In this document: positions 1 through 64,000 of the stretch, one piece after another
Numbering within the stretch: the first letter of the stretch is position 1
Layout of the letters: every line of letters starts with the position of its first letter
DNA from: Halobacterium bonnevillei
GTDB lineage: Archaea > Halobacteriota > Halobacteria > Halobacteriales > Halobacteriaceae
Direction of reading: 5' to 3'
Assembly: GCF_009831555.1 (NCBI RefSeq)
Contig: NZ_WUUU01000001.1
Coordinates: 1-64,000, forward strand
Length of the DNA stretch: 64,000 bases
Translations under genes and position numbers: made by a program
Notes under the pieces: model-generated
Databases searched by the model: none
Told to the model about the DNA's origin: nothing
What the model saw: only the letters and a program-made list of their open reading frames with translations

Positions 1-39
1 AGAAGATTGAATTACCCGCAGAAAAGGCACTTATATTAG

Positions 40-1848
40 ATGAGCGAGGAAGACATCCCTCTCAGAGAAAAACTACTCGCGGCGAAGGAGGTTGCGCTCT
101 ATCGGCCGAAGTACACTGTACTGCTCGTCACATCTAGTTTTTTTTCGGCCTTCTTGGACGGTGTCGGCGTAAGTTTTCTGATCCCCATCATCGAAGTTGC
201 TCAGTCTGGCGACGCCGCTGCAGTTGATGCCTCCGGCTTAATGGGACTGTTTGTTGATGCCTATCAGATCGCAGGTATACCGTTTACCCTTGAATACATC
301 ATTGTCGGCGTTACCGCCGTTATCACCGGCCGCTACGTGCTGAGTTTCGTCACGGCATGGGCACGCGAGTATCTACGTGCGGATTACACGCGGTACATTC
401 GCCAGCAGATATTCGAGCACCTGCAGACCGCTCAGATAGCCTTCATTGACGAGGTAGGATCAGACGATGTACTCAACGCCGCGATTACACAGACGGAGTA
501 CGCAGGCCGGTCAGTATCTAAACTAGTTCGGCTAATGCAGGCGGGACTGGTCAGTGTCGTATATCTAGGTCTGGCGTTTTTCCTCAGTTCATATATGACT
601 ATTGTTACTATCGCCGTCCTCGGTGGTATCACTGTCCTCATTAGACATATTCTTGAGCCAGGTTATACGGTTGGAGATAGACTCGCCAACGCAAACGAGC
701 AGATACAATCCATCGTTCAGACGTCCTCGCAAGGTTCGAGGGACGTCCGCCTATTCAGCATTACCAACGAACTGAACGAGCAGTTCAAGCAGAGCATCGA
801 TAAGTATTTTCAGTCGCTAGTCAAACTTCAAAGAAATAAAGCCGCCATCAGTCAGTTATATCGGCTGAGCACTGCGTTGATGGTGTTTCTCCTCATCTAC
901 GGGGCGGTTCGCTTTACCAGCCTCGGAGTCGGCGGTCTCGGTGCATTTCTCTTCGCCATGTTCCGGCTGGCACCACGAGTCAGCAACATCAATAAACACC
1001 TGTACCAACTGGAGGGGGACCTGCCACACGTCATCCGGACTCACGAGTTTATGACCAAACTGCGCGAGCACCAAGAGATAGATACTGGTAGGGAACCAGC
1101 GCCTGATTCAGTTGAGCGACTGGCCTTCGAAAACGTGGGTTTTGCGTACAACAGCGAAGAATCAGTGCTGGAGGATATCTCGTTCAATCTCGAGTCGGGC
1201 GAAACAGTAGCACTGGTCGGGGAATCTGGGGCCGGAAAATCGACTATCATCTCGCTGGTTGTCAGGCTATACGACCCAGATGAAGGGGCTATAATGATTA
1301 ACGATGTTCCACTCACGGAGATCGATCTTAATGAGTGGCGCTCGAAACTCGCCGTTGTCCGGCAGAACCCCTATATTTTCGACGAATCGCTTCGGTACAA
1401 CCTTACTGTCGGCAACCGAAACGCCTCAGAAAAGGAAATACAACGAGTCTGTGATATTGCACAGGTTAGCGAGTTCCTCTCGGAACTGCCGAAGGGTTTC
1501 AACACCCGGCTTGGCGACGACGGTGTCCAATTATCTGGCGGTCAACGTCAACGAGTCGCTCTTGCACGTGCCTTGCTAAAGGATGCCGACGTACTCGTGC
1601 TGGATGAGGCGACTAGCAGTCTCGACTCCAATATCCAACAGCTAGTCCTTGAGGGCATTCGAGAGGCCAACGACGATTATTTGACTTTGATGATTTCACA
1701 TCAAATTTCTACTGTGAAAGATGCAGACCTGATACTTACAATTGAAGATGGGGTCGTTACTGAAGCGGGGATTCACGAGACGCTAGTTTCCAGTGGAGGA
1801 AAGTATAACGAACTACACCTTGCTCAGTCAGGTGCCAATAGTGGGTGA
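40..1848 (+). CDS. ABC transporter, fused permease/ATPase (exporter type)
   Basis: A 602-residue half-transporter of the MsbA/lipid-linked-glycan exporter type. Residues 1-330 are the membrane domain with several hydrophobic segments. The nucleotide-binding domain follows, with Walker A GESGAGKST near residue 394, the signature LSGGQRQR near 498 and Walker B VLVLDEATSS near 520. Such proteins work as homodimers that flip lipids, oligosaccharide-lipids or peptides across the membrane. Its position upstream of sugar-modifying and glycosyltransferase genes suggests export of a glycan precursor; that role is inference. The ATG at 40 is the first in frame. The next gene starts 41 bp downstream, so co-transcription is likely. 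Confidence 0.9.
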   Translation: MSEEDIPLREKLLAAKEVALYRPKYTVLLVTSSFFSAFLDGVGVSFLIPIIEVAQSGDAAAVDASGLMGLFVDAYQIAGIPFTLEYIIVGVTAVITGRYVLSFVTAWAREYLRADYTRYIRQQIFEHLQTAQIAFIDEVGSDDVLNAAITQTEYAGRSVSKLVRLMQAGLVSVVYLGLAFFLSSYMTIVTIAVLGGITVLIRHILEPGYTVGDRLANANEQIQSIVQTSSQGSRDVRLFSITNELNEQFKQSIDKYFQSLVKLQRNKAAISQLYRLSTALMVFLLIYGAVRFTSLGVGGLGAFLFAMFRLAPRVSNINKHLYQLEGDLPHVIRTHEFMTKLREHQEIDTGREPAPDSVERLAFENVGFAYNSEESVLEDISFNLESGETVALVGESGAGKSTIISLVVRLYDPDEGAIMINDVPLTEIDLNEWRSKLAVVRQNPYIFDESLRYNLTVGNRNASEKEIQRVCDIAQVSEFLSELPKGFNTRLGDDGVQLSGGQRQRVALARALLKDADVLVLDEATSSLDSNIQQLVLEGIREANDDYLTLMISHQISTVKDADLILTIEDGVVTEAGIHETLVSSGGKYNELHLAQSGANSG

Positions 1849-1889
1849 ATTATCTTGGAACCTTTGATACAACCGTTTTCACAGTATAA

Positions 1890-2819
1890 ATGATGGACGA
1901 AGGGGCCGTCGTGATCTCGCTTGACACCGAACTGGAGTGGGGGTTCCACGGTTTCGATGCCAACCACCACCTCAGTAGCGATGGAAGTCGGGAACGATCG
2001 AATATAAACCAACTGCTCTCACTGTTCGAATCGTTTGACTCTCCGGCGACATGGGCAATCGTTGGACACCTCTTTCTTGACGCGTGCGATGGCCATCACC
2101 ATGATATACCCTCCCCGACGTATGAGGAGGCTCCTAAAGGCTGGTGGGCAGAGGATCCTGGCCAGTCCAGAGAAACGGCCCCGCTTCGATACGGCCGTGA
2201 CATCGTGGAATCAATTCATGAGAGTCCTGTGCCTCACGAGATCGGGTGCCACACATTTTCGCACGTACTCTGTTGCCGGAAAGGATTTAGCAAAGAAATT
2301 CTATGTGAGGAGCTTCACGCGTGGATCGACGTTGCTGCGGCCTTCGATGCCGAACCGTTTTCTGTCGTCTTTCCACGCAACGAAGTAGCCCATCTTGACG
2401 CGCTCGTGGAGACTGGCTTCCGTGTGTACCGTGGTACGTCACCGGAGTGGCCGCTGTTGTTCGACAGTGGGATTGGGCCTTTTCAGGTATATCTCAAGTA
2501 CTTACTCGGTCGACCAGCCCCAGTAGTAGAGCCAGTTCGTGTTGAGGAATCACTGTGGGAACTGCCTGCGTCCCAGCATCTTAATTACGACCCACCATAT
2601 TTTTCGCATGTCGACAAATTACTGGACCGACGTCTAACACGTGCCAGAAAAGCAATTCAAGAGGTAGCCGAATCGGGCGGCGTCTACCATCTCTGGACGC
2701 ACCCACACAACTTCGATGAAAAAATGTTCCAAGATCTACGTGCGATCCTGGAAACAGCTGAGCGCTACAACGTGCCGGTCAGGACGATGCAGGAGATAAT
2801 TCAACAGAAAGAGTCTTGA
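1890..2819 (+). CDS. polysaccharide deacetylase-like protein (NodB fold)
   Basis: A 309-residue NodB-homology protein. The N-terminal strand SLDTELEWG carries the first acidic motif, and the metal-binding H-x-x-x-H motif is visible as CHTFSH in the middle. A later FPRNE segment sits where the family usually has its R-x-P motif. The family removes N- or O-acetyl groups from sugars by metal-dependent hydrolysis; no signal peptide is seen, so the protein may act on cytoplasmic precursors. It ends at the start of the AlkP-fold gene downstream. The same gene pairing recurs at 28884-31464 with a paralogue at 30523. The substrate is unknown. Confidence 0.8.
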   Translation: MMDEGAVVISLDTELEWGFHGFDANHHLSSDGSRERSNINQLLSLFESFDSPATWAIVGHLFLDACDGHHHDIPSPTYEEAPKGWWAEDPGQSRETAPLRYGRDIVESIHESPVPHEIGCHTFSHVLCCRKGFSKEILCEELHAWIDVAAAFDAEPFSVVFPRNEVAHLDALVETGFRVYRGTSPEWPLLFDSGIGPFQVYLKYLLGRPAPVVEPVRVEESLWELPASQHLNYDPPYFSHVDKLLDRRLTRARKAIQEVAESGGVYHLWTHPHNFDEKMFQDLRAILETAERYNVPVRTMQEIIQQKES

Positions 2820-2842
2820 GGGAATCGCTGCGAAAACTTACC

Positions 2843-4396
2843 ATGAGTTGGCCACGAACCGTCGTCGTCGGTATTGACGGCGGGCACTTCGAACTGATAC
2901 AACCGTGGGTGGAGGCAGGGCATCTCCCGAACATCAAACAAATTATTGACCAGGGTACTGCGGCCGACCTTGAATCGGTCTTACCACCAGTCACCTCGCC
3001 GAACTGGAAGGCGTATGCGACGGGGCGAAACCCGGGCCAGTTCGGCATCTTCTGGTGGGAGAATGTGGATGTTAAAGCCGAGCGCGTCTACTACCCCTCC
3101 GAGCGCAAGAACCGTTATCCTGACTTCTGGGAGTACATAGCTGAAGACGAACCAGTGGGTGTCGTCGGTGTACCGACAACTTACCCACCGAAATCGGTCG
3201 ATTCATTTATTGTCGCCGGCGCACCTGACGGGGAGAATAGTGGGTTCGCCAATCCTCAGTCCGTCGAACGATTCTTAACCGAAGAATTCGACTACCGTGT
3301 GATAAAAGAGAATCGAATGGTAGATGATCCGGATGCTACCACAGCCGAAATCCTTGATCTCATTGACCTCCGGTTCCGTGCTGCCAAGCGTCTCTGTGAC
3401 GAACACGACATCACCTTTCTCCAACTGACCACCTTCTATATCAATACACTTCACCACTTCTGCTGGGATGACGAAGAAACCCGCCGTGCGTGGGAGCTTA
3501 TTGACGACCATCTCGGTGAATTTCTCGCCGAGGATCGGAACGTCATCCTAATGAGTGACCACGGCTCCAACAAGATACGGACAGCTTTTCACATTAATAC
3601 TTGGCTCGAACAGAGGGGATTTCTCCACCTCGATTCAGGAATTGCCAACTCCCTGCACCGAGTTGGTCTGACTACCGACACACTCATTAGAATTACCTCG
3701 GCGCTTGGCATCCGGTCACTCGCTACGAAACTCGCTCCGCAATTTTTGTTGAACCAGATTCCCGACGGGTACGGTGAAATAAAACGCGAATCCAAGACTG
3801 ATAATATCGATTGGGGCCGGACGGAAGCTATCGCAAGTGGCCAGGGGCCAATCTATCTCACAATCGATGAGGATTCGCCGCAGTATGATGAAGTTCGTGA
3901 GTCTATACGGGAGGGGATATTGGAGCTGACAGATCCAGACGGAAACCCGGTCGCAGACGCTGTATATCGCGGCGAGGAAGTTTATCACGGCGAGTACAGT
4001 GATGAAGCTCCCGACCTCGTTATTGATCAGGCACGGGCGGTCCACATTCCAGGGGGCATTGGTCGCGACAAGGTGTTCACCGACCCTGCGACCGATGGTT
4101 GGCGCGCCGAAAATAAACGTCACGGCCTTTTCGCTGCCATCGGACCGGACTTCGCAACAGGAGTACTCGATTCACTATCGATTCTGGACCTCGCACCGAC
4201 GCTGCTACACCTCCATAACTGTCACGTCCCGGAGTCATTTGACGGAGCGGTGCGGACGGACCTGTTCGCTGACGGTAGTGCTGCGGGCGACCGGGAACCG
4301 ATGTTCCGTGAGAAAGAAGTCATTGGGACGGACGGCGATGAGGCGGTCGACGACAACCTCCAGTCCAGACTCTCTGACTTGGGATATCTGGAGTGA
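2843..4396 (+). CDS. alkaline phosphatase superfamily / type I phosphodiesterase-like enzyme
   Basis: A 517-residue protein starting at the ATG MSWPRTVVVG; an upstream in-frame TTG at 2816 overlaps the previous gene and is less likely. Visible motifs are metal-ligand Asp in GIDGG (D12), nucleophile Thr in PPVTSPNWKA (T51), the metal-binding LMSDHGS near residue 236, and RHGLFAAIGPDF plus SILDLAPTLLHL near the C-terminus. Family members hydrolyse or transfer phosphate, phosphodiester or sulfate esters. No signal peptide is visible. It is closely related to the protein at 28884-30416, sharing long identical stretches. The C-terminus is SRLSDLGYLE, a tail shared with other proteins in this window. 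The substrate is unknown; a glycan phosphodiester is a guess. Confidence 0.85.
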   Translation: MSWPRTVVVGIDGGHFELIQPWVEAGHLPNIKQIIDQGTAADLESVLPPVTSPNWKAYATGRNPGQFGIFWWENVDVKAERVYYPSERKNRYPDFWEYIAEDEPVGVVGVPTTYPPKSVDSFIVAGAPDGENSGFANPQSVERFLTEEFDYRVIKENRMVDDPDATTAEILDLIDLRFRAAKRLCDEHDITFLQLTTFYINTLHHFCWDDEETRRAWELIDDHLGEFLAEDRNVILMSDHGSNKIRTAFHINTWLEQRGFLHLDSGIANSLHRVGLTTDTLIRITSALGIRSLATKLAPQFLLNQIPDGYGEIKRESKTDNIDWGRTEAIASGQGPIYLTIDEDSPQYDEVRESIREGILELTDPDGNPVADAVYRGEEVYHGEYSDEAPDLVIDQARAVHIPGGIGRDKVFTDPATDGWRAENKRHGLFAAIGPDFATGVLDSLSILDLAPTLLHLHNCHVPESFDGAVRTDLFADGSAAGDREPMFREKEVIGTDGDEAVDDNLQSRLSDLGYLE

Positions 4397-4407
4397 CGGC
4401 GCTGAGA

Positions 4408-5520
4408 TCAGGTGTGGCGCTCGGGATAGGCGTTGCGTACTCCGTCAAGAATAACGCCGATTCGATGCTCGAATGTGTGTTCGTCCTTCGCCCGTTGGTA
4501 ACCGTTCGCCGCGATTCGTTCGCGTTCTTCATCGTTGTCCAGATAGTATCTAACTTTGTCGAGCAGATTTTCTTTGGAATCGTAAGTGACTAATTCTTCA
4601 CCGACTTCGAAGGCCGACTCGATGTTGGGAACGTCGCTGATTAATTGGAATGCACCGGCGCCGGGTATCTCGAACGTCCGCATGTTGAGTCCCACGGGAC
4701 CACCGTTTTTCACTTTCCAGGACTTGTGTACGTTCACACAGATGCGCGAACGATTGTATATCTCATTAATTGTTGCGTGGTCTACATATTGATTGTTGAC
4801 GCGGTCGCCCAGCGCCCGATGTTTGACCCGATAGCGATAAACCGAAAACGGATTATACCAGTCCCACGCCGAGTCCCAGATCTGAATATCTATGTCGAGC
4901 TCACTGGCGAGATGTGTGAGGAGTTCCCTGCGCCGATCATCGCGGAGATTGCCGACGAAGGAAACATCTATCGACGGCCCCTCAGTCGTCGTCTCGTCGA
5001 ATTTCGTTCCATCATGGGCGAGCGGGAGATACGACGGTACAATATTGTCGGCGAAGCGCTCTGTGTCGGCGGGATCAAACACGTACACGTTGTCGTAGAA
5101 GCGTCCCCCTTCGGCAGTATAAGGGAGTCGCTCCAATTCGTCATACGACCAGAGTGCGGTCGTGACTCTCGTTTCGTCGCGCAGCCAGCGAACTGTGTCT
5201 GGCCGGAGAAATTCGCCCTTAATGACGAGTACGAAGTCGGGGTCTGTCTCACGGACACTCCTTCGCACGTCTTCATTGAACGCGTCAATAAGATTGCTGT
5301 GCCGGCGGAGTTTTAATCGCTCAATATCTTTTTTGAGATCGCTATACTTGAAGAGTTTCAAGCTTGCATAGTACAACTTCTTTGATAAGGATTCATCGGC
5401 ATCGGGATACTGGAGGTGGGACATTTCGATGCCGCGCCGCTCGATGGTAGCGGCGATAGCATCGCCGTAACCGTGGAAATTTGGACTGATGAGGAGACCA
5501 CAGGCCGGCCAATCATTCAT
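4408..5520 (-). CDS. CgeB-like glycosyltransferase family 1 protein
   Basis: About 370 residues, starting at the ATG MNDWPACG; a GTG two codons upstream is an alternative. The C-terminal third contains N-M-R-T-F-E-I-P-G-A-G-A-F and a downstream EELVTYDSKENLLDKV segment. This is the pattern of the CgeB / Glyco_trans_1_2 group, in which the Arg and Glu sit in the donor-nucleotide site. N-terminal residues LLISPNFHGYGD fit the first Rossmann half of a GT-B fold. It converges with the AlkP gene (12 bp between stops). It is probably a cytoplasmic glycosyltransferase of the surface-glycan pathway; donor and acceptor cannot be read from the sequence. Confidence 0.8.
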   Translation of the reverse strand: MNDWPACGLLISPNFHGYGDAIAATIERRGIEMSHLQYPDADESLSKKLYYASLKLFKYSDLKKDIERLKLRRHSNLIDAFNEDVRRSVRETDPDFVLVIKGEFLRPDTVRWLRDETRVTTALWSYDELERLPYTAEGGRFYDNVYVFDPADTERFADNIVPSYLPLAHDGTKFDETTTEGPSIDVSFVGNLRDDRRRELLTHLASELDIDIQIWDSAWDWYNPFSVYRYRVKHRALGDRVNNQYVDHATINEIYNRSRICVNVHKSWKVKNGGPVGLNMRTFEIPGAGAFQLISDVPNIESAFEVGEELVTYDSKENLLDKVRYYLDNDEERERIAANGYQRAKDEHTFEHRIGVILDGVRNAYPERHT

Positions 5521-5600
5521 AGACACCCATAATCGGCCGGGTTATTAAACACTCTGATCTGAGACTGAAATAAAAGATTTTATTTAGGGTGTGGACCAGT

Positions 5601-7079
5601 TTAGAGATATCCAAGGTCCTCCAGTCTGTGCTTAACGGCCTCGTTGTCGTCCTCTCTATCTACCCGAAATTTAGTCTCGAATACCTCATTAACAGTTTCG
5701 TACTCGCCCTCGCACCCGACCCACTCGATGAGTGGTCGGCCGTCCATGGAGTCGGGTACGGGCAGACCGAACAGGAGACAGAGAGTTGGGGCAATATCCG
5801 AGAGGGAGGCTGAATTCGGGGTTCCTACGAACGATGGCCCTTTTCCAACTAGTATTCCCTCGCTGTCGTGAAACGCCATAGTCGTGTCTCTCCACACGGC
5901 TCCGGTTGGACCGCGAACAAACCGGACAGTATCTGAGTGTAACAGTACGATTGGATTGACATCAGCCCGTGCCGGTAGTACCTGTGCTCGCAAACCATCA
6001 ATATCGCTCACTTTTGCGGAAATTTCTTCGATAATTGCCTCGTCATCTGCTGCTGTTACCTCAATTGCGGGAGTGTCTTTCGATACGCAGTACGCGTCGG
6101 AACTCTCGACATCGATCTTTGCCTCACTTGTGAACGCAATATCGGCCGTCGAGCGGAGCGCGTCGTTGATGCGCTTTGCGACGAGGAATACTCCCGGGAG
6201 ATGAGAAACGCGCCGCAATAGGCTACCCGCATTGATGATTGTTTGGTTGCGTTCGGTTCGACTCTCAAAGTGCTTCCCATCGGCTGACGTGACTAGATAA
6301 CCCTGTTCGCGTAGCCAGTCATTAACAGAGAACTGTTGATGGTAAATACGGAAGCCATGATCGCTGAGCAGAATCAGGTCGTCGTCGTTCCCGAGTGAAT
6401 TGTTGACCGTTTCTACGAACGAATCGACGGCACCGAGGATTTCCCGTGCACTAGACGCCTTCTTCGAATTAGGTTCGTATTCGAGATGTTTTAGCGACTT
6501 GTGTTGGAGCCAGTCAGTGGCACTAACAAGATGAAAGTAGAACTCGTGATCATTGGCGTCAAGCACAGATTGAAAGATGGCCGCGTTATGCCGAAAGACT
6601 TCCTCGATTCGTTCCAATTGAGCTAATTTCGACTCACTTGGTTGGAATGAAGGGTACGATGGTCGTTCGACATCGTAGCGCTCACAAAGATCCGGTGGAA
6701 ATGGATCATTGCTATCACCGTCCAACCAGGAGGGCATTATATCTCCTTCGACTCGGGGCGGTAATGCAAACGGCAGATTCTGAAGATAACAAGAAATACC
6801 GTTACTATCTAACCATTCGTAGACAGTCTGACGGTCTAGCGCTCGGCCGTCGAGCATCGATGCGTTAAACTGATCGTCATAACTTACGAAATCGAGTAGT
6901 CGGTGCGAATTTGCTTCTAATCCTGTCTGGAACGTTGCCCACGCCGGAGCGGTGATAGGTGGGACGGTACTTCGGAGTGGACTAGCATAACCGCTCTCGT
7001 AGAGTTGCTGTATTGTTGGCGTGTAGGTGAGTAAACCTTCATGGAAACCATCTAGGCCGATGACGACCGTCTTAGACAT
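5601..7079 (-). CDS. alkaline phosphatase superfamily protein (nucleotide pyrophosphatase-like)
   Basis: A 492-residue AlkP-fold enzyme, more distant from the two close paralogues at 2843 and 28884. Motifs are GLDGF (D10), PPITAPAWATF with Thr43 as nucleophile, LILLSDHGF for metal binding, and SLSDIAPTLCLL near the end. The last residues HRLEDLGYL carry the shared R-L-x-D-L-G-Y tail. It would hydrolyse or transfer a phospho-group; the substrate is unknown. It is divergent from the decayed IS6 copy starting at 7128, whose insertion lies 49 bp upstream of its start and may have separated it from its native promoter. Confidence 0.85.
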   Translation of the reverse strand: MSKTVVIGLDGFHEGLLTYTPTIQQLYESGYASPLRSTVPPITAPAWATFQTGLEANSHRLLDFVSYDDQFNASMLDGRALDRQTVYEWLDSNGISCYLQNLPFALPPRVEGDIMPSWLDGDSNDPFPPDLCERYDVERPSYPSFQPSESKLAQLERIEEVFRHNAAIFQSVLDANDHEFYFHLVSATDWLQHKSLKHLEYEPNSKKASSAREILGAVDSFVETVNNSLGNDDDLILLSDHGFRIYHQQFSVNDWLREQGYLVTSADGKHFESRTERNQTIINAGSLLRRVSHLPGVFLVAKRINDALRSTADIAFTSEAKIDVESSDAYCVSKDTPAIEVTAADDEAIIEEISAKVSDIDGLRAQVLPARADVNPIVLLHSDTVRFVRGPTGAVWRDTTMAFHDSEGILVGKGPSFVGTPNSASLSDIAPTLCLLFGLPVPDSMDGRPLIEWVGCEGEYETVNEVFETKFRVDREDDNEAVKHRLEDLGYL

Positions 7080-7127
7080 ACCGGAGGTACGTCAGTGCAT
7101 GTACAAAAGCATTATGAGTGAAATAAT

Positions 7128-7824
7128 GGCGGTGTTCAGATAAGGATGAAGAGTGAGGCGGAGCGATCTTCAGTGATCTATACCAGAAATCGCCCTCGTC
7201 AACGGGTGTTTGAGCGAGATGGAGCTAGGTTTTGTGGAGCGAGAAGCAACACCGAAACATTTTATGAATCTCGGTATTCAGTTCCATTTGCGAGGACTAT
7301 CACGTTCGAATCCCGTCTCTATTCTCGATATGTTCGGTGTTGACCGGGCTCAATCCACCGTTCACAACTGGGTTCACAAGACCGATCTACAGCCGGAGGA
7401 AGGTCGTAATCCGGATCAGGTTGCGGTTGACGAGACCGTGATCCGACTGAATGATGAGCAGTATTGGCTGTACGCCGCTATCGATCCGGCCACGAACAAT
7501 TTGTTGCATACAAAGCTTGAACCAGTCCGAGCCAATGTTTTCGCTCACGCGTTTTTCACCGAGCTACGTTAGAAACACGAAGTTGAGAACGCCGTGTTAC
7601 TCGTCGATGGCGCTGCACCGGTCCAAGACGCTTGCTCTCGTCACGGCCTTGGTTACAGATACGAAAAAATATGGTAATCGGAACAGCGTTGAACATATCT
7701 TTCATGAAGTAAAACGGAGAACTAGCTGTTTCTCGAACTGTTTCAGCAACGCGAATCGAGAAACTGCCGACAAGTGGTTATAATCGTTCGCCTTCGCATG
7801 GAATCAGCTTATTTGAGCACTACC
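7128..7824 (+). mobile_element. IS6-family element, lineage A, decayed copy with 8-bp target duplication
   Basis: A 697-bp element bounded by imperfect inverted repeats: GGCGGTGTTCAGATAAG at the left (7128-7144) and CTTATTTGAGCACTACC at the right (7808-7824). It is flanked by a perfect 8-bp direct repeat GAAATAAT (7120-7127 and 7825-7832), the duplication size known for IS6-family transposition. It has exactly the length of the intact copy at 15979-16675, so it has decayed by point mutation and balanced small indels without large deletion. Confidence 0.92.
7180..7816 (+). pseudogene. IS6-family transposase pseudogene (lineage A)
   Basis: The reading frame matches the transposase at 16032-16667 but is inactivated at least four times. 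The start ATG has become ATA (7180-7182). A TAG stop lies at 7570-7572. A one-base insertion near 7667 shifts the frame. A TAA interrupts the segment before the C-terminus at about 7781. The DDE Asp of VAVDET and the later VDG Asp are still recognisable in the broken frames. The copy cannot make a full-length enzyme. Confidence 0.9.
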
Positions 7825-7837
7825 GAAATAATGGGTC

Positions 7838-8303
7838 GTGTAAAGTTAGGAAGAGGCGATCGTTAGTTCGGGTGATCTATGACTGAATTCTGCTGCCTCT
7901 TCGGAGGCATCGAGTGGATCGTGTTGAAGATTGTGGAGCGAGAGCGGATATCCTAACAGATCATTGAACTCGGTATTCACCTCCATCTTGCGGGTCTCTC
8001 ACTTTTGAATACCAAACAGTATATTGAGAGGTTTTGTGTTGAGCGGAGTCGTACTGCGATTCATAATTGGGTGCAGAAAGCCGGTCTATAGCCGGCTGGC
8101 GGCGGTATCCGAATTGGACTGCGGTCGACGAGACAGTAATTCAGTTCAACGACGGACGAAACTCACTGTACGGCGCTGTTACTCTTGATACAAACAAATT
8201 TCTCCACGTCAAGCTGTTTCAGACGAGAACTACGCAACTTACCATGCTGTTCTTGCATGAACTTCGCGAGAATCAGCAGGTTGAGCAAGCAATTTTTTGC
8301 CAA
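7838..8303 (+). mobile_element. IS6-family element, lineage B, 3'-truncated relic
   Basis: It begins with a left end GTGTAAAGTTAGGAAG, matching the ends of the copies at 26691-27374 and 32073-32754. Recognisable pieces of transposase follow in several frames: a 'VERER' region, an HTH-like 'IHNWVQKA' region, 'VDETVIQFND', and 'TQLTMLFLHELREN'. It has multiple stop codons and stops matching just before the second catalytic Asp region. It lies five bases beyond the target duplication of the preceding IS6-A copy, so two unrelated insertions are nearly abutting. Confidence 0.75.
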
Positions 8304-8897
8304 TTGAACACGCTATATCAAAGCCGGGTTAGAGCAACCCATTCAGATTTTATAATTTAGTATCAACATAAAATAAAACTGAATAACAATATGCAAATAA
8401 AAAACATTATATACAGAATATACCCTACCCAAACACACCCACAACACAGTTTGTATAAATGTATCAGGATTGAAATGTTGTTATTTAACCATATCTGTAT
8501 TAAATAATTTAAATTTAATCTATAGCATATTTGTAATGCCAGTGTCAACAATACTTTCTGTCGAAAAACTTTGCGGAGTGATCATGATCAGCAGATATCT
8601 GTATTGAACGGTATGTTCCTGAGATTAACGATTACTTCCGCAGCGAGGTTTAGATTAGTTGTTATGACGAGTGCGGAGCAAACTGATACTATCTTTCGCA
8701 CTGTGGACGGCGAAGCCAGGAACTATCTTACGACTATCGGCCCGCTCCTTTAGTTGTTAAGTATCAATATAAATATTCATGTATGATTAGTGATCGGGCA
8801 GTAGAAAATAAGGAGAATCCATAACTTCCTCGATCTGGGCCAGGATGGACAACGAATGAAACGCTAATGATTTAGGACCTCAGAAGCATGCTTAGGC
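8304..8897. other. A/T-rich intergenic region without a supported gene
   Basis: About 590 bp, strongly A/T rich (long AAT/TTA runs around 8360-8530). A short open stretch at 8571-8753 has no start context or recognisable product, and its frames contain stops on both sides. I see no tRNA, no inverted-repeat element and no conserved protein motif. It probably represents decayed DNA between the IS relic and the A/T-rich glycosyltransferase gene. Confidence 0.5.
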
Positions 8898-10058
8898 ATG
8901 GACATCCTTCTGATAACTGGAGATTTCTACCCAATAACCGCTGGTGGCGCGTTTGAAGACACTGAAGTAGCAAAGTACGCTAATGAACAGGGACATAATG
9001 TAACAGTATTCACATTTAAATTAGACGACTCCCCCCGGCGTGAATTGTATCAGGGAATAGATGTACGCCGGCCAATACAACCGCCGTTTATCCAGGCCTC
9101 GATAGGCTCTATTCGGAGTAACCTTGGACGGTTATTCGCCTCGTTTGTCCTATTCTTATATGTATTAAAGTATTCCTTTAGTGAAAATAGTGATGTTATC
9201 TATTCTACTAATCATTCTGTTCATTGGGTTTCAAAAGTTGTTGGTGACTTTATCAATAGTCCAGTCGTAACAATTGTCTCGTATACTCCATCACTAGATA
9301 AATCAAACAAAAATATAACCAACATGTCTTATTTATTAGAACAATTGAATTTTCGGTTCTTCATGGGAAAATTTATACACTGTCGAACTCCACAAATTCG
9401 AGACGATATCAAAGCAATAAAAAGCAATACACCAGTGCAGGTCACACATGGAATCGTAAATAAAGAACGAGTCCGGGAGGCAGCAGACTCACTCCCTACT
9501 GAACCCGGGTGGGAAAAAACGGAGTTTGACATAAATTCACAAAATCATGTTTTATTGTTTGTTGGTAGGCTTGTCCCTTTGAAAAATCCTAAAATCGCTA
9601 TTGATGTTTTTTCAGAACTTCCAGATAATTTTGAGCTTATCATCATCGGGGATGGGCCCGAAATGTATGCGACTAAAAATTACGCAAAAACTATAATATC
9701 GAAGGAAAAAATTCACTTTGCGGGGGAAATCTCTCATGTAGAGACATTACAAACAATGCTATTAGCCGATGCTCTAGTTCTTACATCTACTACTGAATCC
9801 TATGGAGCTGTAGTATTTGAAGCTCTTTCCTGCTCTTCTTACGTCGTCGCGCCAAGAATCGGTATTTTACCGTCTCTTTCCGATGATATAGAATGTCTTA
9901 AGTTATCTCCACCCAAAGGTATGGCAAAAAAAATCCAAGATATGAATATGTCTTCATCACAGCGAAAAGTAAATAGTAAATTAATGGAAAAATACTCAAT
10001 CGAGAATTTTGCTGATGATGTTTGCACATCTTTCGAAAAGGTTGTCGACAATCGCTAA
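8898..10058 (+). CDS. glycosyltransferase family 4
   Basis: A 386-residue GT-B protein. The N-terminus LLITGDFYPITAGGAFED is the glycine-rich acceptor loop. The donor half starts at LLFVGRLVPLKNPKIAI. The E-x7-E type motif is seen as TESYGAVVFEAL, typical of retaining family-4 transferases. It lacks membrane segments and presumably acts on the inner face of the membrane. Codon usage is much more A/T rich at third positions than in the neighbouring genes, suggesting separate acquisition. It is flanked by IS relics on both sides and stands alone, with no operon partner. Donor and acceptor sugars cannot be told. Confidence 0.88.
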   Translation: MDILLITGDFYPITAGGAFEDTEVAKYANEQGHNVTVFTFKLDDSPRRELYQGIDVRRPIQPPFIQASIGSIRSNLGRLFASFVLFLYVLKYSFSENSDVIYSTNHSVHWVSKVVGDFINSPVVTIVSYTPSLDKSNKNITNMSYLLEQLNFRFFMGKFIHCRTPQIRDDIKAIKSNTPVQVTHGIVNKERVREAADSLPTEPGWEKTEFDINSQNHVLLFVGRLVPLKNPKIAIDVFSELPDNFELIIIGDGPEMYATKNYAKTIISKEKIHFAGEISHVETLQTMLLADALVLTSTTESYGAVVFEALSCSSYVVAPRIGILPSLSDDIECLKLSPPKGMAKKIQDMNMSSSQRKVNSKLMEKYSIENFADDVCTSFEKVVDNR

Positions 10059-10550
10059 GTGATAAACATATTTAAGTTTATAGAAATATAGGTAGATTGT
10101 AATTATATAAAGCGACTGAAGATCTCTCCGAACCCAGTGCTATCTCACTTTGCCTGAGGGGTGTTATCAACCGGTTTGGCTAAGTAGGGCTTCTCTCCAT
10201 CTTCACAGTATTCCCTACTATTACAATTATCTGTCATGAAGATGCTGGCTTCCATTGCTGGTTCTACAACGGCGAGGCTTGTGCAGTTGTTTATGTAATT
10301 TACATGTTACACACAGTAAGTAGATTATCTCCCCTTACCTTGACTTCCCTCGATTACAACACTGCGATTCGTGTTGTGCCGTATTAGGTTAGGATTTGAT
10401 CGGTCATAATTACTATTAATAGAATGAGATTTTAATCGCTTTGATGGAATATCGGGGACTGAGTTGGAATCTGCGAGGCCAGAGACGCAAACAGAGAATT
10501 AAACTTTATATTTAACTTTATTTACGGTTTTATTATTTGGATATTAAATA
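10059..10550. other. non-coding A/T-rich region
   Basis: Nearly 500 bp without an open frame that I can support on either strand. It is A/T rich, and it runs directly into a fragment of an IS6-B transposase. I see no structured RNA or promoter that can be assigned. Confidence 0.45.
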
Positions 10551-10827
10551 GTGTATTGGAAATAAATGTCAAGCGGAGCAGTACCACGGATCATTACTGG
10601 ATTCAGAAAGACGTTCTACAGCCGGCTGGCGACGGGGCCCTGAATCGGATCGCGGTCGACGAGACCGCGATTCAGATAAATAATGAACCACACTGCCTGT
10701 CCGCTGCTGTTAATCCTGAAACTAAGAAATTCCCTACTTAGACTGTTCCAAATTATAGCCCCGCGACTCATCGTGCTGTTTCCTTGTAGACTCCGCGATA
10801 AGCAGACGGTTGAGCAATGCTCAATGT
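10551..10827 (+). mobile_element. IS6-family lineage B internal fragment
   Basis: Translated pieces match the middle of the IS6-B transposase: an HTH-like segment (DHYWIQK), 'GDGALNRIAVDETAIQIN', and in another frame the 'RLLRDKQTVEQ' region. Neither terminal inverted repeat is present and internal stops occur. It is a relic of a second IS6-B insertion in the same orientation as the one at 7838. Confidence 0.7.
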
Positions 10828-10879
10828 GACTTTATCAAAAGTTGCTACAACAACTGAGAAGCTACGCTCTTGAGGCCAA

Positions 10880-12298
10880 CTAAATGAAGCTGTCGACGTA
10901 CGCTGCGATGATCTTGCTCGCATTACTTACATCGCCAAACATCTGCTCTGCGAGTGGCCGTTCCCTATTAAGTACTGCTACTCTTTCGTCTGGATTTGTA
11001 ACTAGCGACGATAACATCTTATCCAGTTCCTCGGTGGTAGAGACGCTACAGATACCGCCCTCTGCCCATTTCGATCCACTACGTTCGGGGAGTAACTGGA
11101 TCACTGGCACGCCGAACGCGACGGCTTCTGGCAACGCAGTCGTATCGGTACCAACGACAACGTCACTTTGATTGATTAGCGAGTAGACGTTCTGTGACCT
11201 TTCAATTTGTTCCTCCCTCAAAAACTCATCTTTGCGGAGAGAGCAGTACTTGGCAGGTTCTCCTGATGGATGGGGTCTGTAGATAACTTTCACGTTTGGG
11301 TACTTGTTGACGACGTCAGCGAACAGTCGCATGGCTTCCAGGCTATGCTCAACTGGGGTAGAGGTGTATAGAACGGTCGGGGGTGATCCAATTGATTGCT
11401 CAGTCGCTCTCCCATACTGCGCCAAACGTGCTTGGAGTTTCGGATTCCCAACTACTTTAGTATCAGGGGGTTGAAATGCTGTATCGATACTGTCAAGTAC
11501 TGAATTGAAATGTTCTCCCCAAAGCAATGCATGGTCAGATCCTATAAATGGATGATGGATTCCATGTCTGAACGCACCATGCTGGATCACAAGAGTCTTT
11601 AGCATTTCGCCATCTCTTCGTTTACGAACCGCGTTCAAATAACCCCGATTCGATGTAAACTGGACGGCGTATAGCACGTCAGGGTCAGTTTGATCGAGAA
11701 CCGACTGGAAGAGGACGCTATCCAGGCAGTACTTCTTGAAGTACCGTTTGGTTGCTTGTCGATCATCCACTGAGAGATCGAAGTCCCGACACAAATCCTC
11801 TATGTCACAAGAAAGGTCTTGATACGCTTTCTTTGCTTGCCGATACGTGTCCAGTGTGAATAGATCCTCTTCAAAGAGTACTGTCGCATCACTGAACAGT
11901 GACTTGTCTTCGGCATCTAGAGCACGACGGGCGGTAAAAACTGACACATCGCTGGGTGCCCTCTCGCGGTCGCGCAACACTGGAAGTACGAACGGCTCGT
12001 AGTCCGAACGGAAGGTGTCTGTGAATGGTATCAATATTTGGCAGTCGGCGTCGGTCGGCGACACACGGTTCCACCGACGAACCGTTGCCTGTTCAAGAAA
12101 CGTCATAGAAAGCACTTGATTAACCAACCTATTCTGCCAACTACGCTCGGGTGTAGCCCCAACTCCGGCGTTATCCCAGTGATACTGGACTAACACATCC
12201 AAATTTCGCCAGATGGCTGGTGCGTATCGTTCCCGACAGCGCTCACGGTGCGCAGCGAATAGTGACTGGTCCTCGTCATCGTACGGGTTATCAATCAT
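10880..12298 (-). CDS. surface polysaccharide glycosyl/glycerophosphotransferase-like protein (GT-B fold)
   Basis: A 472-residue protein. Residues 230-440 show a UDP-GlcNAc-2-epimerase/capsule-transferase-like C-terminal half: LVIQHGAFRHGIHHP, then VLYTSTP, VKVIYRPHPSGEP, and SDVVVGTDTTALPEAVAFGVPVI. The G-x-D-T-T/S-x-x-x-E-A signature and the R-P-H-P motif are shared with capsule polysaccharide and CDP-glycerol-type transferases and with bacterial sialyl/polysialyl capsule enzymes. The N-terminal 200 residues are unassigned. Neighbouring nonulosonate genes make a nonulosonic-acid acceptor or donor conceivable, but this is inference. It starts at the ATG at 12298 and runs opposite to the flanking genes. 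Confidence 0.7.
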   Translation of the reverse strand: MIDNPYDDEDQSLFAAHRERCRERYAPAIWRNLDVLVQYHWDNAGVGATPERSWQNRLVNQVLSMTFLEQATVRRWNRVSPTDADCQILIPFTDTFRSDYEPFVLPVLRDRERAPSDVSVFTARRALDAEDKSLFSDATVLFEEDLFTLDTYRQAKKAYQDLSCDIEDLCRDFDLSVDDRQATKRYFKKYCLDSVLFQSVLDQTDPDVLYAVQFTSNRGYLNAVRKRRDGEMLKTLVIQHGAFRHGIHHPFIGSDHALLWGEHFNSVLDSIDTAFQPPDTKVVGNPKLQARLAQYGRATEQSIGSPPTVLYTSTPVEHSLEAMRLFADVVNKYPNVKVIYRPHPSGEPAKYCSLRKDEFLREEQIERSQNVYSLINQSDVVVGTDTTALPEAVAFGVPVIQLLPERSGSKWAEGGICSVSTTEELDKMLSSLVTNPDERVAVLNRERPLAEQMFGDVSNASKIIAAYVDSFI

Positions 12299-13235
12299 GG
12301 AAATTGTCAGTATAAAAAGTGCGAGAGGTAAGGTCTCGCCAAAGGCTCTGTTTTAGACTTGATTTCATCTGAGAGATAATATCTCTTGCGATTAGCATCA
12401 GTCTGTTGGCACAACGTTATGTTCTTCTAATTACATATGGGATATAAAGGGAGTTCAGAGTGGTTATTATCCCCTCCTATCGTAGGGATGTACTTTTGAG
12501 GCGGTTTTACGATCGCTCACAGAATCTGCCGGAAACAAGTTTTGTTGAAGACAACTTTGATAATACCAATAATAGTTAAAATGTATATTTGAGCTAGATG
12601 TATACTTGTAGAAGGAGGAAATATCGACTTCGACACCAGCTGAGGGCTTTGGCTACGCATAGGGCAATTACTGAGCGCGGCCAATTCGATCATCTGGTGC
12701 TTAAAAATCGGCCCAGCAACAACATCATAACCATTTTCTGAATGTCTCTCGTTGACACTTAGTTAATAAATCAGTTATTAGACCCTCTCAGAACTAAATG
12801 AGATCAACCGATTGGCGTTTACAGACGTACTCAGCGTAGTCTCGCTACACCGCTGTCGCTTCGACAAAATGGCCTTTGTGATGTCAGCTAAGTTGCGGTC
12901 TCGTGCCAATCGCAGCATGTGGGAAGCAAATGGCTTGGAGTTTCCGACATCCCATAGAAGAGGTCACAATCAAGTAACTGTACTCCCACCCAGGTAGTAC
13001 ACCAACAATATTATCAACTAGATTTGTACGTACCCTAAGCTAAATAATAGACTAGGAAATCATTTCAAACAGTTTTTACACGGGTTCATGACCTATTCAG
13101 TTCGCTACTGGAATCGTCGTACGTCAATCGATAAGAATCGTTGTGCGAATCTTTTAGTTGCTCTCCATGAGAATTATGAATCATCATGAAATCGAATTCG
13201 TCCCGGATTGTTAATGGCAGAGGGAGTAATTAATA
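12299..13235. other. long non-coding/decayed region
   Basis: About 940 bp separating two divergent genes. The only open stretch (12812-12997) ends in a plausible but unrecognised peptide and lacks a start context, so I do not call it. The DNA is A/T rich with many stops in all frames. It may hold the promoters of both flanking genes. The sequence TAATTAATA just before the start at 13236 is too close to act as its TATA box for leaderless initiation. Confidence 0.4.
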
Positions 13236-14216
13236 ATGTCTTGGGAAAATACCAATGTACTAATTACAGGAGGTCTTGGATTCATCGGAAGTACCCTAGC
13301 ACATGACCTCGCGGAACTGGACGCATCAGTAACCCTTCTGGACGCGAAGCTTGAAGATTATGGCGCGAACCCAGCAAACGTCGACACCATACGTGATAAT
13401 GTGACTATCGTCGAAGCTGACTTGCGTGACGTCAAAGACGTTGCACCCTACGTGACACAAAGTGATGTCGTCTTCCACCTCGCGGCGCAGTTGAGCCGTA
13501 CCGTCTCAAATGAAAATCCAGCAACTGACGCTGAAATAAATTGTCAAGGGTTTCTCAACGTCCTCTCGGTCGCCAAGTCCGCCACAGACTCACCGCGAAT
13601 CGTCTTTACCAGTTCGCAGGCCGTTGTCGGCCGCCCAGCATCGCTACCGTTCGATGAGACAACGCAGGCAGCACCGTTGGACGTATACGGGGCGAACAAA
13701 CGTGCGGGGGAACTATACTGTAACCTCTACTATGAATCTCATGGAGTCCCCACGGTTGCTGTGCGTCTGACGAACGTCTACGGCCCACGGGCACAGCTTT
13801 CGAATCCTAACTACGGGGTCATCAACAACTTCATTGCGGCGGCGCTTCGTGACGAAACACTCACCGTATTTGAACCAGGGACAATGAAGCGGGACTTTGT
13901 CTACGTTAGGGATATCACTAGGGGTCTCCGTTGCTTAGGATTTGAACAACGAGCGGTCGGCGAACGCTACACTTTAGGTACTGGTGACGCCACCACAATA
14001 TACGATTTGGCAGAGGCGATCGTCGATACCGCTGGCTCGGGGTCAGTCAAACTAGTTCCTTGGCCGGATGACTGGGAGTCAATCCAAGTAGGTGATCTCC
14101 GGTCGGACCCTTCGAAGATGTGTGACCACTTTGACTGGGAACCGGAAACCGATTTAACCGAAGGATTAGTTGAGACTATCGACTACTACCGAGATAACCT
14201 GGAAGCATACCTCTGA
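13236..14216 (+). CDS. NAD-dependent epimerase/dehydratase (extended SDR)
   Basis: A 326-residue extended short-chain dehydrogenase. The NAD-binding motif is GGLGFIGS (residues 12-19), and HLAAQ, TSSQ and the catalytic Y-x-x-x-K as YGANK are all present, followed by RLTNVYGPR. It is of usual family length and looks intact. Members convert UDP- or dTDP-sugars by 4-epimerisation, 4,6-dehydration or decarboxylation; the exact reaction is not readable. It stands alone between a decayed region and a methyltransferase remnant. Confidence 0.85.
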   Translation: MSWENTNVLITGGLGFIGSTLAHDLAELDASVTLLDAKLEDYGANPANVDTIRDNVTIVEADLRDVKDVAPYVTQSDVVFHLAAQLSRTVSNENPATDAEINCQGFLNVLSVAKSATDSPRIVFTSSQAVVGRPASLPFDETTQAAPLDVYGANKRAGELYCNLYYESHGVPTVAVRLTNVYGPRAQLSNPNYGVINNFIAAALRDETLTVFEPGTMKRDFVYVRDITRGLRCLGFEQRAVGERYTLGTGDATTIYDLAEAIVDTAGSGSVKLVPWPDDWESIQVGDLRSDPSKMCDHFDWEPETDLTEGLVETIDYYRDNLEAYL

Positions 14217-14280
14217 ATCAGGCGGCAGATACTGGTAGAATCGACCTTGCGAACAAATAACTGTGTATGCTAAATGCTTT

Positions 14281-14480
14281 ATTACCTGACCGTTGCAAAC
14301 CGGGTACAATTACGACCGATCCAAGCATGGGCAAGTTGCGTGTAAAACGTTCGTCGGTCCTCCTCATGAAGTGCCTGATCAAGTCGGGTTCGTTCTGTTC
14401 GAATGAACCGTCCAAATATTCATCGACAATACAGTTGTCGCAGTGGTCATATATGACTCGGAGGGGTTCCGGGCGCCAAT
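14281..14480 (-). pseudogene. C-terminal remnant of a SAM-methyltransferase paralogue
   Basis: Reading the minus strand gives DRRTFYTQLAH followed by GRNCTRFAT and a stop. This aligns with the end of the intact methyltransferase at 16761-17651, which reads DRRSFYTQLAH then GRNCTLFAT. Upstream on the same strand an FEQ segment lies in a different frame, so the remnant is frameshifted as well as N-terminally truncated. It marks an earlier second copy of the methyltransferase gene, and the two same-strand copies now bracket the sulfatase-like gene and an IS6 element. Confidence 0.75.
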
Positions 14481-14680
14481 CCGAAGACGTCTAAAGTTTC
14501 CCCGAGCGCTCCTGTAGGACCGGTTCGTTCAGTTGACCCTTCTCGGCGAGTTGGAGCACGCGAGTCAGTTTGAAGATGTGTCATGGGGGTTGGTTGCGAG
14601 AGATGAAGAACCGAAGCGCTTAGCCGCTCTTCGGCTGTCTCGGTCTGTCACGAGTAAGCGGTAGCCGGCAGCACAGAAGA

Positions 14681-14686
14681 TTTATA
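14681..14686 (+). promoter_or_regulatory. TATA box for the sulfatase-like gene
   Basis: TTTATA lies 29 bp before the ATG at 14710 but only 8 bp before an upstream in-frame ATG at 14689. Haloarchaeal TATA boxes sit about 25-30 nt before transcription start and many mRNAs are leaderless. The spacing therefore favours initiation at 14710 and decides the start of the downstream gene. Confidence 0.55.
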
Positions 14687-14709
14687 CTATGACGGCTGAA
14701 CTCCGTCCT

Positions 14710-15648
14710 ATGTACTCGCTGGATCAGATTGCACGGGGAATCAAGCAACCGTCCCGTCTTAAACAGGAAGCTCATCGGAGGGGGTGGGACGTTTACAATT
14801 ATTCCGTTCGGAAATTCTTATATCCCGAGCAAGAAACTGTCGTCGAACGTGATTGGGACAATCTAATCTTATTGGACGCCTGTAGGTACGACCTCTTCGA
14901 GGAAACGAGTACACTCCCCGGAACCCTCGAGAAGTACTATTCCTTGGCGTCCACGACTGGTCGATTCGTGGACCGAACGTTCACCGACGAGTACCCCGAC
15001 ATCGTTATGATCACCGCGACACCGAAATACACGGAGTGGGAGCGTAGTGACCGTTTTTTCGACGTTGTACAGGTCTGGAAGACTGACTGGAATGAGGAGT
15101 TGAGGACGGTGCATCCAGCGGACATGACCGAAGCAGTCCGAGAGGCGGTTGAACGGTATCCTAATAAACGGATATTTGCCCACTACATACCGCCGCACGC
15201 CCCCTTCATCGGCGAGACAGGTGAGGAACTGGAGTACGAAGTGGTGTTCTCCAAAGACGAAGACATCATATCTGCAGACACGCATCTACCGAACCTCTGG
15301 GAAGCAGTCAAGATGGACGAGATGGACGCCGAGAGGGTGTGGGAAGCCTACAAGGAAAACCTGGAAATTGCACTCCCCCATGTGGAGTCATTGCTCCACG
15401 AACTCCAGGGGAAAACAGTTGTGACGGCAGACCACGGGAACGCGTTCGGGGAGATGGGCGTGTACGGGCACCCGCCGGAACGACACATCCCGGAACTGGT
15501 CAAGGTCCCGTGGCTGGAATACCAGAATGGAGATCGAAAACATATCGAATCGGGGGATATGACCGAGGAGGGCGAGGGTTCAACCGAGGACGATGGAAAT
15601 GGCCAGATGCTCAAAGAACGACTCGCAGACCTGGGCTACAAGACCTGA
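14710..15648 (+). CDS. sulfatase/phosphotransferase-like AlkP-superfamily protein
   Basis: 312 residues from the ATG MYSLDQIARG (an ATG at 14689 would add seven residues). AlkP-fold features are ILLDACRYDLF with the first metal-binding Asp, STTGRF in the nucleophile region, HYIPPHAPF, and VTADHGNAFGE followed by GHPPERH near the end. There is no C/S-x-P-x-R formylglycine motif, so a classical sulfatase is unlikely; phosphoglycerol-transferase or phosphatase chemistry is equally possible. It is soluble and short for the family. The C-terminus ERLADLGYKT carries the R-L-x-D-L-G-Y tail seen in three other proteins here. Confidence 0.8.
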   Translation: MYSLDQIARGIKQPSRLKQEAHRRGWDVYNYSVRKFLYPEQETVVERDWDNLILLDACRYDLFEETSTLPGTLEKYYSLASTTGRFVDRTFTDEYPDIVMITATPKYTEWERSDRFFDVVQVWKTDWNEELRTVHPADMTEAVREAVERYPNKRIFAHYIPPHAPFIGETGEELEYEVVFSKDEDIISADTHLPNLWEAVKMDEMDAERVWEAYKENLEIALPHVESLLHELQGKTVVTADHGNAFGEMGVYGHPPERHIPELVKVPWLEYQNGDRKHIESGDMTEEGEGSTEDDGNGQMLKERLADLGYKT

Positions 15649-15773
15649 GTAGTAACACCGCGGTGCTAGTGTCGCCGAAACGTAAACAAAACAGCGCTCA
15701 ACGGTAGAAGGGAGTACAAGAACCAGATCGGTTCTGAGCTCGCTGGCAATAGACGCTCAGGTTGACCAACAGA

Positions 15774-15978
15774 TTTCGTCTTGACGCCGGCTATTCGTTG
15801 CTACAGAAGAGCTTTCGATTGTTCACACCCCCGGCTCAAGTAGCCGCCGGCCCTTCGTGGCGCGACGGGTCCCAGGCGTCGATTACGCCGGACACTCATG
15901 GGGCGAGCGGAATTTTCGACCCCCCTTCCGGCACCGTCCGTCGATTGAGGAGTACTTAAAGCCTCACGGGGTTATTCC
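15774..15978 (+). pseudogene. possible gene remnant cut by IS6-A
   Basis: One frame is open up to the element boundary and has a natural-looking composition (…HSWGERNFRPPFRHRP, then SIEEYLKPHGVIP). It has no start codon and is interrupted exactly at the IS6-A left end at 15979. No continuation is found beyond 16675. I cannot name the family. It could also be a chance open frame in a G/C-rich stretch. Confidence 0.3.
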
Positions 15979-16675
15979 GGCGGTGTTCAGATAAGGATGA
16001 AGAGTGAGGCGGTTCGTTTTCTGAGTGATCTATGCCCGAAAACGACCGCCTCACCGGTTGTTTAGACGAGATCAACTTAGAGTTTGTTGAACGAGAAGCG
16101 ACACCGCGATTGTTGATGGAGCTCAGTATTCAGCTGCATCTTGCTGGACTATCTCTTTCGAATACTGTTTCTATTCTTGAGGTATTCGGTGTCGAACGTG
16201 CTCGATCCACCGTTCATAATTGGGGTCACAAGGCCGATCTACAGCCCGAATCTGGTCGGTGTCCGGATCACGTCGCGGTTGATGAGACTGTGATCCAACT
16301 CAACGACGAGCAGTACTGGCTGTACGCCGCTGTCGATCCTGAAACAAACGAAGTACTCCATACAACGCTTGAGCCGACGACTACGAACGTTCTCGCTCAT
16401 TCATTTCTCACTGAACTCGCCGAGAAACACGATGTCTCCGACGCCGTGTTTCTCGTCGATGGCTCGCATTCATTGCAGAATGCATGTCAACGCCACGGCT
16501 TCGATTTCAGATACGAGAAACATGGAAATCGGAACGCTGTTGAACGTATATTCAGAGAGATAAAACGACGAACTATCTCTTTCTCAAACTGTTTCAGCAA
16601 TGCCGAAGCAGAAACCGCCGACGAGTGGCTCAGATCGTTCAGCTTCGCATGGAATCAGCTTATCTGAACACTACC
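15979..16675 (+). mobile_element. IS6-family element, lineage A, intact
   Basis: A 697-bp element with left end GGCGGTGTTCAGATAAG and right end CTTATCTGAACACTACC (inverted, 15 of 17 matching). It encodes one full-length transposase. The 8 bp on each side do not match (GTTATTCC versus TCGAAACA), so either this copy moved by recombination or cointegrate resolution, or flanking DNA was deleted. It is the likely autonomous source for the decayed copy at 7128 and the MITE at 22737. Confidence 0.92.
16032..16667 (+). CDS. IS6-family transposase
   Basis: 211 residues, the usual size for haloarchaeal IS6-type DDE transposases. Residues 35-72 form a helix-turn-helix-like DNA-binding part ending VHNWGHKADL. 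The DDE residues are visible as D84 in VAVDET, D143 in FLVDGSH and E171 in NAVERIF. It performs replicative cut-and-join of the element ends through a cointegrate. The frame is uninterrupted, unlike all other IS6 copies in the window. Confidence 0.93.
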   Translation: MPENDRLTGCLDEINLEFVEREATPRLLMELSIQLHLAGLSLSNTVSILEVFGVERARSTVHNWGHKADLQPESGRCPDHVAVDETVIQLNDEQYWLYAAVDPETNEVLHTTLEPTTTNVLAHSFLTELAEKHDVSDAVFLVDGSHSLQNACQRHGFDFRYEKHGNRNAVERIFREIKRRTISFSNCFSNAEAETADEWLRSFSFAWNQLI

Positions 16676-16760
16676 TCGAAACACGACCTAACTTTCTAGT
16701 TCCTACCCTTCATTTGGATATCTTCTATTAATAATTTTAAATATAATTATCAGTAATAAA

Positions 16761-17651
16761 CTACTCAGCTGTTGCGAAAAGCGTGCAGTTGCGACCAACA
16801 CCAATATGCGCTAGTTGCGTGTAAAACGATCGTCGGTCCTCATCGGGGAGTGCCTGTTCAAATTTCACTCTTCGAGCATGACAGTTACTGCCAATTGAAT
16901 CGCTCTTAACGTAGTTATCCCCCATTAGGAGGAACTGAGACATCGGGAAGTCAGCAAATTTTGAATGTACTTTAAACCCGCAATCTGAGAGGAGGGTAGC
17001 TAGACTGGTAAAGTCAAAGTAGAAGATGTGTGTTGGCGCGTTTACCCACCACTGGTCAAGATCAAGTAATTTCTGGGCAGCAATTTGGAATGGATTAAAT
17101 TCGTTGGGTACCTTCACAATTAGCATCCCATCCTTTGAGAGGAGTTTATCACAGGCCTGGATAACTTCTGATGGATTCGGAACATGCTCAAGAACGTTAA
17201 ACATTGTTATCAGGTCAAAATCCGATTCATTAGAAATTGCGAACTCCTCAGCCGTAGTCTCATAGACCTCCAGACCTTTCGTGCGAGCTGCTTTCCCGAT
17301 GCGGCCCGAGGGTTCTATACCAACAGTGTCGTATCCATGGTTTTCCATAAAAGTAAGAAACTCACCAGTCCCACAACCAATATCCAGAACTCGCTGAGCA
17401 TTCGGATATTCTTGCTCAAATATATGCTTGTAGTCTGAATACCAAGTCGTTCTTCGCCACTCACGCTCACGTTTCGCTGCTTCGTCGTTTTGAAGAAGCC
17501 GAGATACGTCATCAGCGAGTTCACCGTCTTCTAGGAGTTCCGGATAATCACTCTGGTAGAATTCTGATAGTTCAGAATCGGTCGGAATCGGGTCGAGACG
17601 GAAATATCCGCACCTGTAATCTTTTACCAAATTGTATCGTTCGTCGCTCAC
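16761..17651 (-). CDS. class I SAM-dependent methyltransferase
   Basis: 296 residues. SAM-binding motif I is VLDIGCGTGEFL, followed by TVGIEPSG and the post-motif FDLITMFNVLEHVPNP. The family modifies sugars, lipids or small molecules; the gene's place in a glycan cluster suggests sugar methylation. Relatives often carry an N-terminal CxxC zinc ribbon before RYxLVxCxxCG. Here the protein starts inside that unit (YNLVKDYRCGYF). A TATA box 23-29 bp upstream of the GTG at 17651 argues that this shortened start is the real one. A degenerate paralogue end lies at 14281-14480. Confidence 0.85.
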   Translation of the reverse strand: MSDERYNLVKDYRCGYFRLDPIPTDSELSEFYQSDYPELLEDGELADDVSRLLQNDEAAKREREWRRTTWYSDYKHIFEQEYPNAQRVLDIGCGTGEFLTFMENHGYDTVGIEPSGRIGKAARTKGLEVYETTAEEFAISNESDFDLITMFNVLEHVPNPSEVIQACDKLLSKDGMLIVKVPNEFNPFQIAAQKLLDLDQWWVNAPTHIFYFDFTSLATLLSDCGFKVHSKFADFPMSQFLLMGDNYVKSDSIGSNCHARRVKFEQALPDEDRRSFYTQLAHIGVGRNCTLFATAE

Positions 17652-17673
17652 ACCTAATCAGTGGGTGGAATCA

Positions 17674-17680
17674 TATAAAT
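17674..17680 (-). promoter_or_regulatory. TATA box of the methyltransferase gene
   Basis: TATAAAT on the plus strand (ATTTATA on the coding strand) lies 23-29 bp before the GTG at 17651, the spacing of a leaderless haloarchaeal promoter. It supports the GTG as start codon. Confidence 0.55.
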
Positions 17681-17887
17681 ATGCTAGGGTCTTCGTTCCT
17701 ACTGCCCTTTTATTCAATATTCAAAATTTGAATTTAAACCGTTAAATGTACTATGGAAAGAAATCTCTAATGATGAGTTGTCGCCGACAATCCATTTCCT
17801 AATATAATTATAATTAGTAACACAACTATATCGGGCAATAACTCTTGATTCCTTAGATTTGACCTAATAATTGACGATCGGCTTTGT

Positions 17888-18922
17888 TCAGAAGTTACGC
17901 ATCGTCTCGATTGTTCGTTGACGGCCGTAACCGTCGACAATTTCTTGACCCCGGTTACTCATCCGTGTGCGATAATCAGTATCACTAATCAAACGAGTGA
18001 TTTCATTTCCAATTTCTGATTCCGCTATGTCTTCGAAATTACCCACGGGACTGAATAGTTTTGTTTGCCTCAGTCCCGTCATTGTGTACTCCTCAATTGG
18101 TGCAATCGTCCCCACGACCGTCGGAACTCCCATAAACGCCAGCTCCCAGCAGGTCGTTCCCCCCGAAGACACCGCGATATCTGCCCACGCCATCTGAGCG
18201 GCCATGTCTGACACATTCTGCTTGAGTTGAATCGATTGGTTAACTTCTTCCGCTAAGTCAGTCAGCTCTGGGAGTGAATCATTCAATGCCCCGACAATAA
18301 CGACTGTTTCCAAATCGGCTTCAACTTGGTCTAGAGCATTGAGAACGGTCTTTGTATGGTTGTTTGGGTCACTTCCGCCGAGTGTGACGAGAAGTGTTCG
18401 CGGTTTCACTTCGGGATCTGGCGACCAATCAATCCACTCCAGAAACTCATCTCGAAAGAGCACGTAATCAGAGCCGAGAAGCAGTTCCGTATCGGAATAA
18501 CGATTGGCGTACATGTCTTCATGCGCGTGAAGATTCTGATTAAGAACGATGTCCGTACCATAGTGGACCCGCTTCCCCATATCATCAATCAGTAGTACTC
18601 GTGCAGGACCGACAGTGAGTTCCGAGAGATAGTCAGCGTCAAAATGGGGCCCGTCAACGACGATCCAGCTAGCGTCGTATTCGTTCGCTATGTCTGTGGT
18701 TCGGGTAGCATCACATTGGGAGCCGCGCGGTGAATTCAGTCGGTGGACTCTCGTAGTCCACTGGTCAATGCGATCAGTGAGGCCGTTGGGTATCTTCGCT
18801 CCGACGAAGTGGACGTTGCCGTCGGCCTTGGACCATGCTTGCGCAAGCGACAGACATCGCATCACATGGCCTGTTCCGATTTGACTACTCCCATCAGTGC
18901 GAATAAGAAGTGTCTCCGTCAT
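17888..18922 (-). CDS. pseG: PseG-like UDP-sugar hydrolase
   Basis: 344 residues from the ATG MTETLLIRTDG, preceded by GGAGG six bases upstream; a longer frame to 18991 lacks support. The IGTGHVMRCLSLA motif, with its catalytic His next to the glycine-rich loop, and the C-terminal SSGGTTCWELAFMGVP donor-binding motif identify the PseG/MurG-like GT-B hydrolases. PseG removes UDP from UDP-2,4-diacetamido-2,4,6-trideoxy-altrose in pseudaminic acid synthesis. Neighbouring genes for the synthase and cytidylyltransferase support a nonulosonate role. Exact sugar stereochemistry cannot be inferred from sequence alone. Confidence 0.82.
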   Translation of the reverse strand: MTETLLIRTDGSSQIGTGHVMRCLSLAQAWSKADGNVHFVGAKIPNGLTDRIDQWTTRVHRLNSPRGSQCDATRTTDIANEYDASWIVVDGPHFDADYLSELTVGPARVLLIDDMGKRVHYGTDIVLNQNLHAHEDMYANRYSDTELLLGSDYVLFRDEFLEWIDWSPDPEVKPRTLLVTLGGSDPNNHTKTVLNALDQVEADLETVVIVGALNDSLPELTDLAEEVNQSIQLKQNVSDMAAQMAWADIAVSSGGTTCWELAFMGVPTVVGTIAPIEEYTMTGLRQTKLFSPVGNFEDIAESEIGNEITRLISDTDYRTRMSNRGQEIVDGYGRQRTIETMRNF

Positions 18923-19028
18923 ACATCCTCCATATTTAATACTCGTGTTTCTACTGATGTACAACTGACAGACGGTATGGACTTGAGACAACGAACGGTT
19001 TGCCGATCAGATTTCTCGAAAGTCGTCA

Positions 19029-19784
19029 TTATTCAGGCTCTGGCGGGTGCTTTTGTTGGATGTTTTGATTGATGCCTGCCCACCCCTTCTCGTCGATGAC
19101 GGTCACAACATCCTCTATCTCCAGAGGTTCGTCAGTCGGCATTTCCTCGTAGATTCGCCGGAGGAGTTCGTAGTCGTCGGCCTCGTCGAGAGTTAACCTG
19201 AGATCATCGCGTCCATGGAGGTGGGGTGCATCGAAAATCTCTTCGTCTGAAACGTTGCCGATGTCGAATTCATCTTGGTTCCTCAAGTAGTGCAACGTAA
19301 CATGTTCGCGTTCTTCACGTGACTTGGCCCGGCGCTCCACTGTCGAAAAACTTTCATATGTGAATGCCTCCACATCGAGGCCACGGGGAAGCGTCTGCTT
19401 CACAGTGTTCGAAACATAGTCCACGTCTGACTCTTGGAGGCGATGCACCACTGCGTCGATTCCCTGTGGTGAGATAAGTGGGCAATCACCGGTGATGCGC
19501 ACGACCACGTCAGCGGATACTTCTGTTGCTGCATTATACATTCTGCCAAGTACGTCTGGTTCAGATCCACGGTAGACGGTGGCGCCACACTGTGCAGCAT
19601 ATCGCTCGACAATATCGTCGGCAGTTGAAACACTTGTTGCGACGACTGTCTTGTTGATCGACTCTGCCCGCGAGACACGTTCGATATCCCGTTCGAGAAC
19701 ATGTTTTCCATCAAGCGGCAGCATAACCTTTCCTGGGAGTCTCGTCGATCCCATTCGGGCCTGAATGACAGCAATCGTATTCAT
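19029..19784 (-). CDS. pseF: SpsF/PseF-type cytidylyltransferase
   Basis: 251 residues of the nucleotidyltransferase fold. The signature IQARMGSTRLPGKVMLPL (nucleotide-binding loop with R and K), VVRITGDCPLIS with metal-binding Asp, and RLTLDEADDYELL mark the SpsF/CMP-sugar synthetase group. In the nonulosonate pathway it would activate the acid to its CMP form for glycosyltransferases. Same orientation as pseG 106 bp away and divergent from pseI. The family also contains other sugar nucleotidyltransferases, so the substrate rests on gene context. Confidence 0.8.
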   Translation of the reverse strand: MNTIAVIQARMGSTRLPGKVMLPLDGKHVLERDIERVSRAESINKTVVATSVSTADDIVERYAAQCGATVYRGSEPDVLGRMYNAATEVSADVVVRITGDCPLISPQGIDAVVHRLQESDVDYVSNTVKQTLPRGLDVEAFTYESFSTVERRAKSREEREHVTLHYLRNQDEFDIGNVSDEEIFDAPHLHGRDDLRLTLDEADDYELLRRIYEEMPTDEPLEIEDVVTVIDEKGWAGINQNIQQKHPPEPE

Positions 19785-19849
19785 CGGTTACACGTTAGGG
19801 TTCAGCCAGAATTAGTCTTCTTGTTCAACATCTATTGGACCTGCATAGA

Positions 19850-19855
19850 TTTATC
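19850..19855 (+). promoter_or_regulatory. TATA box of the NeuB/PseI-type synthase gene
   Basis: TTTATC lies 26-31 bp before the ATG at 19881, giving a leaderless-type promoter. It supports that ATG over in-frame upstream codons that overlap the divergent pseF gene. Confidence 0.5.
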
Positions 19856-19880
19856 CCGTCGTATCCGGAACACTCGTTTA

Positions 19881-20939
19881 ATGGAAATTGGCAGTCACCA
19901 AATCGGAACCGGTGACGAGACGTTCGTCATTGCAGAAGCTGGATCGAACCACAACGGTGACTTCGAAACGGCGAAAGAACTTATCGATAGAGGGGCAGAA
20001 GCGGGTGTTGACGCGGTGAAATTCCAAGTTTTTGCTGCTGACGATCTATACGTTGAGAATAGCGGCACTGACGAGGACTTAGCCGAAGACCAAAGCATTC
20101 ACGACGTTATTAGCACGCTTGAACTTCCACGCAAGTGGATTCCAGAGTTACACGAACACTGTGAACGACGAGATGTCCTATTTCTCGCAACACCGTTTGA
20201 TCAGCGAGCTATTGAACTGCTAGACGAGCACATCCCTGCCTACAAAATTGCTTCGTCCAGTATAACCCATCTTGCATTTCTTGAGCGAATCGCCGAGACA
20301 GGAAAGCCAATCATCATGTCAACTGGTGCTCACGAACTGGCGGAAGTGAAGACTGCAGTCCAAACCCTCCGAGAAGCAGGGGCCACCGACGTGGCTCTGT
20401 TCCACTGTGTGTCGTCGTATCCGACGCCAATAAATCGGATTAACGTACGCGCCATAGACACATTACGTGAGACGTTCTCAGTCCCAGTCGGGCTCTCTGA
20501 TCATACGACAGACCCTGTCATCGCACCAGCGGCCGCCGTAAGCCGTGGTGCGGCTATTCTCGAAAAACACTTCACATTGGACAGGTCGATGGAGGGACCA
20601 GATCACTCGTTTGCTCTCGAACCCGCTGAACTCGCCGAAATGGTTGACGCTGTTCGGAAGACTGAAAATGCACTCGGTGATGGAAATATTGGCGTGCAGG
20701 AAATCGAAGCGCATACGTACGAGGTTGCACGGCGCTCAGTTCACGCGACCCGCGATATCGCAGAAGGCGAGACGTTGACGAAAGAGAAGGTCGCCGTCCT
20801 CCGGCCCGGTAAGCAAGATAAAGGCGCTCCGCCGGCAGACTACGACGATCTACTCGGTAGAACCGCCAAAGCCCCCATTGAGAAGGACGCCGGCATTACC
20901 TGGGACGATATCGTCGACCCTATGCAGGAGGACCAGTAG
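19881..20939 (+). CDS. pseI: NeuB/PseI-type nonulosonic acid synthase
   Basis: 352 residues. The TIM-barrel N-terminus contains AEAGSNHNGD, DAVKFQVF and, later, GLSDHTTDP and AAILEKHFTLDRSMEGPDH, all hallmarks of the NeuB family. The last ~65 residues (RRSVHATRDIAEGE onward) form the SAF/antifreeze-like domain. It condenses phosphoenolpyruvate with a 6-deoxy-diacetamido-hexose to give pseudaminic or legionaminic acid, or with ManNAc for sialic acid; PseG and PseB-like genes nearby point to the first type. It converges with the HAD gene 45 bp downstream. Confidence 0.9.
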   Translation: MEIGSHQIGTGDETFVIAEAGSNHNGDFETAKELIDRGAEAGVDAVKFQVFAADDLYVENSGTDEDLAEDQSIHDVISTLELPRKWIPELHEHCERRDVLFLATPFDQRAIELLDEHIPAYKIASSSITHLAFLERIAETGKPIIMSTGAHELAEVKTAVQTLREAGATDVALFHCVSSYPTPINRINVRAIDTLRETFSVPVGLSDHTTDPVIAPAAAVSRGAAILEKHFTLDRSMEGPDHSFALEPAELAEMVDAVRKTENALGDGNIGVQEIEAHTYEVARRSVHATRDIAEGETLTKEKVAVLRPGKQDKGAPPADYDDLLGRTAKAPIEKDAGITWDDIVDPMQEDQ

Positions 20940-20967
20940 ACTAGATAAATAATATCTAATCATCTGA

Positions 20968-20992
20968 TTCTAAATTTTTGAAAATTAAAAAA
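20968..20992. terminator. A/T-rich convergent terminator region
   Basis: The 45-bp gap between the convergent synthase and HAD genes contains TTTTTG on the plus strand and A-runs that read as U-runs on the minus strand. Archaeal termination uses such U-tracts without needing a hairpin. It is a weak but positionally sensible call. Confidence 0.35.
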
Positions 20993-21653
20993 GATTATTA
21001 ATGGCTTGGGGAAGTGACGTAACAATGTCGTCGACCACTTCTGAGTCCTCTATGGCTTGACCGTCTCGACAGACTAGAACGGTGTGAGCAGTTATCCCAG
21101 TTCCTTCACAAGCCGCGATCGCGCTCTCTGCATCGCCCGGCCGGTCACCGACAATTGCCAACGAGGTTGGTTCCGAATCAAGTCGCTCGATTAGTTCGTT
21201 AATCATTTCAGAATCAGGTTTCGGTTTGTCAACGTCGTCTATTGCCACGAGAATGTCGGGGTCTGGAAAATTCGCCGCATCAATCGCTCTCTCCGCCGCT
21301 TCGCGAGTGTTGTTCGTCGCAATAGCCAAAGTCGTATCACTGGCTGCCACTCGTCTCACGGTAGTGGATGCGTCTTCGTAGATGTGTTGGCGTGAAACTG
21401 CGTCACGCTCCATGGCTTCTACTTGGTTGAACGCATCATTGCGGACTCTCTGTGTGGTTTCTTCGTCGGTTTGCTCAGCGACCTCTTCAAGTGCGCTCGT
21501 AAGGTCTACGAGCAGTGGCCTGAACTCGTATTCAACTCCAAACTGCTTGAACACGTCTTGGAGATTTGATCGAACTGTTTGCATCCCCTCACCGGTGAAG
21601 TCAAGTTGGACGAGCGTCCCATCGAGGTCGAATACAATAACATCTAGTGTCAC
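20985..21653 (-). CDS. HAD-superfamily phosphatase
   Basis: 222 residues. Motif I is VFDLDGTLVQLD with both catalytic Asp residues, motif II is IATNNT, and motifs III/IV are KPKPDSEMI and IVGDRPGDAESA. An all-helical cap lies between motif I and II, like phosphoglycolate-phosphatase-type enzymes. The upstream ATP-grasp gene overlaps it by 4 bp, so the two are translationally coupled. The context suggests a role in nonulosonate or glycan-precursor dephosphorylation, by analogy with sialate-9-phosphatase; this is inference. Confidence 0.82.
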   Translation of the reverse strand: MTLDVIVFDLDGTLVQLDFTGEGMQTVRSNLQDVFKQFGVEYEFRPLLVDLTSALEEVAEQTDEETTQRVRNDAFNQVEAMERDAVSRQHIYEDASTTVRRVAASDTTLAIATNNTREAAERAIDAANFPDPDILVAIDDVDKPKPDSEMINELIERLDSEPTSLAIVGDRPGDAESAIAACEGTGITAHTVLVCRDGQAIEDSEVVDDIVTSLPQAINNLF

Positions 21654-22687
21654 GTCTCGAACCCCTTGTTTTCTATTTCGTCCGTAGTGACAATTACTGG
21701 ATTGCAGTGTGCTTTCGATATGTAGTTGAGGTCGGTTGGAAGTGCATCATACGTCGGCGGGGTGTCGTACCGCTCCTCGAGCGCAATCTGGACCAACAGA
21801 GCAGTCAGATTGAGGCCTGCACGAAGATAGAACGCAGACGAAGTCGTTCCGAGACGGCCCGGATTTACTTCAGTTGCGTGAGGAATGCCCTCGTCGTTGG
21901 TCCGAAAATCGGTAAAGTATACACCGTGTGGACACTCGTCAACGGCCTTGATTGAGCGTTCGCCCAGCTCGTTTAGGTCATCCCGGTGGATAGTCCGTGA
22001 TACGGTGGGTGCGCCCGTTCCCCATGATTGTGACTCTCCGTAATCAAGTCGCTGTCGACTTTGACTACAGACTAACGTTCCTTGGTCAAACACCCCGAGC
22101 CAAGTGAGGTCATCCCCTGCCAAGTACGCCGACACAGTACTACTCCCCCATCCATTCTTGGAGTCGATACGATCCGCGATACGGTCCGGATCATGCATTT
22201 GCCGACCGGGATAGTCCTTGATTCCAGTTCCCCGGACCCAAACGTCATCAGTCGGAATGGATTCCAACGCGGCTTCGATATCCGATTGGTTCTCCACTAA
22301 CGTAGTCTTCGGCGTTGGAACATCAGTATTATTTAAGAGTTGATAAAGAGTCCATTTATTCTGAAATCGTGTGACCGCGTCACTTTGAGGAAGTGCTGTC
22401 TTCGCGTTCAGACGGTTGGCATGCTGACTAATTGCATTCACTTCCCATCCATTTGACGGTAGAACGACGTCAACTGATGCTTGTTCAATTATTTTTTCTA
22501 AACGGCCATGATAATCATCGTCCGAAGCGAGTGGCACTTGGTATGTGTTATCCGCCTCAGACAGAAACCCGTAATACTTGTTGGCTTCAGTACCGACGAC
22601 GTTCACGTCTCTGTCCCACTCGCGGAGTCCTCTAATCATATTGGCCCCGATATTACCACCAGAACCTGTTACCAGAACAGTTAGCAT
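21650..22687 (-). CDS. ATP-grasp protein (carbamoyl-phosphate-synthase large-subunit-like)
   Basis: 345 residues. The N-terminal pre-ATP-grasp Rossmann part reads VTGSGGNIGANMIRGL, then the ATP-grasp region VPTPKTTLVEN, DVWVRGTGIKD, HGVYFTDFRTNDEG and ATEVNPGRLGTT, where E and N are metal ligands. The family ligates a carboxylate to an amine or thiol using ATP. Similar genes accompany nonulosonate and capsule clusters in bacteria. A role in adding an amino-acid or acyl group to a sugar is possible but unproven. First gene of a two-gene unit with the HAD phosphatase; promoter TATA at 22712-22717. Confidence 0.75.
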   Translation of the reverse strand: MLTVLVTGSGGNIGANMIRGLREWDRDVNVVGTEANKYYGFLSEADNTYQVPLASDDDYHGRLEKIIEQASVDVVLPSNGWEVNAISQHANRLNAKTALPQSDAVTRFQNKWTLYQLLNNTDVPTPKTTLVENQSDIEAALESIPTDDVWVRGTGIKDYPGRQMHDPDRIADRIDSKNGWGSSTVSAYLAGDDLTWLGVFDQGTLVCSQSRQRLDYGESQSWGTGAPTVSRTIHRDDLNELGERSIKAVDECPHGVYFTDFRTNDEGIPHATEVNPGRLGTTSSAFYLRAGLNLTALLVQIALEERYDTPPTYDALPTDLNYISKAHCNPVIVTTDEIENKGFET

Positions 22688-22711
22688 TCACCGAAAATCT
22701 GCAGACGACAG

Positions 22712-22717
22712 TATAAA
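22712..22717 (-). promoter_or_regulatory. TATA box of the ATP-grasp/HAD operon
   Basis: TATAAA on the plus strand (TTTATA on the coding strand) lies 25-30 bp before the start at 22687, a leaderless spacing. The promoter abuts the MITE that begins 20 bp further upstream. Confidence 0.55.
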
Positions 22718-22736
22718 AACCTTCGTAGAGTCAGCA

Positions 22737-22866
22737 CGTAGTGTTCAGAAATGCTGGTTCTCTAACCTGACTAAATATCGCTCATAGAACCTTTGACGCG
22801 GTCGTTTTCAGACATATAAAATCGGAGGACGAACCCCTCATTCATCATCCATATCTGAACACCGCC
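22737..22866 (-). mobile_element. 130-bp MITE derived from the IS6-A ends
   Basis: The minus-strand left end GGCGGTGTTCAGATATGG and right end TCTGAACACTACG copy the two ends of the 697-bp IS6-A element. The first ~80 bp also align with the element's 5' region, including a GAAAACGACCGC block present in the intact copy at 16032-16060. The transposase gene is missing. This is a non-autonomous internal-deletion derivative that could be mobilised by the enzyme at 16032. No 8-bp target duplication is visible. Confidence 0.75.
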
Positions 22867-23088
22867 GTTAACGTGATCCATGCAATTATTGATCAATGAG
22901 ATTGTTGTTTTTCATTCCTTAATAAATAGATTAACAGAAACCAACTTTCATGACGAACTGTCTGAATCAGAGTGCAATCCGCTGCATAACCCTCAGCCGA
23001 TTCGACGGTTCATGGTAGCTATGCGCTTCTTCCACCAATAGGAAGTGAAATACAACACCTAAACGGTGGTTGGGGCAATATGGAAGTA
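22867..23088. other. intergenic region between MITE and aminotransferase stop
   Basis: About 220 bp, A/T rich near 22900-22940, without an open frame or recognisable structure. It lies downstream of the minus-strand aminotransferase operon and probably contains its terminator. Confidence 0.4.
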
Positions 23089-24279
23089 TTACTGGTAGTG
23101 AGCCGCGATCTGGTGGATCGCTGTAACGACCCGATCATGATCTTCGTCGCTCATACCGGGATGAAGGGGGAGTGAAACGAGTCGATCATAGAGCCGATTA
23201 GTCACGGGGAACTGCTCGGCTGAATAGCCGTGTACCTCTTGGAAATGTGGGTGGTGATGCAGCGGAACATAGTGGACTTGAACACCGATGTTCTCCGCAT
23301 GCATTGCGCGCACGAACTCACCGCGGGAGCAAGGAAACGCCTCATCGATTTCGATCGCATATAGGTGCCACATCGGATCGACACTATCCTTAACAGTCGG
23401 TATCTCGATTCCGCCGATGTCGTCGAGTTTAGTTTCATATCGCTCAACTAACTCGTCACGCCGTTCTTTGAACTCTTCTATGCGATCAAGTTGCATGCGG
23501 CCCAGCGCAGCCTGGATATCCGTGAAATTGTAGTTGAATCCGACGCCTTCGGTGGCCTGATACCAGGGTTCGTTTTCATGGCCTTCGTGGTCGGAGGACA
23601 TCTGGAAGGAGCGATAGGAACGAAGGCGCTCGGCGAGGTCGTCGTCGTTGGTGACGACCATTCCACCCTCGGCAGTGGTAATGTTCTTCACGGGATGAAA
23701 GCTAAACATCGCCATATCGCTTTCGCTGCCGATACGATCACCGTCGTAGCGCGATCCCAAGGCATGGCAGGCATCCCAAATGACAGTAAGGTCGTGTTCG
23801 TCGGCGATTTCCAGTAGCTCATCGATTGCACACGGTTGGCCTGCATAGTGCATCGGAATGAGCGCCTTTGTATCCTCAGTGATCCGTTCCCTGACAGCCT
23901 CGGGATCGAGATTACGGGTATCAGGTTTTATATCCGCAAAGACCGGTTCGGCATCGGCGTGACAGGCCGCGTTCGCCGTTGCCGTGAAGGTGAGTGGTGT
24001 AGTGATCACCTCATCACCCGATCCGAGACCCGCGGCCAACCCTGCGATATGGAGGGCAGCGGTTCCAGATGTAACTGCAATGGCGTGGTCGGCACCAACG
24101 AAGTCCGCGATCTCCTCTTCGAAGGCTTCGACCTCGGGGCCGCGTGTGATGTAATCCCGGTCCAGCACGTCCAGAACAGCTTCTTTCTCAGCTTCGCCGA
24201 TCGATTGCCCGCCGTACCCGATCCCCTCCGGGAATGCAGGATCTCCCCCTGCGATGGCGGGGGTTTGATTCCTACTCAT
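23089..24279 (-). CDS. pseC: DegT/DnrJ/EryC1/StrS aminotransferase (PseC-like)
   Basis: 396 residues from the ATG MSRNQTPAIAGG, which overlaps the upstream stop by 4 bp (ATGA). PLP-enzyme features are AVTSGTAALHIA, the WDACHALGSRYDG phosphate/Asp region and the lysine in FSFHPVKNITTAEGG. It would transaminate a 4-keto-6-deoxy UDP-sugar to the 4-amino sugar. In the operon with the PseB-like dehydratase this matches PseC. Other 4-aminosugar pathways use the same family, so the assignment rests on context. Confidence 0.85.
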   Translation of the reverse strand: MSRNQTPAIAGGDPAFPEGIGYGGQSIGEAEKEAVLDVLDRDYITRGPEVEAFEEEIADFVGADHAIAVTSGTAALHIAGLAAGLGSGDEVITTPLTFTATANAACHADAEPVFADIKPDTRNLDPEAVRERITEDTKALIPMHYAGQPCAIDELLEIADEHDLTVIWDACHALGSRYDGDRIGSESDMAMFSFHPVKNITTAEGGMVVTNDDDLAERLRSYRSFQMSSDHEGHENEPWYQATEGVGFNYNFTDIQAALGRMQLDRIEEFKERRDELVERYETKLDDIGGIEIPTVKDSVDPMWHLYAIEIDEAFPCSRGEFVRAMHAENIGVQVHYVPLHHHPHFQEVHGYSAEQFPVTNRLYDRLVSLPLHPGMSDEDHDRVVTAIHQIAAHYQ

Positions 24280-25214
24280 GCTTCCTCCGTGTTCAGCCAC
24301 TTACGTAACTGTGTGACTCCCTCATCAAGAGATATCTGTGGTTCCCAGCCGAGGAGTTCACTGGCCTTCGTCGGATCGCACAATAACTTCTGTACCTCAC
24401 TCTGTGGGTGGTGGTGTTCCACGTGTGTAATCTCGGTCCCCTCTGTCGCAATCAGCTCAGCAAGATCATTAATCGAGATATCACGGCCGGTCCCGGCATT
24501 GATCACTTCCCCAATTGCGGCATCAGCAAATGTCGCATCCACAATGAACCGGGCACAGTCAGTCGCGTACAACAAGTCCCGTGTCTGAGTCCCTTCTCCG
24601 AATATCTTGAGCGGCTCATCGTCCAGATCTCGACTGGTAAAAATGGACACGACGCCACCGGCCATCCCGGTTTTCTGATACGGTCCGTAGGTATTGAACG
24701 GCCGGAGGATCGTCACCGGCAGGTCAAACCCGTGATAATAGGACTCAGCAAGGTTCTCGGCCGCGAGCTTTGTTCCAGCATACGGTGACGCAGGCTGGAC
24801 GGGATGTGTTTCATCGATCCCCACTTCCGAATCGGCCATATCGTACACCATACATGTCCCTACCAATCCAAGCCGAACATCCCGTGTTCGGCAGGCTTCA
24901 AGCACTCGCTGAGTACCAATGACGTTTGTCTGGAAATGTGAGGCCGGATCGTCGAGACTTTCCTGCACATCGATCTCCGCGGCGAGATGAATACATGCCT
25001 CGGCATCCTCAACGAACAGTTCCTCCACGTCTGCCTGCGTCCGTACATCGCCCTCAATTAGCGTGAACGACGGATTGTCTTGGAATGCACGGACGTTCCG
25101 TTGGCTGCCGTTCGAGAGATTATCTAATCCACGGACATCGTAACCTCTCGAAAGGAGTTCATCAACCACCCACCTGCCGATGAACCCAGCGGCACCTGTA
25201 ACGATAACCGTCAT
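24276..25214 (-). CDS. NAD-dependent epimerase/dehydratase (UDP-glucose 4-epimerase-like)
   Basis: 312 residues. GAAGFIGRWVV at the N-terminus binds NAD, HLAAEIDVQES and the catalytic YAGTK are present, then RPFNTYGPYQK. It is the middle gene of a minus-strand operon. It overlaps the dehydratase stop by 4 bp upstream and the aminotransferase start by 4 bp downstream, so all three are translationally coupled. It may be a C4- or C5-epimerase setting the stereochemistry of the nonulosonate precursor, or a branch enzyme. This step is not part of the canonical pseudaminic route. Confidence 0.85.
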   Translation of the reverse strand: MTVIVTGAAGFIGRWVVDELLSRGYDVRGLDNLSNGSQRNVRAFQDNPSFTLIEGDVRTQADVEELFVEDAEACIHLAAEIDVQESLDDPASHFQTNVIGTQRVLEACRTRDVRLGLVGTCMVYDMADSEVGIDETHPVQPASPYAGTKLAAENLAESYYHGFDLPVTILRPFNTYGPYQKTGMAGGVVSIFTSRDLDDEPLKIFGEGTQTRDLLYATDCARFIVDATFADAAIGEVINAGTGRDISINDLAELIATEGTEITHVEHHHPQSEVQKLLCDPTKASELLGWEPQISLDEGVTQLRKWLNTEEA

Positions 25215-26241
25215 TGCATCACCTCGATGGCTCCGTTTGCCCTCAGGAGATTGGTGATTTCGTCTCGATCGAGTTTCTCCGCGGATTCAGACGTTCGGAC
25301 AATCTGCTCTGTTTGCTTGAAGCCAGCAATTCCGTCATGGGAAAGGTATTGAGAGTGACCGTCTTGGGTCTCCGGCGGAATTGCCAACAACGATTCACTT
25401 TCGAGTACACGCCCCGCTTCCCGCTGAGTCATGATGTGCTCGTGAAGCGTTTCTCCGACACGTCGTCCGATGATTTTGATATCGATCTCTGACGGATCGT
25501 AGCCGAATTCGGGGGCAAGTACGTCAATCATTGCGTGCGCCAAGTCTTCGATGCGGATTGCTTTCATTTTCTGAACAAACACTTCTCCGCCGTTCATATG
25601 CTCGATCGCTCCCATAATTAAGTGCTTGATATTGTCGTAGGTGAGAAAGAATCGCGTCATTCGGTCGTCAGTGAGCGTTACCGGGCCGCCGGTCTTGATT
25701 TGCTCTTTGAACACCGGTATGACCGACTGCGACGAATTGATCACATTGCCAAACCGAACGGATGCGAGCGATATCTCGGTTCCACCAGTGTACGTATTTC
25801 CCGCTGTGGTTAGTTTTTCGCCAAGTAATTTGGTTGTCCCCATCGTATTCGCAGGGTTTGCTGCTTTATCGCTGCTCGTGAATACGAATCGCTCGACCGT
25901 TGAATCGATTGCAGTATCGATGATGTTCTGTAATCCAACAACGTTGTTTTAACCGCCTCAAACGGATTGTATTCTGAGATATCGACGTGTTTCATCGCTG
26001 CGGCGTGCACAACGATGTCGATCCCTTCCATGGCTCGTTCCAGGCGCTTTTTATCACGGACGTCTCCTAAGAGAAACCGACATCTCTCATCATCAAGCTT
26101 CGATTGTAATTCGGTAAGAGCCGGTTCACTGTTATCGAAAATCCGGACGATGTTTGGGTCCTCTACAAGAAACCGAGAAATAAGGGCACGACCGACAGAC
26201 CCCGCGCCCCCTGTTACGAGAATGTTCTGGTCGGTTAACAT
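25211..26241 (-). pseudogene. pseB: PseB/CapD-type UDP-GlcNAc 4,6-dehydratase, frameshifted
   Basis: The two halves together make a normal ~343-residue polysaccharide-synthesis dehydratase. The N-terminal part starts at MLTDQNILVTGGAGSVG and runs to KHVDISEYNPFEAVKT. The C-terminal part resumes at MGTTKLLGEKL and contains RFGNVINSSQSVIPVF and QKMKAIRIEDLAHAMI. One base, probably an A in an AAAC run near 25945-25947, is missing. Restoring it gives KTNVVGLQNIID and an unbroken frame. No other lesion is seen, so a sequencing error, a very recent mutation or ribosomal slippage are all possible. Its reaction would be the first committed step of the nonulosonate pathway. Confidence 0.85.
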
Positions 26242-26334
26242 ACGAATATGGGCATGACCAGGAGACAAATCAATCTACCGTTCAACATCGCAATGGGAGG
26301 ATATCGGAATAGCCGGCTCGTGTGAGTTGGTGTT

Positions 26335-26690
26335 AACTATTGGCTCGTTCGCCGATTACGATTGACGGTTGGATCCGGCAGCGAGAACGTCATCCCGCAT
26401 ATTTTCCGCAGCCTTTCGATAGTCGCTTCCATCAAGCAATGATTGACAGCCGAAAACCCACTCGCACTTGGAGTTCACGTACTTGCACTCGGGGCAGTGT
26501 TTGTGGGGTTCCGCTCACATCGAACCCGCAGGACCGTTGGTATCCCGGGCCGCCTATATTGTCCACGACACAGGCGGATACGTCGGTGAGACTGTCGTTG
26601 TCCCCCAGTATGATACCATAAATCGAGTCGTTGGTTAATCTCAACGAGTACATAGTCGTTCGAAACGGAGCGTCCTTCAGCGGTACCGTC
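26335..26690 (+). pseudogene. unidentified decayed coding remnant
   Basis: Short natural-looking segments in two different frames follow each other: a hydrophobic stretch LALGVHVLALGAVFVGF, then RAAYIVHDTGGYVGETVVV ending near 26630. No start, and the frame changes about 26550. The hydrophobic part suggests a membrane protein. It ends at the IS6-B boundary at 26691. I cannot name the family. Confidence 0.3.
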
Positions 26691-27374
26691 GTGTTAAGTT
26701 TAGTATTGATTCTACCAGTCGGCGAAGGCTTGGAGCCACGGTTCTGCTGTCGGTGGCTCCACGTTGCTGATCGTATTTGAAAACGAAGAGGGTTCGACGT
26801 TTACCTCACTAAAGACACGTTCGACAGCATTCCGATTTCTGTGGCGAATTATTTGAAGTTGGAGCCCGAGCCGCTCCAGGGCGGCTTTGAGATAGGACCC
26901 TCCATCGATGAGAAACGTCGCTTACTTGACCTGCTGTTTCGTGCAGGTTCCACGGAGGAACAGCACGGTAGGTTGCATGGTTCTTGTCTGAAATAGCCTA
27001 GCATGGAAGAACTCGTTTGTATCGGGACCGACAGCGGCGTAAAGCCAGTGTCGTTCATCCGTTGATTCGAATCCTTGCCTCGCCGACCGCGATCTGATTC
27101 GGAGCCCCGTCGCCAGCCTGCTGTTGATCAGCCTTCTGTACCCTCTTGTGAATCGCGGTGCGACTCCGCTTGACACCCACCCACTCTAGATACTGTTTTG
27201 GTATTCGAGAGCGAGAGGCCCGCAAGATGGAGGTGAATACCGGCTTCAATGATCTGCTTGGGTGTCCGCTCTCGCTCCACAACTCCAAGTCGAGTCACTC
27301 GGTACCTCCGCTGAGGCGGTCGAATTCGGCCATAACCATCCGAACTGACGGCCGTCTCATTCCTAACTTGACAC
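26691..27374 (-). mobile_element. IS6-family element, lineage B, full-length but decayed
   Basis: 684 bp between GTGTTAAGTTTAG (26691) and the inverted CCTAACTTGACAC ending at 27374. The minus strand contains broken transposase pieces: MAEFDRLSGG then a stop, LHLAGLSLSN, 'AVGPDTNEFFHARLFQ' and a 'VERVFSEV' region. Several frameshifts and stops make it inactive. No 8-bp flanking duplication is found. It separates the frameshifted dehydratase from the glycosyltransferase at 27530. Confidence 0.82.
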
Positions 27375-27529
27375 GGTCGGCACAAGAGATAGTAATAATT
27401 TAACAACGCTTTTTATATAAAATACTGTAATGAATCTACTCTTCGAGGCGTTTCCTACCAACCGGCGGATTTTGTAGTTTCATGGATTCTATCATGCTAT
27501 ATTAATTCAACAGAGCTAAATTAATCGAA

Positions 27530-28576
27530 TTATATAATTTTGTGAAATAAGCGAGCATAATCGGGTTTTACACGATCTGCGGTGAATCTGTCGACCGAAT
27601 TGGGTTGCAGCGACTCAAAGTCACAAACTAGATTTACAAATTCGGATTCGGTTGTGAACGTATTATCTGTAACGTACCCGACATCACCCACATCCCTCGC
27701 TATTGTGGGGACTCCTGCTGCATTTGCCTCCAAAACGGCACGTGGTACACCCTCAGACAACGACGGGTGTATCATGAATGATGATGCTCTGTAGTACTTC
27801 GGCACTTCTTCAGGAGGAACCGAACCGACAAAGGTAATATTATCTCCACAGTGTGGTGGAACAGTAAAATGATCAGTTTGCTCGCCTATAAATACGAACT
27901 GCAGGTCCGAACGCCTGTCCAAAATCTTTGGCAGATTTCGCTCAATGATTTCTTTTCCCTTTCTTCTACTCAACCTTCCAACGAAGAGCCCGACGTGACG
28001 GTCTGTATCAAATCTAATACAAGATCCGTCCGGTGAGAATTGACCTTTATTTACAATGGGGGGGATTATCCGGATATTTTCCTCAGGCACTCCCCGGCGT
28101 ACGAGTCTACTGTTCCCTGTTGGCCCCAGAGCAACACAGGCTTCAGCAAGTACGAGCGGAGTCCGTCCCAGAACGTTGTTAAGACCGAAGTGAACTATTT
28201 TATCGAATCCTAGTGAATCTCGATATTCGTAGAATCTATCCCCACTGTAGCGATAAACGAACGGTATGTCATATACTGCTGCAAAGCAACCGACTATTGT
28301 TCCGTGAATTGGTGGTTCTGTTATTTGGAAGAGTGCATCAGGTTTCCACGATTCAATGTAAGAACGAAGTGCGCTAATCTCTCCCAGGGTGGAAGAATTC
28401 TCTGTTGTCCCGTGGTACTGTTCATATGAATGAGATACCTCCTCGGCAAATGATTTTTTAGTAGACACCAAATGGACACTAAACTCCTCAGAAAGCGCTT
28501 GACCGATGTTCTCTGCTGCACGAATAATATTGAACGAGGAAGCGGAGCCAACGAATACCCCTATGTTGCTGCCCAT
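27530..28576 (-). CDS. glycosyltransferase family 4
   Basis: 348 residues with N-terminal NIGVFVGSASSFNIIRAAE. The donor-binding half begins at HVGLFVGRLSRRKGKEIIE and contains the family E-x7-E type motif SLSEGVPRAVLEANAAGVP. No membrane segments. It is A/T-leaning like the gene at 8898, and it is isolated by IS6-B on its downstream side. It probably adds a sugar to a lipid-linked surface glycan; donor and linkage unknown. Confidence 0.85.
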   Translation of the reverse strand: MGSNIGVFVGSASSFNIIRAAENIGQALSEEFSVHLVSTKKSFAEEVSHSYEQYHGTTENSSTLGEISALRSYIESWKPDALFQITEPPIHGTIVGCFAAVYDIPFVYRYSGDRFYEYRDSLGFDKIVHFGLNNVLGRTPLVLAEACVALGPTGNSRLVRRGVPEENIRIIPPIVNKGQFSPDGSCIRFDTDRHVGLFVGRLSRRKGKEIIERNLPKILDRRSDLQFVFIGEQTDHFTVPPHCGDNITFVGSVPPEEVPKYYRASSFMIHPSLSEGVPRAVLEANAAGVPTIARDVGDVGYVTDNTFTTESEFVNLVCDFESLQPNSVDRFTADRVKPDYARLFHKII

Positions 28577-28699
28577 GTCTCAGTAAGGACAGAATCATCA
28601 ACGCACCTGTATTTTTCTATCCAAGTATTGTTCGGGAAATACTCCTCAGGATCATTAGGCAAAACTTCAAGTAATGTATCCGATTAGAGTTAACGGAGA

Positions 28700-28882
28700 A
28701 TGCAACTTGATATTGATGACCAACTCCATGAGCGGCTCTCTCAACGAGCAAAGGAGAAGGGATTTGATTCAGCCGAAGAATATAGTGTTGTCATCCTGCA
28801 AAATGTAATTGACGAGTTAGAAGCACAAACTTCCTCTGAAGAGATGGAAAACCGGCTTCAAGATCTAGGATATTTACAATAG
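28700..28882 (+). CDS. ribbon-helix-helix-like microprotein with R-L-x-D-L-G-Y tail
   Basis: 60 residues. The first ~35 (LDIDDQLHERLSQRAKEKG, then FDSAEEYSVVIL) resemble a CopG/Arc-type ribbon-helix-helix unit: a short basic/hydrophobic strand followed by two helices. The last ten residues NRLQDLGYLQ are the same tail found at the ends of the AlkP-superfamily proteins at 2843, 5601 and 14710. The stop lies one base from the stop of the convergent AlkP paralogue at 28884, which lacks the tail. It could be a DNA-binding regulator or a small partner of the AlkP enzymes. GGAGA lies just before the ATG. Confidence 0.65.
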   Translation: MQLDIDDQLHERLSQRAKEKGFDSAEEYSVVILQNVIDELEAQTSSEEMENRLQDLGYLQ

Positions 28883-28883
28883 T

Positions 28884-30416
28884 CTACAGATTCAATTCAC
28901 GAGTGATTCTTCTGATATGATCCACTTCGTTCTCTAATTCGGGCCTTTTTCTGTATTCGATGTTCCGTTGTTCTGGAGACGAGTCTCTAGCGAAAATCCG
29001 TTTCTGGACGGTTCCGTCCATATCTTCAGGAATTTTGCAGTCGTGGAGATGTAATAACGTTGGTGCCAGATCTAAAATCGATATTTTTTTGGGGCTGGAT
29101 TCGCTGAAACTTGGTCCCGAGGCAACAAACAAGCCATGGCGTTTGTTTTCTGCCTTCCACTTATTAGTATCCGGAGTATCGAAGACATCGTCTCTTCCCA
29201 CTCCGCCGGTGATATGCACCCCCTGTCTCTGGTCAATAACAATATCTGGGGCTTCACTGAGATATGGCCCACTGTAGATCTTTTCACCTCGGAAAATGTC
29301 AGTTGCGATCGAACGACCGGCAGGATCCTGTAGTTCTTCAAGTTTTTCGATGAGTTCTGAGCGGATTCGTTCGTATCCGTCTGAGTCCGGGTCTTTCATC
29401 AAGTATAATAGTCCTTGTCCACTCGCCAGTGCGATACTCGAATCCCAATCGACAGTATCGGTCTTGCTCTTCCGACTCAACCCACCTTCCTCATCTGGCA
29501 GGCGTTCAATCAGCGCATTCGGTGTGAGGCGTTCGGCCAACCGTGGGATACGAAAGAGATAGGCGAGTCGTATCATTCGTTCCTGCGTGATACCGGCCCT
29601 GTGGAGATACTCCGAAATACCCGTATTTAACGCGAGGTATCCCTCCTGCTGTAGCCATGAATTCACGTGAAACACCGTCTCTATCTCGGTGGAGCCGTGA
29701 TCGCTCATCAGTACGAGATCCGTGTCGTCGTCCAAGAAATCTCCTATGTGATCGTCGATTATTTGCCAGCCTCGTAACGTGGCTTCGTCGTCCCAGAGGA
29801 AATGGTGAAGCGAGTTCAGGTAGAACGTCGCGATCTGGAGAAACGATACGTCGTACTCCTCTGCCAACGATTTTCCGACGGTAAAGCGAGAGTCGATAAG
29901 ATCAAGAATTTCCTCGACGGCTACGTCCCTATTGACAGAGAGTCGGTTCCGCTTAGTGACCTCATAACCATATTCCTCCTCCAACTCGTCTTCAAGCGAC
30001 GGCGGAAACGTATATCCAGAGCGATCAGCATCAGGCGCCCCTGATACAAGGAATCCGTTCACGTCCTTAGGAGGATACGTGGTCGGCACACCTATGATGC
30101 CGACACGCTCGGTTTCTCCGACGAGTTCCCAGAACGTAGCGTTGAGATTCTTTCGCTCAGAAGGATAGTAGACGCGCTGCTCCTCGACATCGATGTTTTC
30201 CCACCAGAATATACCGAGCTTGCCGGGGTTCTTGCCAGTTGAGTAGGCTTTCCAGTTCGGCGACGTTACTGGTGGGAGAACTGACTCGAGGTCCGTCGCG
30301 ATACCGCTCTTGATTGCCCGTTCGATATTCGGGAGTTTTCCCTCGGCAATCCAAGGTTGAATAAGTTCGAAGTGAGCGCCATCAAGCCCGACAACGACCG
30401 TCTGAGGGGTGGTCAT
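28884..30416 (-). CDS. alkaline phosphatase superfamily enzyme, paralogue of the 2843 gene
   Basis: 510 residues from the ATG MTTPQTVVVGLDG; an upstream extension to 30539 crosses the promoter and divergent gene. Motifs match the paralogue one for one: GLDGA (D12), PPVTSPNWKAYSTG (T51), LMSDHGS, HITGGVGRDDVF, RHGLFVASGPSF and SILDLAPTLLHLH. It differs at the end (ITRELNL) by lacking the R-L-x-D-L-G-Y tail, which instead occurs in the facing microprotein. It is divergent from the deacetylase-like gene at 30523, repeating the pairing at 1890-4396. Confidence 0.87.
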   Translation of the reverse strand: MTTPQTVVVGLDGAHFELIQPWIAEGKLPNIERAIKSGIATDLESVLPPVTSPNWKAYSTGKNPGKLGIFWWENIDVEEQRVYYPSERKNLNATFWELVGETERVGIIGVPTTYPPKDVNGFLVSGAPDADRSGYTFPPSLEDELEEEYGYEVTKRNRLSVNRDVAVEEILDLIDSRFTVGKSLAEEYDVSFLQIATFYLNSLHHFLWDDEATLRGWQIIDDHIGDFLDDDTDLVLMSDHGSTEIETVFHVNSWLQQEGYLALNTGISEYLHRAGITQERMIRLAYLFRIPRLAERLTPNALIERLPDEEGGLSRKSKTDTVDWDSSIALASGQGLLYLMKDPDSDGYERIRSELIEKLEELQDPAGRSIATDIFRGEKIYSGPYLSEAPDIVIDQRQGVHITGGVGRDDVFDTPDTNKWKAENKRHGLFVASGPSFSESSPKKISILDLAPTLLHLHDCKIPEDMDGTVQKRIFARDSSPEQRNIEYRKRPELENEVDHIRRITRELNL

Positions 30417-30436
30417 TAAAACAAACATACACCCGC

Positions 30437-30500
30437 ATATTAAAAAATGCCAGTGAATGACATCCCATTCGTGACTGGAAAAGATGATAATACAATTAAG
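30437..30500. promoter_or_regulatory. divergent leaderless promoters of AlkP and deacetylase-like genes
   Basis: ATATTAAAA (30437-30446) reads as TTTTAATAT on the minus strand, with its core 23-28 bp before the start at 30416. AATTAAG (30494-30500) lies 23-29 bp before the plus-strand start at 30523. The spacing of both boxes supports the two chosen starts. Confidence 0.5.
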
Positions 30501-30522
30501 CGTAGTCACTTTGTGATGAGTT

Positions 30523-31464
30523 ATGCCTGCGACAGTCACCTTCAGCGTCGAAATTGAATTAGGATGGGGTGTTGTTCAGTATGGAAAGCTTGATGTATTA
30601 AGCCCCAACCGAGAGGCAGAAACTTCCGCTCTCAAGCGGCTTCTTGATCTATGCGACGAAATTGAAGTGCCAATAACGTTTAATGTGGTTGGTCATCTTC
30701 TCCGGGACACCCCTCTAAAATCATACGATAGTGGGCACAAGGCTGGATGGTTTGATGATGTCCCGAAAACAGGTCCAGAAAAGGCCCCGCGTTTCTACGC
30801 CCCTGATTTGATCAATGATATTCGAGATGCATCTGTTAATCACGAAATATGCACGCACACCTTCACGCACGTAGAGTGCGCGAATGTCTCTCCCGAGACA
30901 CTTAGATGGGAGTTCGACAAGGTAATGAAAACACACGAGAACTTTGGACTGGACCAGCCTATTTCCCTTATTCCACCTCGTCACAGTCCACCTCCGAGAA
31001 AAATTCTTCGCGAGTACGATATTGAGATCGTGCGCTCCTCTCGAGTTCGTGCGCCAGGATACAACGAGGCCACGAATCGGTTACAGTTGGCATTGGATAT
31101 TTTAACTGGGACGCAACCAATTACGTCGCCACGAGTCGTTGATGACATAGTCGAAACCTATTGCACCCAGTTTCCATCATTAACAGCACCATTTCTTCGA
31201 TCGGGACAAGCGGATCCGCATCCCGTGTTTAGAGCCATACCACAAACTGTTCGACGCCGATTACACTCTCGTAATCTAACTGATGTCCTTTCGACCGCCA
31301 TCAGACAAGACTCCTATATCCACATTTGGTCCCACCTCTGGGAGACTGCTAACGGTGTACAATGGCCCCTAATTGAGAAATTCCTGCGACACGTTTCGAA
31401 GCTCCGGGCCACTAATCAACTATCTATCAGAACAATGGAAGAGCTGAATAGGGAAGCTCGTTAA
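30523..31464 (+). CDS. polysaccharide deacetylase-like protein, altered first motif
   Basis: 313 residues, homologous to the protein at 1890: both share NVVGHLL/AIVGHLF, a W-G-(V/F) start region, and the metal-binding H-x-x-x-H as THTFTH. Where the 1890 protein reads SLDTELEWG, this one reads SVEIELGWG, so the first catalytic/metal Asp position is Glu. The R-x-P region reads PPRHSPPP. It may be a weaker or non-catalytic paralogue. Divergent from the AlkP paralogue at 28884. Confidence 0.78.
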   Translation: MPATVTFSVEIELGWGVVQYGKLDVLSPNREAETSALKRLLDLCDEIEVPITFNVVGHLLRDTPLKSYDSGHKAGWFDDVPKTGPEKAPRFYAPDLINDIRDASVNHEICTHTFTHVECANVSPETLRWEFDKVMKTHENFGLDQPISLIPPRHSPPPRKILREYDIEIVRSSRVRAPGYNEATNRLQLALDILTGTQPITSPRVVDDIVETYCTQFPSLTAPFLRSGQADPHPVFRAIPQTVRRRLHSRNLTDVLSTAIRQDSYIHIWSHLWETANGVQWPLIEKFLRHVSKLRATNQLSIRTMEELNREAR

Positions 31465-31592
31465 AGATATCTTGTAATTTACTACTCTATCTCATACATC
31501 CAAGCAGAAGGCGTCATCTGGATACAGTTGAGATCTGACCCACCCGATGATAGGTTTTATTTTATAAGTATAGATTTGTGTTAATTTTATAA

Positions 31593-32063
31593 TTGATTCC
31601 GGCAGACGACGAAGACTTGAAGCTACGGTCTGCTGTCGCCGACTCCACGCTGCTAAACGTATTTGAGAACAAATATAGTCGGATTTTAATCATGAAAACA
31701 TATTTTTCAACCAATCCGATTATTGGTAACGTGTCATCTGAGTTGGAGTTTAGGTCGCTCTGAGGTGGTTTAAGATAGTTCCCACCCTCGAAAAGATTGC
31801 CCGCATGACCCGCTGTTTCTCTCGAAGTTCACGAAGAAACTGCACAGTGAGTCAGGAGGTTCTGGTCTGAAACAGTCTAACGGGAGAAATTCATTGATTT
31901 CGGGACCAACGATAGCGTGTAGCTATTGTAGTTCATCGTTGATCTGAATCACAATCTGATCAGCCGCGATCTGATTTAGAGTTCCGTCACAAGTCGGTTG
32001 TAGATTGGTATCTTGAACCCAATTGTGAATCGCGGTGCAACTCTGCTCGACGCCCTACATCTC
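31593..32063 (-). mobile_element. IS6-family lineage B relic, interrupted
   Basis: A strongly degraded minus-strand copy. The 3' region (GACGAAGACTTGAAGCTACG, compare GGCGAAGGCTTGGAGCTACG in the next copy), the VDET-equivalent area and the HTH-equivalent segment are recognisable in order. Its 5' part stops near 32063 where the next IS6-B copy begins. It also carries an extra A/T-rich insertion near 31680-31740. It is older than the adjoining copy. Confidence 0.65.
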
Positions 32064-32072
32064 AAGATCGTC

Positions 32073-32754
32073 GTGTTAACTTTAGCATCGATTCCACCAG
32101 GTGGCGAAGGCTTGGAGCTACGATTCTGCCGTCGGTGGTTCCACGTTGCTGAACGTATTTGAAAACGAAGAGGGGTTCGATGTGTTACCTCACAAAAGAC
32201 ACGTTCAACACTGTTCCGATTCCTGTGGCGAATTATTTGAAGTTGGAGCCCGAGCCGCTTCAGGGCGGCTTTGAGATAGGGCCCTCCATCGATGAGAAAC
32301 GTCCCTTATTTGACCTAGTGTTTCTCGTGGAGTTCACGGAGAAACAGCATGGTGAGTTGCGTACTTCCCGTCTGAAACAGCCTAACGTGGAGGAATTCTT
32401 TAGTTTTGGGACCGACAGCAGCGTACGGGCAGTGACGTTCGTCGTTGATCCGAAGCACCGTCTCGTCCACTGCGATATAATTCGGGCCCCGTCGCCAGAC
32501 GGCTGTAGATCGGCTTTCCGAACTCAATTCTGAATCACGGTGCGACTTCGCTCGACACCCAACTTATCAAGATACTGTTTGCTATTCGAAAGTAATAGAC
32601 CCCAAGATGGAGGTGAATACCGGCTTCAAAGATCTGCTCGAGTGTCCGCTCTCGCTCCATAACTCCAAGTCAATCCAGTCGGTACCTCCGCTGAGGCGGT
32701 CGAATTCGGCCATAACCAGCCGAACTAACGACCGCCTCACTCCTAACTTAACAC
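32073..32754 (-). mobile_element. IS6-family element, lineage B, full-length but decayed
   Basis: 682 bp between GTGTTAACTTTAG (32073) and inverted CCTAACTTAACAC (ending 32754). The minus strand starts ATG GCC GAA and reads MAEFDRLSGGTDWIDLEL before shifting frame. Later segments include 'AVDETVLRIND' and 'TQLTMLFLRELHEKH' followed by TAG. It appears inserted into the older relic at 31593-32063. Its outer end lies 25 bp from the rmlC promoter. Confidence 0.82.
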
Positions 32755-32778
32755 GGTCCTCGTTCGCAGAATCAACAC

Positions 32779-32784
32779 TTATAC
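32779..32784 (+). promoter_or_regulatory. TATA box of rmlC
   Basis: TTATAC lies 24-29 bp before the ATG at 32808, the spacing of a leaderless promoter. It starts 25 bp outside the IS6-B end, so the native promoter survived the insertion. Confidence 0.55.
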
Positions 32785-32807
32785 ATCGGTACTGCGAATC
32801 ATCGCAC

Positions 32808-33272
32808 ATGATAGAGGGAGTTTCGGTCAGAGACCTCAAAGTGAACGCTGACGAACGAGGTCACCTCGTCGAAGTTTTCCGGAATGACTGGGAGGAGTAT
32901 AATATTGATCCGGAGATGTCCTATTACTCAATGACCTACCCTGGCGTCGTCAGAGCTTGGCATCGACACCTCGAAGGACAGACCGACCACTTTGCCTGCC
33001 CCAAGGGCCGGATCACGGTCGGGATCTATGATGACCGTGAGGCCTCACCCACGGAGGGTGAACTCAATACCTTCGTCATCGGGGAACATAATCAACAGGT
33101 GATCCGGATCCCCGGTGATTGCTGGCACGGCTTCAAAGCTATCGGTGACGAGCCCGCGTTCCTCATCAACTACCCAACGAACCTCTACGACTACGACAAC
33201 CCGGACGAAGAGCGCATCCCCTACGATGACGACCGCATTCCCTACGACTGGAACGCGGAGGTCCACGGATAG
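32808..33272 (+). CDS. rmlC: dTDP-4-dehydrorhamnose 3,5-epimerase-like protein
   Basis: 154 residues of the RmlC cupin family. DERGHLVEVFR is the N-terminal motif. The catalytic His region appears as WHRHLEGQTDHFACPKG, and IPGDCWHGFKAIGDEPAFLINY is the conserved cupin core. It inverts C3 and C5 of dTDP-4-keto-6-deoxyglucose, the second-last step to dTDP-rhamnose. It is slightly shorter than bacterial RmlC, as in other archaeal forms. It begins a plus-strand unit followed by rmlA 58 bp later. Confidence 0.88.
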   Translation: MIEGVSVRDLKVNADERGHLVEVFRNDWEEYNIDPEMSYYSMTYPGVVRAWHRHLEGQTDHFACPKGRITVGIYDDREASPTEGELNTFVIGEHNQQVIRIPGDCWHGFKAIGDEPAFLINYPTNLYDYDNPDEERIPYDDDRIPYDWNAEVHG

Positions 33273-33330
33273 GCCGATTTGTTGAGGGGGATGAATTATT
33301 TTAAGTGGATAGTGGGATTTCACCCTGTTG

Positions 33331-34404
33331 ATGAAAGGTGTTCTCTTGTCGGGCGGAACCGGGTCGCGACTACGACCGATCACACACACAGGACCGAAAC
33401 AGCTAGTCCCGGTCGCAAACAGACCAGTACTGGAGTACGCAATCGAGGACCTCAAGGAGGCCGGAATCACCGAAATCGGTGTTATCCTCGGGAACAAGGG
33501 CCGCAATGAAATCCAAGAACTCCTCGGCGACGGCTCTGACTACGGCGTCGAGATCACGTATATTGTCCAGGGGAATCCCCTCGGGCTCGCACACGCTGCG
33601 GGCTGCGCACGTGACTTCGTCGGCAACGATGACTTTGTGATGTACCTCGGCGACAACATCCTGAAGTCCGGCGTCACCGAACTCGTCGAGAGCTTCCAGG
33701 CGGGCGACTACGGCGCGGGGATCGCTCTCCAAGAGGTGGACGATCCCCAAGCGTTCGGGATCGCGGACGTCGATGACGCGGGAAACGTCACACAACTCAT
33801 CGAGAAGCCCGACGACCCGCCGACAAACCTCGCGCTCATCGGGATGTACGTGTTCTCCCCGACGATCTTCGACGCCATAGATAACCTCGAACCCTCGTGG
33901 CGCGGCGAACTCGAGATCACGGACGCCATCCAGGATCTCTTCGAAGACGGCTACGAGATCGACTCCCACGTCGTCACCGGCTGGTGGAAGGACACGGGAA
34001 AGCCCGAGGACATCCTCGAAGCGAACCGACTGGTCCTTGAGGACAAGAAACTGAAGACTGCGGGAGTCGTTGAGGACGGCGCAACGACCGACGGCCGCAT
34101 TGAACTCGCGGAGTCGGCGGTCATAGAGGACGGCGCGGTCGTCCGCGGCCCGGTCTCGATCGCGGAGAATACGACCCTCATGAGCGGGACCTACGTCGGG
34201 CCGTACACGTCGGTCGGGGCGGACTCGACGCTCGAAAATATTCACATCGAGAACAGCGTCATCATCGGCGACTCCGAGATCACCGCGAACGGTCGCATCG
34301 TCGATAGCCTCCTCGGCCGCGGTGCGAACGTCGGGAGCGCCGACGAACTCCTGCCCGAGGGGCGCCGACTCGTGGTCGGTGAAAACTCCCAGCTCAAACT
34401 CTAA
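33331..34404 (+). CDS. rmlA: glucose-1-phosphate thymidylyltransferase
   Basis: 357 residues from the ATG MKGVLLSGG (a TTG one codon upstream is less likely). The nucleotide-binding motif GGTGSRLRP and Lys23 in GPKQLVPVANRP identify the sugar-nucleotidyltransferase. VMYLGDNIL carries the metal-binding Asp. The C-terminal ~110 residues contain hexapeptide-like repeats (VIEDGAVVRGPV, YVGPYTSVG), making the long archaeal RmlA form with a left-handed β-helix. It makes dTDP-glucose for the rhamnose pathway. A zinc-ribbon microprotein follows after 2 bp. Confidence 0.92.
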   Translation: MKGVLLSGGTGSRLRPITHTGPKQLVPVANRPVLEYAIEDLKEAGITEIGVILGNKGRNEIQELLGDGSDYGVEITYIVQGNPLGLAHAAGCARDFVGNDDFVMYLGDNILKSGVTELVESFQAGDYGAGIALQEVDDPQAFGIADVDDAGNVTQLIEKPDDPPTNLALIGMYVFSPTIFDAIDNLEPSWRGELEITDAIQDLFEDGYEIDSHVVTGWWKDTGKPEDILEANRLVLEDKKLKTAGVVEDGATTDGRIELAESAVIEDGAVVRGPVSIAENTTLMSGTYVGPYTSVGADSTLENIHIENSVIIGDSEITANGRIVDSLLGRGANVGSADELLPEGRRLVVGENSQLKL

Positions 34405-34406
34405 CG

Positions 34407-34586
34407 ATGCGCATCATCACCCACACCTGTTCGGCCTGTGGCACCGTCGTCGCGGCGAACGAACTCGAAGACAACCGCGTGATGAAGTGTCCGGGACTCG
34501 GCTGTCAGGAAGTGCTCCGCTTCGATGACCTCTCTGAAGACGCGCGCGAGCACTTCCTCGACCACCGGGACCGCTACCAGATCTAA
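34407..34586 (+). CDS. zinc-ribbon microprotein
   Basis: A 59-residue protein starting 2 bp after the rmlA stop, so almost certainly co-translated. It has two Cys pairs: CSACG near residue 8 and C-P-x4-C near residues 28-33. These would form a zinc ribbon, and the acidic C-terminus follows (DLSEDAREHFLDHRDRY). It converges with rmlD and their stop codons overlap. Its function is unknown; the location suggests a role tied to rhamnose-nucleotide synthesis or its control. Confidence 0.72.
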   Translation: MRIITHTCSACGTVVAANELEDNRVMKCPGLGCQEVLRFDDLSEDAREHFLDHRDRYQI

Positions 34587-35473
34587 CGGAACGCCTCCCG
34601 GACGGCTTCGACATCCTCGCGGACCGTCGGCTGTGAACGACCGAGCGTCGATTCCACGTGTTCGACATCGAGACAGCTATACGCCGGTCGTGTCGCATCT
34701 CGGTTGACATCCTCCATCGACCCTTCGCTAAGAAGATCCTGGTCGGCATTGACGGACTCGGCAATCAACTCCCCGAATTCGTAGGGGGAGATGCACGCCG
34801 AACAGGCGACGTGGAAGCATCCGGTGGCGTCCTGCTCGATCAGATCCAGTAGTGTTTCCGCTGCCTGACCGGCACGCGTTGGCGTCACCCACTGATCCGT
34901 GAACAACGGCACGGCGTCCCCCGACCGGAGCTGCCTGCAAACCCACGCGGGAAAGCCCGTGAGATCACCAGTACCACGATGGATACCCCAGACGAACGAA
35001 AGGCGGGCCACGAGCGGGTCGGTCAGCTTCTCGGCAACGGCCTGCTCGCCCGCTAGCTTTGACTTGCCATACACCTGTATTGGATTCGGTTCCGCCGACT
35101 CGGTGTACGGCTTGCGTTCCGTCCCATCGAAGATGTAGTCCGTCGATATGTGAACGAAGGAAACACCGTTACCGTCACACTGAGCGGCCAGCTCACCCGG
35201 CGCGTCGCCGTTGAGTTCGTAGGCTTGTTCTGAAATCCGTTCACAGCCGTCAACATTTGTCATCGCAGCACAGTTGACGACGACATCCGGATCGTGTTCG
35301 GTAAGAACAGCCTCGAATAAGTCGTGTTCTCGGAGATCGAACTGTGTGAGCGGAATGTCAAATGCTGGCCGCGTCGAATGGTAGGTCCCACAGACGGTCC
35401 AGCCGCGTTGCTGACCAGCACGGACTACGTTACTGCCCAGAAGGCCGTTTGCGCCGACGACAAGAAGTCGCAT
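34583..35473 (-). CDS. rmlD: dTDP-4-dehydrorhamnose reductase
   Basis: 296 residues. LLVVGANGLLGSNVV binds NAD(P)H. VNCAAMTNVDGCE is the hallmark RmlD segment, followed by HISTDYIFDG and the catalytic YGKSK. It catalyses the last step to dTDP-L-rhamnose. It is divergent from rmlB over a 51-bp intergenic region holding a shared promoter, so the two are presumably expressed together. Complete and of normal length. Confidence 0.92.
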   Translation of the reverse strand: MRLLVVGANGLLGSNVVRAGQQRGWTVCGTYHSTRPAFDIPLTQFDLREHDLFEAVLTEHDPDVVVNCAAMTNVDGCERISEQAYELNGDAPGELAAQCDGNGVSFVHISTDYIFDGTERKPYTESAEPNPIQVYGKSKLAGEQAVAEKLTDPLVARLSFVWGIHRGTGDLTGFPAWVCRQLRSGDAVPLFTDQWVTPTRAGQAAETLLDLIEQDATGCFHVACSACISPYEFGELIAESVNADQDLLSEGSMEDVNRDATRPAYSCLDVEHVESTLGRSQPTVREDVEAVREAFR

Positions 35474-35477
35474 ACAA

Positions 35478-35510
35478 TACTGTACCGACAGTACTGTAAA
35501 TAGGTACTGT
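35478..35510. promoter_or_regulatory. shared rmlD/rmlB divergent promoter with TACTGT repeats
   Basis: TACTGT occurs three times (35478, 35492 and 35505, spaced 13-14 bp). The first forms a perfect inverted repeat TACTGT-ACCG-ACAGTA (35478-35493). A single TAAATA/TATTTA box at 35497-35502 lies 23-28 bp before the rmlB ATG (35525) and 24-29 bp from the rmlD ATG (35473), so it may serve both leaderless promoters. The repeats flanking it look like an operator. Confidence 0.6.
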
Positions 35511-35524
35511 GAATGCAGTCACAC

Positions 35525-36451
35525 ATGCGAATTCTCGTCACCGGCGGAGCTGGATTCATAGGGTCGAATTTCGTGCAGTACGTCCTTGAGGAACACGAGG
35601 ACGACGAGGTGGTCACACTGGACGCGCTGACGTACGCGGCCTCGAAGGACAACCTCGCTGGTGTACTCAATAATCCTCGTCACGACTTCGTCGAGGGCGA
35701 CATCCGCGATCGCGACCTCGTCACTGACCTCGTAAGCGATGTCGACGCAGTTGTCAACTTCGCCGCGGAGTCACACGTCGACCGGTCAATCGACGGTGCC
35801 GGACCGTTCGTCTCGACGAACGTTCAAGGGACGCAAGTCCTCCTTGATGCCGCCAACGAGGCGGACATCGATCGCTTCCTCCAGATCTCGACCGACGAAG
35901 TGTACGGGCAGATCCTCGACGGGAAGTTCGCCGAAGACGACCCGCTCAACCCCCGGAACCCCTACTCGGCGACGAAGGCGGGTGCGGATCTACTCGCACG
36001 GAGTTTCCAGACGACGCACGATCTCCCTGTCCTCATCACACGCACCTGCAACAACTTCGGTCCCCAACAGCACCCCGAGAAACTCATCCCGAAGTTCATC
36101 CAGAACGCCGCCGACGGCGAGGCGCTTCCTGTCTACGGCGACGGGTCAAACGTGCGTGAGTGGATATACGTTGAGGACAACTGTCGGGCACTCGATGTGG
36201 TTCTCCGAAACGGTACCATCGGCGAAATCTACAACATCGGAAGCGACGCAGAGAAAACGAACCTCAAAGTCACCGAGACGATTCTGGACGCCGTCGGCGC
36301 AGACGACGACCTGATCGAGTTTGTGGACGACCGCGCTGGCCATGACCAGCGCTACGCACTCAATACCGAGAAAATAGAAGCACTTGGCTGGGAACCCGAA
36401 TACACGTTCGAAGAGGGCCTCGAACGAACCGTCGAGTACTACTTGGAGTGA
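35525..36451 (+). CDS. rmlB: dTDP-glucose 4,6-dehydratase
   Basis: 308 residues from the ATG MRILVTGGAG; an ATG four codons upstream is poorly placed relative to the TATA box. GGAGFIGSNF binds NAD. HVDRSI, STDEVYG with catalytic Asp-Glu, and YSATK (near residue 147) are all RmlB signatures, as is NNFGPQQHPEKLIP. It converts dTDP-glucose to the 4-keto-6-deoxy sugar. Its stop overlaps the start of the broken Nudix gene. Confidence 0.93.
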   Translation: MRILVTGGAGFIGSNFVQYVLEEHEDDEVVTLDALTYAASKDNLAGVLNNPRHDFVEGDIRDRDLVTDLVSDVDAVVNFAAESHVDRSIDGAGPFVSTNVQGTQVLLDAANEADIDRFLQISTDEVYGQILDGKFAEDDPLNPRNPYSATKAGADLLARSFQTTHDLPVLITRTCNNFGPQQHPEKLIPKFIQNAADGEALPVYGDGSNVREWIYVEDNCRALDVVLRNGTIGEIYNIGSDAEKTNLKVTETILDAVGADDDLIEFVDDRAGHDQRYALNTEKIEALGWEPEYTFEEGLERTVEYYLE

Positions 36452-36901
36452 CGATTTCCGCCGAGGAGAAGCCGATCCCGTAGGCCGAGTGGAGGACAAT
36501 CGTGGAGAACGTCCCACTCGTTTCTGTTGGCCTCGTCTTTGAACATAATGGCGGTCTTCTCTTGGGCACACGCGAAAACGAGCCCGCCAAAGTGGTTTGT
36601 TCCCGGGGGAACAGTACTGAAGAACGAACCCCGGACTGAGGCTGTCCACTGCGTCGCCAACGAAGAACTCGGGGAATCAGTTGTCGTCGTCGACTGCCTC
36701 GGAATCTACGAACACTTCTACGATTCTTCCGAGGTTAAGGATGTAGACTCAAAACACGACGTGTCGACCGCGTATCACTGTCGTCTCAAACGAGATCCTT
36801 CGGATTTCGATGGTGACGGTCAACACAGTGAATTTGGTGTATTTCGTCCGCCGTTCAACGACCTCCACCCGTATGTGAAACGGTATCTCAACGAACTCTA
36901 G
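36448..36901 (+). pseudogene. Nudix hydrolase pseudogene
   Basis: A GTG start at 36448 overlaps the rmlB stop, showing former translational coupling. That frame reads EEKPIP, then an amber stop at 36481-36483, then TIVENVPLVSVGLVFEHNG up to ENEPAK. A frameshift near 36595 follows, and the rest continues in another frame as WFVPGGTVLKNEPR, NEELGE and LGIYEHFYDSSE. This is the GDP-mannose-hydrolase-like Nudix type, with an incomplete Nudix box (the usual Arg-Glu before the Glu pair is replaced by C-V). Two lesions make it non-functional. Confidence 0.78.
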
Positions 36902-37109
36902 TTTCGTATCCCTCACTTTCTGAATCAGCGAATCTCTCCGAAATATAAATAGTGCGCTCTTGTGGGGTAGATTGTTGGTAACGATTTTATAGCTCGATCC
37001 AGATAAGCACCCTCTCTTCCATCGACCGTTATCGCCTCTATTCTGGAGAGTCGTATCGTTGAGTCCAATCATAACAAAATCGCCAACCATCTCTCTACTA
37101 TCAATGGTC
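36902..37109. other. intergenic A/T-rich stretch
   Basis: About 210 bp between the Nudix pseudogene and the coiled-coil gene. TATAAATAG-like and TTTTATAG sequences are present around 36943 and 36984 but no gene start lies at the right distance. No coding potential seen. Confidence 0.35.
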
Positions 37110-37516
37110 TACACAAGAGCGTGGAACTAATCCACCGGCGAACCTCCAGTACCGATCGTCATATCTGCTCACCCGAGAGGGCCAGTATCCAAATTCTTCG
37201 AGAACCTGCTCGAGTTCTGCGGGAACACAAGGACAGTTGTGATTTTCTCCGCCTTCGTCGACGCGTTGGTATGCTAGGTCAGTCCCTCCAACCGGGCTTC
37301 GAGTTCTTCAAGACGTTCACCCCGCTCGGCGATTCGCTGGCGAAACGTCCGACCAGTTGCTGGAAACTCATTGACGGTCGCTACTTTGCCATTCAGCATC
37401 GCCCGTACCGTTCCTTTCAACAGGGGGGTATCTTGATCCGTCGTTGTCTGGAGTTCCGTCTGTAGTTCGTCGAGTTGGCGTTCTATTTCCCCGATACGCT
37501 CGCGAAGCGCGTCCAC
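37110..37516 (-). pseudogene. coiled-coil hypothetical protein, apparently frameshifted
   Basis: From a GTG at 37516 an 80-residue frame gives a heptad-rich segment (ERIGEIERQLDELQTELQ, later RLEELEARLEGLT) ending in TAG at 37274. In the next frame the sequence continues immediately as TDLAYQRVDEGGENHNCPC, VPAELEQVLEEFGYWPS and RYWRFAGGLVP, ending near 37110. Both parts look coding, so one frameshifted gene is the simplest reading. Alternatively only the 80-residue coiled-coil protein is made. The family is not recognised. Confidence 0.45.
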
Positions 37517-37611
37517 ATCATTCAGGCTGTCAATGACTCCACTTCCTCAAGGAAATATCGTAGACCAGCCCACAACTACCTGATGAGCTTTTCCGATGGC
37601 TTTTTGTTCTG

Positions 37612-37617
37612 TTATAG
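37612..37617 (+). promoter_or_regulatory. TATA box of the sulfoquinovose-synthase-type gene
   Basis: TTATAG lies 22-27 bp before the ATG at 37639, consistent with a leaderless promoter. An out-of-frame ATG at 37629 is not used by the gene. Confidence 0.5.
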
Positions 37618-37638
37618 TAACTCGTATTATGAGTAAAC

Positions 37639-38820
37639 ATGACCATTCTCATCACTGGCGCCGACGGTTACGTCGGCTGGCCCACGAGTCTCCGTACCGC
37701 CTCCCAAACCGACGGCCGCGTCCTCCTTGTCGATAACTTCGCGCGTAGAGATTGGGTTGACGAGGTTGGCTCCGTCTCCGCCACCCCCGTCCACCCAATA
37801 GAAACTCGCCTCGAAGCCGCCGAACAAACACACGGCCTCACGAATCTCTCGTTTGTTGAGGGCGACCTCACGAACAAGGCTTTCGTCAACGAACTCCTCA
37901 ACGTTCACGAACCCGACACGATCGTCCACACGGCCGCCCAACCCTCGGCCCCCTACTCCCAGATCAACGGCGAGCGCGCGAACTACACCCAGCACAACAA
38001 CCTCCAGGCGACCCGCAACCTCCTCTGGGGCCTTGAAGAACACGGCCTCACGGACACACACTTCATCGAGACGACAACCACGGGCGTCTACGGGGCCCCC
38101 GAATTCCCCATCCCAGAAGGCGGCGCGACGATGGAGAACCAGAGCGAACAAGACGATGTCCCCTTCCCTGCGATGGCGGGTTCGTGGTACCACCTCACCA
38201 AGTCCCACGACGCAGCGAACATGCGACTCGCCCACCAGCAGTTCGACATCCCCGTCAGCGACGTTCGCACCGCCATCGTCTACGGCACCCAAACGGAGGA
38301 AACCCGCGCGGACGACCGCCTGAACACGCGCTTCGACTTCGACTACTACTTCGGGACAGTCGGCCATCGATTCGCCGCTCAAGCCGTTGCCGGCTACCCG
38401 GTCACCGTCTACGGCAAGGGCGAACAGCGAAAACCCTTCATTAGCCTCGAAGACGCCGTAGAGGGCCTCGCCCAGCTCGCGCTCGCCGACCCAGACAACC
38501 GCCCGGACGACCTCGTCGTCTACAATCAAGTCACGCGGGCAATCAGCATCGTCGAGATCGCGAACACCATCGCGGACGTCGGCGACGACTACGCCCTCGA
38601 CGTCGACGTCGAGCACTTCGAGAATCCGCGCGATGAAGACGAAACTCACAAGATGGAGATCGAAAAAGAACGCTACATGGACTTAATCGGGGAACAAGCC
38701 CAGGACTTCGAGGCCGGCATCCAAGACGTCCTGGACACACTCACCGAGCACGCGGACGTCATCAAAGCCCACGAGGACCGCTTCCTCCCGGGCGTACTCG
38801 AAGACCGCCTCGACGACTAA
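37639..38820 (+). CDS. UDP-sulfoquinovose synthase-type SDR (SQD1/Agl3-like)
   Basis: 393 residues. GADGYVGWPTSL (NAD site with the Trp characteristic of SQD1), IETRLEAAE, HTAAQPSAPYSQ, TTTTGVYGAPEFPIPEG and SWYHLTKSHDAANM with the catalytic Y-x-x-x-K all follow SQD1 order. The later YGTQTEETR, RFDFDYYFGT and TVYGKGEQRKPFISLEDA also match. SQD1/Agl3 makes UDP-sulfoquinovose from UDP-glucose and sulfite; in Sulfolobus, Agl3 serves N-glycosylation. A sulfonated glycan sugar is therefore likely here. Two epimerase genes follow. Confidence 0.82.
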   Translation: MTILITGADGYVGWPTSLRTASQTDGRVLLVDNFARRDWVDEVGSVSATPVHPIETRLEAAEQTHGLTNLSFVEGDLTNKAFVNELLNVHEPDTIVHTAAQPSAPYSQINGERANYTQHNNLQATRNLLWGLEEHGLTDTHFIETTTTGVYGAPEFPIPEGGATMENQSEQDDVPFPAMAGSWYHLTKSHDAANMRLAHQQFDIPVSDVRTAIVYGTQTEETRADDRLNTRFDFDYYFGTVGHRFAAQAVAGYPVTVYGKGEQRKPFISLEDAVEGLAQLALADPDNRPDDLVVYNQVTRAISIVEIANTIADVGDDYALDVDVEHFENPRDEDETHKMEIEKERYMDLIGEQAQDFEAGIQDVLDTLTEHADVIKAHEDRFLPGVLEDRLDD

Positions 38821-38898
38821 CCACCACCAGCCACCCCCCTGATTCGAGTGGGGTGCGTATCGAAGGGTTTACCCTCGTATTTATCTCTTGTACGTGAT

Positions 38899-39882
38899 AT
38901 GCGCGTGTTAGTGACGGGGGGCTGTGGCTACATCGGCAGTGCGTTGCTCCCACAGTTGCTCGCGGAAGCCGACACCGACGTCGAGCACGTCACGGTCCTC
39001 GACAATCTCTCCGCCGGCACCCCACGCAACCTCATGGGTGTCGGACTCGGGACGACCGACCGCCTGGACTTCCAGCGGGGCGACGTCCGCGAGTACGGCG
39101 ACGTCGAAAACGCCATGCGTAACACGGACACCGTCATCCACCTGGCGGCCATTACGGGCGCTGACAGCACCCACGAGCGCCGCGAGGAAACGTTCGACGT
39201 CAACTACGAGGGCACGGAGAACGTCGTGCGCGCCGCCGGCAAACTCGGCGTCGAGAACGTCGTATTCGCGTCCTCGTGCAACCTCTACGGGAGAGCGTCC
39301 AGCACCGACATCGACGAGACGGTCGACCCCGACCCGTTGAATCCGTATGCGGAAGCAAAATACGACGCCGAAACCCGCGTCCGTGAGGCCCAAAACGAGT
39401 ACGGCTTCAACGCCACCGCACTCCGCATGAGCACGAACTACGGCTACTCGCCGGGCGTCCGCTTCAACCTCGTCGTGAACTACTTCGTGTTCCGCGCGCT
39501 CACCGACCGCCCGCTGACCGTCTACGGCGACGGCAGCAACTGGCGGCCCTTCATCCACGTCCGGGACGCCGCCCGCGCGTACAAACACGCCGCCCTCAAT
39601 CCCGAGTCGTGGACCGAGGACGTTTACAACGTGGGGTCGAACGACCAGAACTACCAGGTCGAAACAATCGCCGATGTGGTTCAGGACGAACTCAACAACG
39701 GCCTCGAGATCACGTATCTTCGCGACGAACATCCGGGCCCGTCCTACCACGTGAACTTCGACCGGCTCGCCGACACCGGCTTCGAACCACAGCATACGCT
39801 CCGCGCGGGTATTCGAGAACTCGCCGACAAATTCACTACTACCAGCCAGCTCCCACCCACACCCACTACCGATCCTGCATGA
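38899..39882 (+). CDS. NAD-dependent epimerase/dehydratase
   Basis: 327 residues from the ATG MRVLVTGGCGYIG; an upstream extension to 38848 is not supported. GGCGYIGSALLP, HLAAITGADSTHE, SSCNLYG and the catalytic YAEAK are present, then RMSTNYGYSPGVRFNLVVNYF. It belongs to the sugar-nucleotide extended SDRs; the reaction is not determined. It overlaps the next gene by 4 bp (ATGA). With the SQD1-like gene it forms a plausible three-gene sugar-nucleotide unit. Confidence 0.85.
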   Translation: MRVLVTGGCGYIGSALLPQLLAEADTDVEHVTVLDNLSAGTPRNLMGVGLGTTDRLDFQRGDVREYGDVENAMRNTDTVIHLAAITGADSTHERREETFDVNYEGTENVVRAAGKLGVENVVFASSCNLYGRASSTDIDETVDPDPLNPYAEAKYDAETRVREAQNEYGFNATALRMSTNYGYSPGVRFNLVVNYFVFRALTDRPLTVYGDGSNWRPFIHVRDAARAYKHAALNPESWTEDVYNVGSNDQNYQVETIADVVQDELNNGLEITYLRDEHPGPSYHVNFDRLADTGFEPQHTLRAGIRELADKFTTTSQLPPTPTTDPA

Positions 39883-40886
39883 CTAACACCAGCGTAGACA
39901 CTGACGAGCCGCCACAGATTGCAATCACGGGCGCCGCCGGCTACATCGGCAGCCGCGTCGTCAAACTCCTCACCGACAAGCACCCCGACTGGGAGTACGT
40001 CGCCCTGGACAACTTCTACCTCGGCGACGTCCGCGAAATCAACGATATCCACGTCCAGCACGTCGACGTCCGAAACCGGAGTGCACTCGAGGACGCCCTC
40101 GCGGGCTCGGACGTGGTCCTCCACCTCGCCGCGGTTAGTGGGGTTGATGACTGTCAGCAGAACCAGGATCTCGCGTACGACGTGAACGTCACTGGGACGA
40201 ATAACGTCGCGTGGTTCTGTCGGAAAACCGGCGCCGGCCTTGTCTTCCCGTTCAGCATGGCCGTCCTCGGCGATCCCCAAGACTTCCCGATTACGGTTGA
40301 CGACCCCCGTGACCCCTTCAATTGGTACGGCCGGGCGAAACTCCTGGGCGAACGCGCAATCGAGTCCTTCGCCGAGGACGCGTTCCCCGCGCATCTCTTC
40401 CTGAAATCGAATCTCTACGGCGAACACGAACTCAACGGCCGTCGCGTCTCAAAGGGCACCGTCATTAATTTCTTCGTGAGTCGCGCTATCAGCGGCGAAC
40501 CCCTTACCGTGTACGAGCCAGGGTCGCAATCCCGGAACTACGTTCACGTCGACGATGTCGCGCGCGCCTACGTCCACAGTACCGAGCGCCTCCTCGACCA
40601 AGTCGCCGACGGCCAGACTGGCGTCGAGAAGTACGAGATCGCGTCCGGGGAAGACCCGAGCGTGCAGGCCGTTGCTGAAACGGTTCAACGCCTCGCTGCT
40701 GAAGAGCGCGACCAGGACGTTGAGGTGAAACTCGTCGAGAATCCCCGTGGCGACGACGAAACGCTCGTCCAGGACTTCGCCGTCGACACCAGCAAAGCCC
40801 AATCCGTCCTCGGTTGGGAACCCCGGCATACCGTCGAGGCCTCGATTCGCGGGCTGCTGCGTGACGCTGCCAGCACCTCGGATTAA
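39879..40886 (+). CDS. NAD-dependent epimerase/dehydratase
   Basis: 335 residues from the ATG MTNTSVDTDEPP at the 4-bp overlap with the preceding gene. GAAGYIGSRVVKLL, HLAAVSGVDDC and catalytic YGRAK are present, with KSNLYGEHELNGR following. It is similar in build to its neighbour but clearly diverged. Translational coupling implies both products are needed in fixed ratio, probably consecutive steps or a heteromeric enzyme acting on the same nucleotide sugar. The substrate is unknown. Confidence 0.85.
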   Translation: MTNTSVDTDEPPQIAITGAAGYIGSRVVKLLTDKHPDWEYVALDNFYLGDVREINDIHVQHVDVRNRSALEDALAGSDVVLHLAAVSGVDDCQQNQDLAYDVNVTGTNNVAWFCRKTGAGLVFPFSMAVLGDPQDFPITVDDPRDPFNWYGRAKLLGERAIESFAEDAFPAHLFLKSNLYGEHELNGRRVSKGTVINFFVSRAISGEPLTVYEPGSQSRNYVHVDDVARAYVHSTERLLDQVADGQTGVEKYEIASGEDPSVQAVAETVQRLAAEERDQDVEVKLVENPRGDDETLVQDFAVDTSKAQSVLGWEPRHTVEASIRGLLRDAASTSD

Positions 40887-40919
40887 GCCACTATACACCC
40901 TCCAGTGAAGGCTCCCACG

Positions 40920-41780
40920 TTAGATGGTGTCGGCGGCGGGATAGCTGTCGGTGCTTTCGTACGTCCAGATTAGCTCGAAGTAGCGTTCGAGGCCGGCAAC
41001 GAATGAGCCGTTCTTGGTGACTGCTGCTTGTCGCTTGTGGAGGGGGATGTTTTTCTCTTCGACGAGCATGATGGCCTCGCCCTGGTCGTAGTCCATGCTC
41101 GGGTCGATGATCGTCCCCCGCCACGGAAGCAGGTTCTCGCTGAATCGCGTCTTGATGCCGGGATACGCGTCGTGGATGTACTCGACGATTTCGCGTTGGA
41201 TCGGTTGGTTGTTTGTCGTGAGCTTCGATGGATGTAGGAACAGGATGCGAACGGCGGCTCCCGCTTCGATGGCGGCCTCTAGTGTGGGTTCGACGGCGTC
41301 GATGTATTCGAAACTCTTGGTGATGATGTCGATGTGGGCGTCTGCGTCGCGGTAGAGGCGTCGTGTTTCTTCCTCGCTTGCGTCGCCAACGTCGACCACG
41401 TAGAACAACTCTTCCGTTGGTGTGACTGCCTCACTGGCGGACTCGTACAACGGCTGGAACGCGTCAAGGAAGTCATCACGTATCTTGTCGAGTTCGTGTT
41501 GGTAGGTTTCGAAGTTCTGGCGGCGGGCTTCAATCGCCCGGTCGAGAATCTCCGTGGGTGGTTTCGGCTGGTACATCTTTGGACGGCCGGGGATAATCTT
41601 GAGGTAGCCGTCGTCGGCGAGTGAGTCGAGTACCCCATAGATGCGGGCCTTTGGGATGCCAGTCGCTTCCGAGAGGTCCGGCGCGGTCGTCTGTCCGAGC
41701 ATGAGAAGGGTTTCGAGGGCTTGTTCCTCGTACTCGGTGAGCTCGAGCGCCGTGAGTAATTCTGACGGGTCCGTACTCAT
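40920..41780 (-). CDS. TrmB-family transcriptional regulator
   Basis: 286 residues. The N-terminal winged-helix (LTALELTEYEEQALETLL, then DLSEATGIPKARIYGVLDSL) and the following coiled-coil linker are typical TrmB features. The C-terminal half (residues 130-280) is the PLD-like effector domain of the family. TrmB proteins sense sugars or sugar-derivatives and control carbohydrate genes. It converges with the sugar-nucleotide genes, 33 bp apart, and could regulate them, for example at the TACTGT repeats. That link is conjecture. Confidence 0.88.
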   Translation of the reverse strand: MSTDPSELLTALELTEYEEQALETLLMLGQTTAPDLSEATGIPKARIYGVLDSLADDGYLKIIPGRPKMYQPKPPTEILDRAIEARRQNFETYQHELDKIRDDFLDAFQPLYESASEAVTPTEELFYVVDVGDASEEETRRLYRDADAHIDIITKSFEYIDAVEPTLEAAIEAGAAVRILFLHPSKLTTNNQPIQREIVEYIHDAYPGIKTRFSENLLPWRGTIIDPSMDYDQGEAIMLVEEKNIPLHKRQAAVTKNGSFVAGLERYFELIWTYESTDSYPAADTI

Positions 41781-41892
41781 TGGTCACTCCTCGGGTGTGT
41801 GCACGAATAAAACGTCGTGCTTGTAGAGATCGCTGAATGGGTTAGGACACCGGTACTTTGATGTGATATGGCTCCAATTCGTTACTCAGACG

Positions 41893-42009
41893 ATGAGTAA
41901 CCGCAAGCGCGATGACGCCGAACACCTCCACGACCTGGAGGATGGGGCCGGCTGCACCGAAATCTGGGAAAAACTCAGCGAAAACCGCACACAGAACGCA
42001 GACGACTAA
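41893..42009 (+). CDS. conserved haloarchaeal microprotein
   Basis: 38 residues, very acidic, with the core LEDGAGCTEIWEKLSENR. Small proteins with this C-T-E-I-W-E-x-L-S-E core occur widely in haloarchaea; the function is unknown. A single Cys is present, so it is not a zinc ribbon by itself. It lies 112 bp from the divergent TrmB gene. Confidence 0.6.
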   Translation: MSNRKRDDAEHLHDLEDGAGCTEIWEKLSENRTQNADD

Positions 42010-42065
42010 CCCCACCACACCCTCCACATATCTCTCTTCCACTCGATTCTCCTCGAAAATATTGC

Positions 42066-42260
42066 TCACTCACGAAGTAAGTCAGCAGACGACTCCAAAT
42101 TACTTGCGTCAGGCTCACGAATCAATAGCGGTCTGCGTGACGTAGGACTTGCAACCGAAAATTCTGCGTAACAGTCCGGACAGACGAGGGAAAACGAGTC
42201 CGTACGAACCTTAACCGCTCCTTGAACAATGGATTCACACGCCGGACATCGTTCACTCAT
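42066..42260 (-). CDS. zinc-ribbon protein
   Basis: 64 residues from the ATG MSERCPACES. The first CxxC (CPAC) and second CxxC (CPDC) are 26 residues apart, giving a classic zinc ribbon, followed by a polar tail. A longer frame to 42410 overlaps the divergent gene at 42386, so the short start is preferred. Role unknown, possibly nucleic-acid or protein binding. Confidence 0.62.
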   Translation of the reverse strand: MSERCPACESIVQGAVKVRTDSFSLVCPDCYAEFSVASPTSRRPLLIREPDASNLESSADLLRE

Positions 42261-42385
42261 ACTACAGACCACGTAATTCACACCCTTCGTTATAATCTTC
42301 ATATCACTCTGGAACCGTCTAGCCAGGAACTCGGCTTCGCCCGCCATCACCACGTTTACCACAACCCCCGCGGAACCCAGGAACA

Positions 42386-42889
42386 ATGGATTCACGTCGG
42401 GCACGAGCACTTGGAATCCTGGTACTCGTATGCCTGCTAGCCGGGATGTTCGTGTGGGCTGGCTCTATTACTCCACACCCAGCAGAAAACCGATATCCCG
42501 GGAACACGGAACTTCTCGAAGACTACGAGGCCTATATCGGCGACCCCGTCCAGATTAGCGGCCCGGTTGTCCACACAGAGCCAGTCATCATACGGATTTC
42601 AAACAGCCACGAATCCCGCGAGATAAACGTCCAGAACTTCCACCCGTCTGTGAGTGTAGGTGAACGCATCGTTGTTTTTGGTACTGTTGGCGACGACAAT
42701 ACGCTTGACAGCGATAACGCAGTTGTCCGCGAGCCGTGGGAAGCCAAGTACATGTATCTCGTTTCCTTCGTGGGCGGGCTCTGGGTGCTGGCACGCCTGG
42801 TGAATGGCTGGAAGATCAACACTGATCGCTGGTCAGTCGAGCCACGAGACACCCCACGCTTCTCATGGGGAGGAGGCGAGGATGCCTGA
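42386..42889 (+). CDS. membrane-anchored OB-fold-like hypothetical protein
   Basis: 167 residues. Residues 8-27 form a hydrophobic signal/anchor (ILVLVCLLAGMFVWAGSI). Residues 50-115 have the strand pattern of an OB-fold (YIGDPVQISGPVVHTEP, VGERIVVFGTV). Residues 125-140 form a second membrane segment (YLVSFVGGLWVLARLV). The middle domain would face outside. The next gene overlaps by 8 bp, implying coupling to a membrane hydrolase-like protein. No specific function can be named. Confidence 0.65.
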   Translation: MDSRRARALGILVLVCLLAGMFVWAGSITPHPAENRYPGNTELLEDYEAYIGDPVQISGPVVHTEPVIIRISNSHESREINVQNFHPSVSVGERIVVFGTVGDDNTLDSDNAVVREPWEAKYMYLVSFVGGLWVLARLVNGWKINTDRWSVEPRDTPRFSWGGGEDA

Positions 42890-43379
42890 CTTGCTCACCC
42901 ACGTCCTCGTCGGGTACATTCTCGGGACACTCTTTGCGAGGCGAGTCAGCGGGAAGCCAGCAGCAACGACGACAGTCGTGATGCTCGGCGCACTCCTCCC
43001 GGACCTCACAAAAATTCAGATCGTTGTCCCGAGCTCTCGAATGGAAGTCCTTCTGGGAGTACCGTTCGCGTGGCATACACTCCACACCCTCGGCGGCGTT
43101 CTCCTCACAGCAGGCATCGGCGCGCTCCTCGTTAACCCAACCAATCGGCGGCGAGTGCTCGGCCTCCTCCTCGCAGGGGCCACCTCACATCTGGTTCTCG
43201 ATTCGTTTCTCCTCAAGCCATCGGGCTATGCCTCACCAATGTGGTGGCCCTTCATCACAACCGGGTTGCCGACACCCGGTTTGTACGTAAGCTACGACTG
43301 GTGGCCCACCCTAGTTGCTGGCGTCCTCGCACTAATTGTGTTTCTCCGAACAAGCCAGCGAATATCCGAGCATCAGTGA
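42882..43379 (+). CDS. membrane-bound metal-dependent hydrolase-like protein (YdjM/LexA-regulated type)
   Basis: 165 residues from the ATG MPDLLTHVLVGY. T-H-x-x-x-G-Y at the N-terminus, GALLPDLTK with Asp, FAWHTLHTLGG and ATSHLVLDSF give the H/D residues of the membrane hydrolase family. Four hydrophobic segments are visible. Members are integral membrane proteins of unknown substrate. Overlaps the upstream gene by 8 bp. Confidence 0.75.
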   Translation: MPDLLTHVLVGYILGTLFARRVSGKPAATTTVVMLGALLPDLTKIQIVVPSSRMEVLLGVPFAWHTLHTLGGVLLTAGIGALLVNPTNRRRVLGLLLAGATSHLVLDSFLLKPSGYASPMWWPFITTGLPTPGLYVSYDWWPTLVAGVLALIVFLRTSQRISEHQ

Positions 43380-43523
43380 GAACCCCATCTACGAAGATTT
43401 GTCGACCGCTCCCACCAACTACGACGTACTCCGACCGACCGTAATGGAGCATCCGTGGTGAAGCCGTAGCTTTCGGCACGGAATTCTCCCCCTCGATATA
43501 CTGTGGTGAGTCCAGAAAACCGG

Positions 43524-43700
43524 CTACTGGGGTTCGTCACCGGTACTGATGTAAGGTTGGTGGTGGCCGCAGGGGTATGCGATGCTGGTTGCTGGGCCAC
43601 GCGTAGTCGTGTGTAGGATTCGGTGGCCGCAGACCGAGCAGGTTCTCTGAGGATTGTTCTCGTCGTCGTGTGAGCGCATGTCGGGGGGTGGGTCTGGCAT
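43524..43700 (-). CDS. small zinc-binding-motif protein
   Basis: 58 residues from the ATG MPDPPPDMRS; an internal ATG at 43679 would give 51 residues. It contains CSVCGHR and, 20 residues later, YPCGHH: a CxxC plus C-x-H-H arrangement that could bind zinc. No homologue is recognised. The call rests on the metal-binding pattern and on the absence of a better frame. Confidence 0.45.
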   Translation of the reverse strand: MPDPPPDMRSHDDENNPQRTCSVCGHRILHTTTRGPATSIAYPCGHHQPYISTGDEPQ

Positions 43701-43950
43701 TTGGGGCGGCTGAGAGGGACTTTCGAGAGATTGTGTTGTCTTGAGAGTGGGCGAGTCGGTTGGCGGTGGTAGTACTGAGTGCTGCCCGCGATTAGCACTT
43801 ATTTGCAGTTTCAGCAACCCCCCTCCTAACCCCACTACCACACTAATCGGAACGCATTCAAGCTGTACCCCTCAGCGGGGCCAGTCTGGAGTGCTCAGTG
43901 CGCTTTCGCTTGCCTACAGTTCCCGCAACACCTCTTGAGAATGTGTCAAG

Positions 43951-44334
43951 TCAATCGAGAGCGTTCGAGGTGTGTTCGCCGGCGCCGAGCACACTGAGCG
44001 TCTCCCCGAATGCTGGTCCGGGCCGAAGGATATCGCTGTCGTTGCTCACCCTCGTGATTACGCCAGCCTCCTCGAGTGGCGGGAGGTGAGAGCGTTTCAG
44101 ATTCGTGCGGACGTTCGTCACCTTGCGAGTCGGAACCGAGTGCTGTTCGCCCTCGGCCTCGAGACTACAGATGATTTCGGCGAGTTGGCGCAGTGACACC
44201 TGCTTTCGGGGACTCATCGCGAGCGTGTAGACAACAGCGCGCCGGCGGCGCCGACTCAACAGAAAGAAGACATTCTGCGTCCGGTCAGGAAATCTCCCGT
44301 CGACACCGGATCCCTCATCAGAATTGTCAGTCAT
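43951..44334 (-). CDS. winged-helix protein of the DUF7344 type
   Basis: 127 residues from the ATG MTDNSDEG; the preceding 83 codons of open frame overlap another gene. LLSRRRRRAVVYTL, VSLRQLAEIICSLE, and RSHLPPLEEAGVI are the haloarchaeal winged-helix pattern: a short helix, a recognition helix and a wing. It is a presumptive DNA-binding regulator. It overlaps the upstream gene at 44327 by 8 bp, forming a two-gene unit. Confidence 0.78.
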   Translation of the reverse strand: MTDNSDEGSGVDGRFPDRTQNVFFLLSRRRRRAVVYTLAMSPRKQVSLRQLAEIICSLEAEGEQHSVPTRKVTNVRTNLKRSHLPPLEEAGVITRVSNDSDILRPGPAFGETLSVLGAGEHTSNALD

Positions 44335-44620
44335 CGCCGTCCTCCGTGTTGGTGAAGACGGCGACGTCGAGATCGGTGACGGGATCGCGGCCCTGGACGT
44401 GCCACGTGCAGCCAGTCCACTCATCAGTGTACCGCCACGAACCATCGTGGTCGTTCCGCGACTCGTAGCGAATGCGGTATCGGACAACACCAGTGGTGAA
44501 CTGGATCTCGAAGCGCTGGTACTGGTCGTCGACACGAGGATCACAGTACTCTCTATAGGCGCGATACAACTCGGAGAGCGCAACTACTTGCGTCGGTTGG
44601 TCTCGGTCTCTCAATCTCAT
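44327..44620 (-). CDS. hypothetical protein coupled to winged-helix regulator
   Basis: 97 residues, acidic. It has ALSELYRAYREYCDPRVDD followed by alternating-strand segments (QRFEIQFTTGVVRYRIRYE, GCTWHVQGRDP) suggesting a small β-rich domain. No family is recognised. Its stop overlaps the start of the winged-helix gene by 8 bp, so it may be that regulator's partner or sensor. Confidence 0.6.
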   Translation of the reverse strand: MRLRDRDQPTQVVALSELYRAYREYCDPRVDDQYQRFEIQFTTGVVRYRIRYESRNDHDGSWRYTDEWTGCTWHVQGRDPVTDLDVAVFTNTEDGDD

Positions 44621-44783
44621 TGTGAATCGGGCCAGGTATGCACCCAGCCCTCACCCCAAACGGGGGCTAGAAACCAGTCCACAGCACAACCCTAAACGCA
44701 CAACCGAGAGTCTACACCCGTTACTCAAGTGAGTATCCAAAGGCAGTCTGTCAGTTATCGTCGAGTCTAGCGGTTGGTCAACT

Positions 44784-44832
44784 ACCCCACCCTACTTCGC
44801 TCACCCTGAGGGGTTCGCTCGTGGAGGGTGGG
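44784..44832 (-). ncRNA. tnpB transposon right-end hairpin / likely ωRNA 3' scaffold
   Basis: An 8-bp stem CCCCACCC / GGGTGGGG (44784-44791 with 44825-44832) spans the tnpB stop codon. In IS200/IS605-type elements the ωRNA (reRNA) overlaps the 3' end of tnpB and the right end, and its guide is copied from DNA just outside. On the minus strand the putative guide would begin near 44780. The RNA itself is inferred. Confidence 0.5.
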
Positions 44833-46057
44833 GCTTGTCCATGAACTCGGCCTCGAACTCATCCGGGTAGGCGGTAAATCCGCCATTCGGCGTCACCGTT
44901 CCAGACTGTAGGGCAAGCTGACTGTTGCCCGTCCGCCGAGACGACTGTTGGCCCCGACGGACATACCGCAATCCGATGTTCTTCGCCGCGTTGTAGTCTG
45001 CGTTCGCTTCCGACTCGCACTTCTGACAGCAGAAATCGCTTCGATTCGGGCGGTTTTCGTCAGCCGTGAATCCACACTCGGCGCACCGTTTCGACGTGTA
45101 CGCCGACCCGACTTGCTTCACCGAGACGCCGACCGCTTCGGCTTTGTATTCTACCTGCTCGTAGAGCGTTCGGAACGCCCACTTGTGCCCCCACGACGCA
45201 CCCGTGTGGTCGCGAATGTGGGTCAGGTCTTCGAATGCGATCACGTCGCACTCGTATCGAAGTGCTTCGTCTACGATAGCATTCGACGCTCGGTGGAGTA
45301 CGTCGCGGACGTAGCGAAGTTCACGGCCACTCGACTGGAGGAGTGTTCGGTGGGAGCTTCGCGTGCCAGTCTGTTGGAGTCCGGCGCGTACCTTCTCGAA
45401 CTCGCGGAGGTTGTGGGTGAGTTCCCGCCCGCTGACGAAGGTGGCGGTACTGGTGACGGCGAGGTTTTCGATACCGAGGTCGACCCCGAGGACCGTTCCG
45501 TCCTCGGCGGTGTTGCGCTCGGTATCGGTCTTGTGGCGGCGGAAGCCGATGTGCAAGAAGTAGTCGCCGTCAGCGGCAGTGAGCGTGCTTTCCGTGACGC
45601 TCCACTCCTCAGAGTCGAGGTACTGCCGTTGGTAGCCATCGTCGGCGTCAGGTAAAGCAAGGTCACATCGGACGCGGCTCTCTGTGGTGGAGAGCGACAC
45701 CGTTTCGTCGTCAAACAGCGTCATGGTCCGGGTATCGTACTTCACCGTGGGTGCGGTGAACGTGGGTTTGCTGACCGTTTTGCCGTTCGAGCGGCGTTCG
45801 GTACAGCCAGTGATGGCTTGTGCGGCTTGGTGAGTGGCGAGAATCGCGTGCTGACTCCCGAGGTCGGTTTCCTCGCGCACGGTGTCGTAGGCCAAGGGTT
45901 GTACGTCGCTCTTGGCGTTGCACTTGCCCCACGCCATGTCGGTGGCGATCTGGCAACCACGCTTCCACTCGGAGATAGTTTCCTCAAGCAACTCGCGTTG
46001 CTCGCCATCTACCGAGAGGCGGGTGATTGCCGTCCGACGCACGTAGTCGTCTGCCAC
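44801..46057 (-). CDS. tnpB: TnpB-type RNA-guided nuclease (IS200/IS605, IS1341 group)
   Basis: 418 residues. RuvC residues are D193 in GVDLGIENLA, E276 in IAFEDLTHIR and D354 in ANADYNAAKN. The zinc ribbon is CAEC…CQKC. The start used is a GTG; an earlier non-ATG start cannot be excluded. No tnpA is adjacent. Intact catalytic sites suggest an active nuclease that cleaves the empty donor site. It is a different subfamily from the two tnpB genes at 57232 and 59806. Confidence 0.88.
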   Translation of the reverse strand: MADDYVRRTAITRLSVDGEQRELLEETISEWKRGCQIATDMAWGKCNAKSDVQPLAYDTVREETDLGSQHAILATHQAAQAITGCTERRSNGKTVSKPTFTAPTVKYDTRTMTLFDDETVSLSTTESRVRCDLALPDADDGYQRQYLDSEEWSVTESTLTAADGDYFLHIGFRRHKTDTERNTAEDGTVLGVDLGIENLAVTSTATFVSGRELTHNLREFEKVRAGLQQTGTRSSHRTLLQSSGRELRYVRDVLHRASNAIVDEALRYECDVIAFEDLTHIRDHTGASWGHKWAFRTLYEQVEYKAEAVGVSVKQVGSAYTSKRCAECGFTADENRPNRSDFCCQKCESEANADYNAAKNIGLRYVRRGQQSSRRTGNSQLALQSGTVTPNGGFTAYPDEFEAEFMDKPHPPRANPSG

Positions 46058-46113
46058 GTGTTCAATGTAAATGGGTGACTACTTATAGAGCGGTGTTTGT
46101 GACAGATACGAAC

Positions 46114-46161
46114 GCGCTCCTCCCCTCCCTACGGTCGCTCCTTGAGGAAGGGGACTCCGCG
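46114..46161 (-). repeat. solo tnpB right-end-like hairpin
   Basis: On the minus strand the sequence reads GTCCCCTTCCTCAAGGAGCG … TAGGGAGGGGAGG, pairing CCCCTTCC with GGGAGGGG. The same layout occurs at 56931-56995 and, with a different stem, at the end of tnpB at 58446-58488. No tnpB precedes it, so it is an orphan right end, lying just upstream of the tnpB at 44801. Confidence 0.5.
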
Positions 46162-46275
46162 CTACCGTTTCAGTTGAAGCCAGACCGGTCAGTAACGGGT
46201 ATCCACATTATTGACTGATTCCAATAGAGGGGAGTTGTCGATAGTTCTCAACTATGGGCCACCGCTCCTCACCGA

Positions 46276-47049
46276 TTAATAGTGCCCGAGAACACCCCGT
46301 TTGCGTGCTTCGGCTGTCCCAACCCGGAAGACCAATAATCCGATCGCAAGGTAGACAACTGACTGCCCGACCAGTAGCCCAAGGTCGAATACCGGAAGTT
46401 CCCATACGCGGAGTCCATCCGTCATCACTCGTTGCAATACGTGACTCCCCAGCGACATTGGAAGCAGCTTCAACAGGGCATAGTCTTGGACTGGCAGGGC
46501 AATCAGGCCTGCAAACGATAGTTGGATCAGCGGAAACACCTTCTCAATCTGCTTGTAGACGAGCGCCGCCCCACCGAAGACGAATCCGAGGCCGACCACC
46601 GGGAGCAGCGTCAACACACCGACCACGACGACTGAGAGGGGTGCAATTGTAAGCCACGTCCCTGTCGTCGCCATCATCAACACCAGGAGGACCATACCGG
46701 TAGCGAACGTTCCCAAGAGGTTGACCACGGTCTTCATCGCAACTACCTCTGTGAAGCCGAACGGGGACATCGATAACTGTTCGAGCGTTCCCCACTGCGC
46801 CTCATCAGTCAGGTCGTGCGTGAGATCGGCGTATGCCGACACTGCCATCGTGAAGAGGAAATACCCGACAACGAGCGGTCCCACTGATCGGGAAATCAAC
46901 TCTTCTGCCACAAACTGCCCGCCGAAGAATATGAGCGCGAAAAACACGTACAGGGTCACGAATCCCACTACTGTATTCACGAGATAGCGACGCGAGAGCG
47001 TCACTGATTTGCTCGCGATCACGCGAAACAGGATGAGGTGCCGATTCAT
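46276..47049 (-). CDS. ABC-2-type transporter permease
   Basis: 257 residues with six hydrophobic segments, for example VVGFVTLYVFFALIFFGG, FATGMVLLVLMMATTG and VVGLGFVFGGAAL. The ending FRVGTAEARKRGVLGHY is typical of archaeal ABC-2 permeases. It overlaps the ATPase stop by 4 bp upstream, so the two make one transporter. Substrate unknown; drug or lipid export is common for this class. Confidence 0.85.
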   Translation of the reverse strand: MNRHLILFRVIASKSVTLSRRYLVNTVVGFVTLYVFFALIFFGGQFVAEELISRSVGPLVVGYFLFTMAVSAYADLTHDLTDEAQWGTLEQLSMSPFGFTEVVAMKTVVNLLGTFATGMVLLVLMMATTGTWLTIAPLSVVVVGVLTLLPVVGLGFVFGGAALVYKQIEKVFPLIQLSFAGLIALPVQDYALLKLLPMSLGSHVLQRVMTDGLRVWELPVFDLGLLVGQSVVYLAIGLLVFRVGTAEARKRGVLGHY

Positions 47050-48053
47050 GTCTCCGTCTCCTCCGGTGACACTGACTCAGCTGTGGTCAGCTCAACGAAG
47101 ACGTCTTCCAGATCAGGCTCGATTTCGGTGACCGACCTGATAGTCGCCTCTGCGGTCTGAAGGATCTCGACACACTCGTAGAACTCCTCGCTGCCTGCAA
47201 GCGCGATTTTGAACTCCGCGGAGTCAGTGTCGGTCCGCCAGTTGAGTAGCTTGAAGCGGGTGTCGAGTTGCTCCCGGAGGTGCGCTGGCGGGTTCCCGGC
47301 AAGTTGGACGCGGTAGGATTGGGATTGGAACACGTCGAGTAAGTTGTCGACGGAATCGTCAGCGACGATGTCGCCGTCACTGAGAACGATCACGCGGTCG
47401 CAGACGGCTTCGATGACATCCATGTCGTGGCTCGTAATCACGATCGTTTTGTCCTCTTCCTGGGCGAGGCGTTGCAATTCGGTTTGGAGGTCACGGGTCG
47501 TTTCGACGTCGAGGCCGAGCATCGGTTCGTCGAGGAAGAGGACGGGCGTTTCGCGGGCGAGGGTGGTGCCGAGCGCGACTTTCTGCTTCATGCCACGCGA
47601 GAGATTCTTGGCGGGTTCGTCTGCCTTTGCGGTGAGTCCGAGCGTGTCGATGATCGCCTCGTGTCTGTCGCCGCGTGTCCGTGGATCGATGCCATGGAGG
47701 CCAGCGAAGAACGCGAGATTTTCGCGTACGCTCAACCGCCAATAGACGTTGCGTGCGCCTTCGAGGACAGCACTCACGTAGTTGTATGCCCGGGAACGCG
47801 CCTCATGCACAGGGACGCCGTGAATAGAAACATCGCCACGAGTGGGAGTGACGAGTCCGAGAACAGTTTTGACGGTTGTCGTTTTCCCAGCGCCGTTTGG
47901 GCCGAGAAGTCCGACAATTTGTCCGGACTGAATATCAAATGAAATGTCATCAACGGCTGTGACCCGTCCCGTTTCCCCGGTATAGCGTTTTGTGAGGGCC
48001 GAGACCGAAACAACGGCGTCGTGTTCTGGAGGACCGGTTGTGCGGGGACACAT
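47046..48053 (-). CDS. ABC transporter ATP-binding protein
   Basis: 335 residues. Walker A is GLLGPNGAGKTTT, the signature is LSRGMKQKVALG, Walker B is VLFLDEPMLGLD, and the switch His lies in ITSHDMD. A C-terminal ~100-residue extension (SYRVQLAGNP onward) is as in ABC-2 drug/lantibiotic-type exporters. It pairs with the permease downstream (4-bp overlap). It starts at the ATG at 48053. Confidence 0.9.
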   Translation of the reverse strand: MCPRTTGPPEHDAVVSVSALTKRYTGETGRVTAVDDISFDIQSGQIVGLLGPNGAGKTTTVKTVLGLVTPTRGDVSIHGVPVHEARSRAYNYVSAVLEGARNVYWRLSVRENLAFFAGLHGIDPRTRGDRHEAIIDTLGLTAKADEPAKNLSRGMKQKVALGTTLARETPVLFLDEPMLGLDVETTRDLQTELQRLAQEEDKTIVITSHDMDVIEAVCDRVIVLSDGDIVADDSVDNLLDVFQSQSYRVQLAGNPPAHLREQLDTRFKLLNWRTDTDSAEFKIALAGSEEFYECVEILQTAEATIRSVTEIEPDLEDVFVELTTAESVSPEETET

Positions 48054-48110
48054 CGTTTGGGGCTATTTTTCGGTGGGCGGTCTTAAGCGTACACAACATG
48101 AGAAAAGAAC

Positions 48111-48500
48111 TCACTCCGAATCTCTGACCGATACAGCCATGGGTCCGTCAATTTCTGTCAGCCACGAGAGACCCTTATTCACAGCACTGATTCGCTCACG
48201 TGAACCGTGCCACAGTTGCTGGAAGTACGACTCGCCGCTGAAGCACGATTCGAGTAAGCCGCCTCCCTGCCCAGCGACCACCAGACACCGCTCGCCGAAC
48301 AGCTTTACCAACTCGCCTTCGAATCCACTGTTTCTGACGGTACGCAGTTCACGTCTCAGGACATCACCGGCGACCGCCACCGCGTCACCAACCCCTTCGC
48401 TCACACGAGCGTAGTACGCCCGGTGTCTCCACCCAGAAATCGAGTCCGACCCCGCACCGTATCGGTTCCTCAATTCGTTCGCCACCAAGACAGGCCAACT
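48111..48500 (-). pseudogene. hypothetical protein fragment without start
   Basis: The minus-strand frame has G/C-rich third positions and a natural segment (GFEGELVKLFGERCLVVAG, then GGLLESCFSGESYFQQLW, WLTEIDGPMAV). It has no ATG at its beginning; the only upstream start is a TTG at 48551 inside an opposing remnant. It is probably the C-terminal part of a truncated gene. Family not recognised. Confidence 0.4.
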
Positions 48501-48504
48501 GGGC

Positions 48505-48898
48505 CCCTGCGGAATCCAACCAACGCGATCTCGAGGGGTACGACGGGCCAAGGTTCGTCTACCTCACCAGCCACGTCATCCCGGATACCCGCGAGACCGT
48601 CCGTACGAAACTCCGTCAGGACGCGGCTCGCTGGAACGCGGAGATGGACTACCGGGTTGTGAAACCGACCTTCACGCCGTTAACGAACACCGACCAGGAT
48701 GCCGTTCGCGCGTTGGTTCGGTTCTGGGCGGTCGCGCGCTCCAACGCGTGAGTGTTGGCGGATCTGCTTTTCAACCTGGGTCGGGGATGGGATCTGAATG
48801 ACGATTACTTGATGCGGTCGAAGCCGTTCGGGCGAAAGATTGCCAAGGTGGATTACGGGTGGCAACGCTTGCTTTTCTCGGGGTCTCCTCATTCGTGA
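48505..48898 (+). pseudogene. C-terminal remnant, possibly of a transposase
   Basis: The plus-strand frame reads NQRDLEGYDGPRFVYLTSHV, then WNAEMDYRVVKPTF, VRALVRFWAVARSNA, a TGA at 48749-48751 where a Trp codon is expected, and VLADLLFNLGRGWDL to a final stop at 48898. The W/N-A-W-V-L-A-D-L ending resembles the C-terminus of DDE-type halophile transposases. No start is present. The identity is tentative. Confidence 0.45.
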
Positions 48899-49050
48899 GC
48901 GGCAGCACTGTCGTTCGCCTTCGCATTCATCAGGACCAACCAGCTCCTCGTCAAGTTCGTGTGGACTGGTTCTTTAGAATAGGGTAGGGTTAGACGGATC
49001 CGGTGTTGTACGAATGAATTATTGTCACGGAGTGTGAATTAGTGGCCAAG

Positions 49051-49497
49051 ATGGTCTGTTCTCTCGACGAGCCCTTTCCGATCAAACCAGAGACGGCGGA
49101 CTACGAGGTACTTCGTGTGCTCGTCACCGATTACGAGGCCGGAGCCACACCCGCGGAAATCGCAGCCAACACTGAACTTAGTACCTCACGTGCGGCAGAA
49201 TCGCTGGGAGCGCTCTCGACGTCAGCACTCATTAACCAGGAGGATGGAGTCTATTACGTCAATCCGTATCAAGCTGACCGGTTGAAGCGGCGACTCGAAT
49301 CAGTGGATGCAGTCGAGCAACTTTTCGATTCGACTCCAGACGACGATGTCTACGCCGAACCAGGATGGGACGATCAAGTATCAAGCATCGGCATGGAGGA
49401 CGATTCAGACACCGTTGACTCGCGATCCTCAAGAACTGTTGAGGAAGACGCTGAGGGTCTCGTCGCAGAAATCGAAGAACAAAACTCAACCGGCTAG
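49051..49497 (+). CDS. winged-helix domain protein
   Basis: 148 residues from the ATG MVCSLDEPF (a GTG three codons upstream is possible). Residues 18-75 (YEVLRVLVTDYEAGATPAEI, SRAAESLGALSTSALI, DGVYYVNPYQADRL) form a MarR-like winged helix. The C-terminal half is acidic and disordered. A likely DNA-binding regulator in front of the accessory region; targets unknown. Confidence 0.68.
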   Translation: MVCSLDEPFPIKPETADYEVLRVLVTDYEAGATPAEIAANTELSTSRAAESLGALSTSALINQEDGVYYVNPYQADRLKRRLESVDAVEQLFDSTPDDDVYAEPGWDDQVSSIGMEDDSDTVDSRSSRTVEEDAEGLVAEIEEQNSTG

Positions 49498-49798
49498 ATG
49501 CTCTCGTCCACAGGAAGGTACTAGGAAGCACCCTATCAGGTGTCAACGGACCTACTTACTCGATGGTGGCTAGCAGACACTCGCTATGTTGAGTGTGGGA
49601 CTTTTCCGTGGCGGTCACCTCTGCCTCTTGTTCAAAGTACGAGATGAATCCTCAATTCGGTTTCCTGGTCCCGGAGCCTTGGGAGAGTTAACTGTCAGTT
49701 GCCCACCGTGAGTCGGGAAGCCCGCGACGGACAACCCACTATTCACCATACCTCAACGCATTTTGACAACCCCTTGGGCCTGAGGACGGAGGAGGATG
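49498..49798. other. non-coding region
   Basis: Three hundred bases between two convergent genes, without an open frame showing natural codon use. No repeat or structure assigned. Confidence 0.4.
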
Positions 49799-50413
49799 TC
49801 ACTGCCAGTGGTAAAATACACTGACGACGATGACAACGAAGCCAGTTGAAAGGGCTCCCCACGCAAGCGCTGCGCTTCCAATCGAAAGTGTGGGTGGAGC
49901 TGAGAGTCTAAGCAATACGAGCGTTAGCAGTGTCAGGCTCAATCCGACCACGAGCGCAGAGAGCCAAAGACGCTCAAACGCTAGGTACTGAAACCGTGAT
50001 TCTTCAGCGTCATTCGCTCTTGGACTTGATGAGTGTTCGGACCCGTCACTGCTAGAATCTGGTTCAGGTACTGTCGCGTCAGTCGTCGACTCAGTGGAGA
50101 GGTTCAGTGAGTTCGACAGCCAGTACTGGTGGGGTTCTCGACTCGTATCGCGATCCAGAATGCCGGCTTCGACGAGATCGGTTAACGCCGGGTGGCTTGA
50201 TGATTTCGCGGGGTCGATAGCAGTGTGGTCTTGGAGATCGGCTTCGACTTCGTGACGAGTGAGCGCTCGGGGTGGACTATCCGCCTCGTTACGAACGAAT
50301 ACTCTCGCGTACGTCCACCGTGAGTGCTTCCGCAGTTGGTCAAAACCCGCTTCGGAGAGTGCCTCGTGAAGTTCGTCGGGTAGCGCCTCGGTGTCGTTTC
50401 GACTGGCCATCAT
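49799..50413 (-). CDS. membrane protein with N-terminal winged-helix-like domain
   Basis: 204 residues. The first ~100 (DELHEALSEAGFDQLRKHSR, LTRHEVEADLQDH, ALTDLVEAGILDR) look like a winged helix. A Ser/Asp/Glu-rich linker follows, then two membrane helices (LWLSALVVGLSLTLLTLVLL and LAWGALSTGFVVIVVSVFY) end the protein. The DNA-binding-like domain would sit on the inner face of the membrane. It is divergent from the operon at 50611. No family is recognised. Confidence 0.6.
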   Translation of the reverse strand: MMASRNDTEALPDELHEALSEAGFDQLRKHSRWTYARVFVRNEADSPPRALTRHEVEADLQDHTAIDPAKSSSHPALTDLVEAGILDRDTSREPHQYWLSNSLNLSTESTTDATVPEPDSSSDGSEHSSSPRANDAEESRFQYLAFERLWLSALVVGLSLTLLTLVLLRLSAPPTLSIGSAALAWGALSTGFVVIVVSVFYHWQ

Positions 50414-50610
50414 CTGGCGTTTCTGTTGGTTTCAAATTCCCGATGCAAGATAATTCCATCGCGATTCCCCGGCAAACTCGACCTAGGATATAAATTCACT
50501 GGCTGATTGGATAGTGGGTTCCGCAGCCGAACGGTCGTTCGACGCTCGAACGCGCGTCTGCTCGACATCGCTCCCTAATAGCACTCCGTGAGGGGGCTAC
50601 ACCGTCGCCA

Positions 50611-51426
50611 ATGACAGACAACCAAGCAGGTCCAAACCACCGCTCGCTTTCAGCGGCGTATCGGCAAGCGGGCTATACAATCACAGACGCCCCAGGTTTC
50701 CAGCGGGCTGACGCCGCCACCCTGTGGGTGGCTCGTGATGACCAGCCAATTGCTGTCGTCGCGTCTCTACGCAACCCTACGAAACCGGGTGTACTCCTCA
50801 GGAACGTCGATCAACTCAGCCGGCACGCACGCATCCATCTCGTAACCGGCTCACCGGGGATAGCTAGCCGCGTCCGAGAGCTCCTCCGGAACCCGGTTCG
50901 AAGGCGGACCGACTGCGGTGTCGAGTGTTTCCTCCATCCAGCACAGTTCGTCCTCGATGGCTCTCGACTCGCCGTCTCCGAGCCCCACGTCTGGATTGCA
51001 ACGACCGATGAACAGTCACCGCCTGACGGGACTGTGCTCTCAGCCACATTGAGACTCGCGAACGCATCTGAAAGTGAGACTGAGCCATCGAATCCGGCGG
51101 CCAGATCCATCAAAAAACGCCCCGGATACGAGTCGACGGTCACCGAACTGGAGAGCACCGAAACACTCCCGGAGTCATCGTATCTGGTACGGAAACCGGT
51201 TATTACTGATCAACCGGGGGACGGTCACGGTGTCGTCGTCGCTGTCCTCAGTGATAGCGGACTCACTGCGGACAACCCCGCGCGGAATCGCGCTCCGGAG
51301 TCGCTTGGGCAGGAGACGAAGCCCCCGCGGGTTCTGGGAGACGAGCCCTGGGCGATGTCCGCCCCACCGGCGTTGGCGGTCACTCGACTCCATCTCGTTG
51401 CTCAACGCGAGTGGGAGGACAGGTAG
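50611..51426 (+). CDS. unknown protein A of a three-gene accessory operon
   Basis: 271 residues. Residues 13-100 form a compact α/β module: SAAYRQAGYTITDAPGF, ATLWVARDD, PIAVVASLRNPTKPG, LLRNVDQLSRHARIHLVTG. Its layout recurs in the next two proteins (about residues 450-512 and 359-442). The rest is Ser/Glu/Pro rich with an H-x-x-x-Q ending and lacks recognisable domains. It starts at the ATG after an intergenic region facing the membrane protein gene. The next gene begins 11 bp after its stop. Function not identified. Confidence 0.65.
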   Translation: MTDNQAGPNHRSLSAAYRQAGYTITDAPGFQRADAATLWVARDDQPIAVVASLRNPTKPGVLLRNVDQLSRHARIHLVTGSPGIASRVRELLRNPVRRRTDCGVECFLHPAQFVLDGSRLAVSEPHVWIATTDEQSPPDGTVLSATLRLANASESETEPSNPAARSIKKRPGYESTVTELESTETLPESSYLVRKPVITDQPGDGHGVVVAVLSDSGLTADNPARNRAPESLGQETKPPRVLGDEPWAMSAPPALAVTRLHLVAQREWEDR

Positions 51427-51436
51427 TTCATAATCC

Positions 51437-53812
51437 ATGTCAATTCAACCGCAGCAGCTTGACGCATACCAGGACCCAGACAGCGAAGACAGTGAGGACT
51501 CCGAGGAACTTCCGGCGCCGTCGAATGTTCCGGCTAGTCCGACGATGGTGCGGAGCCTGCAGGGTGGTCCAAAACAGCGCCAGAACGCGATTCGGATCCG
51601 GCTGCCGCGCGACCCTGCGAAACGTGAGGAGCTCCCCGAGGACATCCATGGGGTGTTGCTGTGGGTTATTAGCGACGTGTGTGGTGAAAGCTGTATCGCG
51701 GGCGTCGAAGTTCTCATGTTCCCGGGCCCGTATGGACTTGAGTTCGTGCTCCATCCGCGGCCATCAGTACTCGATGGTCGGAGCGATACCCAATCGACGC
51801 TCGATTCGTTCACGAAAAAGATCTACTCGCGGCCGGTGAGTAACCTCAAGCAGTCGGTCAAGCGCCGCTATCCAAGTTCGGTAACCGCCGAGATCGGGCA
51901 TCTCGACCTTGAACCCGTCGGGATTACCGATGTGACGACGACGCGATTGTACTCGCTGAAAGACGGGAACCGGATGACGCCGGGTAACAGCAAAGCGAAC
52001 CCACTTGCTGTGCTGTTCGATGCGTTCCGGCAGGCCCACGACCCGTTCATCTACCAGGTCATCATCAGTGGCGAGGATGGCGGGTACAGTCTGTGCGTCC
52101 GGTGTGCGACGTACCGGCCGAAGGACAACTACGTCAGTGACCGCGAGTTCGCGAAACTCGTTGAACGCGGGAAGCCATCGGATCTCGCCCACGTCTTCGG
52201 TGACGGCAACCTCGTCTCGAATCACGATGCGGCGCTGGCGGCCCCCTACTGGAAGACGAGTTACACCGAACACGTCGACGGAAACGACTCGTATCGAGCG
52301 AGCTACAGCTACGAAAAAGAGACGCCGTATAAGGGCAAACAGCAAGTCCGACGTGAAGCCGACACGATCAAAGACGTCGTTCTCGGGCAGACTGCACACC
52401 GACGGCTCATGAGTGGTGACACGACCACCGAGTTCATCCTCAAAGACGAATTCAACCGATACGGGTGGATCCCAGCGCTAGAAGCCCAGCTCAAACCCTT
52501 CGTCCGAACGGTAACGCTACGGTGGAAGACGAACCCGTGGCGTGACGTCCGCGGACGCGACCCACCGGAGTTCAATTCGATTGAACCAATCGAGATCGAA
52601 ACCCCAGCCGAGTTTGGACTCGGCGAAGGCCGAGAGGATACCCCGTCCGATGAGACCGGTGTTGAAAACGAGGGCGGACCCGTCCACCGCTCGCTCGGAC
52701 AGTTCGCCCGGCGAGTCTTCAGCGAAGGCGGGGACGATATCGAAGAAGTCGACCAGACCACCGATACCCTCCCAGATAACCGCATCACAACCAACGGCAC
52801 CATCAAGACACTCGGCATCCAGGTTGACTCGGATATTGTCGCCGTTGAGCCTGAAAGCAAAAACGCCACGAAGGCGGCGAACACGCTGCGCAACGCTGAA
52901 CGAGCGATGGCTGCCGGCCGGCACGTCATCTTCGTGTACAACCAATCGAACGTCGAACTTGGGTACAAGCATCTCGACGAGCCGTACAAGAAACGCCTCG
53001 AGGACCGAATCGAGTTGTACAATGGAACCGACCGCGTGCAGGCTGTCGACGGGCGGTATCTTGTCCGGCGCGGCGACGGCAACACGACCTACGAGCTCAA
53101 ATCACGGACGCTCATCGTTTGCGACGACCACGGCGAACTGGCCCGTGGTCCAGCAACCGACGATGTCGCCAGCTTCGAGTGGCCGATCGTTGGGACTGGT
53201 GACGAAGCAGCAACGAGCACTGAGGAACTGCCGGCCGAGCGGTGTGGGTACTATCGGAAGACCGATGACGGTACTCACCGCATTGAGACCGCGGACGGGA
53301 CGGCGATTACGACGTACAGTGAAAAGCAGGCGTTTCTCGCTGACTGGACGTGGATTCGTGAACCGCACGTGCCGGTGGCGCTCAGTTACCTGCACGCGGT
53401 GACGGTCACGTACCGCGACGAGCAGACGAATCAACTCGAGGTTTACGACCCATCCCCGGACTGGGAGACGAACGACCGGACGGACACCCAGGAAGCCGGT
53501 GTCGAAGCCTTCCATGACACGTTCATCATCGAGCGGGATGGCCCGGAGTTGACCTACGATGACTTAGAAGCCGCGTTCACGCCGTGGTTCGAGGGGCACT
53601 CGCAGTTCGATGCGCCGATCAGGTCAGTCATGGGCGGCCACCACCCAAAACCGTTCAAGCAGGCGAAAACGAGCGGCACGGGCAACGATTACCGCTACTT
53701 CGACGGGTACGACTGGCTGTTCGCCCCCAGCCTCGACTCACCGCATCAAGCAAGCCCGCCCGCCGACTACGACCCAGACACAGACTCGGACTCGGAATCC
53801 GAGCCTGAATAG
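51437..53812 (+). CDS. unknown large protein B (possible conjugation-ATPase N-domain relative)
   Basis: 791 residues with acidic ends. Residues 50-400 (LYSLKDGNRMTPGNSKANPL, AFRQAHDPFIYQVIISGEDG, YWKTSYTEHVDGNDSYRASY) recall, from memory, the N-terminal non-ATPase region of haloarchaeal VirB4/HerA-type conjugation proteins. No Walker A or B motif is present. Residues ~450-512 repeat the operon's shared module and here contain VAVEPESKN, an E-x-E-x-K pattern that could be a PD-(D/E)xK-like site. It is the second gene of the operon. The identity is uncertain. Confidence 0.6.
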   Translation: MSIQPQQLDAYQDPDSEDSEDSEELPAPSNVPASPTMVRSLQGGPKQRQNAIRIRLPRDPAKREELPEDIHGVLLWVISDVCGESCIAGVEVLMFPGPYGLEFVLHPRPSVLDGRSDTQSTLDSFTKKIYSRPVSNLKQSVKRRYPSSVTAEIGHLDLEPVGITDVTTTRLYSLKDGNRMTPGNSKANPLAVLFDAFRQAHDPFIYQVIISGEDGGYSLCVRCATYRPKDNYVSDREFAKLVERGKPSDLAHVFGDGNLVSNHDAALAAPYWKTSYTEHVDGNDSYRASYSYEKETPYKGKQQVRREADTIKDVVLGQTAHRRLMSGDTTTEFILKDEFNRYGWIPALEAQLKPFVRTVTLRWKTNPWRDVRGRDPPEFNSIEPIEIETPAEFGLGEGREDTPSDETGVENEGGPVHRSLGQFARRVFSEGGDDIEEVDQTTDTLPDNRITTNGTIKTLGIQVDSDIVAVEPESKNATKAANTLRNAERAMAAGRHVIFVYNQSNVELGYKHLDEPYKKRLEDRIELYNGTDRVQAVDGRYLVRRGDGNTTYELKSRTLIVCDDHGELARGPATDDVASFEWPIVGTGDEAATSTEELPAERCGYYRKTDDGTHRIETADGTAITTYSEKQAFLADWTWIREPHVPVALSYLHAVTVTYRDEQTNQLEVYDPSPDWETNDRTDTQEAGVEAFHDTFIIERDGPELTYDDLEAAFTPWFEGHSQFDAPIRSVMGGHHPKPFKQAKTSGTGNDYRYFDGYDWLFAPSLDSPHQASPPADYDPDTDSDSESEPE

Positions 53813-53912
53813 CGACATCCCACCCCGAGGCTGTCACCTGCATTGTCTCCCCTACTCTCGTGAGTTCCACACCAACCACCAGCGACCCAATCCTGTTCGA
53901 CGATTCCCAGCT

Positions 53913-55943
53913 ATGACTGAACCACCCCACGATACTTGGCAAGCACTTGAATTCATTCGTGATCCGCGAGCATCGCGGCCGCGACACGCGAGCCCGCTGC
54001 ACAAAACCGTCGCCAACATCGTCCACGACGCCGTTCGAACGTACGATTGCGGGCCAATCACCTACCTCTCGCTCCCCGGGGTAACCCGGCAGCGAACGCT
54101 GCTGCGAGCTGGCTCACCACCCACAAACCCACCACCGCTGCAAGACATCAACACCAGTGACGTCACGCCCGAAACGCAGACGCTCGCCGCGCTCGCAGAC
54201 GCCGACACGGCCGACGACATCGGACTGGCTGTCGTTGCCGTCGAGACCACCCCGATTGGACGCACGGATGCGTTCACACAGCGACTACTCGCAGAAGAGC
54301 CGACCGCACCAGCGTCCTTCTCGACGACACCACCAGCACTCGCGCCCGTCCTCGAAGAAATCGATGGACAGCCCCACGCGTTCAGTGTCGTGGCCGAGGA
54401 GAGTCCGGCTGGCGATATCGAGGTCGCCGTCCGGCTCGTCGATTTCACGCCGTCAAGCCAGATCACGTCCCGTGACGCATTCGCCCAGACACACCCAGGG
54501 TCGCTGAGCGACACGATCGACGCCCCGGACCTGGTAACTAACTGGGAGCTCCCGGCGGAGAATGGGTGGACGCGACGGGTCGAAGACCGACACCGGGCTG
54601 ACCGCCCGGTGCTCCGGCAGACGATCCACTCACGGTACACCGACACCCCGACGAAGCAGGCGCTCACCGTGACCGCCTCCGCCCACGAGTACGCCCAACT
54701 GTGGACGCAGGCGCCAGCTGACCCGCTCGCCGAAGTGTACGAGCAGTACGGGGTGACCGGCCGACTCACCGCCGCCCCTGGCGAGCTGCCAGCGCTGTAT
54801 CCCGTCGTCAGCCGCCTGTATCCAGACTCCGTCTGGACCCACGTCGCTGGGCGAGCCCCCATCCAAGTAACACTCGTCACCCCCATAATGATCCCACACG
54901 GCCTGACCATGACCGACGCTGATCCGACCGCCCACGCCACGAAGAAGACCCCAGCGACGGATGGCGGGTCCGTGTCAGCGTTCGAGGGATCCGTGCGGCG
55001 GTGGTGTCTCGAGCGTGGCGAGACGCTAACAGCACGGCCATCATCCCCGCCCGGCGTTGCGTTCCAGCGGACTGCAGCTGATGGCACTCGGACGCTGGCG
55101 TACCTTTCGGCAGGGGACGCCCTCCAGCCTGGACGCCTCCTCGCAGCAGTCTGGCACGCCCACCACGAGGCTGGCACCGCCGGCGTCAGCGTGTTCGCGC
55201 CATCGCAGACGCGCGCCACGCAGGCGGCCACGATCCTCGGCCGGCCGTTCAAACCCACGCCACCGGAGACCCTGACAACGCTGTACCCCAAGCCAACACC
55301 ACTATCGTGTCAGAAGGGGGTCGCGGTCCGCTCCCGCGAACACCCCGTCGAACGGTGGGTTATAACGCCGGACAACGAACTTCGCTGTATCATCGATGGC
55401 ACGGTCGTCGCGAGCGCGCCACTGACAGCGCCGCTTGCAACAATCGCCGAGCAATTCGTCTGCGTTTCGACCGACGGTGAACCAGTAACCGTCACGCACC
55501 CAGACGGCACGACAACCGACGAACGCCGCGAGACAGTCAACAAGATGGCAACCCCGATTCAGGCGCCAGCACGCCCCGTCCATCTCGCAACCGGCCGTGA
55601 AACAGCAACCGTCTACGCCCAAGACGGCCCGAACTTTACAGACATCCGCCACCCCTCGACCACCAGCCCCCTCTCGAATCGCAGTCCCGATGACGTCGCG
55701 ACCGCGTTCTGGGAGACGTATACGATTCCCGACGACTCCGGGACACTCCACATGCAGACGACACTCCCCGAAGTCGTCTCCTACGCTCGCCACCAAAGCG
55801 ACCGACCACCGCGGCCCCCCGGCTGGATCCATCTCCAGCGACTCCACGACACCACCCCGCCGACGCGTCCCACCCAGTCACGAACCACAATCGACGGCCG
55901 AACACTCCGGTATACGCCACCCGCACGAAACAACCCCGACTGA
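53913..55943 (+). CDS. unknown large protein C of the accessory operon
   Basis: 676 residues from the ATG MTEPPHDTWQ; a longer frame overlaps protein B. It is Thr/Pro/Ala rich with no membrane segment. Residues ~359-442 (RRWCLERGETLTARPSSPPG, RTLAYLSAG, GTAGVSVFAPSQTRATQAAT) reproduce the module of protein A. Earlier parts (residues 30-60, CGPITYLSLPGVTRQRTLL) have no known match. It starts 100 bp after gene B. Its conserved length and intact frame argue for function, which is unknown. Confidence 0.58.
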   Translation: MTEPPHDTWQALEFIRDPRASRPRHASPLHKTVANIVHDAVRTYDCGPITYLSLPGVTRQRTLLRAGSPPTNPPPLQDINTSDVTPETQTLAALADADTADDIGLAVVAVETTPIGRTDAFTQRLLAEEPTAPASFSTTPPALAPVLEEIDGQPHAFSVVAEESPAGDIEVAVRLVDFTPSSQITSRDAFAQTHPGSLSDTIDAPDLVTNWELPAENGWTRRVEDRHRADRPVLRQTIHSRYTDTPTKQALTVTASAHEYAQLWTQAPADPLAEVYEQYGVTGRLTAAPGELPALYPVVSRLYPDSVWTHVAGRAPIQVTLVTPIMIPHGLTMTDADPTAHATKKTPATDGGSVSAFEGSVRRWCLERGETLTARPSSPPGVAFQRTAADGTRTLAYLSAGDALQPGRLLAAVWHAHHEAGTAGVSVFAPSQTRATQAATILGRPFKPTPPETLTTLYPKPTPLSCQKGVAVRSREHPVERWVITPDNELRCIIDGTVVASAPLTAPLATIAEQFVCVSTDGEPVTVTHPDGTTTDERRETVNKMATPIQAPARPVHLATGRETATVYAQDGPNFTDIRHPSTTSPLSNRSPDDVATAFWETYTIPDDSGTLHMQTTLPEVVSYARHQSDRPPRPPGWIHLQRLHDTTPPTRPTQSRTTIDGRTLRYTPPARNNPD

Positions 55944-56930
55944 ACACTCGTACACCTGATATTTTCTGGCAGCCACCCCAAAGCCGAATATACCAATACC
56001 ACCAACAGAACACCTCGAAAGAACACCTAAACAACAGATTATAAAAGTGATAATTACGCCATTCATACCAGTGTGCCGCCACGACGGAGTCTGTCCCCAA
56101 ATGCGGATTCAACCCTGAACCACTCCCACTATGACAGCCCAAGTACGGAGTTAGAAGGGGAGTGAAAGGGCGGTCTGAACGGGTGAACACCACCCCCCAG
56201 GAATCGGAGACGTATCGCTTCCCCGTCAGCCAATTAAGGGGGCTAACTCCCGACTGATAAGAACAACAAGAAGACCCCCCTAACACATGACCATCCGCCC
56301 AACACTCGCGTTACGCCAGGCCGGAGCCACCACCACCCAACCCTCAAAGTGACCCCCGACAGAAAAGACACACTCTCGACTGGCCAACCGAAACATACCA
56401 TGGAACACATACAATATGTAGGATAAGTAATACTATTGGAGATACTCCCCGCGATCACCAACACCTCAAACCGATACAAATATGACAGAATTATATAATT
56501 AATGAGCGGCTCAACATTTGGATTTCCCTGAGCGAACAGGCCGACTGAAAATCCAAGCAACCACGCCAAGGACCCACCCCACCTGAATGGACGGTTGGAA
56601 CTCTCGCCTCCGCGCCGGATTCCACTCACAACCCCACAATCGGGGCTTTCGTTCTAGTCTTTTTGTTCTTATCAGTCGTATCCTGGCCCCATTAACCTCC
56701 TACGTATGGGGATTTTGCCCAATACCCCCTACCCCACAAAGCCCCCCTCTTAACTAGGGTCCTAACTGCCCTCCAGCAAATTCGACTACAATCAGGGATT
56801 CAAAAATCATCGGGTCCACCGCCGTGGTATTGCGCTTGTTCCGCATGGAAGGCTTCGAGGACTGGAGCAGGCAGTCGAAATATACTGTGTGGTGTTGTCG
56901 GTGCCGGTGTGTTAGCTGATTGCAGGCGGT
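55944..56930. other. 1-kb non-coding region after the accessory operon
   Basis: A/T-rich patches (56030-56060, 56440-56510) alternate with C-runs (CCCCCC-type tracts around 56190-56280 and 56720-56750). No frame on either strand shows coding character; minus-strand open stretches are rich in Gly/Trp/Arg and look like shadows. No replication-origin repeats or RNA gene recognised. The final 60 bp precede the orphan right-end hairpin. Confidence 0.4.
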
Positions 56931-56995
56931 AAGCCCCCTTCCTCAAGGAGCAACGCAGGCCGAAGGCCGAGTAGCGCAGTAGGGAGGGGATACAC
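56931..56995 (+). repeat. solo tnpB right-end hairpin
   Basis: AAGCCCCCTTCCTCAAGGAG (56931-56950) pairs its CCCCCTTCCT with AGGGAGGGG at 56981-56989. An inner GGCCGAAGGCC hairpin lies at 56958-56968. This is the layout of the right end at 58446-58488, but no tnpB lies upstream. It is an orphan end placed directly before another tnpB unit in the same orientation. Confidence 0.55.
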
Positions 56996-57054
56996 CGCCG
57001 TCATCATCTTTCATACGCCTGCCTGTTGCTGGCCCACAGGCCCACGATCCGATA

Positions 57055-57062
57055 CGTTTATG
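57055..57062 (+). promoter_or_regulatory. TATA box for the DUF2080-tnpB pair
   Basis: CGTTTATG with its TTTAT core 27-31 bp before the ATG at 57088 gives a leaderless promoter for the small protein and the tnpB gene behind it. Confidence 0.5.
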
Positions 57063-57087
57063 TTGAAACAATGTGTAAACACTGGTG

Positions 57088-57228
57088 ATGGATAGACACG
57101 AAATTGAAGGCCACGAAGTCATTGAAGGCGAGGTGAAAGCCACCGGCAACGGCGCACACGTCCTCGTTCCTAAAGACTGGCGTGGCGCAGACGTGAAAAT
57201 CATCCGAACATCAGAACCAACTGAGTAA
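57088..57228 (+). CDS. DUF2080-type transposon-encoded microprotein
   Basis: 46 residues with KATGNGAHVLVPKDWRGADV, the core of the short transposon-associated family that often precedes tnpB in haloarchaea (DUF2080). The P-K-D-W-x-G segment is the most conserved part. It resembles half of an AbrB-type swapped hairpin, so DNA binding or antitoxin-like control of tnpB is a reasonable guess. The tnpB start follows after 3 bp. Confidence 0.78.
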   Translation: MDRHEIEGHEVIEGEVKATGNGAHVLVPKDWRGADVKIIRTSEPTE

Positions 57229-57231
57229 CCA

Positions 57232-58491
57232 ATGCATTACGCCTACAGGTTCCGGCTCAAGCCAACTGCTGACCAGCGTGAGCTGTTGGATTACCACCGA
57301 GACACCTGTAGGCAACTCTACAACCACGCTCTCACCGAGTTTAACAAGATTCCCGAATCGGCGGGAACACTCAATCAACGGGTGCGGCAAGTCCGCGGCC
57401 AACTCACCGACCTCAAAGACTGGTGGGACGAGTTGAACGACCTGTACTCGACGGTCGCACAGGCCACAGTCATGCGGATTGAAGACAGTGTCACAGCACT
57501 GTCTGAACTGAAAGAGAAGGGCTACAACGTCGGCAGTCTCAACTGGAAGGCACCCAGAGATTTCCGCAGTTTCACCTACGTCCAGTCTGGCTTCGAGTTC
57601 GACAAGAAGAACGGTCAGACTGTGCTCTCGTTGTCGAAACTCGCGGATATTCCCATTGAGTGCCACCGACAAATCCCCGACGATGAGACGGTGAAAGAAG
57701 TCACGCTCAAGAAAGAACCGACCGGGGAGTGGTATGCCTCCCTCGCCGTCGACGACAAAGAGGAACCGTCCAAACCGTCGCTGGCGGAGATCAACGACGA
57801 CGACATGGTTGGCATCGACGTGGGTATTCTGAAGTATGCCCACGACACTGACGGCACGGCAGTTGGGTCACTCGACCTCGTGGACGAACGCGATAGGCTC
57901 GAACGAGAGCAACGGAACCTCTCGCGCAAAGAGCATAGGTCGAACAACTGGGAGAAACAACGTCGGCGTGTTGCCGAGTGCCACCAGGAAATCAAACGCA
58001 AGCGGCGTGACTTCCTGCACAAACTCTCGAACTACTATGCTCGGGAGTACGACCTGGTGGCCGTCGAAGACCTTGACGTGAAGGGAATGCTGGCATCGCC
58101 GGGCAATAGCCGCAACACGGCGTCTGCGGCGTGGAACACCTTCACCGATTTGCTCGAATACAAATGCAAGCGTGAAGGCACACATTTCGTGGAGGTTGAC
58201 CCAGAAGGCACGACCAAGGAATGTGCGTCCTGTGGCGTCAAGACAGACAAACCGCTCTGGGTGCGTGAACATTCCTGTCCTGCCTGTGGCTTTGAAGCGG
58301 ACAGAGATGAAAACGCAGCGTGGAACATTCTTTCTCGCGGCCTCACCGACCTAGGAGTGGGTCACTCCGAAGGAACGCCTGTGGAGACTGCGCTCCCTAC
58401 GGGAACTGCGGTTGTTCCTGCAAAGCGCGTCTTGGAAGCAGGAAGCCCCTGCCTCAAGGAGCCGCCCAAGGCGGCGAGTAGGCAGGGGTAG
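57232..58491 (+). CDS. tnpB: TnpB-type RNA-guided nuclease
   Basis: 419 residues. RuvC catalytic residues are D196 in GIDVGILKYA, E279 in VAVEDLDVKG and D359 in ADRDENAAWN. The zinc ribbon is CASC…CPAC. N-terminal YRFRLKPTADQRELL and RQLYNHAL are the usual start. It looks complete and active. With the DUF2080 gene and right-end hairpin it forms a tnpA-less transposon. It is related to the protein at 59806, sharing GYNVGxL, EVTxKKExTGEW and VREHSCPACGF. Confidence 0.92.
   Translation: MHYAYRFRLKPTADQRELLDYHRDTCRQLYNHALTEFNKIPESAGTLNQRVRQVRGQLTDLKDWWDELNDLYSTVAQATVMRIEDSVTALSELKEKGYNVGSLNWKAPRDFRSFTYVQSGFEFDKKNGQTVLSLSKLADIPIECHRQIPDDETVKEVTLKKEPTGEWYASLAVDDKEEPSKPSLAEINDDDMVGIDVGILKYAHDTDGTAVGSLDLVDERDRLEREQRNLSRKEHRSNNWEKQRRRVAECHQEIKRKRRDFLHKLSNYYAREYDLVAVEDLDVKGMLASPGNSRNTASAAWNTFTDLLEYKCKREGTHFVEVDPEGTTKECASCGVKTDKPLWVREHSCPACGFEADRDENAAWNILSRGLTDLGVGHSEGTPVETALPTGTAVVPAKRVLEAGSPCLKEPPKAASRQG
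58446..58488 (+). ncRNA. right-end hairpin / likely ωRNA 3' scaffold of the 57232 tnpB
   Basis: CCCCTGCC (58446-58453) pairs with GGCAGGGG (58481-58488) around an inner GCCGCCCAAGGCGGC hairpin. It overlaps the last codons and stop of tnpB, as expected for the RNA that guides the nuclease. The guide would be read from about 58492-58510, immediately outside the element. The RNA is inferred from layout. Confidence 0.5.
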
Positions 58492-58535
58492 TTCACCCCG
58501 AAACGGCTATACGTACTCCCACCTAATGTGGGAAT

Positions 58536-58820
58536 ATGGTGAAGGTGGATTCGAAAGGACGAATCGTCCTCCCGCAGGAACTACGTGAACAACTCGATAT
58601 CACGCCTGGAACAGAAGTCGACATCCACGAAGAAGACGGCAAAGCAGTCGTCGAACCCGAAGACAACCCCCGTGAAATCCTCGACCGAATGACAGAGCTC
58701 ATCGAGGAAACAGCCTCAGAGACTGGGGAGACAACGCCACTTGCCGACGGCGTCGACCCAATCGCCGACAAACACCGAACTGCCGTACGGAAGGCCGCAA
58801 ACAACGCCAGCGATGAGTGA
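58536..58820 (+). CDS. AbrB-family antitoxin
   Basis: 94 residues. The N-terminal 45 residues (VKVDSKGRIVLPQELREQLD, ITPGTEVDIHEEDGKAVVE) are a canonical AbrB/MazE swapped-hairpin DNA-binding domain. The acidic C-terminal helix region would bind the toxin. It overlaps the PIN-domain gene by 8 bp, the usual VapB-VapC arrangement, and probably autorepresses the pair. The gene sits directly behind the tnpB right end, so the promoter may lie in the transposon edge. Confidence 0.85.
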   Translation: MVKVDSKGRIVLPQELREQLDITPGTEVDIHEEDGKAVVEPEDNPREILDRMTELIEETASETGETTPLADGVDPIADKHRTAVRKAANNASDE

Positions 58821-59280
58821 CGCTGGCGGGCCGTATCTCTTCGATGTTGGTGTCATCGCCCTCGCACACACAAAAGCACCAGGCCGCGAGTCTGCGCTTT
58901 CGTATGTTCGTGACGGGATTGCTGGCAACATCGATGCTGTTGTTCCCTATCCTGCAGTGTTTGGCGCACATACTGTCCTCACGACGTACTACGGACGATC
59001 AAATGCCGATGCATCCCGACTCCTAGAAAATTTCACTGACGCAAAGCGAATCCACTGGCACGATGGCCCCTCTGAAGGCACCGTTTCTGGCGCGTTTGCA
59101 AACGCCAGTCAAGCAAACGTTGATGGCTGGGATGGCTACTATGCACAAGTCGCTATCGAGGAAGGAGTGAATACAGTGTTAACAATTGATGACGACTTCG
59201 AACGGTTCGACGAATTCGAAACCGAAATCATTCTCTCAACCAACGAATTCCGCCGACTAAATACGTTCCTCGAAAACTGA
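58813..59280 (+). CDS. PIN-domain toxin (VapC-like)
   Basis: 155 residues from the ATG MSDAGGPYLFD. The first acidic residue is in LFDVGVIALAH, and the C-terminal pair is seen in VLTIDDDFERFD. The usual Glu of the second motif is not obvious (PYPAVFGAHTVL). PIN toxins cleave tRNA or mRNA. The 8-bp overlap with the AbrB gene supports a toxin-antitoxin unit. Confidence 0.8.
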   Translation: MSDAGGPYLFDVGVIALAHTKAPGRESALSYVRDGIAGNIDAVVPYPAVFGAHTVLTTYYGRSNADASRLLENFTDAKRIHWHDGPSEGTVSGAFANASQANVDGWDGYYAQVAIEEGVNTVLTIDDDFERFDEFETEIILSTNEFRRLNTFLEN

Positions 59281-59527
59281 CCGCTTCCATTCGAAAGGCA
59301 CTGTGCGAGCGAGCCGCCGTCGACGCCGACGGCTTCCCTGGTAGCCCGCGTCTGGGGTTTCTGAGATTTCGGGCAGATCTATCTTGACCTGAAACCAATT
59401 GCACAGCCCATCTATCTCTTTTTCAAGACAGGACCCCATCTTTCAGCGCTTATTGACCTCCTCGTCCGCGTGAACGCGGAGGAATCCCACCACGGGATTT
59501 CAGGCCGAGTGTAGCGGCCTGTTGGTT

Positions 59528-59700
59528 TCAAGACGCATACGTTCCAAGCGTCGTCTGCTGGTTTTCAGCATCGGCTTGGCTGTCTTGTGGCCCGGTCAAA
59601 GAGGCCCCATCCGTAGCCGAGTCATCGTCACCGGCCTTCTGCCGGGAAGTCCGGTCGCTTTGGCGGTGACTCTCTCCACTACGGTAGCGGTCTGCAATGT
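59528..59700 (-). pseudogene. tnpB C-terminal relic
   Basis: The minus strand reads INIADRYRSGESHRQSDRT, then GASLTGPQDSQADAENQ to a stop at 59528. The N-I-A-D-R start corresponds to the region just after the third RuvC Asp of haloarchaeal TnpB, and the T-G-P-Q-D tail recurs at 61535-61690. Everything upstream is lost at the hairpin at 59723. Confidence 0.5.
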
Positions 59701-59722
59701 TTATCGGCGGACAAGGCGAATA

Positions 59723-59743
59723 CCCCGAGGCTTGACCTCGGGG
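59723..59743. repeat. palindromic hairpin CCCCGAGG-CTTGA-CCTCGGGG
   Basis: A perfect 8-bp stem with a five-base loop (59723-59730 with 59736-59743). The same hairpin type, with the stem order swapped (CCTCGGGG-CTTGA-CCCCGAGG), ends the tnpB at 59806 (61035-61055). Thus the tnpB gene is bracketed by two matching right-end-like hairpins about 1.3 kb apart. Confidence 0.6.
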
Positions 59744-59805
59744 ATGAAGCCGACACGCAGTGATACAAACCATTAAGTGAACACATCGCTAATCAAGGGA
59801 CAGCG

Positions 59806-61047
59806 ATGGAACACAGTCACCGCTACCACGCCTACCCAACAGGAGAGGTAGCGGAGCGACTGGAACGCCATCTGAACGTTCATCGCCAACTCTACAACCA
59901 CGTCCGCTGGGACTACACGAACAGCTCCGAGGACGACAAGCCGAGTGAGTACGACCAGAACAACAAACTCCCCGGGTGGAAACGCAAGTGGCCCGTCTTT
60001 AGTGAACTGCACTCGAAGGCCGCTCAAGCCACTGTTGCACGCTTCCACCGGAACCTCTCGAACCTTCGCAAGAAGAAAGAGAAAGGGTACAACGTTGGTC
60101 GGCTCAAACGGCAATCACCCACCGAGTACCGAAGCGTGACGTACAACCAGTCCGGTTTCGACCTCGATGAAAAGAGGGGGCGCGACAAGTACGTATACGT
60201 TCGCTTCAGCAAAATCGGCTGGGTGAAAATCCGTTACCATCGCCCGATTCCCGACTACGCTTCCATCAAGGAAGTCACGTTCAAGAAGGAGACAACTGGT
60301 GAGTGGTTCGTCTCCTTCGGCCTCGAAACCAACGACTCAGACCTGCCCGAGAAACCCGATGTGGAGTCGCTCAACGCGAGCAACAGCGTGGGTATTGACC
60401 TCGGCATCCAGAACTACATCCACACGAGCGACGGCAAGACCGTGGACTGGCTCGACTTCGAAGACGAATTCGACCGTCTTCGCCGTGAACAGCGCAAGTT
60501 GTCGCGGAAGGAGAAAGCGTCGAACAACTACGAGAAGCAACGCCGGGAAGTGGCGAAGGTCAACCGTCACATTCGGCGGAAGGTGCTGGACTATCAGCAC
60601 AAGATAACGACGTGGCTGGTCCGCGAGTACGACGCTGTATTCGTTGAGGACTTGAATGTGAAGGGGATGCTGGAACAGTCGCATAACGCTCGCAACAAAC
60701 AGGACGCGGCCTGGCGACAGTTCATCACCCTACTCGAATACAAGGCCGACCTGTACGGCTGTCACGTCAAGCAGGTCGAAGCGCGAGGCACTACCAAAGA
60801 GTGTGCATCGTGCGGTGTGGAGACGGCGAAACCCATCTGGGTCAGAGAACACTCCTGTCCAGCGTGTGGATTCAAGACGGACAGAGACGCGAATGCGGCG
60901 ATGAACGTCCTGCAACGCGGCTTTTCTGAGTTAGGGCTGGGATGGCCCGAAGACACGCCTGTGGAGACTGTGACCGCTACGGACACGACTCAGTTTGAGT
61001 CTGTGTCTGCAAGTCACGTCGTAGAAACGGGAAGCCTCGGGGCTTGA
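59806..61047 (+). CDS. tnpB: TnpB-type RNA-guided nuclease
   Basis: 413 residues. RuvC residues are D198 in GIDLGIQNYI, E281 in VFVEDLNVKG and D361 in TDRDANAAMN, with the zinc ribbon CASC…CPAC. It starts YRYHAYPTGEVAERLE with the RQLYNHVRWDY box. It appears functional. No tnpA or DUF2080 gene adjoins. Its 3' end overlaps, tail to tail, a fragment of an opposite-strand tnpB, with the hairpin at 61035-61055 common to both. Confidence 0.9.
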   Translation: MEHSHRYHAYPTGEVAERLERHLNVHRQLYNHVRWDYTNSSEDDKPSEYDQNNKLPGWKRKWPVFSELHSKAAQATVARFHRNLSNLRKKKEKGYNVGRLKRQSPTEYRSVTYNQSGFDLDEKRGRDKYVYVRFSKIGWVKIRYHRPIPDYASIKEVTFKKETTGEWFVSFGLETNDSDLPEKPDVESLNASNSVGIDLGIQNYIHTSDGKTVDWLDFEDEFDRLRREQRKLSRKEKASNNYEKQRREVAKVNRHIRRKVLDYQHKITTWLVREYDAVFVEDLNVKGMLEQSHNARNKQDAAWRQFITLLEYKADLYGCHVKQVEARGTTKECASCGVETAKPIWVREHSCPACGFKTDRDANAAMNVLQRGFSELGLGWPEDTPVETVTATDTTQFESVSASHVVETGSLGA

Positions 61048-61536
61048 CCCCGAGGCGATTCACCGCCCCATTCACATCGGCTTGATACTCACCGAGCCAG
61101 CAGTCGTCGTTCGAGCATCTGAACGTCGCCTGTCGTGGCCGGTAGCCGTGTTCACCGCAGGCGTGGCACGCTTTCGACGTGTTCCGGGGATTCACCGTCT
61201 CGACGGAAATCCCCTTCTCGACGGCCTTGTAGCGAATCTGTGCGTGGAGCTTGGCAAAGCCCCACCCGTGCAACCGCCGATTCATGTACTCGCCGTAGTC
61301 CATGTTCTCGCGGATGTACGTCAGGTCTTCCAGCACCAGCACTGGGTTCTCGACGGATTCGGCGTACTCCACGACCTCGCGGGTCACACGGTGGAGCACA
61401 TCGTCAATCTGGTTCCACAGTGCGTCACCGTAGGACTCTGCGATTTGTTCACTGCCGCGCTGCTGAAGCCGTCTCTTGGCGGTGAAGTAGGTTTTGCGGA
61501 GCCGACGAACGGCCTTGCCGTCGTCGGCCCACAGTC
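60977..61536 (-). pseudogene. N-terminally truncated tnpB
   Basis: The minus strand from 61536 reads WADDGKAVRRLRKTYFTAKR, then LVLEDLTYIRENMDY with the second RuvC Glu, CHACGEHGY…CSNDDC as zinc ribbon, and EYQADVNGAVNRLG with the third Asp. The first ~200 residues including the first Asp are missing; a stop precedes WADD. The final ~25 codons run into the opposite tnpB and are not native. It belongs to the same subfamily as the 44801 protein (EDLTxIR, ADYN/ADVN). Confidence 0.78.
61035..61055. repeat. palindromic hairpin shared by two convergent tnpB ends
   Basis: CCTCGGGG (61035-61042) pairs perfectly with CCCCGAGG (61048-61055) over loop CTTGA. Because it is a palindrome it can serve as right-end/ωRNA hairpin for the plus-strand tnpB and for the minus-strand tnpB fragment. 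Compare the swapped version at 59723. Confidence 0.55.
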
Positions 61537-61690
61537 AGGGGCGAACCGGAGAACCCGGCCTGCTGCCGGTCGGTTTCAGGACTGGCTCTCCCGAGGTCGG
61601 CGGGGCGGGTTTCGACCCTCGCTCGGGAGCGTCCTGTGGCCCTGTCACGGGGGCGCCCATCCACCGGGAAGTCATTGCCCCGCGGTTTCT
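61537..61690 (-). pseudogene. tnpB C-terminal tail relic
   Basis: Minus-strand NRGAMTSRWMGAPVTGPQDA followed by ERGSKPAPPTSGEPVLKPTG and a stop near 61535. The G-A-x-x-T-G-P-Q-D segment matches the relic at 59528. No catalytic part remains. It is fused at about 61700 to unrelated sequence from a small-protein gene. Confidence 0.45.
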
Positions 61691-61734
61691 CGACGCGGCT
61701 CTCTTTCGCGGTTTGAAGATAGTAGCACGGCGCT

Positions 61735-61800
61735 TACGCGATTCACCGACCAACCAAGGACGCGTCGCCGTATCCGCTTTGTCCCTTTTCAACGTCGCCG
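61735..61800 (+). pseudogene. fragment of the small protein encoded at 62762
   Basis: Plus-strand RFTDQPRTRRRIRFVP matches EFTDQSGTRRRIRFVP in the intact gene at 62762-63055, with DNA similarity over about 50 bp. It has neither start nor end. It shows that the small gene was duplicated, or its locus broken by the transposon relics next to it. Confidence 0.6.
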
Positions 61801-61803
61801 TCG

Positions 61804-62190
61804 TCACTCATCGGTGCGGGGTTCCAACGAGAGACGTTCAGCATCGGCATCCTCGTACGCTTTGTCTGACGAGAAGAGCGCCAGGCCCCGCGTGTCGGCA
61901 ATTGCAGCGTGGAATGAATCGAATGGCGTCATCCCGTCCTCGAAGTACGTGACCGCTTTCAAGACGACCTGCTTCTCGTCCTCACTGCCAACCGGGATGA
62001 CCTCCAGAAGGTTGGCGAACAAGCGGACGTAGTCGAACTGGTTGCGGTCCAGAACAATGAGCATCTCCAAGTACGCGAATGGCGAGGTGACAACTTCCCG
62101 CTCATCGAGGACGTCTTCGGCGCGCTCCTGAAGCCAGTCGTCTTCTTTGGCGATAGCGAGGAGGAAGTCGGTCTCAACGAAGACTGTCAT
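61804..62190 (-). CDS. PIN-domain toxin (VapC-like)
   Basis: 128 residues. Acidic site residues are D8 in FVETDFLL, the Glu of AYLEML, Asp in MTPFDSFHAAIA and Asp in LFSSDKAYED: all four expected positions. It would act as an RNase toxin. It overlaps the AbrB antitoxin gene by 4 bp. It is a different subfamily from the PIN protein at 58813, so this is a separate toxin-antitoxin pair. Confidence 0.88.
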   Translation of the reverse strand: MTVFVETDFLLAIAKEDDWLQERAEDVLDEREVVTSPFAYLEMLIVLDRNQFDYVRLFANLLEVIPVGSEDEKQVVLKAVTYFEDGMTPFDSFHAAIADTRGLALFSSDKAYEDADAERLSLEPRTDE

Positions 62191-62462
62191 TCAGCCGCGT
62201 CCCTCGCGTCTCGTTTCGCCTGTTCTAGGTCCGCTTCAGCTTCCTGTTTCGCTCGCTGGAGCGCTTCCGCCCGCAGCTCTTCTCTCGATTCCCCCTCCAG
62301 TGAGTCCCCGATTTCATCCCGGACGGCCTCCAGCGGGTTCTCCTCAATCGGAATGAGTTCGATCCGATCCTCGTATTCGATTACGTGGAACCGCTCGCCG
62401 TACTTGTCTCGGAGTTCTGCTGGGAGGTAGAGGCGTCCATGAGAGTCTGTTTCGACAGACAT
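62187..62462 (-). CDS. AbrB-family antitoxin
   Basis: 91 residues. The N-terminal ETDSHGRLYLPAELRDKYG and FHVIEYEDRIELIPIEE form the AbrB fold. A long charged helix follows (REELRAEALQRAKQEAEADL), which would bind the PIN toxin. First gene of the pair and presumably autorepressing. Confidence 0.87.
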   Translation of the reverse strand: MSVETDSHGRLYLPAELRDKYGERFHVIEYEDRIELIPIEENPLEAVRDEIGDSLEGESREELRAEALQRAKQEAEADLEQAKRDARDAAE

Positions 62463-62571
62463 GCGATTCTATTAGTATGGCATAAACAAAGATGTTTTCC
62501 CAAAAAATGAATGTTCCACCCATAGAGCAATCAGTATCAGTCCGATATTCAGGACGAACAGATGTTAGGTA

Positions 62572-62592
62572 CCCACCCCCTGAAGGAGTGGG
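62572..62592. repeat. solo tnpB right-end-like hairpin
   Basis: CCCAC (62572-62576) pairs with GTGGG (62588-62592) around CCCCTGAAGGA, followed by CTTCC. This CCCACTCC…TGAAGG layout is frequent at the ends of halophile tnpB elements. No tnpB adjoins, so it is an orphan end. Confidence 0.4.
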
Positions 62593-62761
62593 CTTCCGCG
62601 CTGGACCGCTGTGAACCGGAGGGTTTCGCCTCGCTACTGCTGTAACGCTGGCGTAGTCGAGGAGCGGCAATCGAAGAGGTAGCGGGGGATGGTGCAGTTG
62701 GATTTGTTTGTACCCCCCGGTGGTTGGGTGGAGGGTGCGTGTGAACGCGCCCGGTGACAGA

Positions 62762-63055
62762 ATGCCTGCTGAGAATACGAAGAATGGTAATCAATCCACT
62801 CAGAACAGTTGTACTACGCCGCAGAGCACCGCGACACCCACGCAACCGATGACACCAACGACTCGCTGCGAGGAACTCGTCGAGTTCACTGATCAATCGG
62901 GGACGCGACGCCGCATCCGCTTTGTCCCCCAGTCGAACTCTAACGACCAGTGGCAGCGCATCGCGGAAGTCTGGGCTGACCAGGCGTGGCGGCTCGTCGG
63001 CCAGGACACTGTCAGCGATGTCGACCACTGGACGCGGCCAGTCAAGACACCCTGA
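62762..63055 (+). CDS. small haloarchaeal protein of unknown function
   Basis: 97 residues from the ATG MPAENTKNGN. The first 50 are low-complexity Thr/Gln/Pro. The rest is a compact basic/aromatic part: ELVEFTDQSGTRRRIRFVP then QWQRIAEVWADQAWRLVGQD. A partial duplicate lies at 61735-61800. Family function unknown. Confidence 0.62.
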   Translation: MPAENTKNGNQSTQNSCTTPQSTATPTQPMTPTTRCEELVEFTDQSGTRRRIRFVPQSNSNDQWQRIAEVWADQAWRLVGQDTVSDVDHWTRPVKTP

Positions 63056-63220
63056 CCACCAACCGGAGACCACCCCAAGAACGCTCAAGCCCGCATACAG
63101 TGGACGAGAAATACAGTCAGCCAAGTAGCCTGATTCGATCCTTGAGTACATGTGCAGCAACCACAGCGCACGAAGAGTGCCGCCGAATTGTTTTAGCCAT
63201 CGGCTTGGTAGCGTGTATGT

Positions 63221-63823
63221 ATGAGTGGGATCCGGTTTCGGGACGGGGTTCTTGTTGTTGAGAGAGAGCCAAACCAACTTGACGAATTAGCGCTCTCGTT
63301 CTCGGCTGTTCTCAACCGAGTGGATATCGATCACGTCTTCATCGCGGGATATGTCGCAATCCTCGCTGGGCGCGCTCGATCAACTGAGGACGTCGACGTG
63401 CTCATTGAGGAAATCGACGAGGAAACCGCTAGTCGTCTTGCCACAGTACTTGAGGAGGAGGGGTTCTGGGGACCAGCCATGCCACTTGACTCAATGTCTG
63501 AGATGCTTGCGAACGGCGATAACATCTGGGTTGCTCCGGACGATCAGATCACGCCACACTTAGAAGTAAAGTTTGTTCGTGACGAATTCGACCGCGCATC
63601 GCTTGAGAATTCAGCGGCCGCTCGAATTGGTGATGAAACAATCCCGATCGGCCCATTGGAGCTTCAAATCGCGTACAAACTGTATCTTGGCGCACAGAAG
63701 GACCTGGAGGATGCAGTACATCTGTACTCCTTGTTCAAGGAAACGCTTAGTGGCGGCCGTCTCAAAGAATGGGTAACGCGACTCGGCGTCGAGGACGAAT
63801 ATGAACGACTCAAACGCGCCTGA
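63221..63823 (+). CDS. nucleotidyltransferase (AbiEii/DUF6036-like)
   Basis: 200 residues. FIAGYVAILAGRARSTEDVD has the G-[S/Y]…x-x-D-x-D arrangement of minimal nucleotidyltransferases, with T-E-D-V-D-V-L holding the metal-binding Asp pair and HLEVKFVRDEFD the third acidic site. Such proteins act in toxin-antitoxin or abortive-infection systems, transferring nucleotides to tRNA or protein. The downstream gene overlaps by 23 bp and would be the partner. Complete. Confidence 0.78.
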   Translation: MSGIRFRDGVLVVEREPNQLDELALSFSAVLNRVDIDHVFIAGYVAILAGRARSTEDVDVLIEEIDEETASRLATVLEEEGFWGPAMPLDSMSEMLANGDNIWVAPDDQITPHLEVKFVRDEFDRASLENSAAARIGDETIPIGPLELQIAYKLYLGAQKDLEDAVHLYSLFKETLSGGRLKEWVTRLGVEDEYERLKRA

Positions 63824-64000
63824 AACTCTCGATGCGAAACACGAGCAGAACCGTCAGCGGCGCATTGAGGCGATCAAGCGCTGGGTTGAGTACATCAAGT
63901 CGGAACCACCTGAGAAGTGGGGGCCACAACAAAACATGGTTGTCAACGACCAACTGACGTCTGCACAGCACGTGCAAATATCAGCAAAACACCAGCAACA
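63801..64000 (+). CDS. partner of the nucleotidyltransferase, 3' end outside window
   Basis: From the ATG MNDSNAPETLDAKHEQNRQ the frame stays open to the window end (66 codons seen), with RRIEAIKRWVEYIKSEPPEKWG. It overlaps the nucleotidyltransferase gene by 23 bp, the kind of coupling seen in two-gene toxin-antitoxin units. No domain is recognisable in the visible part, which is charged and probably helical. Confidence 0.6.
   Translation, partial: MNDSNAPETLDAKHEQNRQRRIEAIKRWVEYIKSEPPEKWGPQQNMVVNDQLTSAQHVQISAKHQQ

Follow-up and report, generated by a model that had tools for sequence, protein, structure and literature searches.

A worn, single-copy IS6-type relic beside the TATA box of an ATP-grasp/HAD operon in a haloarchaeal sugar cluster

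The window (the whole 64,000-nucleotide stretch of Halobacterium bonnevillei DNA analysed here) carries a nonulosonic-acid-type sugar cluster at 16761–26268, with PseC-, NeuB/PseI- and PseG-like proteins, an ATP-grasp/HAD pair and a methyltransferase. A short element with IS6-type ends lies upstream of the ATP-grasp/HAD pair, 6.06 kb from an intact IS6-type element, here called IS6-A. The features considered are as follows.

15979–16675, plus strand: IS6-A, intact archaeal IS6-type element of 697 bp with consensus ends and no target duplication
16032–16667, plus strand: IS6-A transposase, 211 aa (PF13610 DDE_Tnp_IS240; NF033587 IS6 family transposase)
16761–17651, minus strand: SAM methyltransferase gene
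20985–21653, minus strand: HAD-family hydrolase, second gene of the operon
21650–22687, minus strand: ATP-grasp-type gene, first of the operon, with a weak PylC-like N-terminal match
22712–22719, minus strand: TATA box of the ATP-grasp gene, outside the relic
22737–22866, minus strand: IS6-type internal-deletion relic with both ends and without the transposase domain, delimited by BLAST, alignment and IS consensus ends
22737–22753, minus strand: 3′ terminal inverted repeat of the relic, CATTTCTGAACACTACG, 3 of 17 bases off consensus, the last base among them
22771–22815, minus strand: transposase-start remnant, MSENDRVKGSMSDI, followed by a stop (IS6-A: MPENDRLTGCLDEI)
22850–22866, minus strand: 5′ terminal inverted repeat of the relic, GGCGGTGTTCAGATATG, 1 of 17 bases off consensus
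22985–23056, minus strand: fragment resembling a different IS transposase region, beside the relic

Several decayed IS6-type copies were also observed in the window, at 7128–10744, 26706–27333 and 31878–32710.

The relic spans 130 bp in minus-strand IS orientation, with bounds set by the consensus ends GGCGGTGTTCAGATAAG and CTTATCTGAACACTACC; its minus strand starts with GGCGGTGTTCAGATATGG and ends with ATTTCTGAACACTACG. By BLAST it is homologous to the 5′ part of IS6-A (E = 4.4e-13, 80% over 80 bp), and within the window also to that of the decayed IS6 copy at 7132; a relaxed alignment with IS6-A gave 74% over 118 columns. At the other end of the relic, 20 of 23 bases agree with the 3′ end of IS6-A. 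Local alignment to IS6-A scored 47, with a maximum of 16 among 1000 shuffles, and the 3′ 25 bp scored 17, with a maximum of 11 among 5000 shuffles; chance similarity was ruled out by these shuffle tests on both parts. The relic consists of about 103 bp of the IS 5′ end and about 22 bp of the IS 3′ end, and about 570 bp of the IS middle, nearly the whole transposase gene, is absent. The transposase start codon and 13 more codons are kept before the stop, and the DDE domain is missing. In addition, the terminal inverted repeats GGCGGTGTTCAGATAAG and CTTATCTGAACACTACC are still recognisable, with 9–10 core bases of each intact (GTGTTCAGAT and TCTGAACAC). Judged by its sequence, the relic is a derivative of an archaeal IS6-type element by internal deletion, with both termini kept. 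The initial annotation had placed the element at 22737–22866, as the consensus ends also do, and had rightly described both IS termini as copied and the transposase as lacking; its homology to the IS6-A 5′ region was likewise borne out, at a measured length of about 103 bp rather than the 80 bp given.

The consensus ends were built from 22 length-complete IS copies with both ends 600–760 bp apart, a count in which the window's own loci were not entered twice and from which loci lacking a right end in range (L010, L012, L021, L022, L028, L030, L032, L033 and L035) were left out. The 5′ consensus end was identical in 18 of the 22 complete copies, as was the 3′ consensus end over 17 bases, and all 22 keep the final C at the 3′ end. 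A target duplication was found at 8 of 8 bases in six complete copies (L006, L011, L020, L024, L026 and L031) and at 7 of 8 in one (L014); the other 15 reached at most 5 of 8, with IS6-A at 3. ISH14, ISH29 and ISHarch12 are tabulated in PMC6807381 at 696–698 bp, with a 211-aa transposase and an 8-bp duplication, and in these tabulated features the class agrees with IS6-A and its relatives, which have 697 bp, 211 aa and, in the best copies, 8 bp. Compared with the class, the relic is short by about 570 bp, has lost the transposase and has damaged ends. ISH14/ISH29-class elements, with their length of about 697 bp and 211-aa transposase, fit as the putative parent type of the relic.

The relation of the relic to individual copies was also evaluated. 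Its closest relatives were L005, L006, L007 and L008 at 77–78%, compared with 74% for IS6-A, and none of 392 genomes yielded a parent that matched clearly better, the best longer matches standing at 78%. The relic is closer to other members of the group than to IS6-A, yet far from all of them, which suggests that its parent was probably a sister copy of IS6-A. The earlier statement that it was made from IS6-A is therefore not upheld, although an intact matching transposase, the 211-aa frame of IS6-A, does lie nearby as stated.

The relic is strongly diverged. Of 105 columns, 27 do not carry the majority consensus base in the relic. Among the 31 IS loci in the alignment this number lies between 2 and 34, and a single locus, the degenerate L033, has more than the relic. 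At the 73 columns with at least 90% agreement, the relic shows 10 changes, L033 shows 11 and the other loci show 0–7. No 8-bp target duplication was found at the relic under nine boundary choices; the best flank match, 4 of 8, was reached by random flanks in 53% of trials. This lack is weak evidence, since 15 of the 22 complete copies are also without a convincing duplication.

Copy number was assessed in the window's own genome, a 3.5-Mb draft of 362 contigs and 92% completeness in which repeats may be missing. The 130-bp form gave three matches there (the relic, IS6-A and the decayed IS6 copy at 7132), and no second copy of the 130-bp form was found. Two further hits to the 11-base core of the inverted repeat (C3 and C60) look like chance and have no IS sequence around them by eye. 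At E ≤ 0.001, 84 of 392 genomes of the order matched, the window's own included, with two candidates scored in most. Among the candidates scored in the 391 other genomes (two in most), no second full-span copy was present; every scored match except the relic itself covered part of the relic only. The genome-wide search proposed initially returned no further copies of the 130-bp form, and the term MITE, if it means a mobile family with several copies, does not fit an element with one copy in its own genome and no target duplication. Mobility, which the initial annotation had left open, appears unlikely because both inverted repeats are damaged, one of them at its outermost base. Taken by its sequence features, the relic is old, probably immobile and not an active MITE.

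The best explanation of these data as a whole, to which we assign a probability of roughly 0.8, combines insertion, internal deletion and decay to an immobile relic with an independent TATA box. An ISH14/ISH29-class sister of IS6-A would have inserted between the aminotransferase and ATP-grasp genes of the nonulosonic-acid-type sugar cluster; about 570 bp of its middle would then have been deleted and the rest would have decayed, and the end state would be a single-copy relic of both ends that no longer moves and does not supply the promoter. We infer the loss of mobility, the order of events and the lack of an effect on expression. The relic is ordinary: a common jumping gene worn down to a single-copy remnant, and not the origin of the start signal of the sugar genes. 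On its own it matters little, beyond replacing the picture of a promoter steered by a live MITE. It is also one clear case of an IS remnant that sits where gene order breaks within a sugar cluster of a haloarchaeon. Nothing on this element appears in passages of PMC3119063, PMC6807381, PMC10969869, PMC7986276 and PMC10264941.

The gene-order break was identified by comparison with a second genome of the order, G208, whose corresponding cluster (locus L081) is without the relic. The order in G208 is aminotransferase, methyltransferase (on the opposite strand), ATP-grasp, HAD, NeuB-type synthase, cytidylyltransferase and PseG-type hydrolase. The first gap lacks the methyltransferase in the window; the gene there follows the PseG-type gene, flipped relative to its G208 orthologue and 85 bp from IS6-A, and the aminotransferase/ATP-grasp gap, from which it departed or which it never entered, holds the relic and the other-IS fragment at 22985–23056. 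This arrangement, with the relic in place of the G208 methyltransferase and the flipped gene beside IS6-A, suggests but does not prove an IS-linked rearrangement.

One such rearrangement is that IS6-type activity moved the methyltransferase, with the relic as departure site and IS6-A as arrival site, in the manner of an IS26 translocatable unit; IS26 is described in PMC7986276 as moving neighbouring DNA as such units. The matching positions in the two genomes are consistent with this, as is the clustering of IS6-type transposase matches, 12 of the genome's 13 being on this contig. However, no flanking 8-mers common to the relic and IS6-A were seen by eye, and the other-IS fragment occupies the same gap as the relic. 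Moreover, the methyltransferase was detected at E ≤ 1e-40 in 2 of 392 genomes, the window's own and G208, and in 1 of 146 genomes of the G208 family. Since only these two genomes carry the gene, the direction of its move is ambiguous, and no third genome showing it was present among the 392 genomes of the order and the 146 of the G208 family. Plasmids gave one distant bacterial hit only, and the sequence upstream of the methyltransferase (17652–17887), searched for IS remains, matched nothing in the 58 other genomes searched. We consider this reading unlikely, although it is compatible with the insertion and decay of a sister element and both can hold. Its general form, in which archaeal IS6-type elements would move neighbour genes as IS26-like translocatable units and the methyltransferase would have been taken from the gap and set down flipped by IS6-A, leaving the relic as a scar, is a long shot. 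The rearrangement is a lead only, and is worth testing given that the authors of PMC6807381 state, in the passage concerned, that they found no experimental data for archaeal elements.

The relic could alternatively be a true MITE that was already short on arrival, having been mobilised in trans by an IS6-type transposase, and that IS6-A could still mobilise. At 130 bp, with both IS ends and no transposase, it resembles a MITE; the several copies per genome expected of one are lacking, with one copy in the 3.5-Mb draft. Its core repeats are retained, an intact transposase lies 6 kb away, and a named archaeal IS6-type MITE, MITEHarch3, is described in PMC6807381 as having IS6-type ends without a transposase, as the relic does, a likeness by description only. 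Two IS6 MITEs on record in the part of PMC7986276 concerned, of 227 and 336 bp, are both longer than the relic. Furthermore, with a looser end pattern, short elements were recovered from 8 of 392 genomes, among them the window's own; in the 7 others, the repeat-bearing elements measured 103–158 bp between outer cores. Among them, L089 (1489–1617, in G151, of the same genus) is an IS6-type MITE with a perfect 8-bp duplication, GAAGGGGC. L085, L086, L088 and L090 (each at about 1501–1623) form a MITE family of 110–123 bp with IS6-type ends and a common non-IS interior, at four loci in three genomes (G119, G075 and G309), and a relative at 87% lies on a Halorhabdus tiamatea plasmid. These five repeat-only elements have asymmetric ends and a size like those of the relic; they differ in that several have a common non-IS interior and L089 has a perfect duplication, whereas the interior of the relic is decayed IS 5′ sequence. 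The duplication of L089 and the common non-IS interiors elsewhere indicate that live-type MITEs with these ends exist in haloarchaea and that the relic is of another make, a deletion derivative. The single copy, the lack of a duplication, the damaged ends and the high divergence also argue against a true MITE, which we regard as improbable, although survival of the core repeats leaves some room for trans-mobilisation of the relic.

The relation of the relic to the promoter was examined in the same comparison. The ATP-grasp gene starts at 22687, at leaderless spacing to its TATA box, and the TATA box lies 17 bp from the relic edge; the closeness to a promoter reported initially is supported. 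Nucleotide homology with G208 covers the gene and the TATA box and ends at window position 22734, 2 bp short of the relic. The relic is excluded as source of the TATA box, which lies outside it and is common to the relic-free G208. This homology argues that the core promoter is older than the relic, or at least independent of it, and speaks against the suggested influence of the element on the promoter; a remaining effect is possible through loss or replacement of upstream sequence only. That the relic itself serves as promoter or regulator of the operon, for example via the TATA-like run TTTTATAT at 22814–22821, which faces the operon and is absent from the aligned IS copies, is very improbable despite the 17-bp distance, because the operon has its own leaderless-spaced TATA box shared with G208 and the run, which overlaps the former start codon, resembles drift.

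Exact consensus ends 91–151 bp apart were also sought in 84,980 species genomes, in a scan that needs perfect ends and so would miss decayed copies and may omit the window's own genome. It returned one element, in Halorubrum laminariae, with a deletion junction that differs from that of the relic. This element (L054, 4998–5144) is a short IS6 deletion derivative with a near-perfect duplication (7 of 8 by eye).

Follow-up and report, generated by a model that had tools for sequence, protein, structure and literature searches.

An undescribed haloarchaeal gene cluster encoding a predicted PD-(D/E)xK nuclease related to conjugation ATPases

Gene content and surroundings of the locus

The stretch of DNA analysed here (the window, 64,000 nucleotides of Halobacterium bonnevillei) covers the first half of a 128-kb contig in a draft assembly of 362 contigs. 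It contains an undescribed haloarchaeal gene cluster of three genes, A, B and C, preceded by a divergent gene D (Table 1). A sequence-only reading of the window had given the coordinates, lengths, shared strand and consecutive order of A, B and C, all of which were confirmed, and the start codon position of C is backed by its closest relative. The same reading had assigned the three proteins to no recognisable family, in agreement with the database searches: none of them has a Pfam match at E ≤ 1, a match in NCBIfam or a meaningful PHROGs family. Furthermore, the PADLOC defence models match neither A, B, C and D nor their homologues. Measured against the nearest relative, all four genes are under purifying selection, with dN/dS values of about 0.15 for the N half of B, which is the part of B covered by this figure, 0.21 for C, 0.39 for A and 0.30 for D.

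Table 1. Features of the D-A-B-C locus (window positions)
Feature	Coordinates	Strand	Description
D	49799..50413	-	204 aa; winged-helix protein, divergent, with two transmembrane helices at its C-terminus
D-A intergenic region	50414..50610		Alignment with two relatives
A	50611..51426	+	271 aa; lone nuclease module and the beta-rich domain behind it; PD and ExE lost
B	51437..53812	+	791 aa; predicted catalytic subunit; 26 aligned homologues
B N-domain, aa 1-385	51437..52591	+	Weakly related to the ATPase N-terminal domain
B PD-(D/E)xK-type module, aa 405-516	52649..52985	+	AlphaFold2 model and Foldseek neighbours
B C-terminal region, aa 517-770	52986..53746	+	Beta-rich domain, then a stretch aligning with the Pox_D5-like winged helix of the ATPases
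C	53913..55943	+	676 aa; B paralogue over its full length, without the PD/ExE/K set

D shows hydropathy peaks at residues 148 and 178. The membrane winged-helix protein had been described as lying beside the three genes, and it does; however, D recurs as a component of the locus rather than as a mere flank: about 15 of the B/C loci (about half) have it, placed and arranged in the same way. The groups of D proteins match each other only in their HTH part (prob 93 and 50). In the D-A intergenic region, a TATA-like box (GATATAAAT) near 50488 is followed by ACGNNYGTY repeats at 50531 and 50550, about 20 bp apart. Among the relatives, L018 carries three copies of the repeat at an exact spacing of 20 bp and L064 one copy only. 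These repeats represent a putative operator.

Three TnpB-type transposon genes are found around the locus (44801-46057, 57232-58491 and 59806-61047), together with two toxin-antitoxin-like pairs of an AbrB-like and a PIN-like protein (58536-59280 and 61804-62462). The GC content of the window is 39-54% at positions 1-32000 and 54-65% from about 32 kb on; the low-GC part is possibly another acquired region. An ABC transporter pair at 46276-48053 is 81% identical to that of a relative (G113), and in an empty-site test the 20-kb stretch around the transporter in that relative (L134) had nothing else in common with the window. Since only the transporter pair is shared with G113, a variable region probably begins near 48.06 kb. 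A winged-helix gene, E, occupies 49042-49497, and a 48% identical relative of this gene directly adjoins another B/C locus (L017:10498-11031).

Homology of A, B and C and inheritance of the B-C pair

The sequence-only reading had proposed that A, B and C carry one common alpha/beta module. A profile built from six B proteins and searched against the whole genome of the window matched two stretches of C (E 3.5e-9 and 1.5e-6) as well as A, the latter at 50716-50937 (E 0.007). In profile-profile comparisons (hhalign), all three pairs are related, with B-C reaching prob 100 and E 6e-66 over 664 columns, A-B prob 97.4 and E 1e-11, and A-C prob 94.4 and E 9e-8. Judged by these profiles, the three proteins are homologous and share the module beyond chance. 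The module is thus present as proposed, but the relation between B and C is not confined to it and extends over nearly all of both proteins. Because the profile-profile homology is firm, B and C are assigned on sequence as paralogues along almost their entire length, and A as a separate copy of the module together with the domain that follows it.

B and C lie adjacent on one strand, in either gene order, in about 26 loci of Halobacterium, Halorubrum, Halostagnicola and other haloarchaea, among them Halobacterium sp. KA-4 and H. salinarum DSM 3754, which has two such loci. Co-occurrence of the homologues, on which the sequence-only reading had let its proposal depend, is therefore borne out for this pair. 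The two genes adjoin in every locus in which both are intact; in four further loci the C-like gene accompanying B is short or broken, and two further loci are remnants. In addition, the distances among B and among C proteins are closely correlated (mirror-tree r 0.97, 23 loci, Mantel p 2e-4), and an obligate partnership of B and C is very probable. Short A-like paralogues occur in a minority of the B/C loci, A being missing from most. A match between L007 and L020 was dropped as chance, the ORF lying antisense to a better coding frame.

The spread of the pair is patchy, with B/C in about 24 of 392 genomes, and a search of 393 genomes of the phylum yielded no full-length B outside the order. 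Several B/C loci are on contigs of 3-4 Mb. The location of loci on multi-Mb contigs, together with the finding of no B on plasmids, counts as support for a chromosomal system.

The patchy spread and the decayed copies (L061, in which B is split, and the remnants L078-L080) also agree with a selfish or addiction cassette, in which a toxic B/C nuclease would be checked by D or A and would move with island DNA without benefit to the host. The toxin-antitoxin genes nearby point the same way. However, known toxin-antitoxin pairs do not resemble a system with two large, co-evolving subunits and a membrane protein, and most loci lack A while about half lack D, which makes such a cassette a very unlikely explanation.

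The nuclease-like module and its relation to conjugation ATPases

The residues of the B module were compared in an alignment of 26 B proteins, most of which are 18-40% identical to the B of the window. H417, P446, D447, E471 and E473 are present in 26 of 26 proteins and K479 in 24, and Q440, N486 and R489 complete the list of module residues; in the N-domain, R48, E91, R170 and R222 are invariant. The conserved pattern is P446-D447 ... E471-x-E473 ... K479, with the lysine on the helix after the ExE strand. An E-x-E-x-K pattern had been noted in B only. Its ExE part is invariant in the alignment, but its lysine, K475, is variable, and the conserved lysine is K479. At the matching columns C has no residue of the PD/ExE/K set, and in A both PD and ExE are gone, such that the conserved acidic residues expected of an active PD-(D/E)xK member are absent in both. 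Retention of the active-site set in one protein and its loss in the paralogues is what is usually seen where one subunit is active and the other dead. Residue conservation thus upholds the earlier suggestion that B is the likely catalytic member and that A and C are inactive partners, and B is predicted with fair confidence to be an active nuclease.

A model of the B module (243 residues, built with relatives of B, C and A) was obtained with AlphaFold2 at pLDDT 76 and pTM 0.63. Its elements follow the order alpha-beta-beta-beta-alpha-beta, which is the order of the PD-(D/E)xK core, with PD opening strand 2 and ExE ending strand 3. The best PDB neighbour in Foldseek is the VRR-NUC domain 4qbn (prob 0.82, E 0.33), and a viral structure library returned mostly VRR-NUC and other nucleases (prob up to 1.00, E 0.007 upward). 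Overall, the nuclease and VRR-NUC neighbours have prob 0.8-1.0 and E 0.007-0.3, every E being above 0.001. None of these hits is significant by E-value when taken singly, but the many nuclease neighbours together make the assignment likely, and on this model a PD-(D/E)xK fold is highly probable for the B module, where structure prediction agrees with the type of nuclease that had been proposed. The full-length AlphaFold2 model of B has pLDDT 58.7, is poor in the module region and gave no fold when compared with the PDB; a sequence search of solved structures in the PDB with B likewise returned no match. The B module resembles the VRR-NUC family, and the PD-(D/E)xK superfamily at large, in its core order, in the position of PD on strand 2 and in the acidic pair on strand 3. 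It differs in that B matches no Pfam or PDB entry by sequence, and in having ExE and a displaced lysine instead of ExK.

It is this departure from ExK, together with the absence of the lysine from 2 of the 26 B proteins and its variability in the ATPase relatives described below, that would fit a module that is dead throughout. B would then be a DNA-binding regulator or scaffold, in which PD and ExE bind metal or DNA and nothing is cut. H, PD and ExE are nevertheless invariant in all aligned B proteins and ATPase modules and are lost in the paralogues A and C, and a dead module is considered distinctly improbable.

The closest relationship of B outside the cluster is with haloarchaeal TraG/HerA-type ATPases of about 1050-1500 aa. 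Residues 410-750 of B match the C-terminal part of these proteins with prob 99.6 and E 7e-25 (hhalign), and B matches a shorter ATPase class with prob 99.1 and E 4e-19, whereas C aligns with the same C-terminal region at E 3e-11. The relatives carry TraG/TrwB or HerA domains and, in two of three scanned with Pfam, a Pox_D5-like winged helix, which Pfam did not find in B itself. They are annotated as 'conjugal transfer protein', 'TraM recognition domain' or 'primase-like DNA-binding domain-containing protein', and their modules have H, PD and ExE in common with B. The alignments leave hardly any doubt that the C-terminal half of B is related to these ATPases, which share the nuclease module, the beta-rich domain and the D5-like winged helix homologous to B 410-750.

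Between B and the ATPases, the firm profile alignment is limited to what follows the ATPase core. In the N-domain, B gives two weak matches to the ATPase N-domain (scores 28.4 and 26.3, with at most 18.1 in 25 column shuffles) and C likewise two (31.5 and 18.6, with at most 17.5 in 25 column shuffles), and the matches of B and C lie on the same diagonals. These similarities make a relation of the N-domains probable and suggest that the N-domain originates from the ATPase. Searches of Pfam and NCBIfam for a Walker-type ATPase domain returned no ATPase family for B or C. Since the C-terminal half is homologous and the N-domain matches, though weak, are consistent, B and C look like conjugation ATPases without the motor. 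In contrast to the ATPases, B and C lack the ATPase core, form a paired operon and are not found on plasmids.

The ATPase region is present on 70 haloarchaeal plasmid records (for example NZ_CP127175.1), where it is mostly annotated as conjugal transfer protein or similar; a further ATPase gene is located at L081:5378-9760. Plasmid typing classed 69 of the 70 records as non-mobilizable, and archaeal conjugative plasmids may therefore be missed by such typing. The association of B with phages or plasmids that had been envisaged was not found: three diverse B queries gave no match among the 72,556 plasmid records of PLSDB, and B was absent from phage and virus collections including IMG/VR. Searches of viral contigs and phages for the ATPase-type module were likewise negative. 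The neighbourhoods of the B/C loci show no recurring transfer genes (VirB4, TraG or relaxase). A conjugation link, as raised in the sequence-only reading, thus stands as descent from TraG/HerA-type ATPases and falls as presence in a transfer operon, given the lack of recurring transfer genes and of B in the plasmid, phage and viral collections.

These observations bear on the possibility that B/C is itself part of a DNA-transfer apparatus, namely a detached, motor-less piece of the ATPase located at the membrane, where it would nick or receive DNA in mating or in the transfer of plasmids or islands, with D as its anchor. The C-terminal half shared with conjugal transfer ATPases, the two transmembrane helices of D and the position of the loci in variable, probably mobile islands would all suit such a part. 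However, VirB4, TraG and relaxase do not recur beside the loci, B occurs on none of the plasmid records as opposed to 70 for the ATPase, and the ATPase is absent from half of the B/C genomes. A role in transfer is, on balance, unlikely.

Genomic islands and a possible role against mobile DNA

The B/C loci sit in variable islands, with toxin-antitoxin pairs, TnpB elements, Orc1/Cdc6 and similar island genes as neighbours. An Mrr-type restriction cassette, present in 21 of 195 sampled genomes, lies within about 10 kb of B/C in 10 of its 28 copies in B/C genomes, compared to about 0.6% expected under random placement; islands gather many kinds of genes, so that this co-localisation is weak evidence. 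The cassette (L061:3169-6930, plus strand, and near other B/C loci) encodes a 953-aa, an 85-aa and a 216-aa protein with Pfam Mrr_cat. It has no strong PADLOC match and is possibly an undescribed restriction-type system. Near the B/C locus of Halorubrum yunnanense, a RAMP-superfamily-like protein just under the Pfam cut-off is encoded (L018:7654-8511).

The parent ATPase is equally common in genomes with B/C (12 of 24) and in general (210 of 392); its presence does not differ with B/C, and the genome-level counts therefore give no hint of plasmid exclusion. The idea that B/C genomes lack the ATPase was discarded, the search behind it having scored only two candidates per genome. A defence role fits the patchy spread, the variable islands and the proximity of the Mrr-type cassette, and from this context an action against mobile DNA has an even chance of being correct.

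The best reading of the locus, to which we likewise give about equal weight for and against, is a chromosomal, horizontally variable haloarchaeal nuclease complex directed against mobile DNA. In this complex, B would be a metal-dependent PD-(D/E)xK DNA nuclease paired obligately with a catalytically inactive C, the two probably assembling into a hetero-oligomer in which C is structural. A would be a small additional pseudo-nuclease. D, a predicted winged-helix protein anchored in the membrane by its two transmembrane helices, may regulate the operon or tether the complex to the membrane. The ancestor of B and C would have been a TraG/HerA-type conjugation ATPase that lost its motor but kept its N-domain, nuclease module and D5-like DNA-binding tail. 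Docking on DNA or transfer complexes, inherited from the ATPase, could then allow incoming mobile DNA to be cut or blocked, the probable targets being conjugative plasmids first and viruses second.

Bacterial coupling proteins are known targets of interference by the fertility-inhibition factors PifC and Osa (PMC5696584). A block of conjugation at the coupling-protein step, as exerted by these factors, may be a functional parallel, purely by analogy, to the nuclease complex proposed here, but PifC and Osa are plasmid genes (PMC5696584) and are not known to be homologous to B/C, whereas B/C is multi-subunit and chromosomal. More tentatively, the locus may represent a new archaeal chromosomal immunity, in which a motor-less conjugation ATPase was duplicated into an active and a dead nuclease subunit and turned against plasmids of the parent type, or against viruses; this possibility is rather doubtful.

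Haloarchaea recombine freely, and little is known about how their DNA exchange is controlled. A recurrent, undescribed nuclease pair derived from an ATPase would provide a concrete, testable factor in haloarchaeal DNA exchange. Furthermore, the nuclease-like module inside the haloarchaeal conjugation ATPases could bear on how the DNA of archaeal plasmids is processed for transfer.
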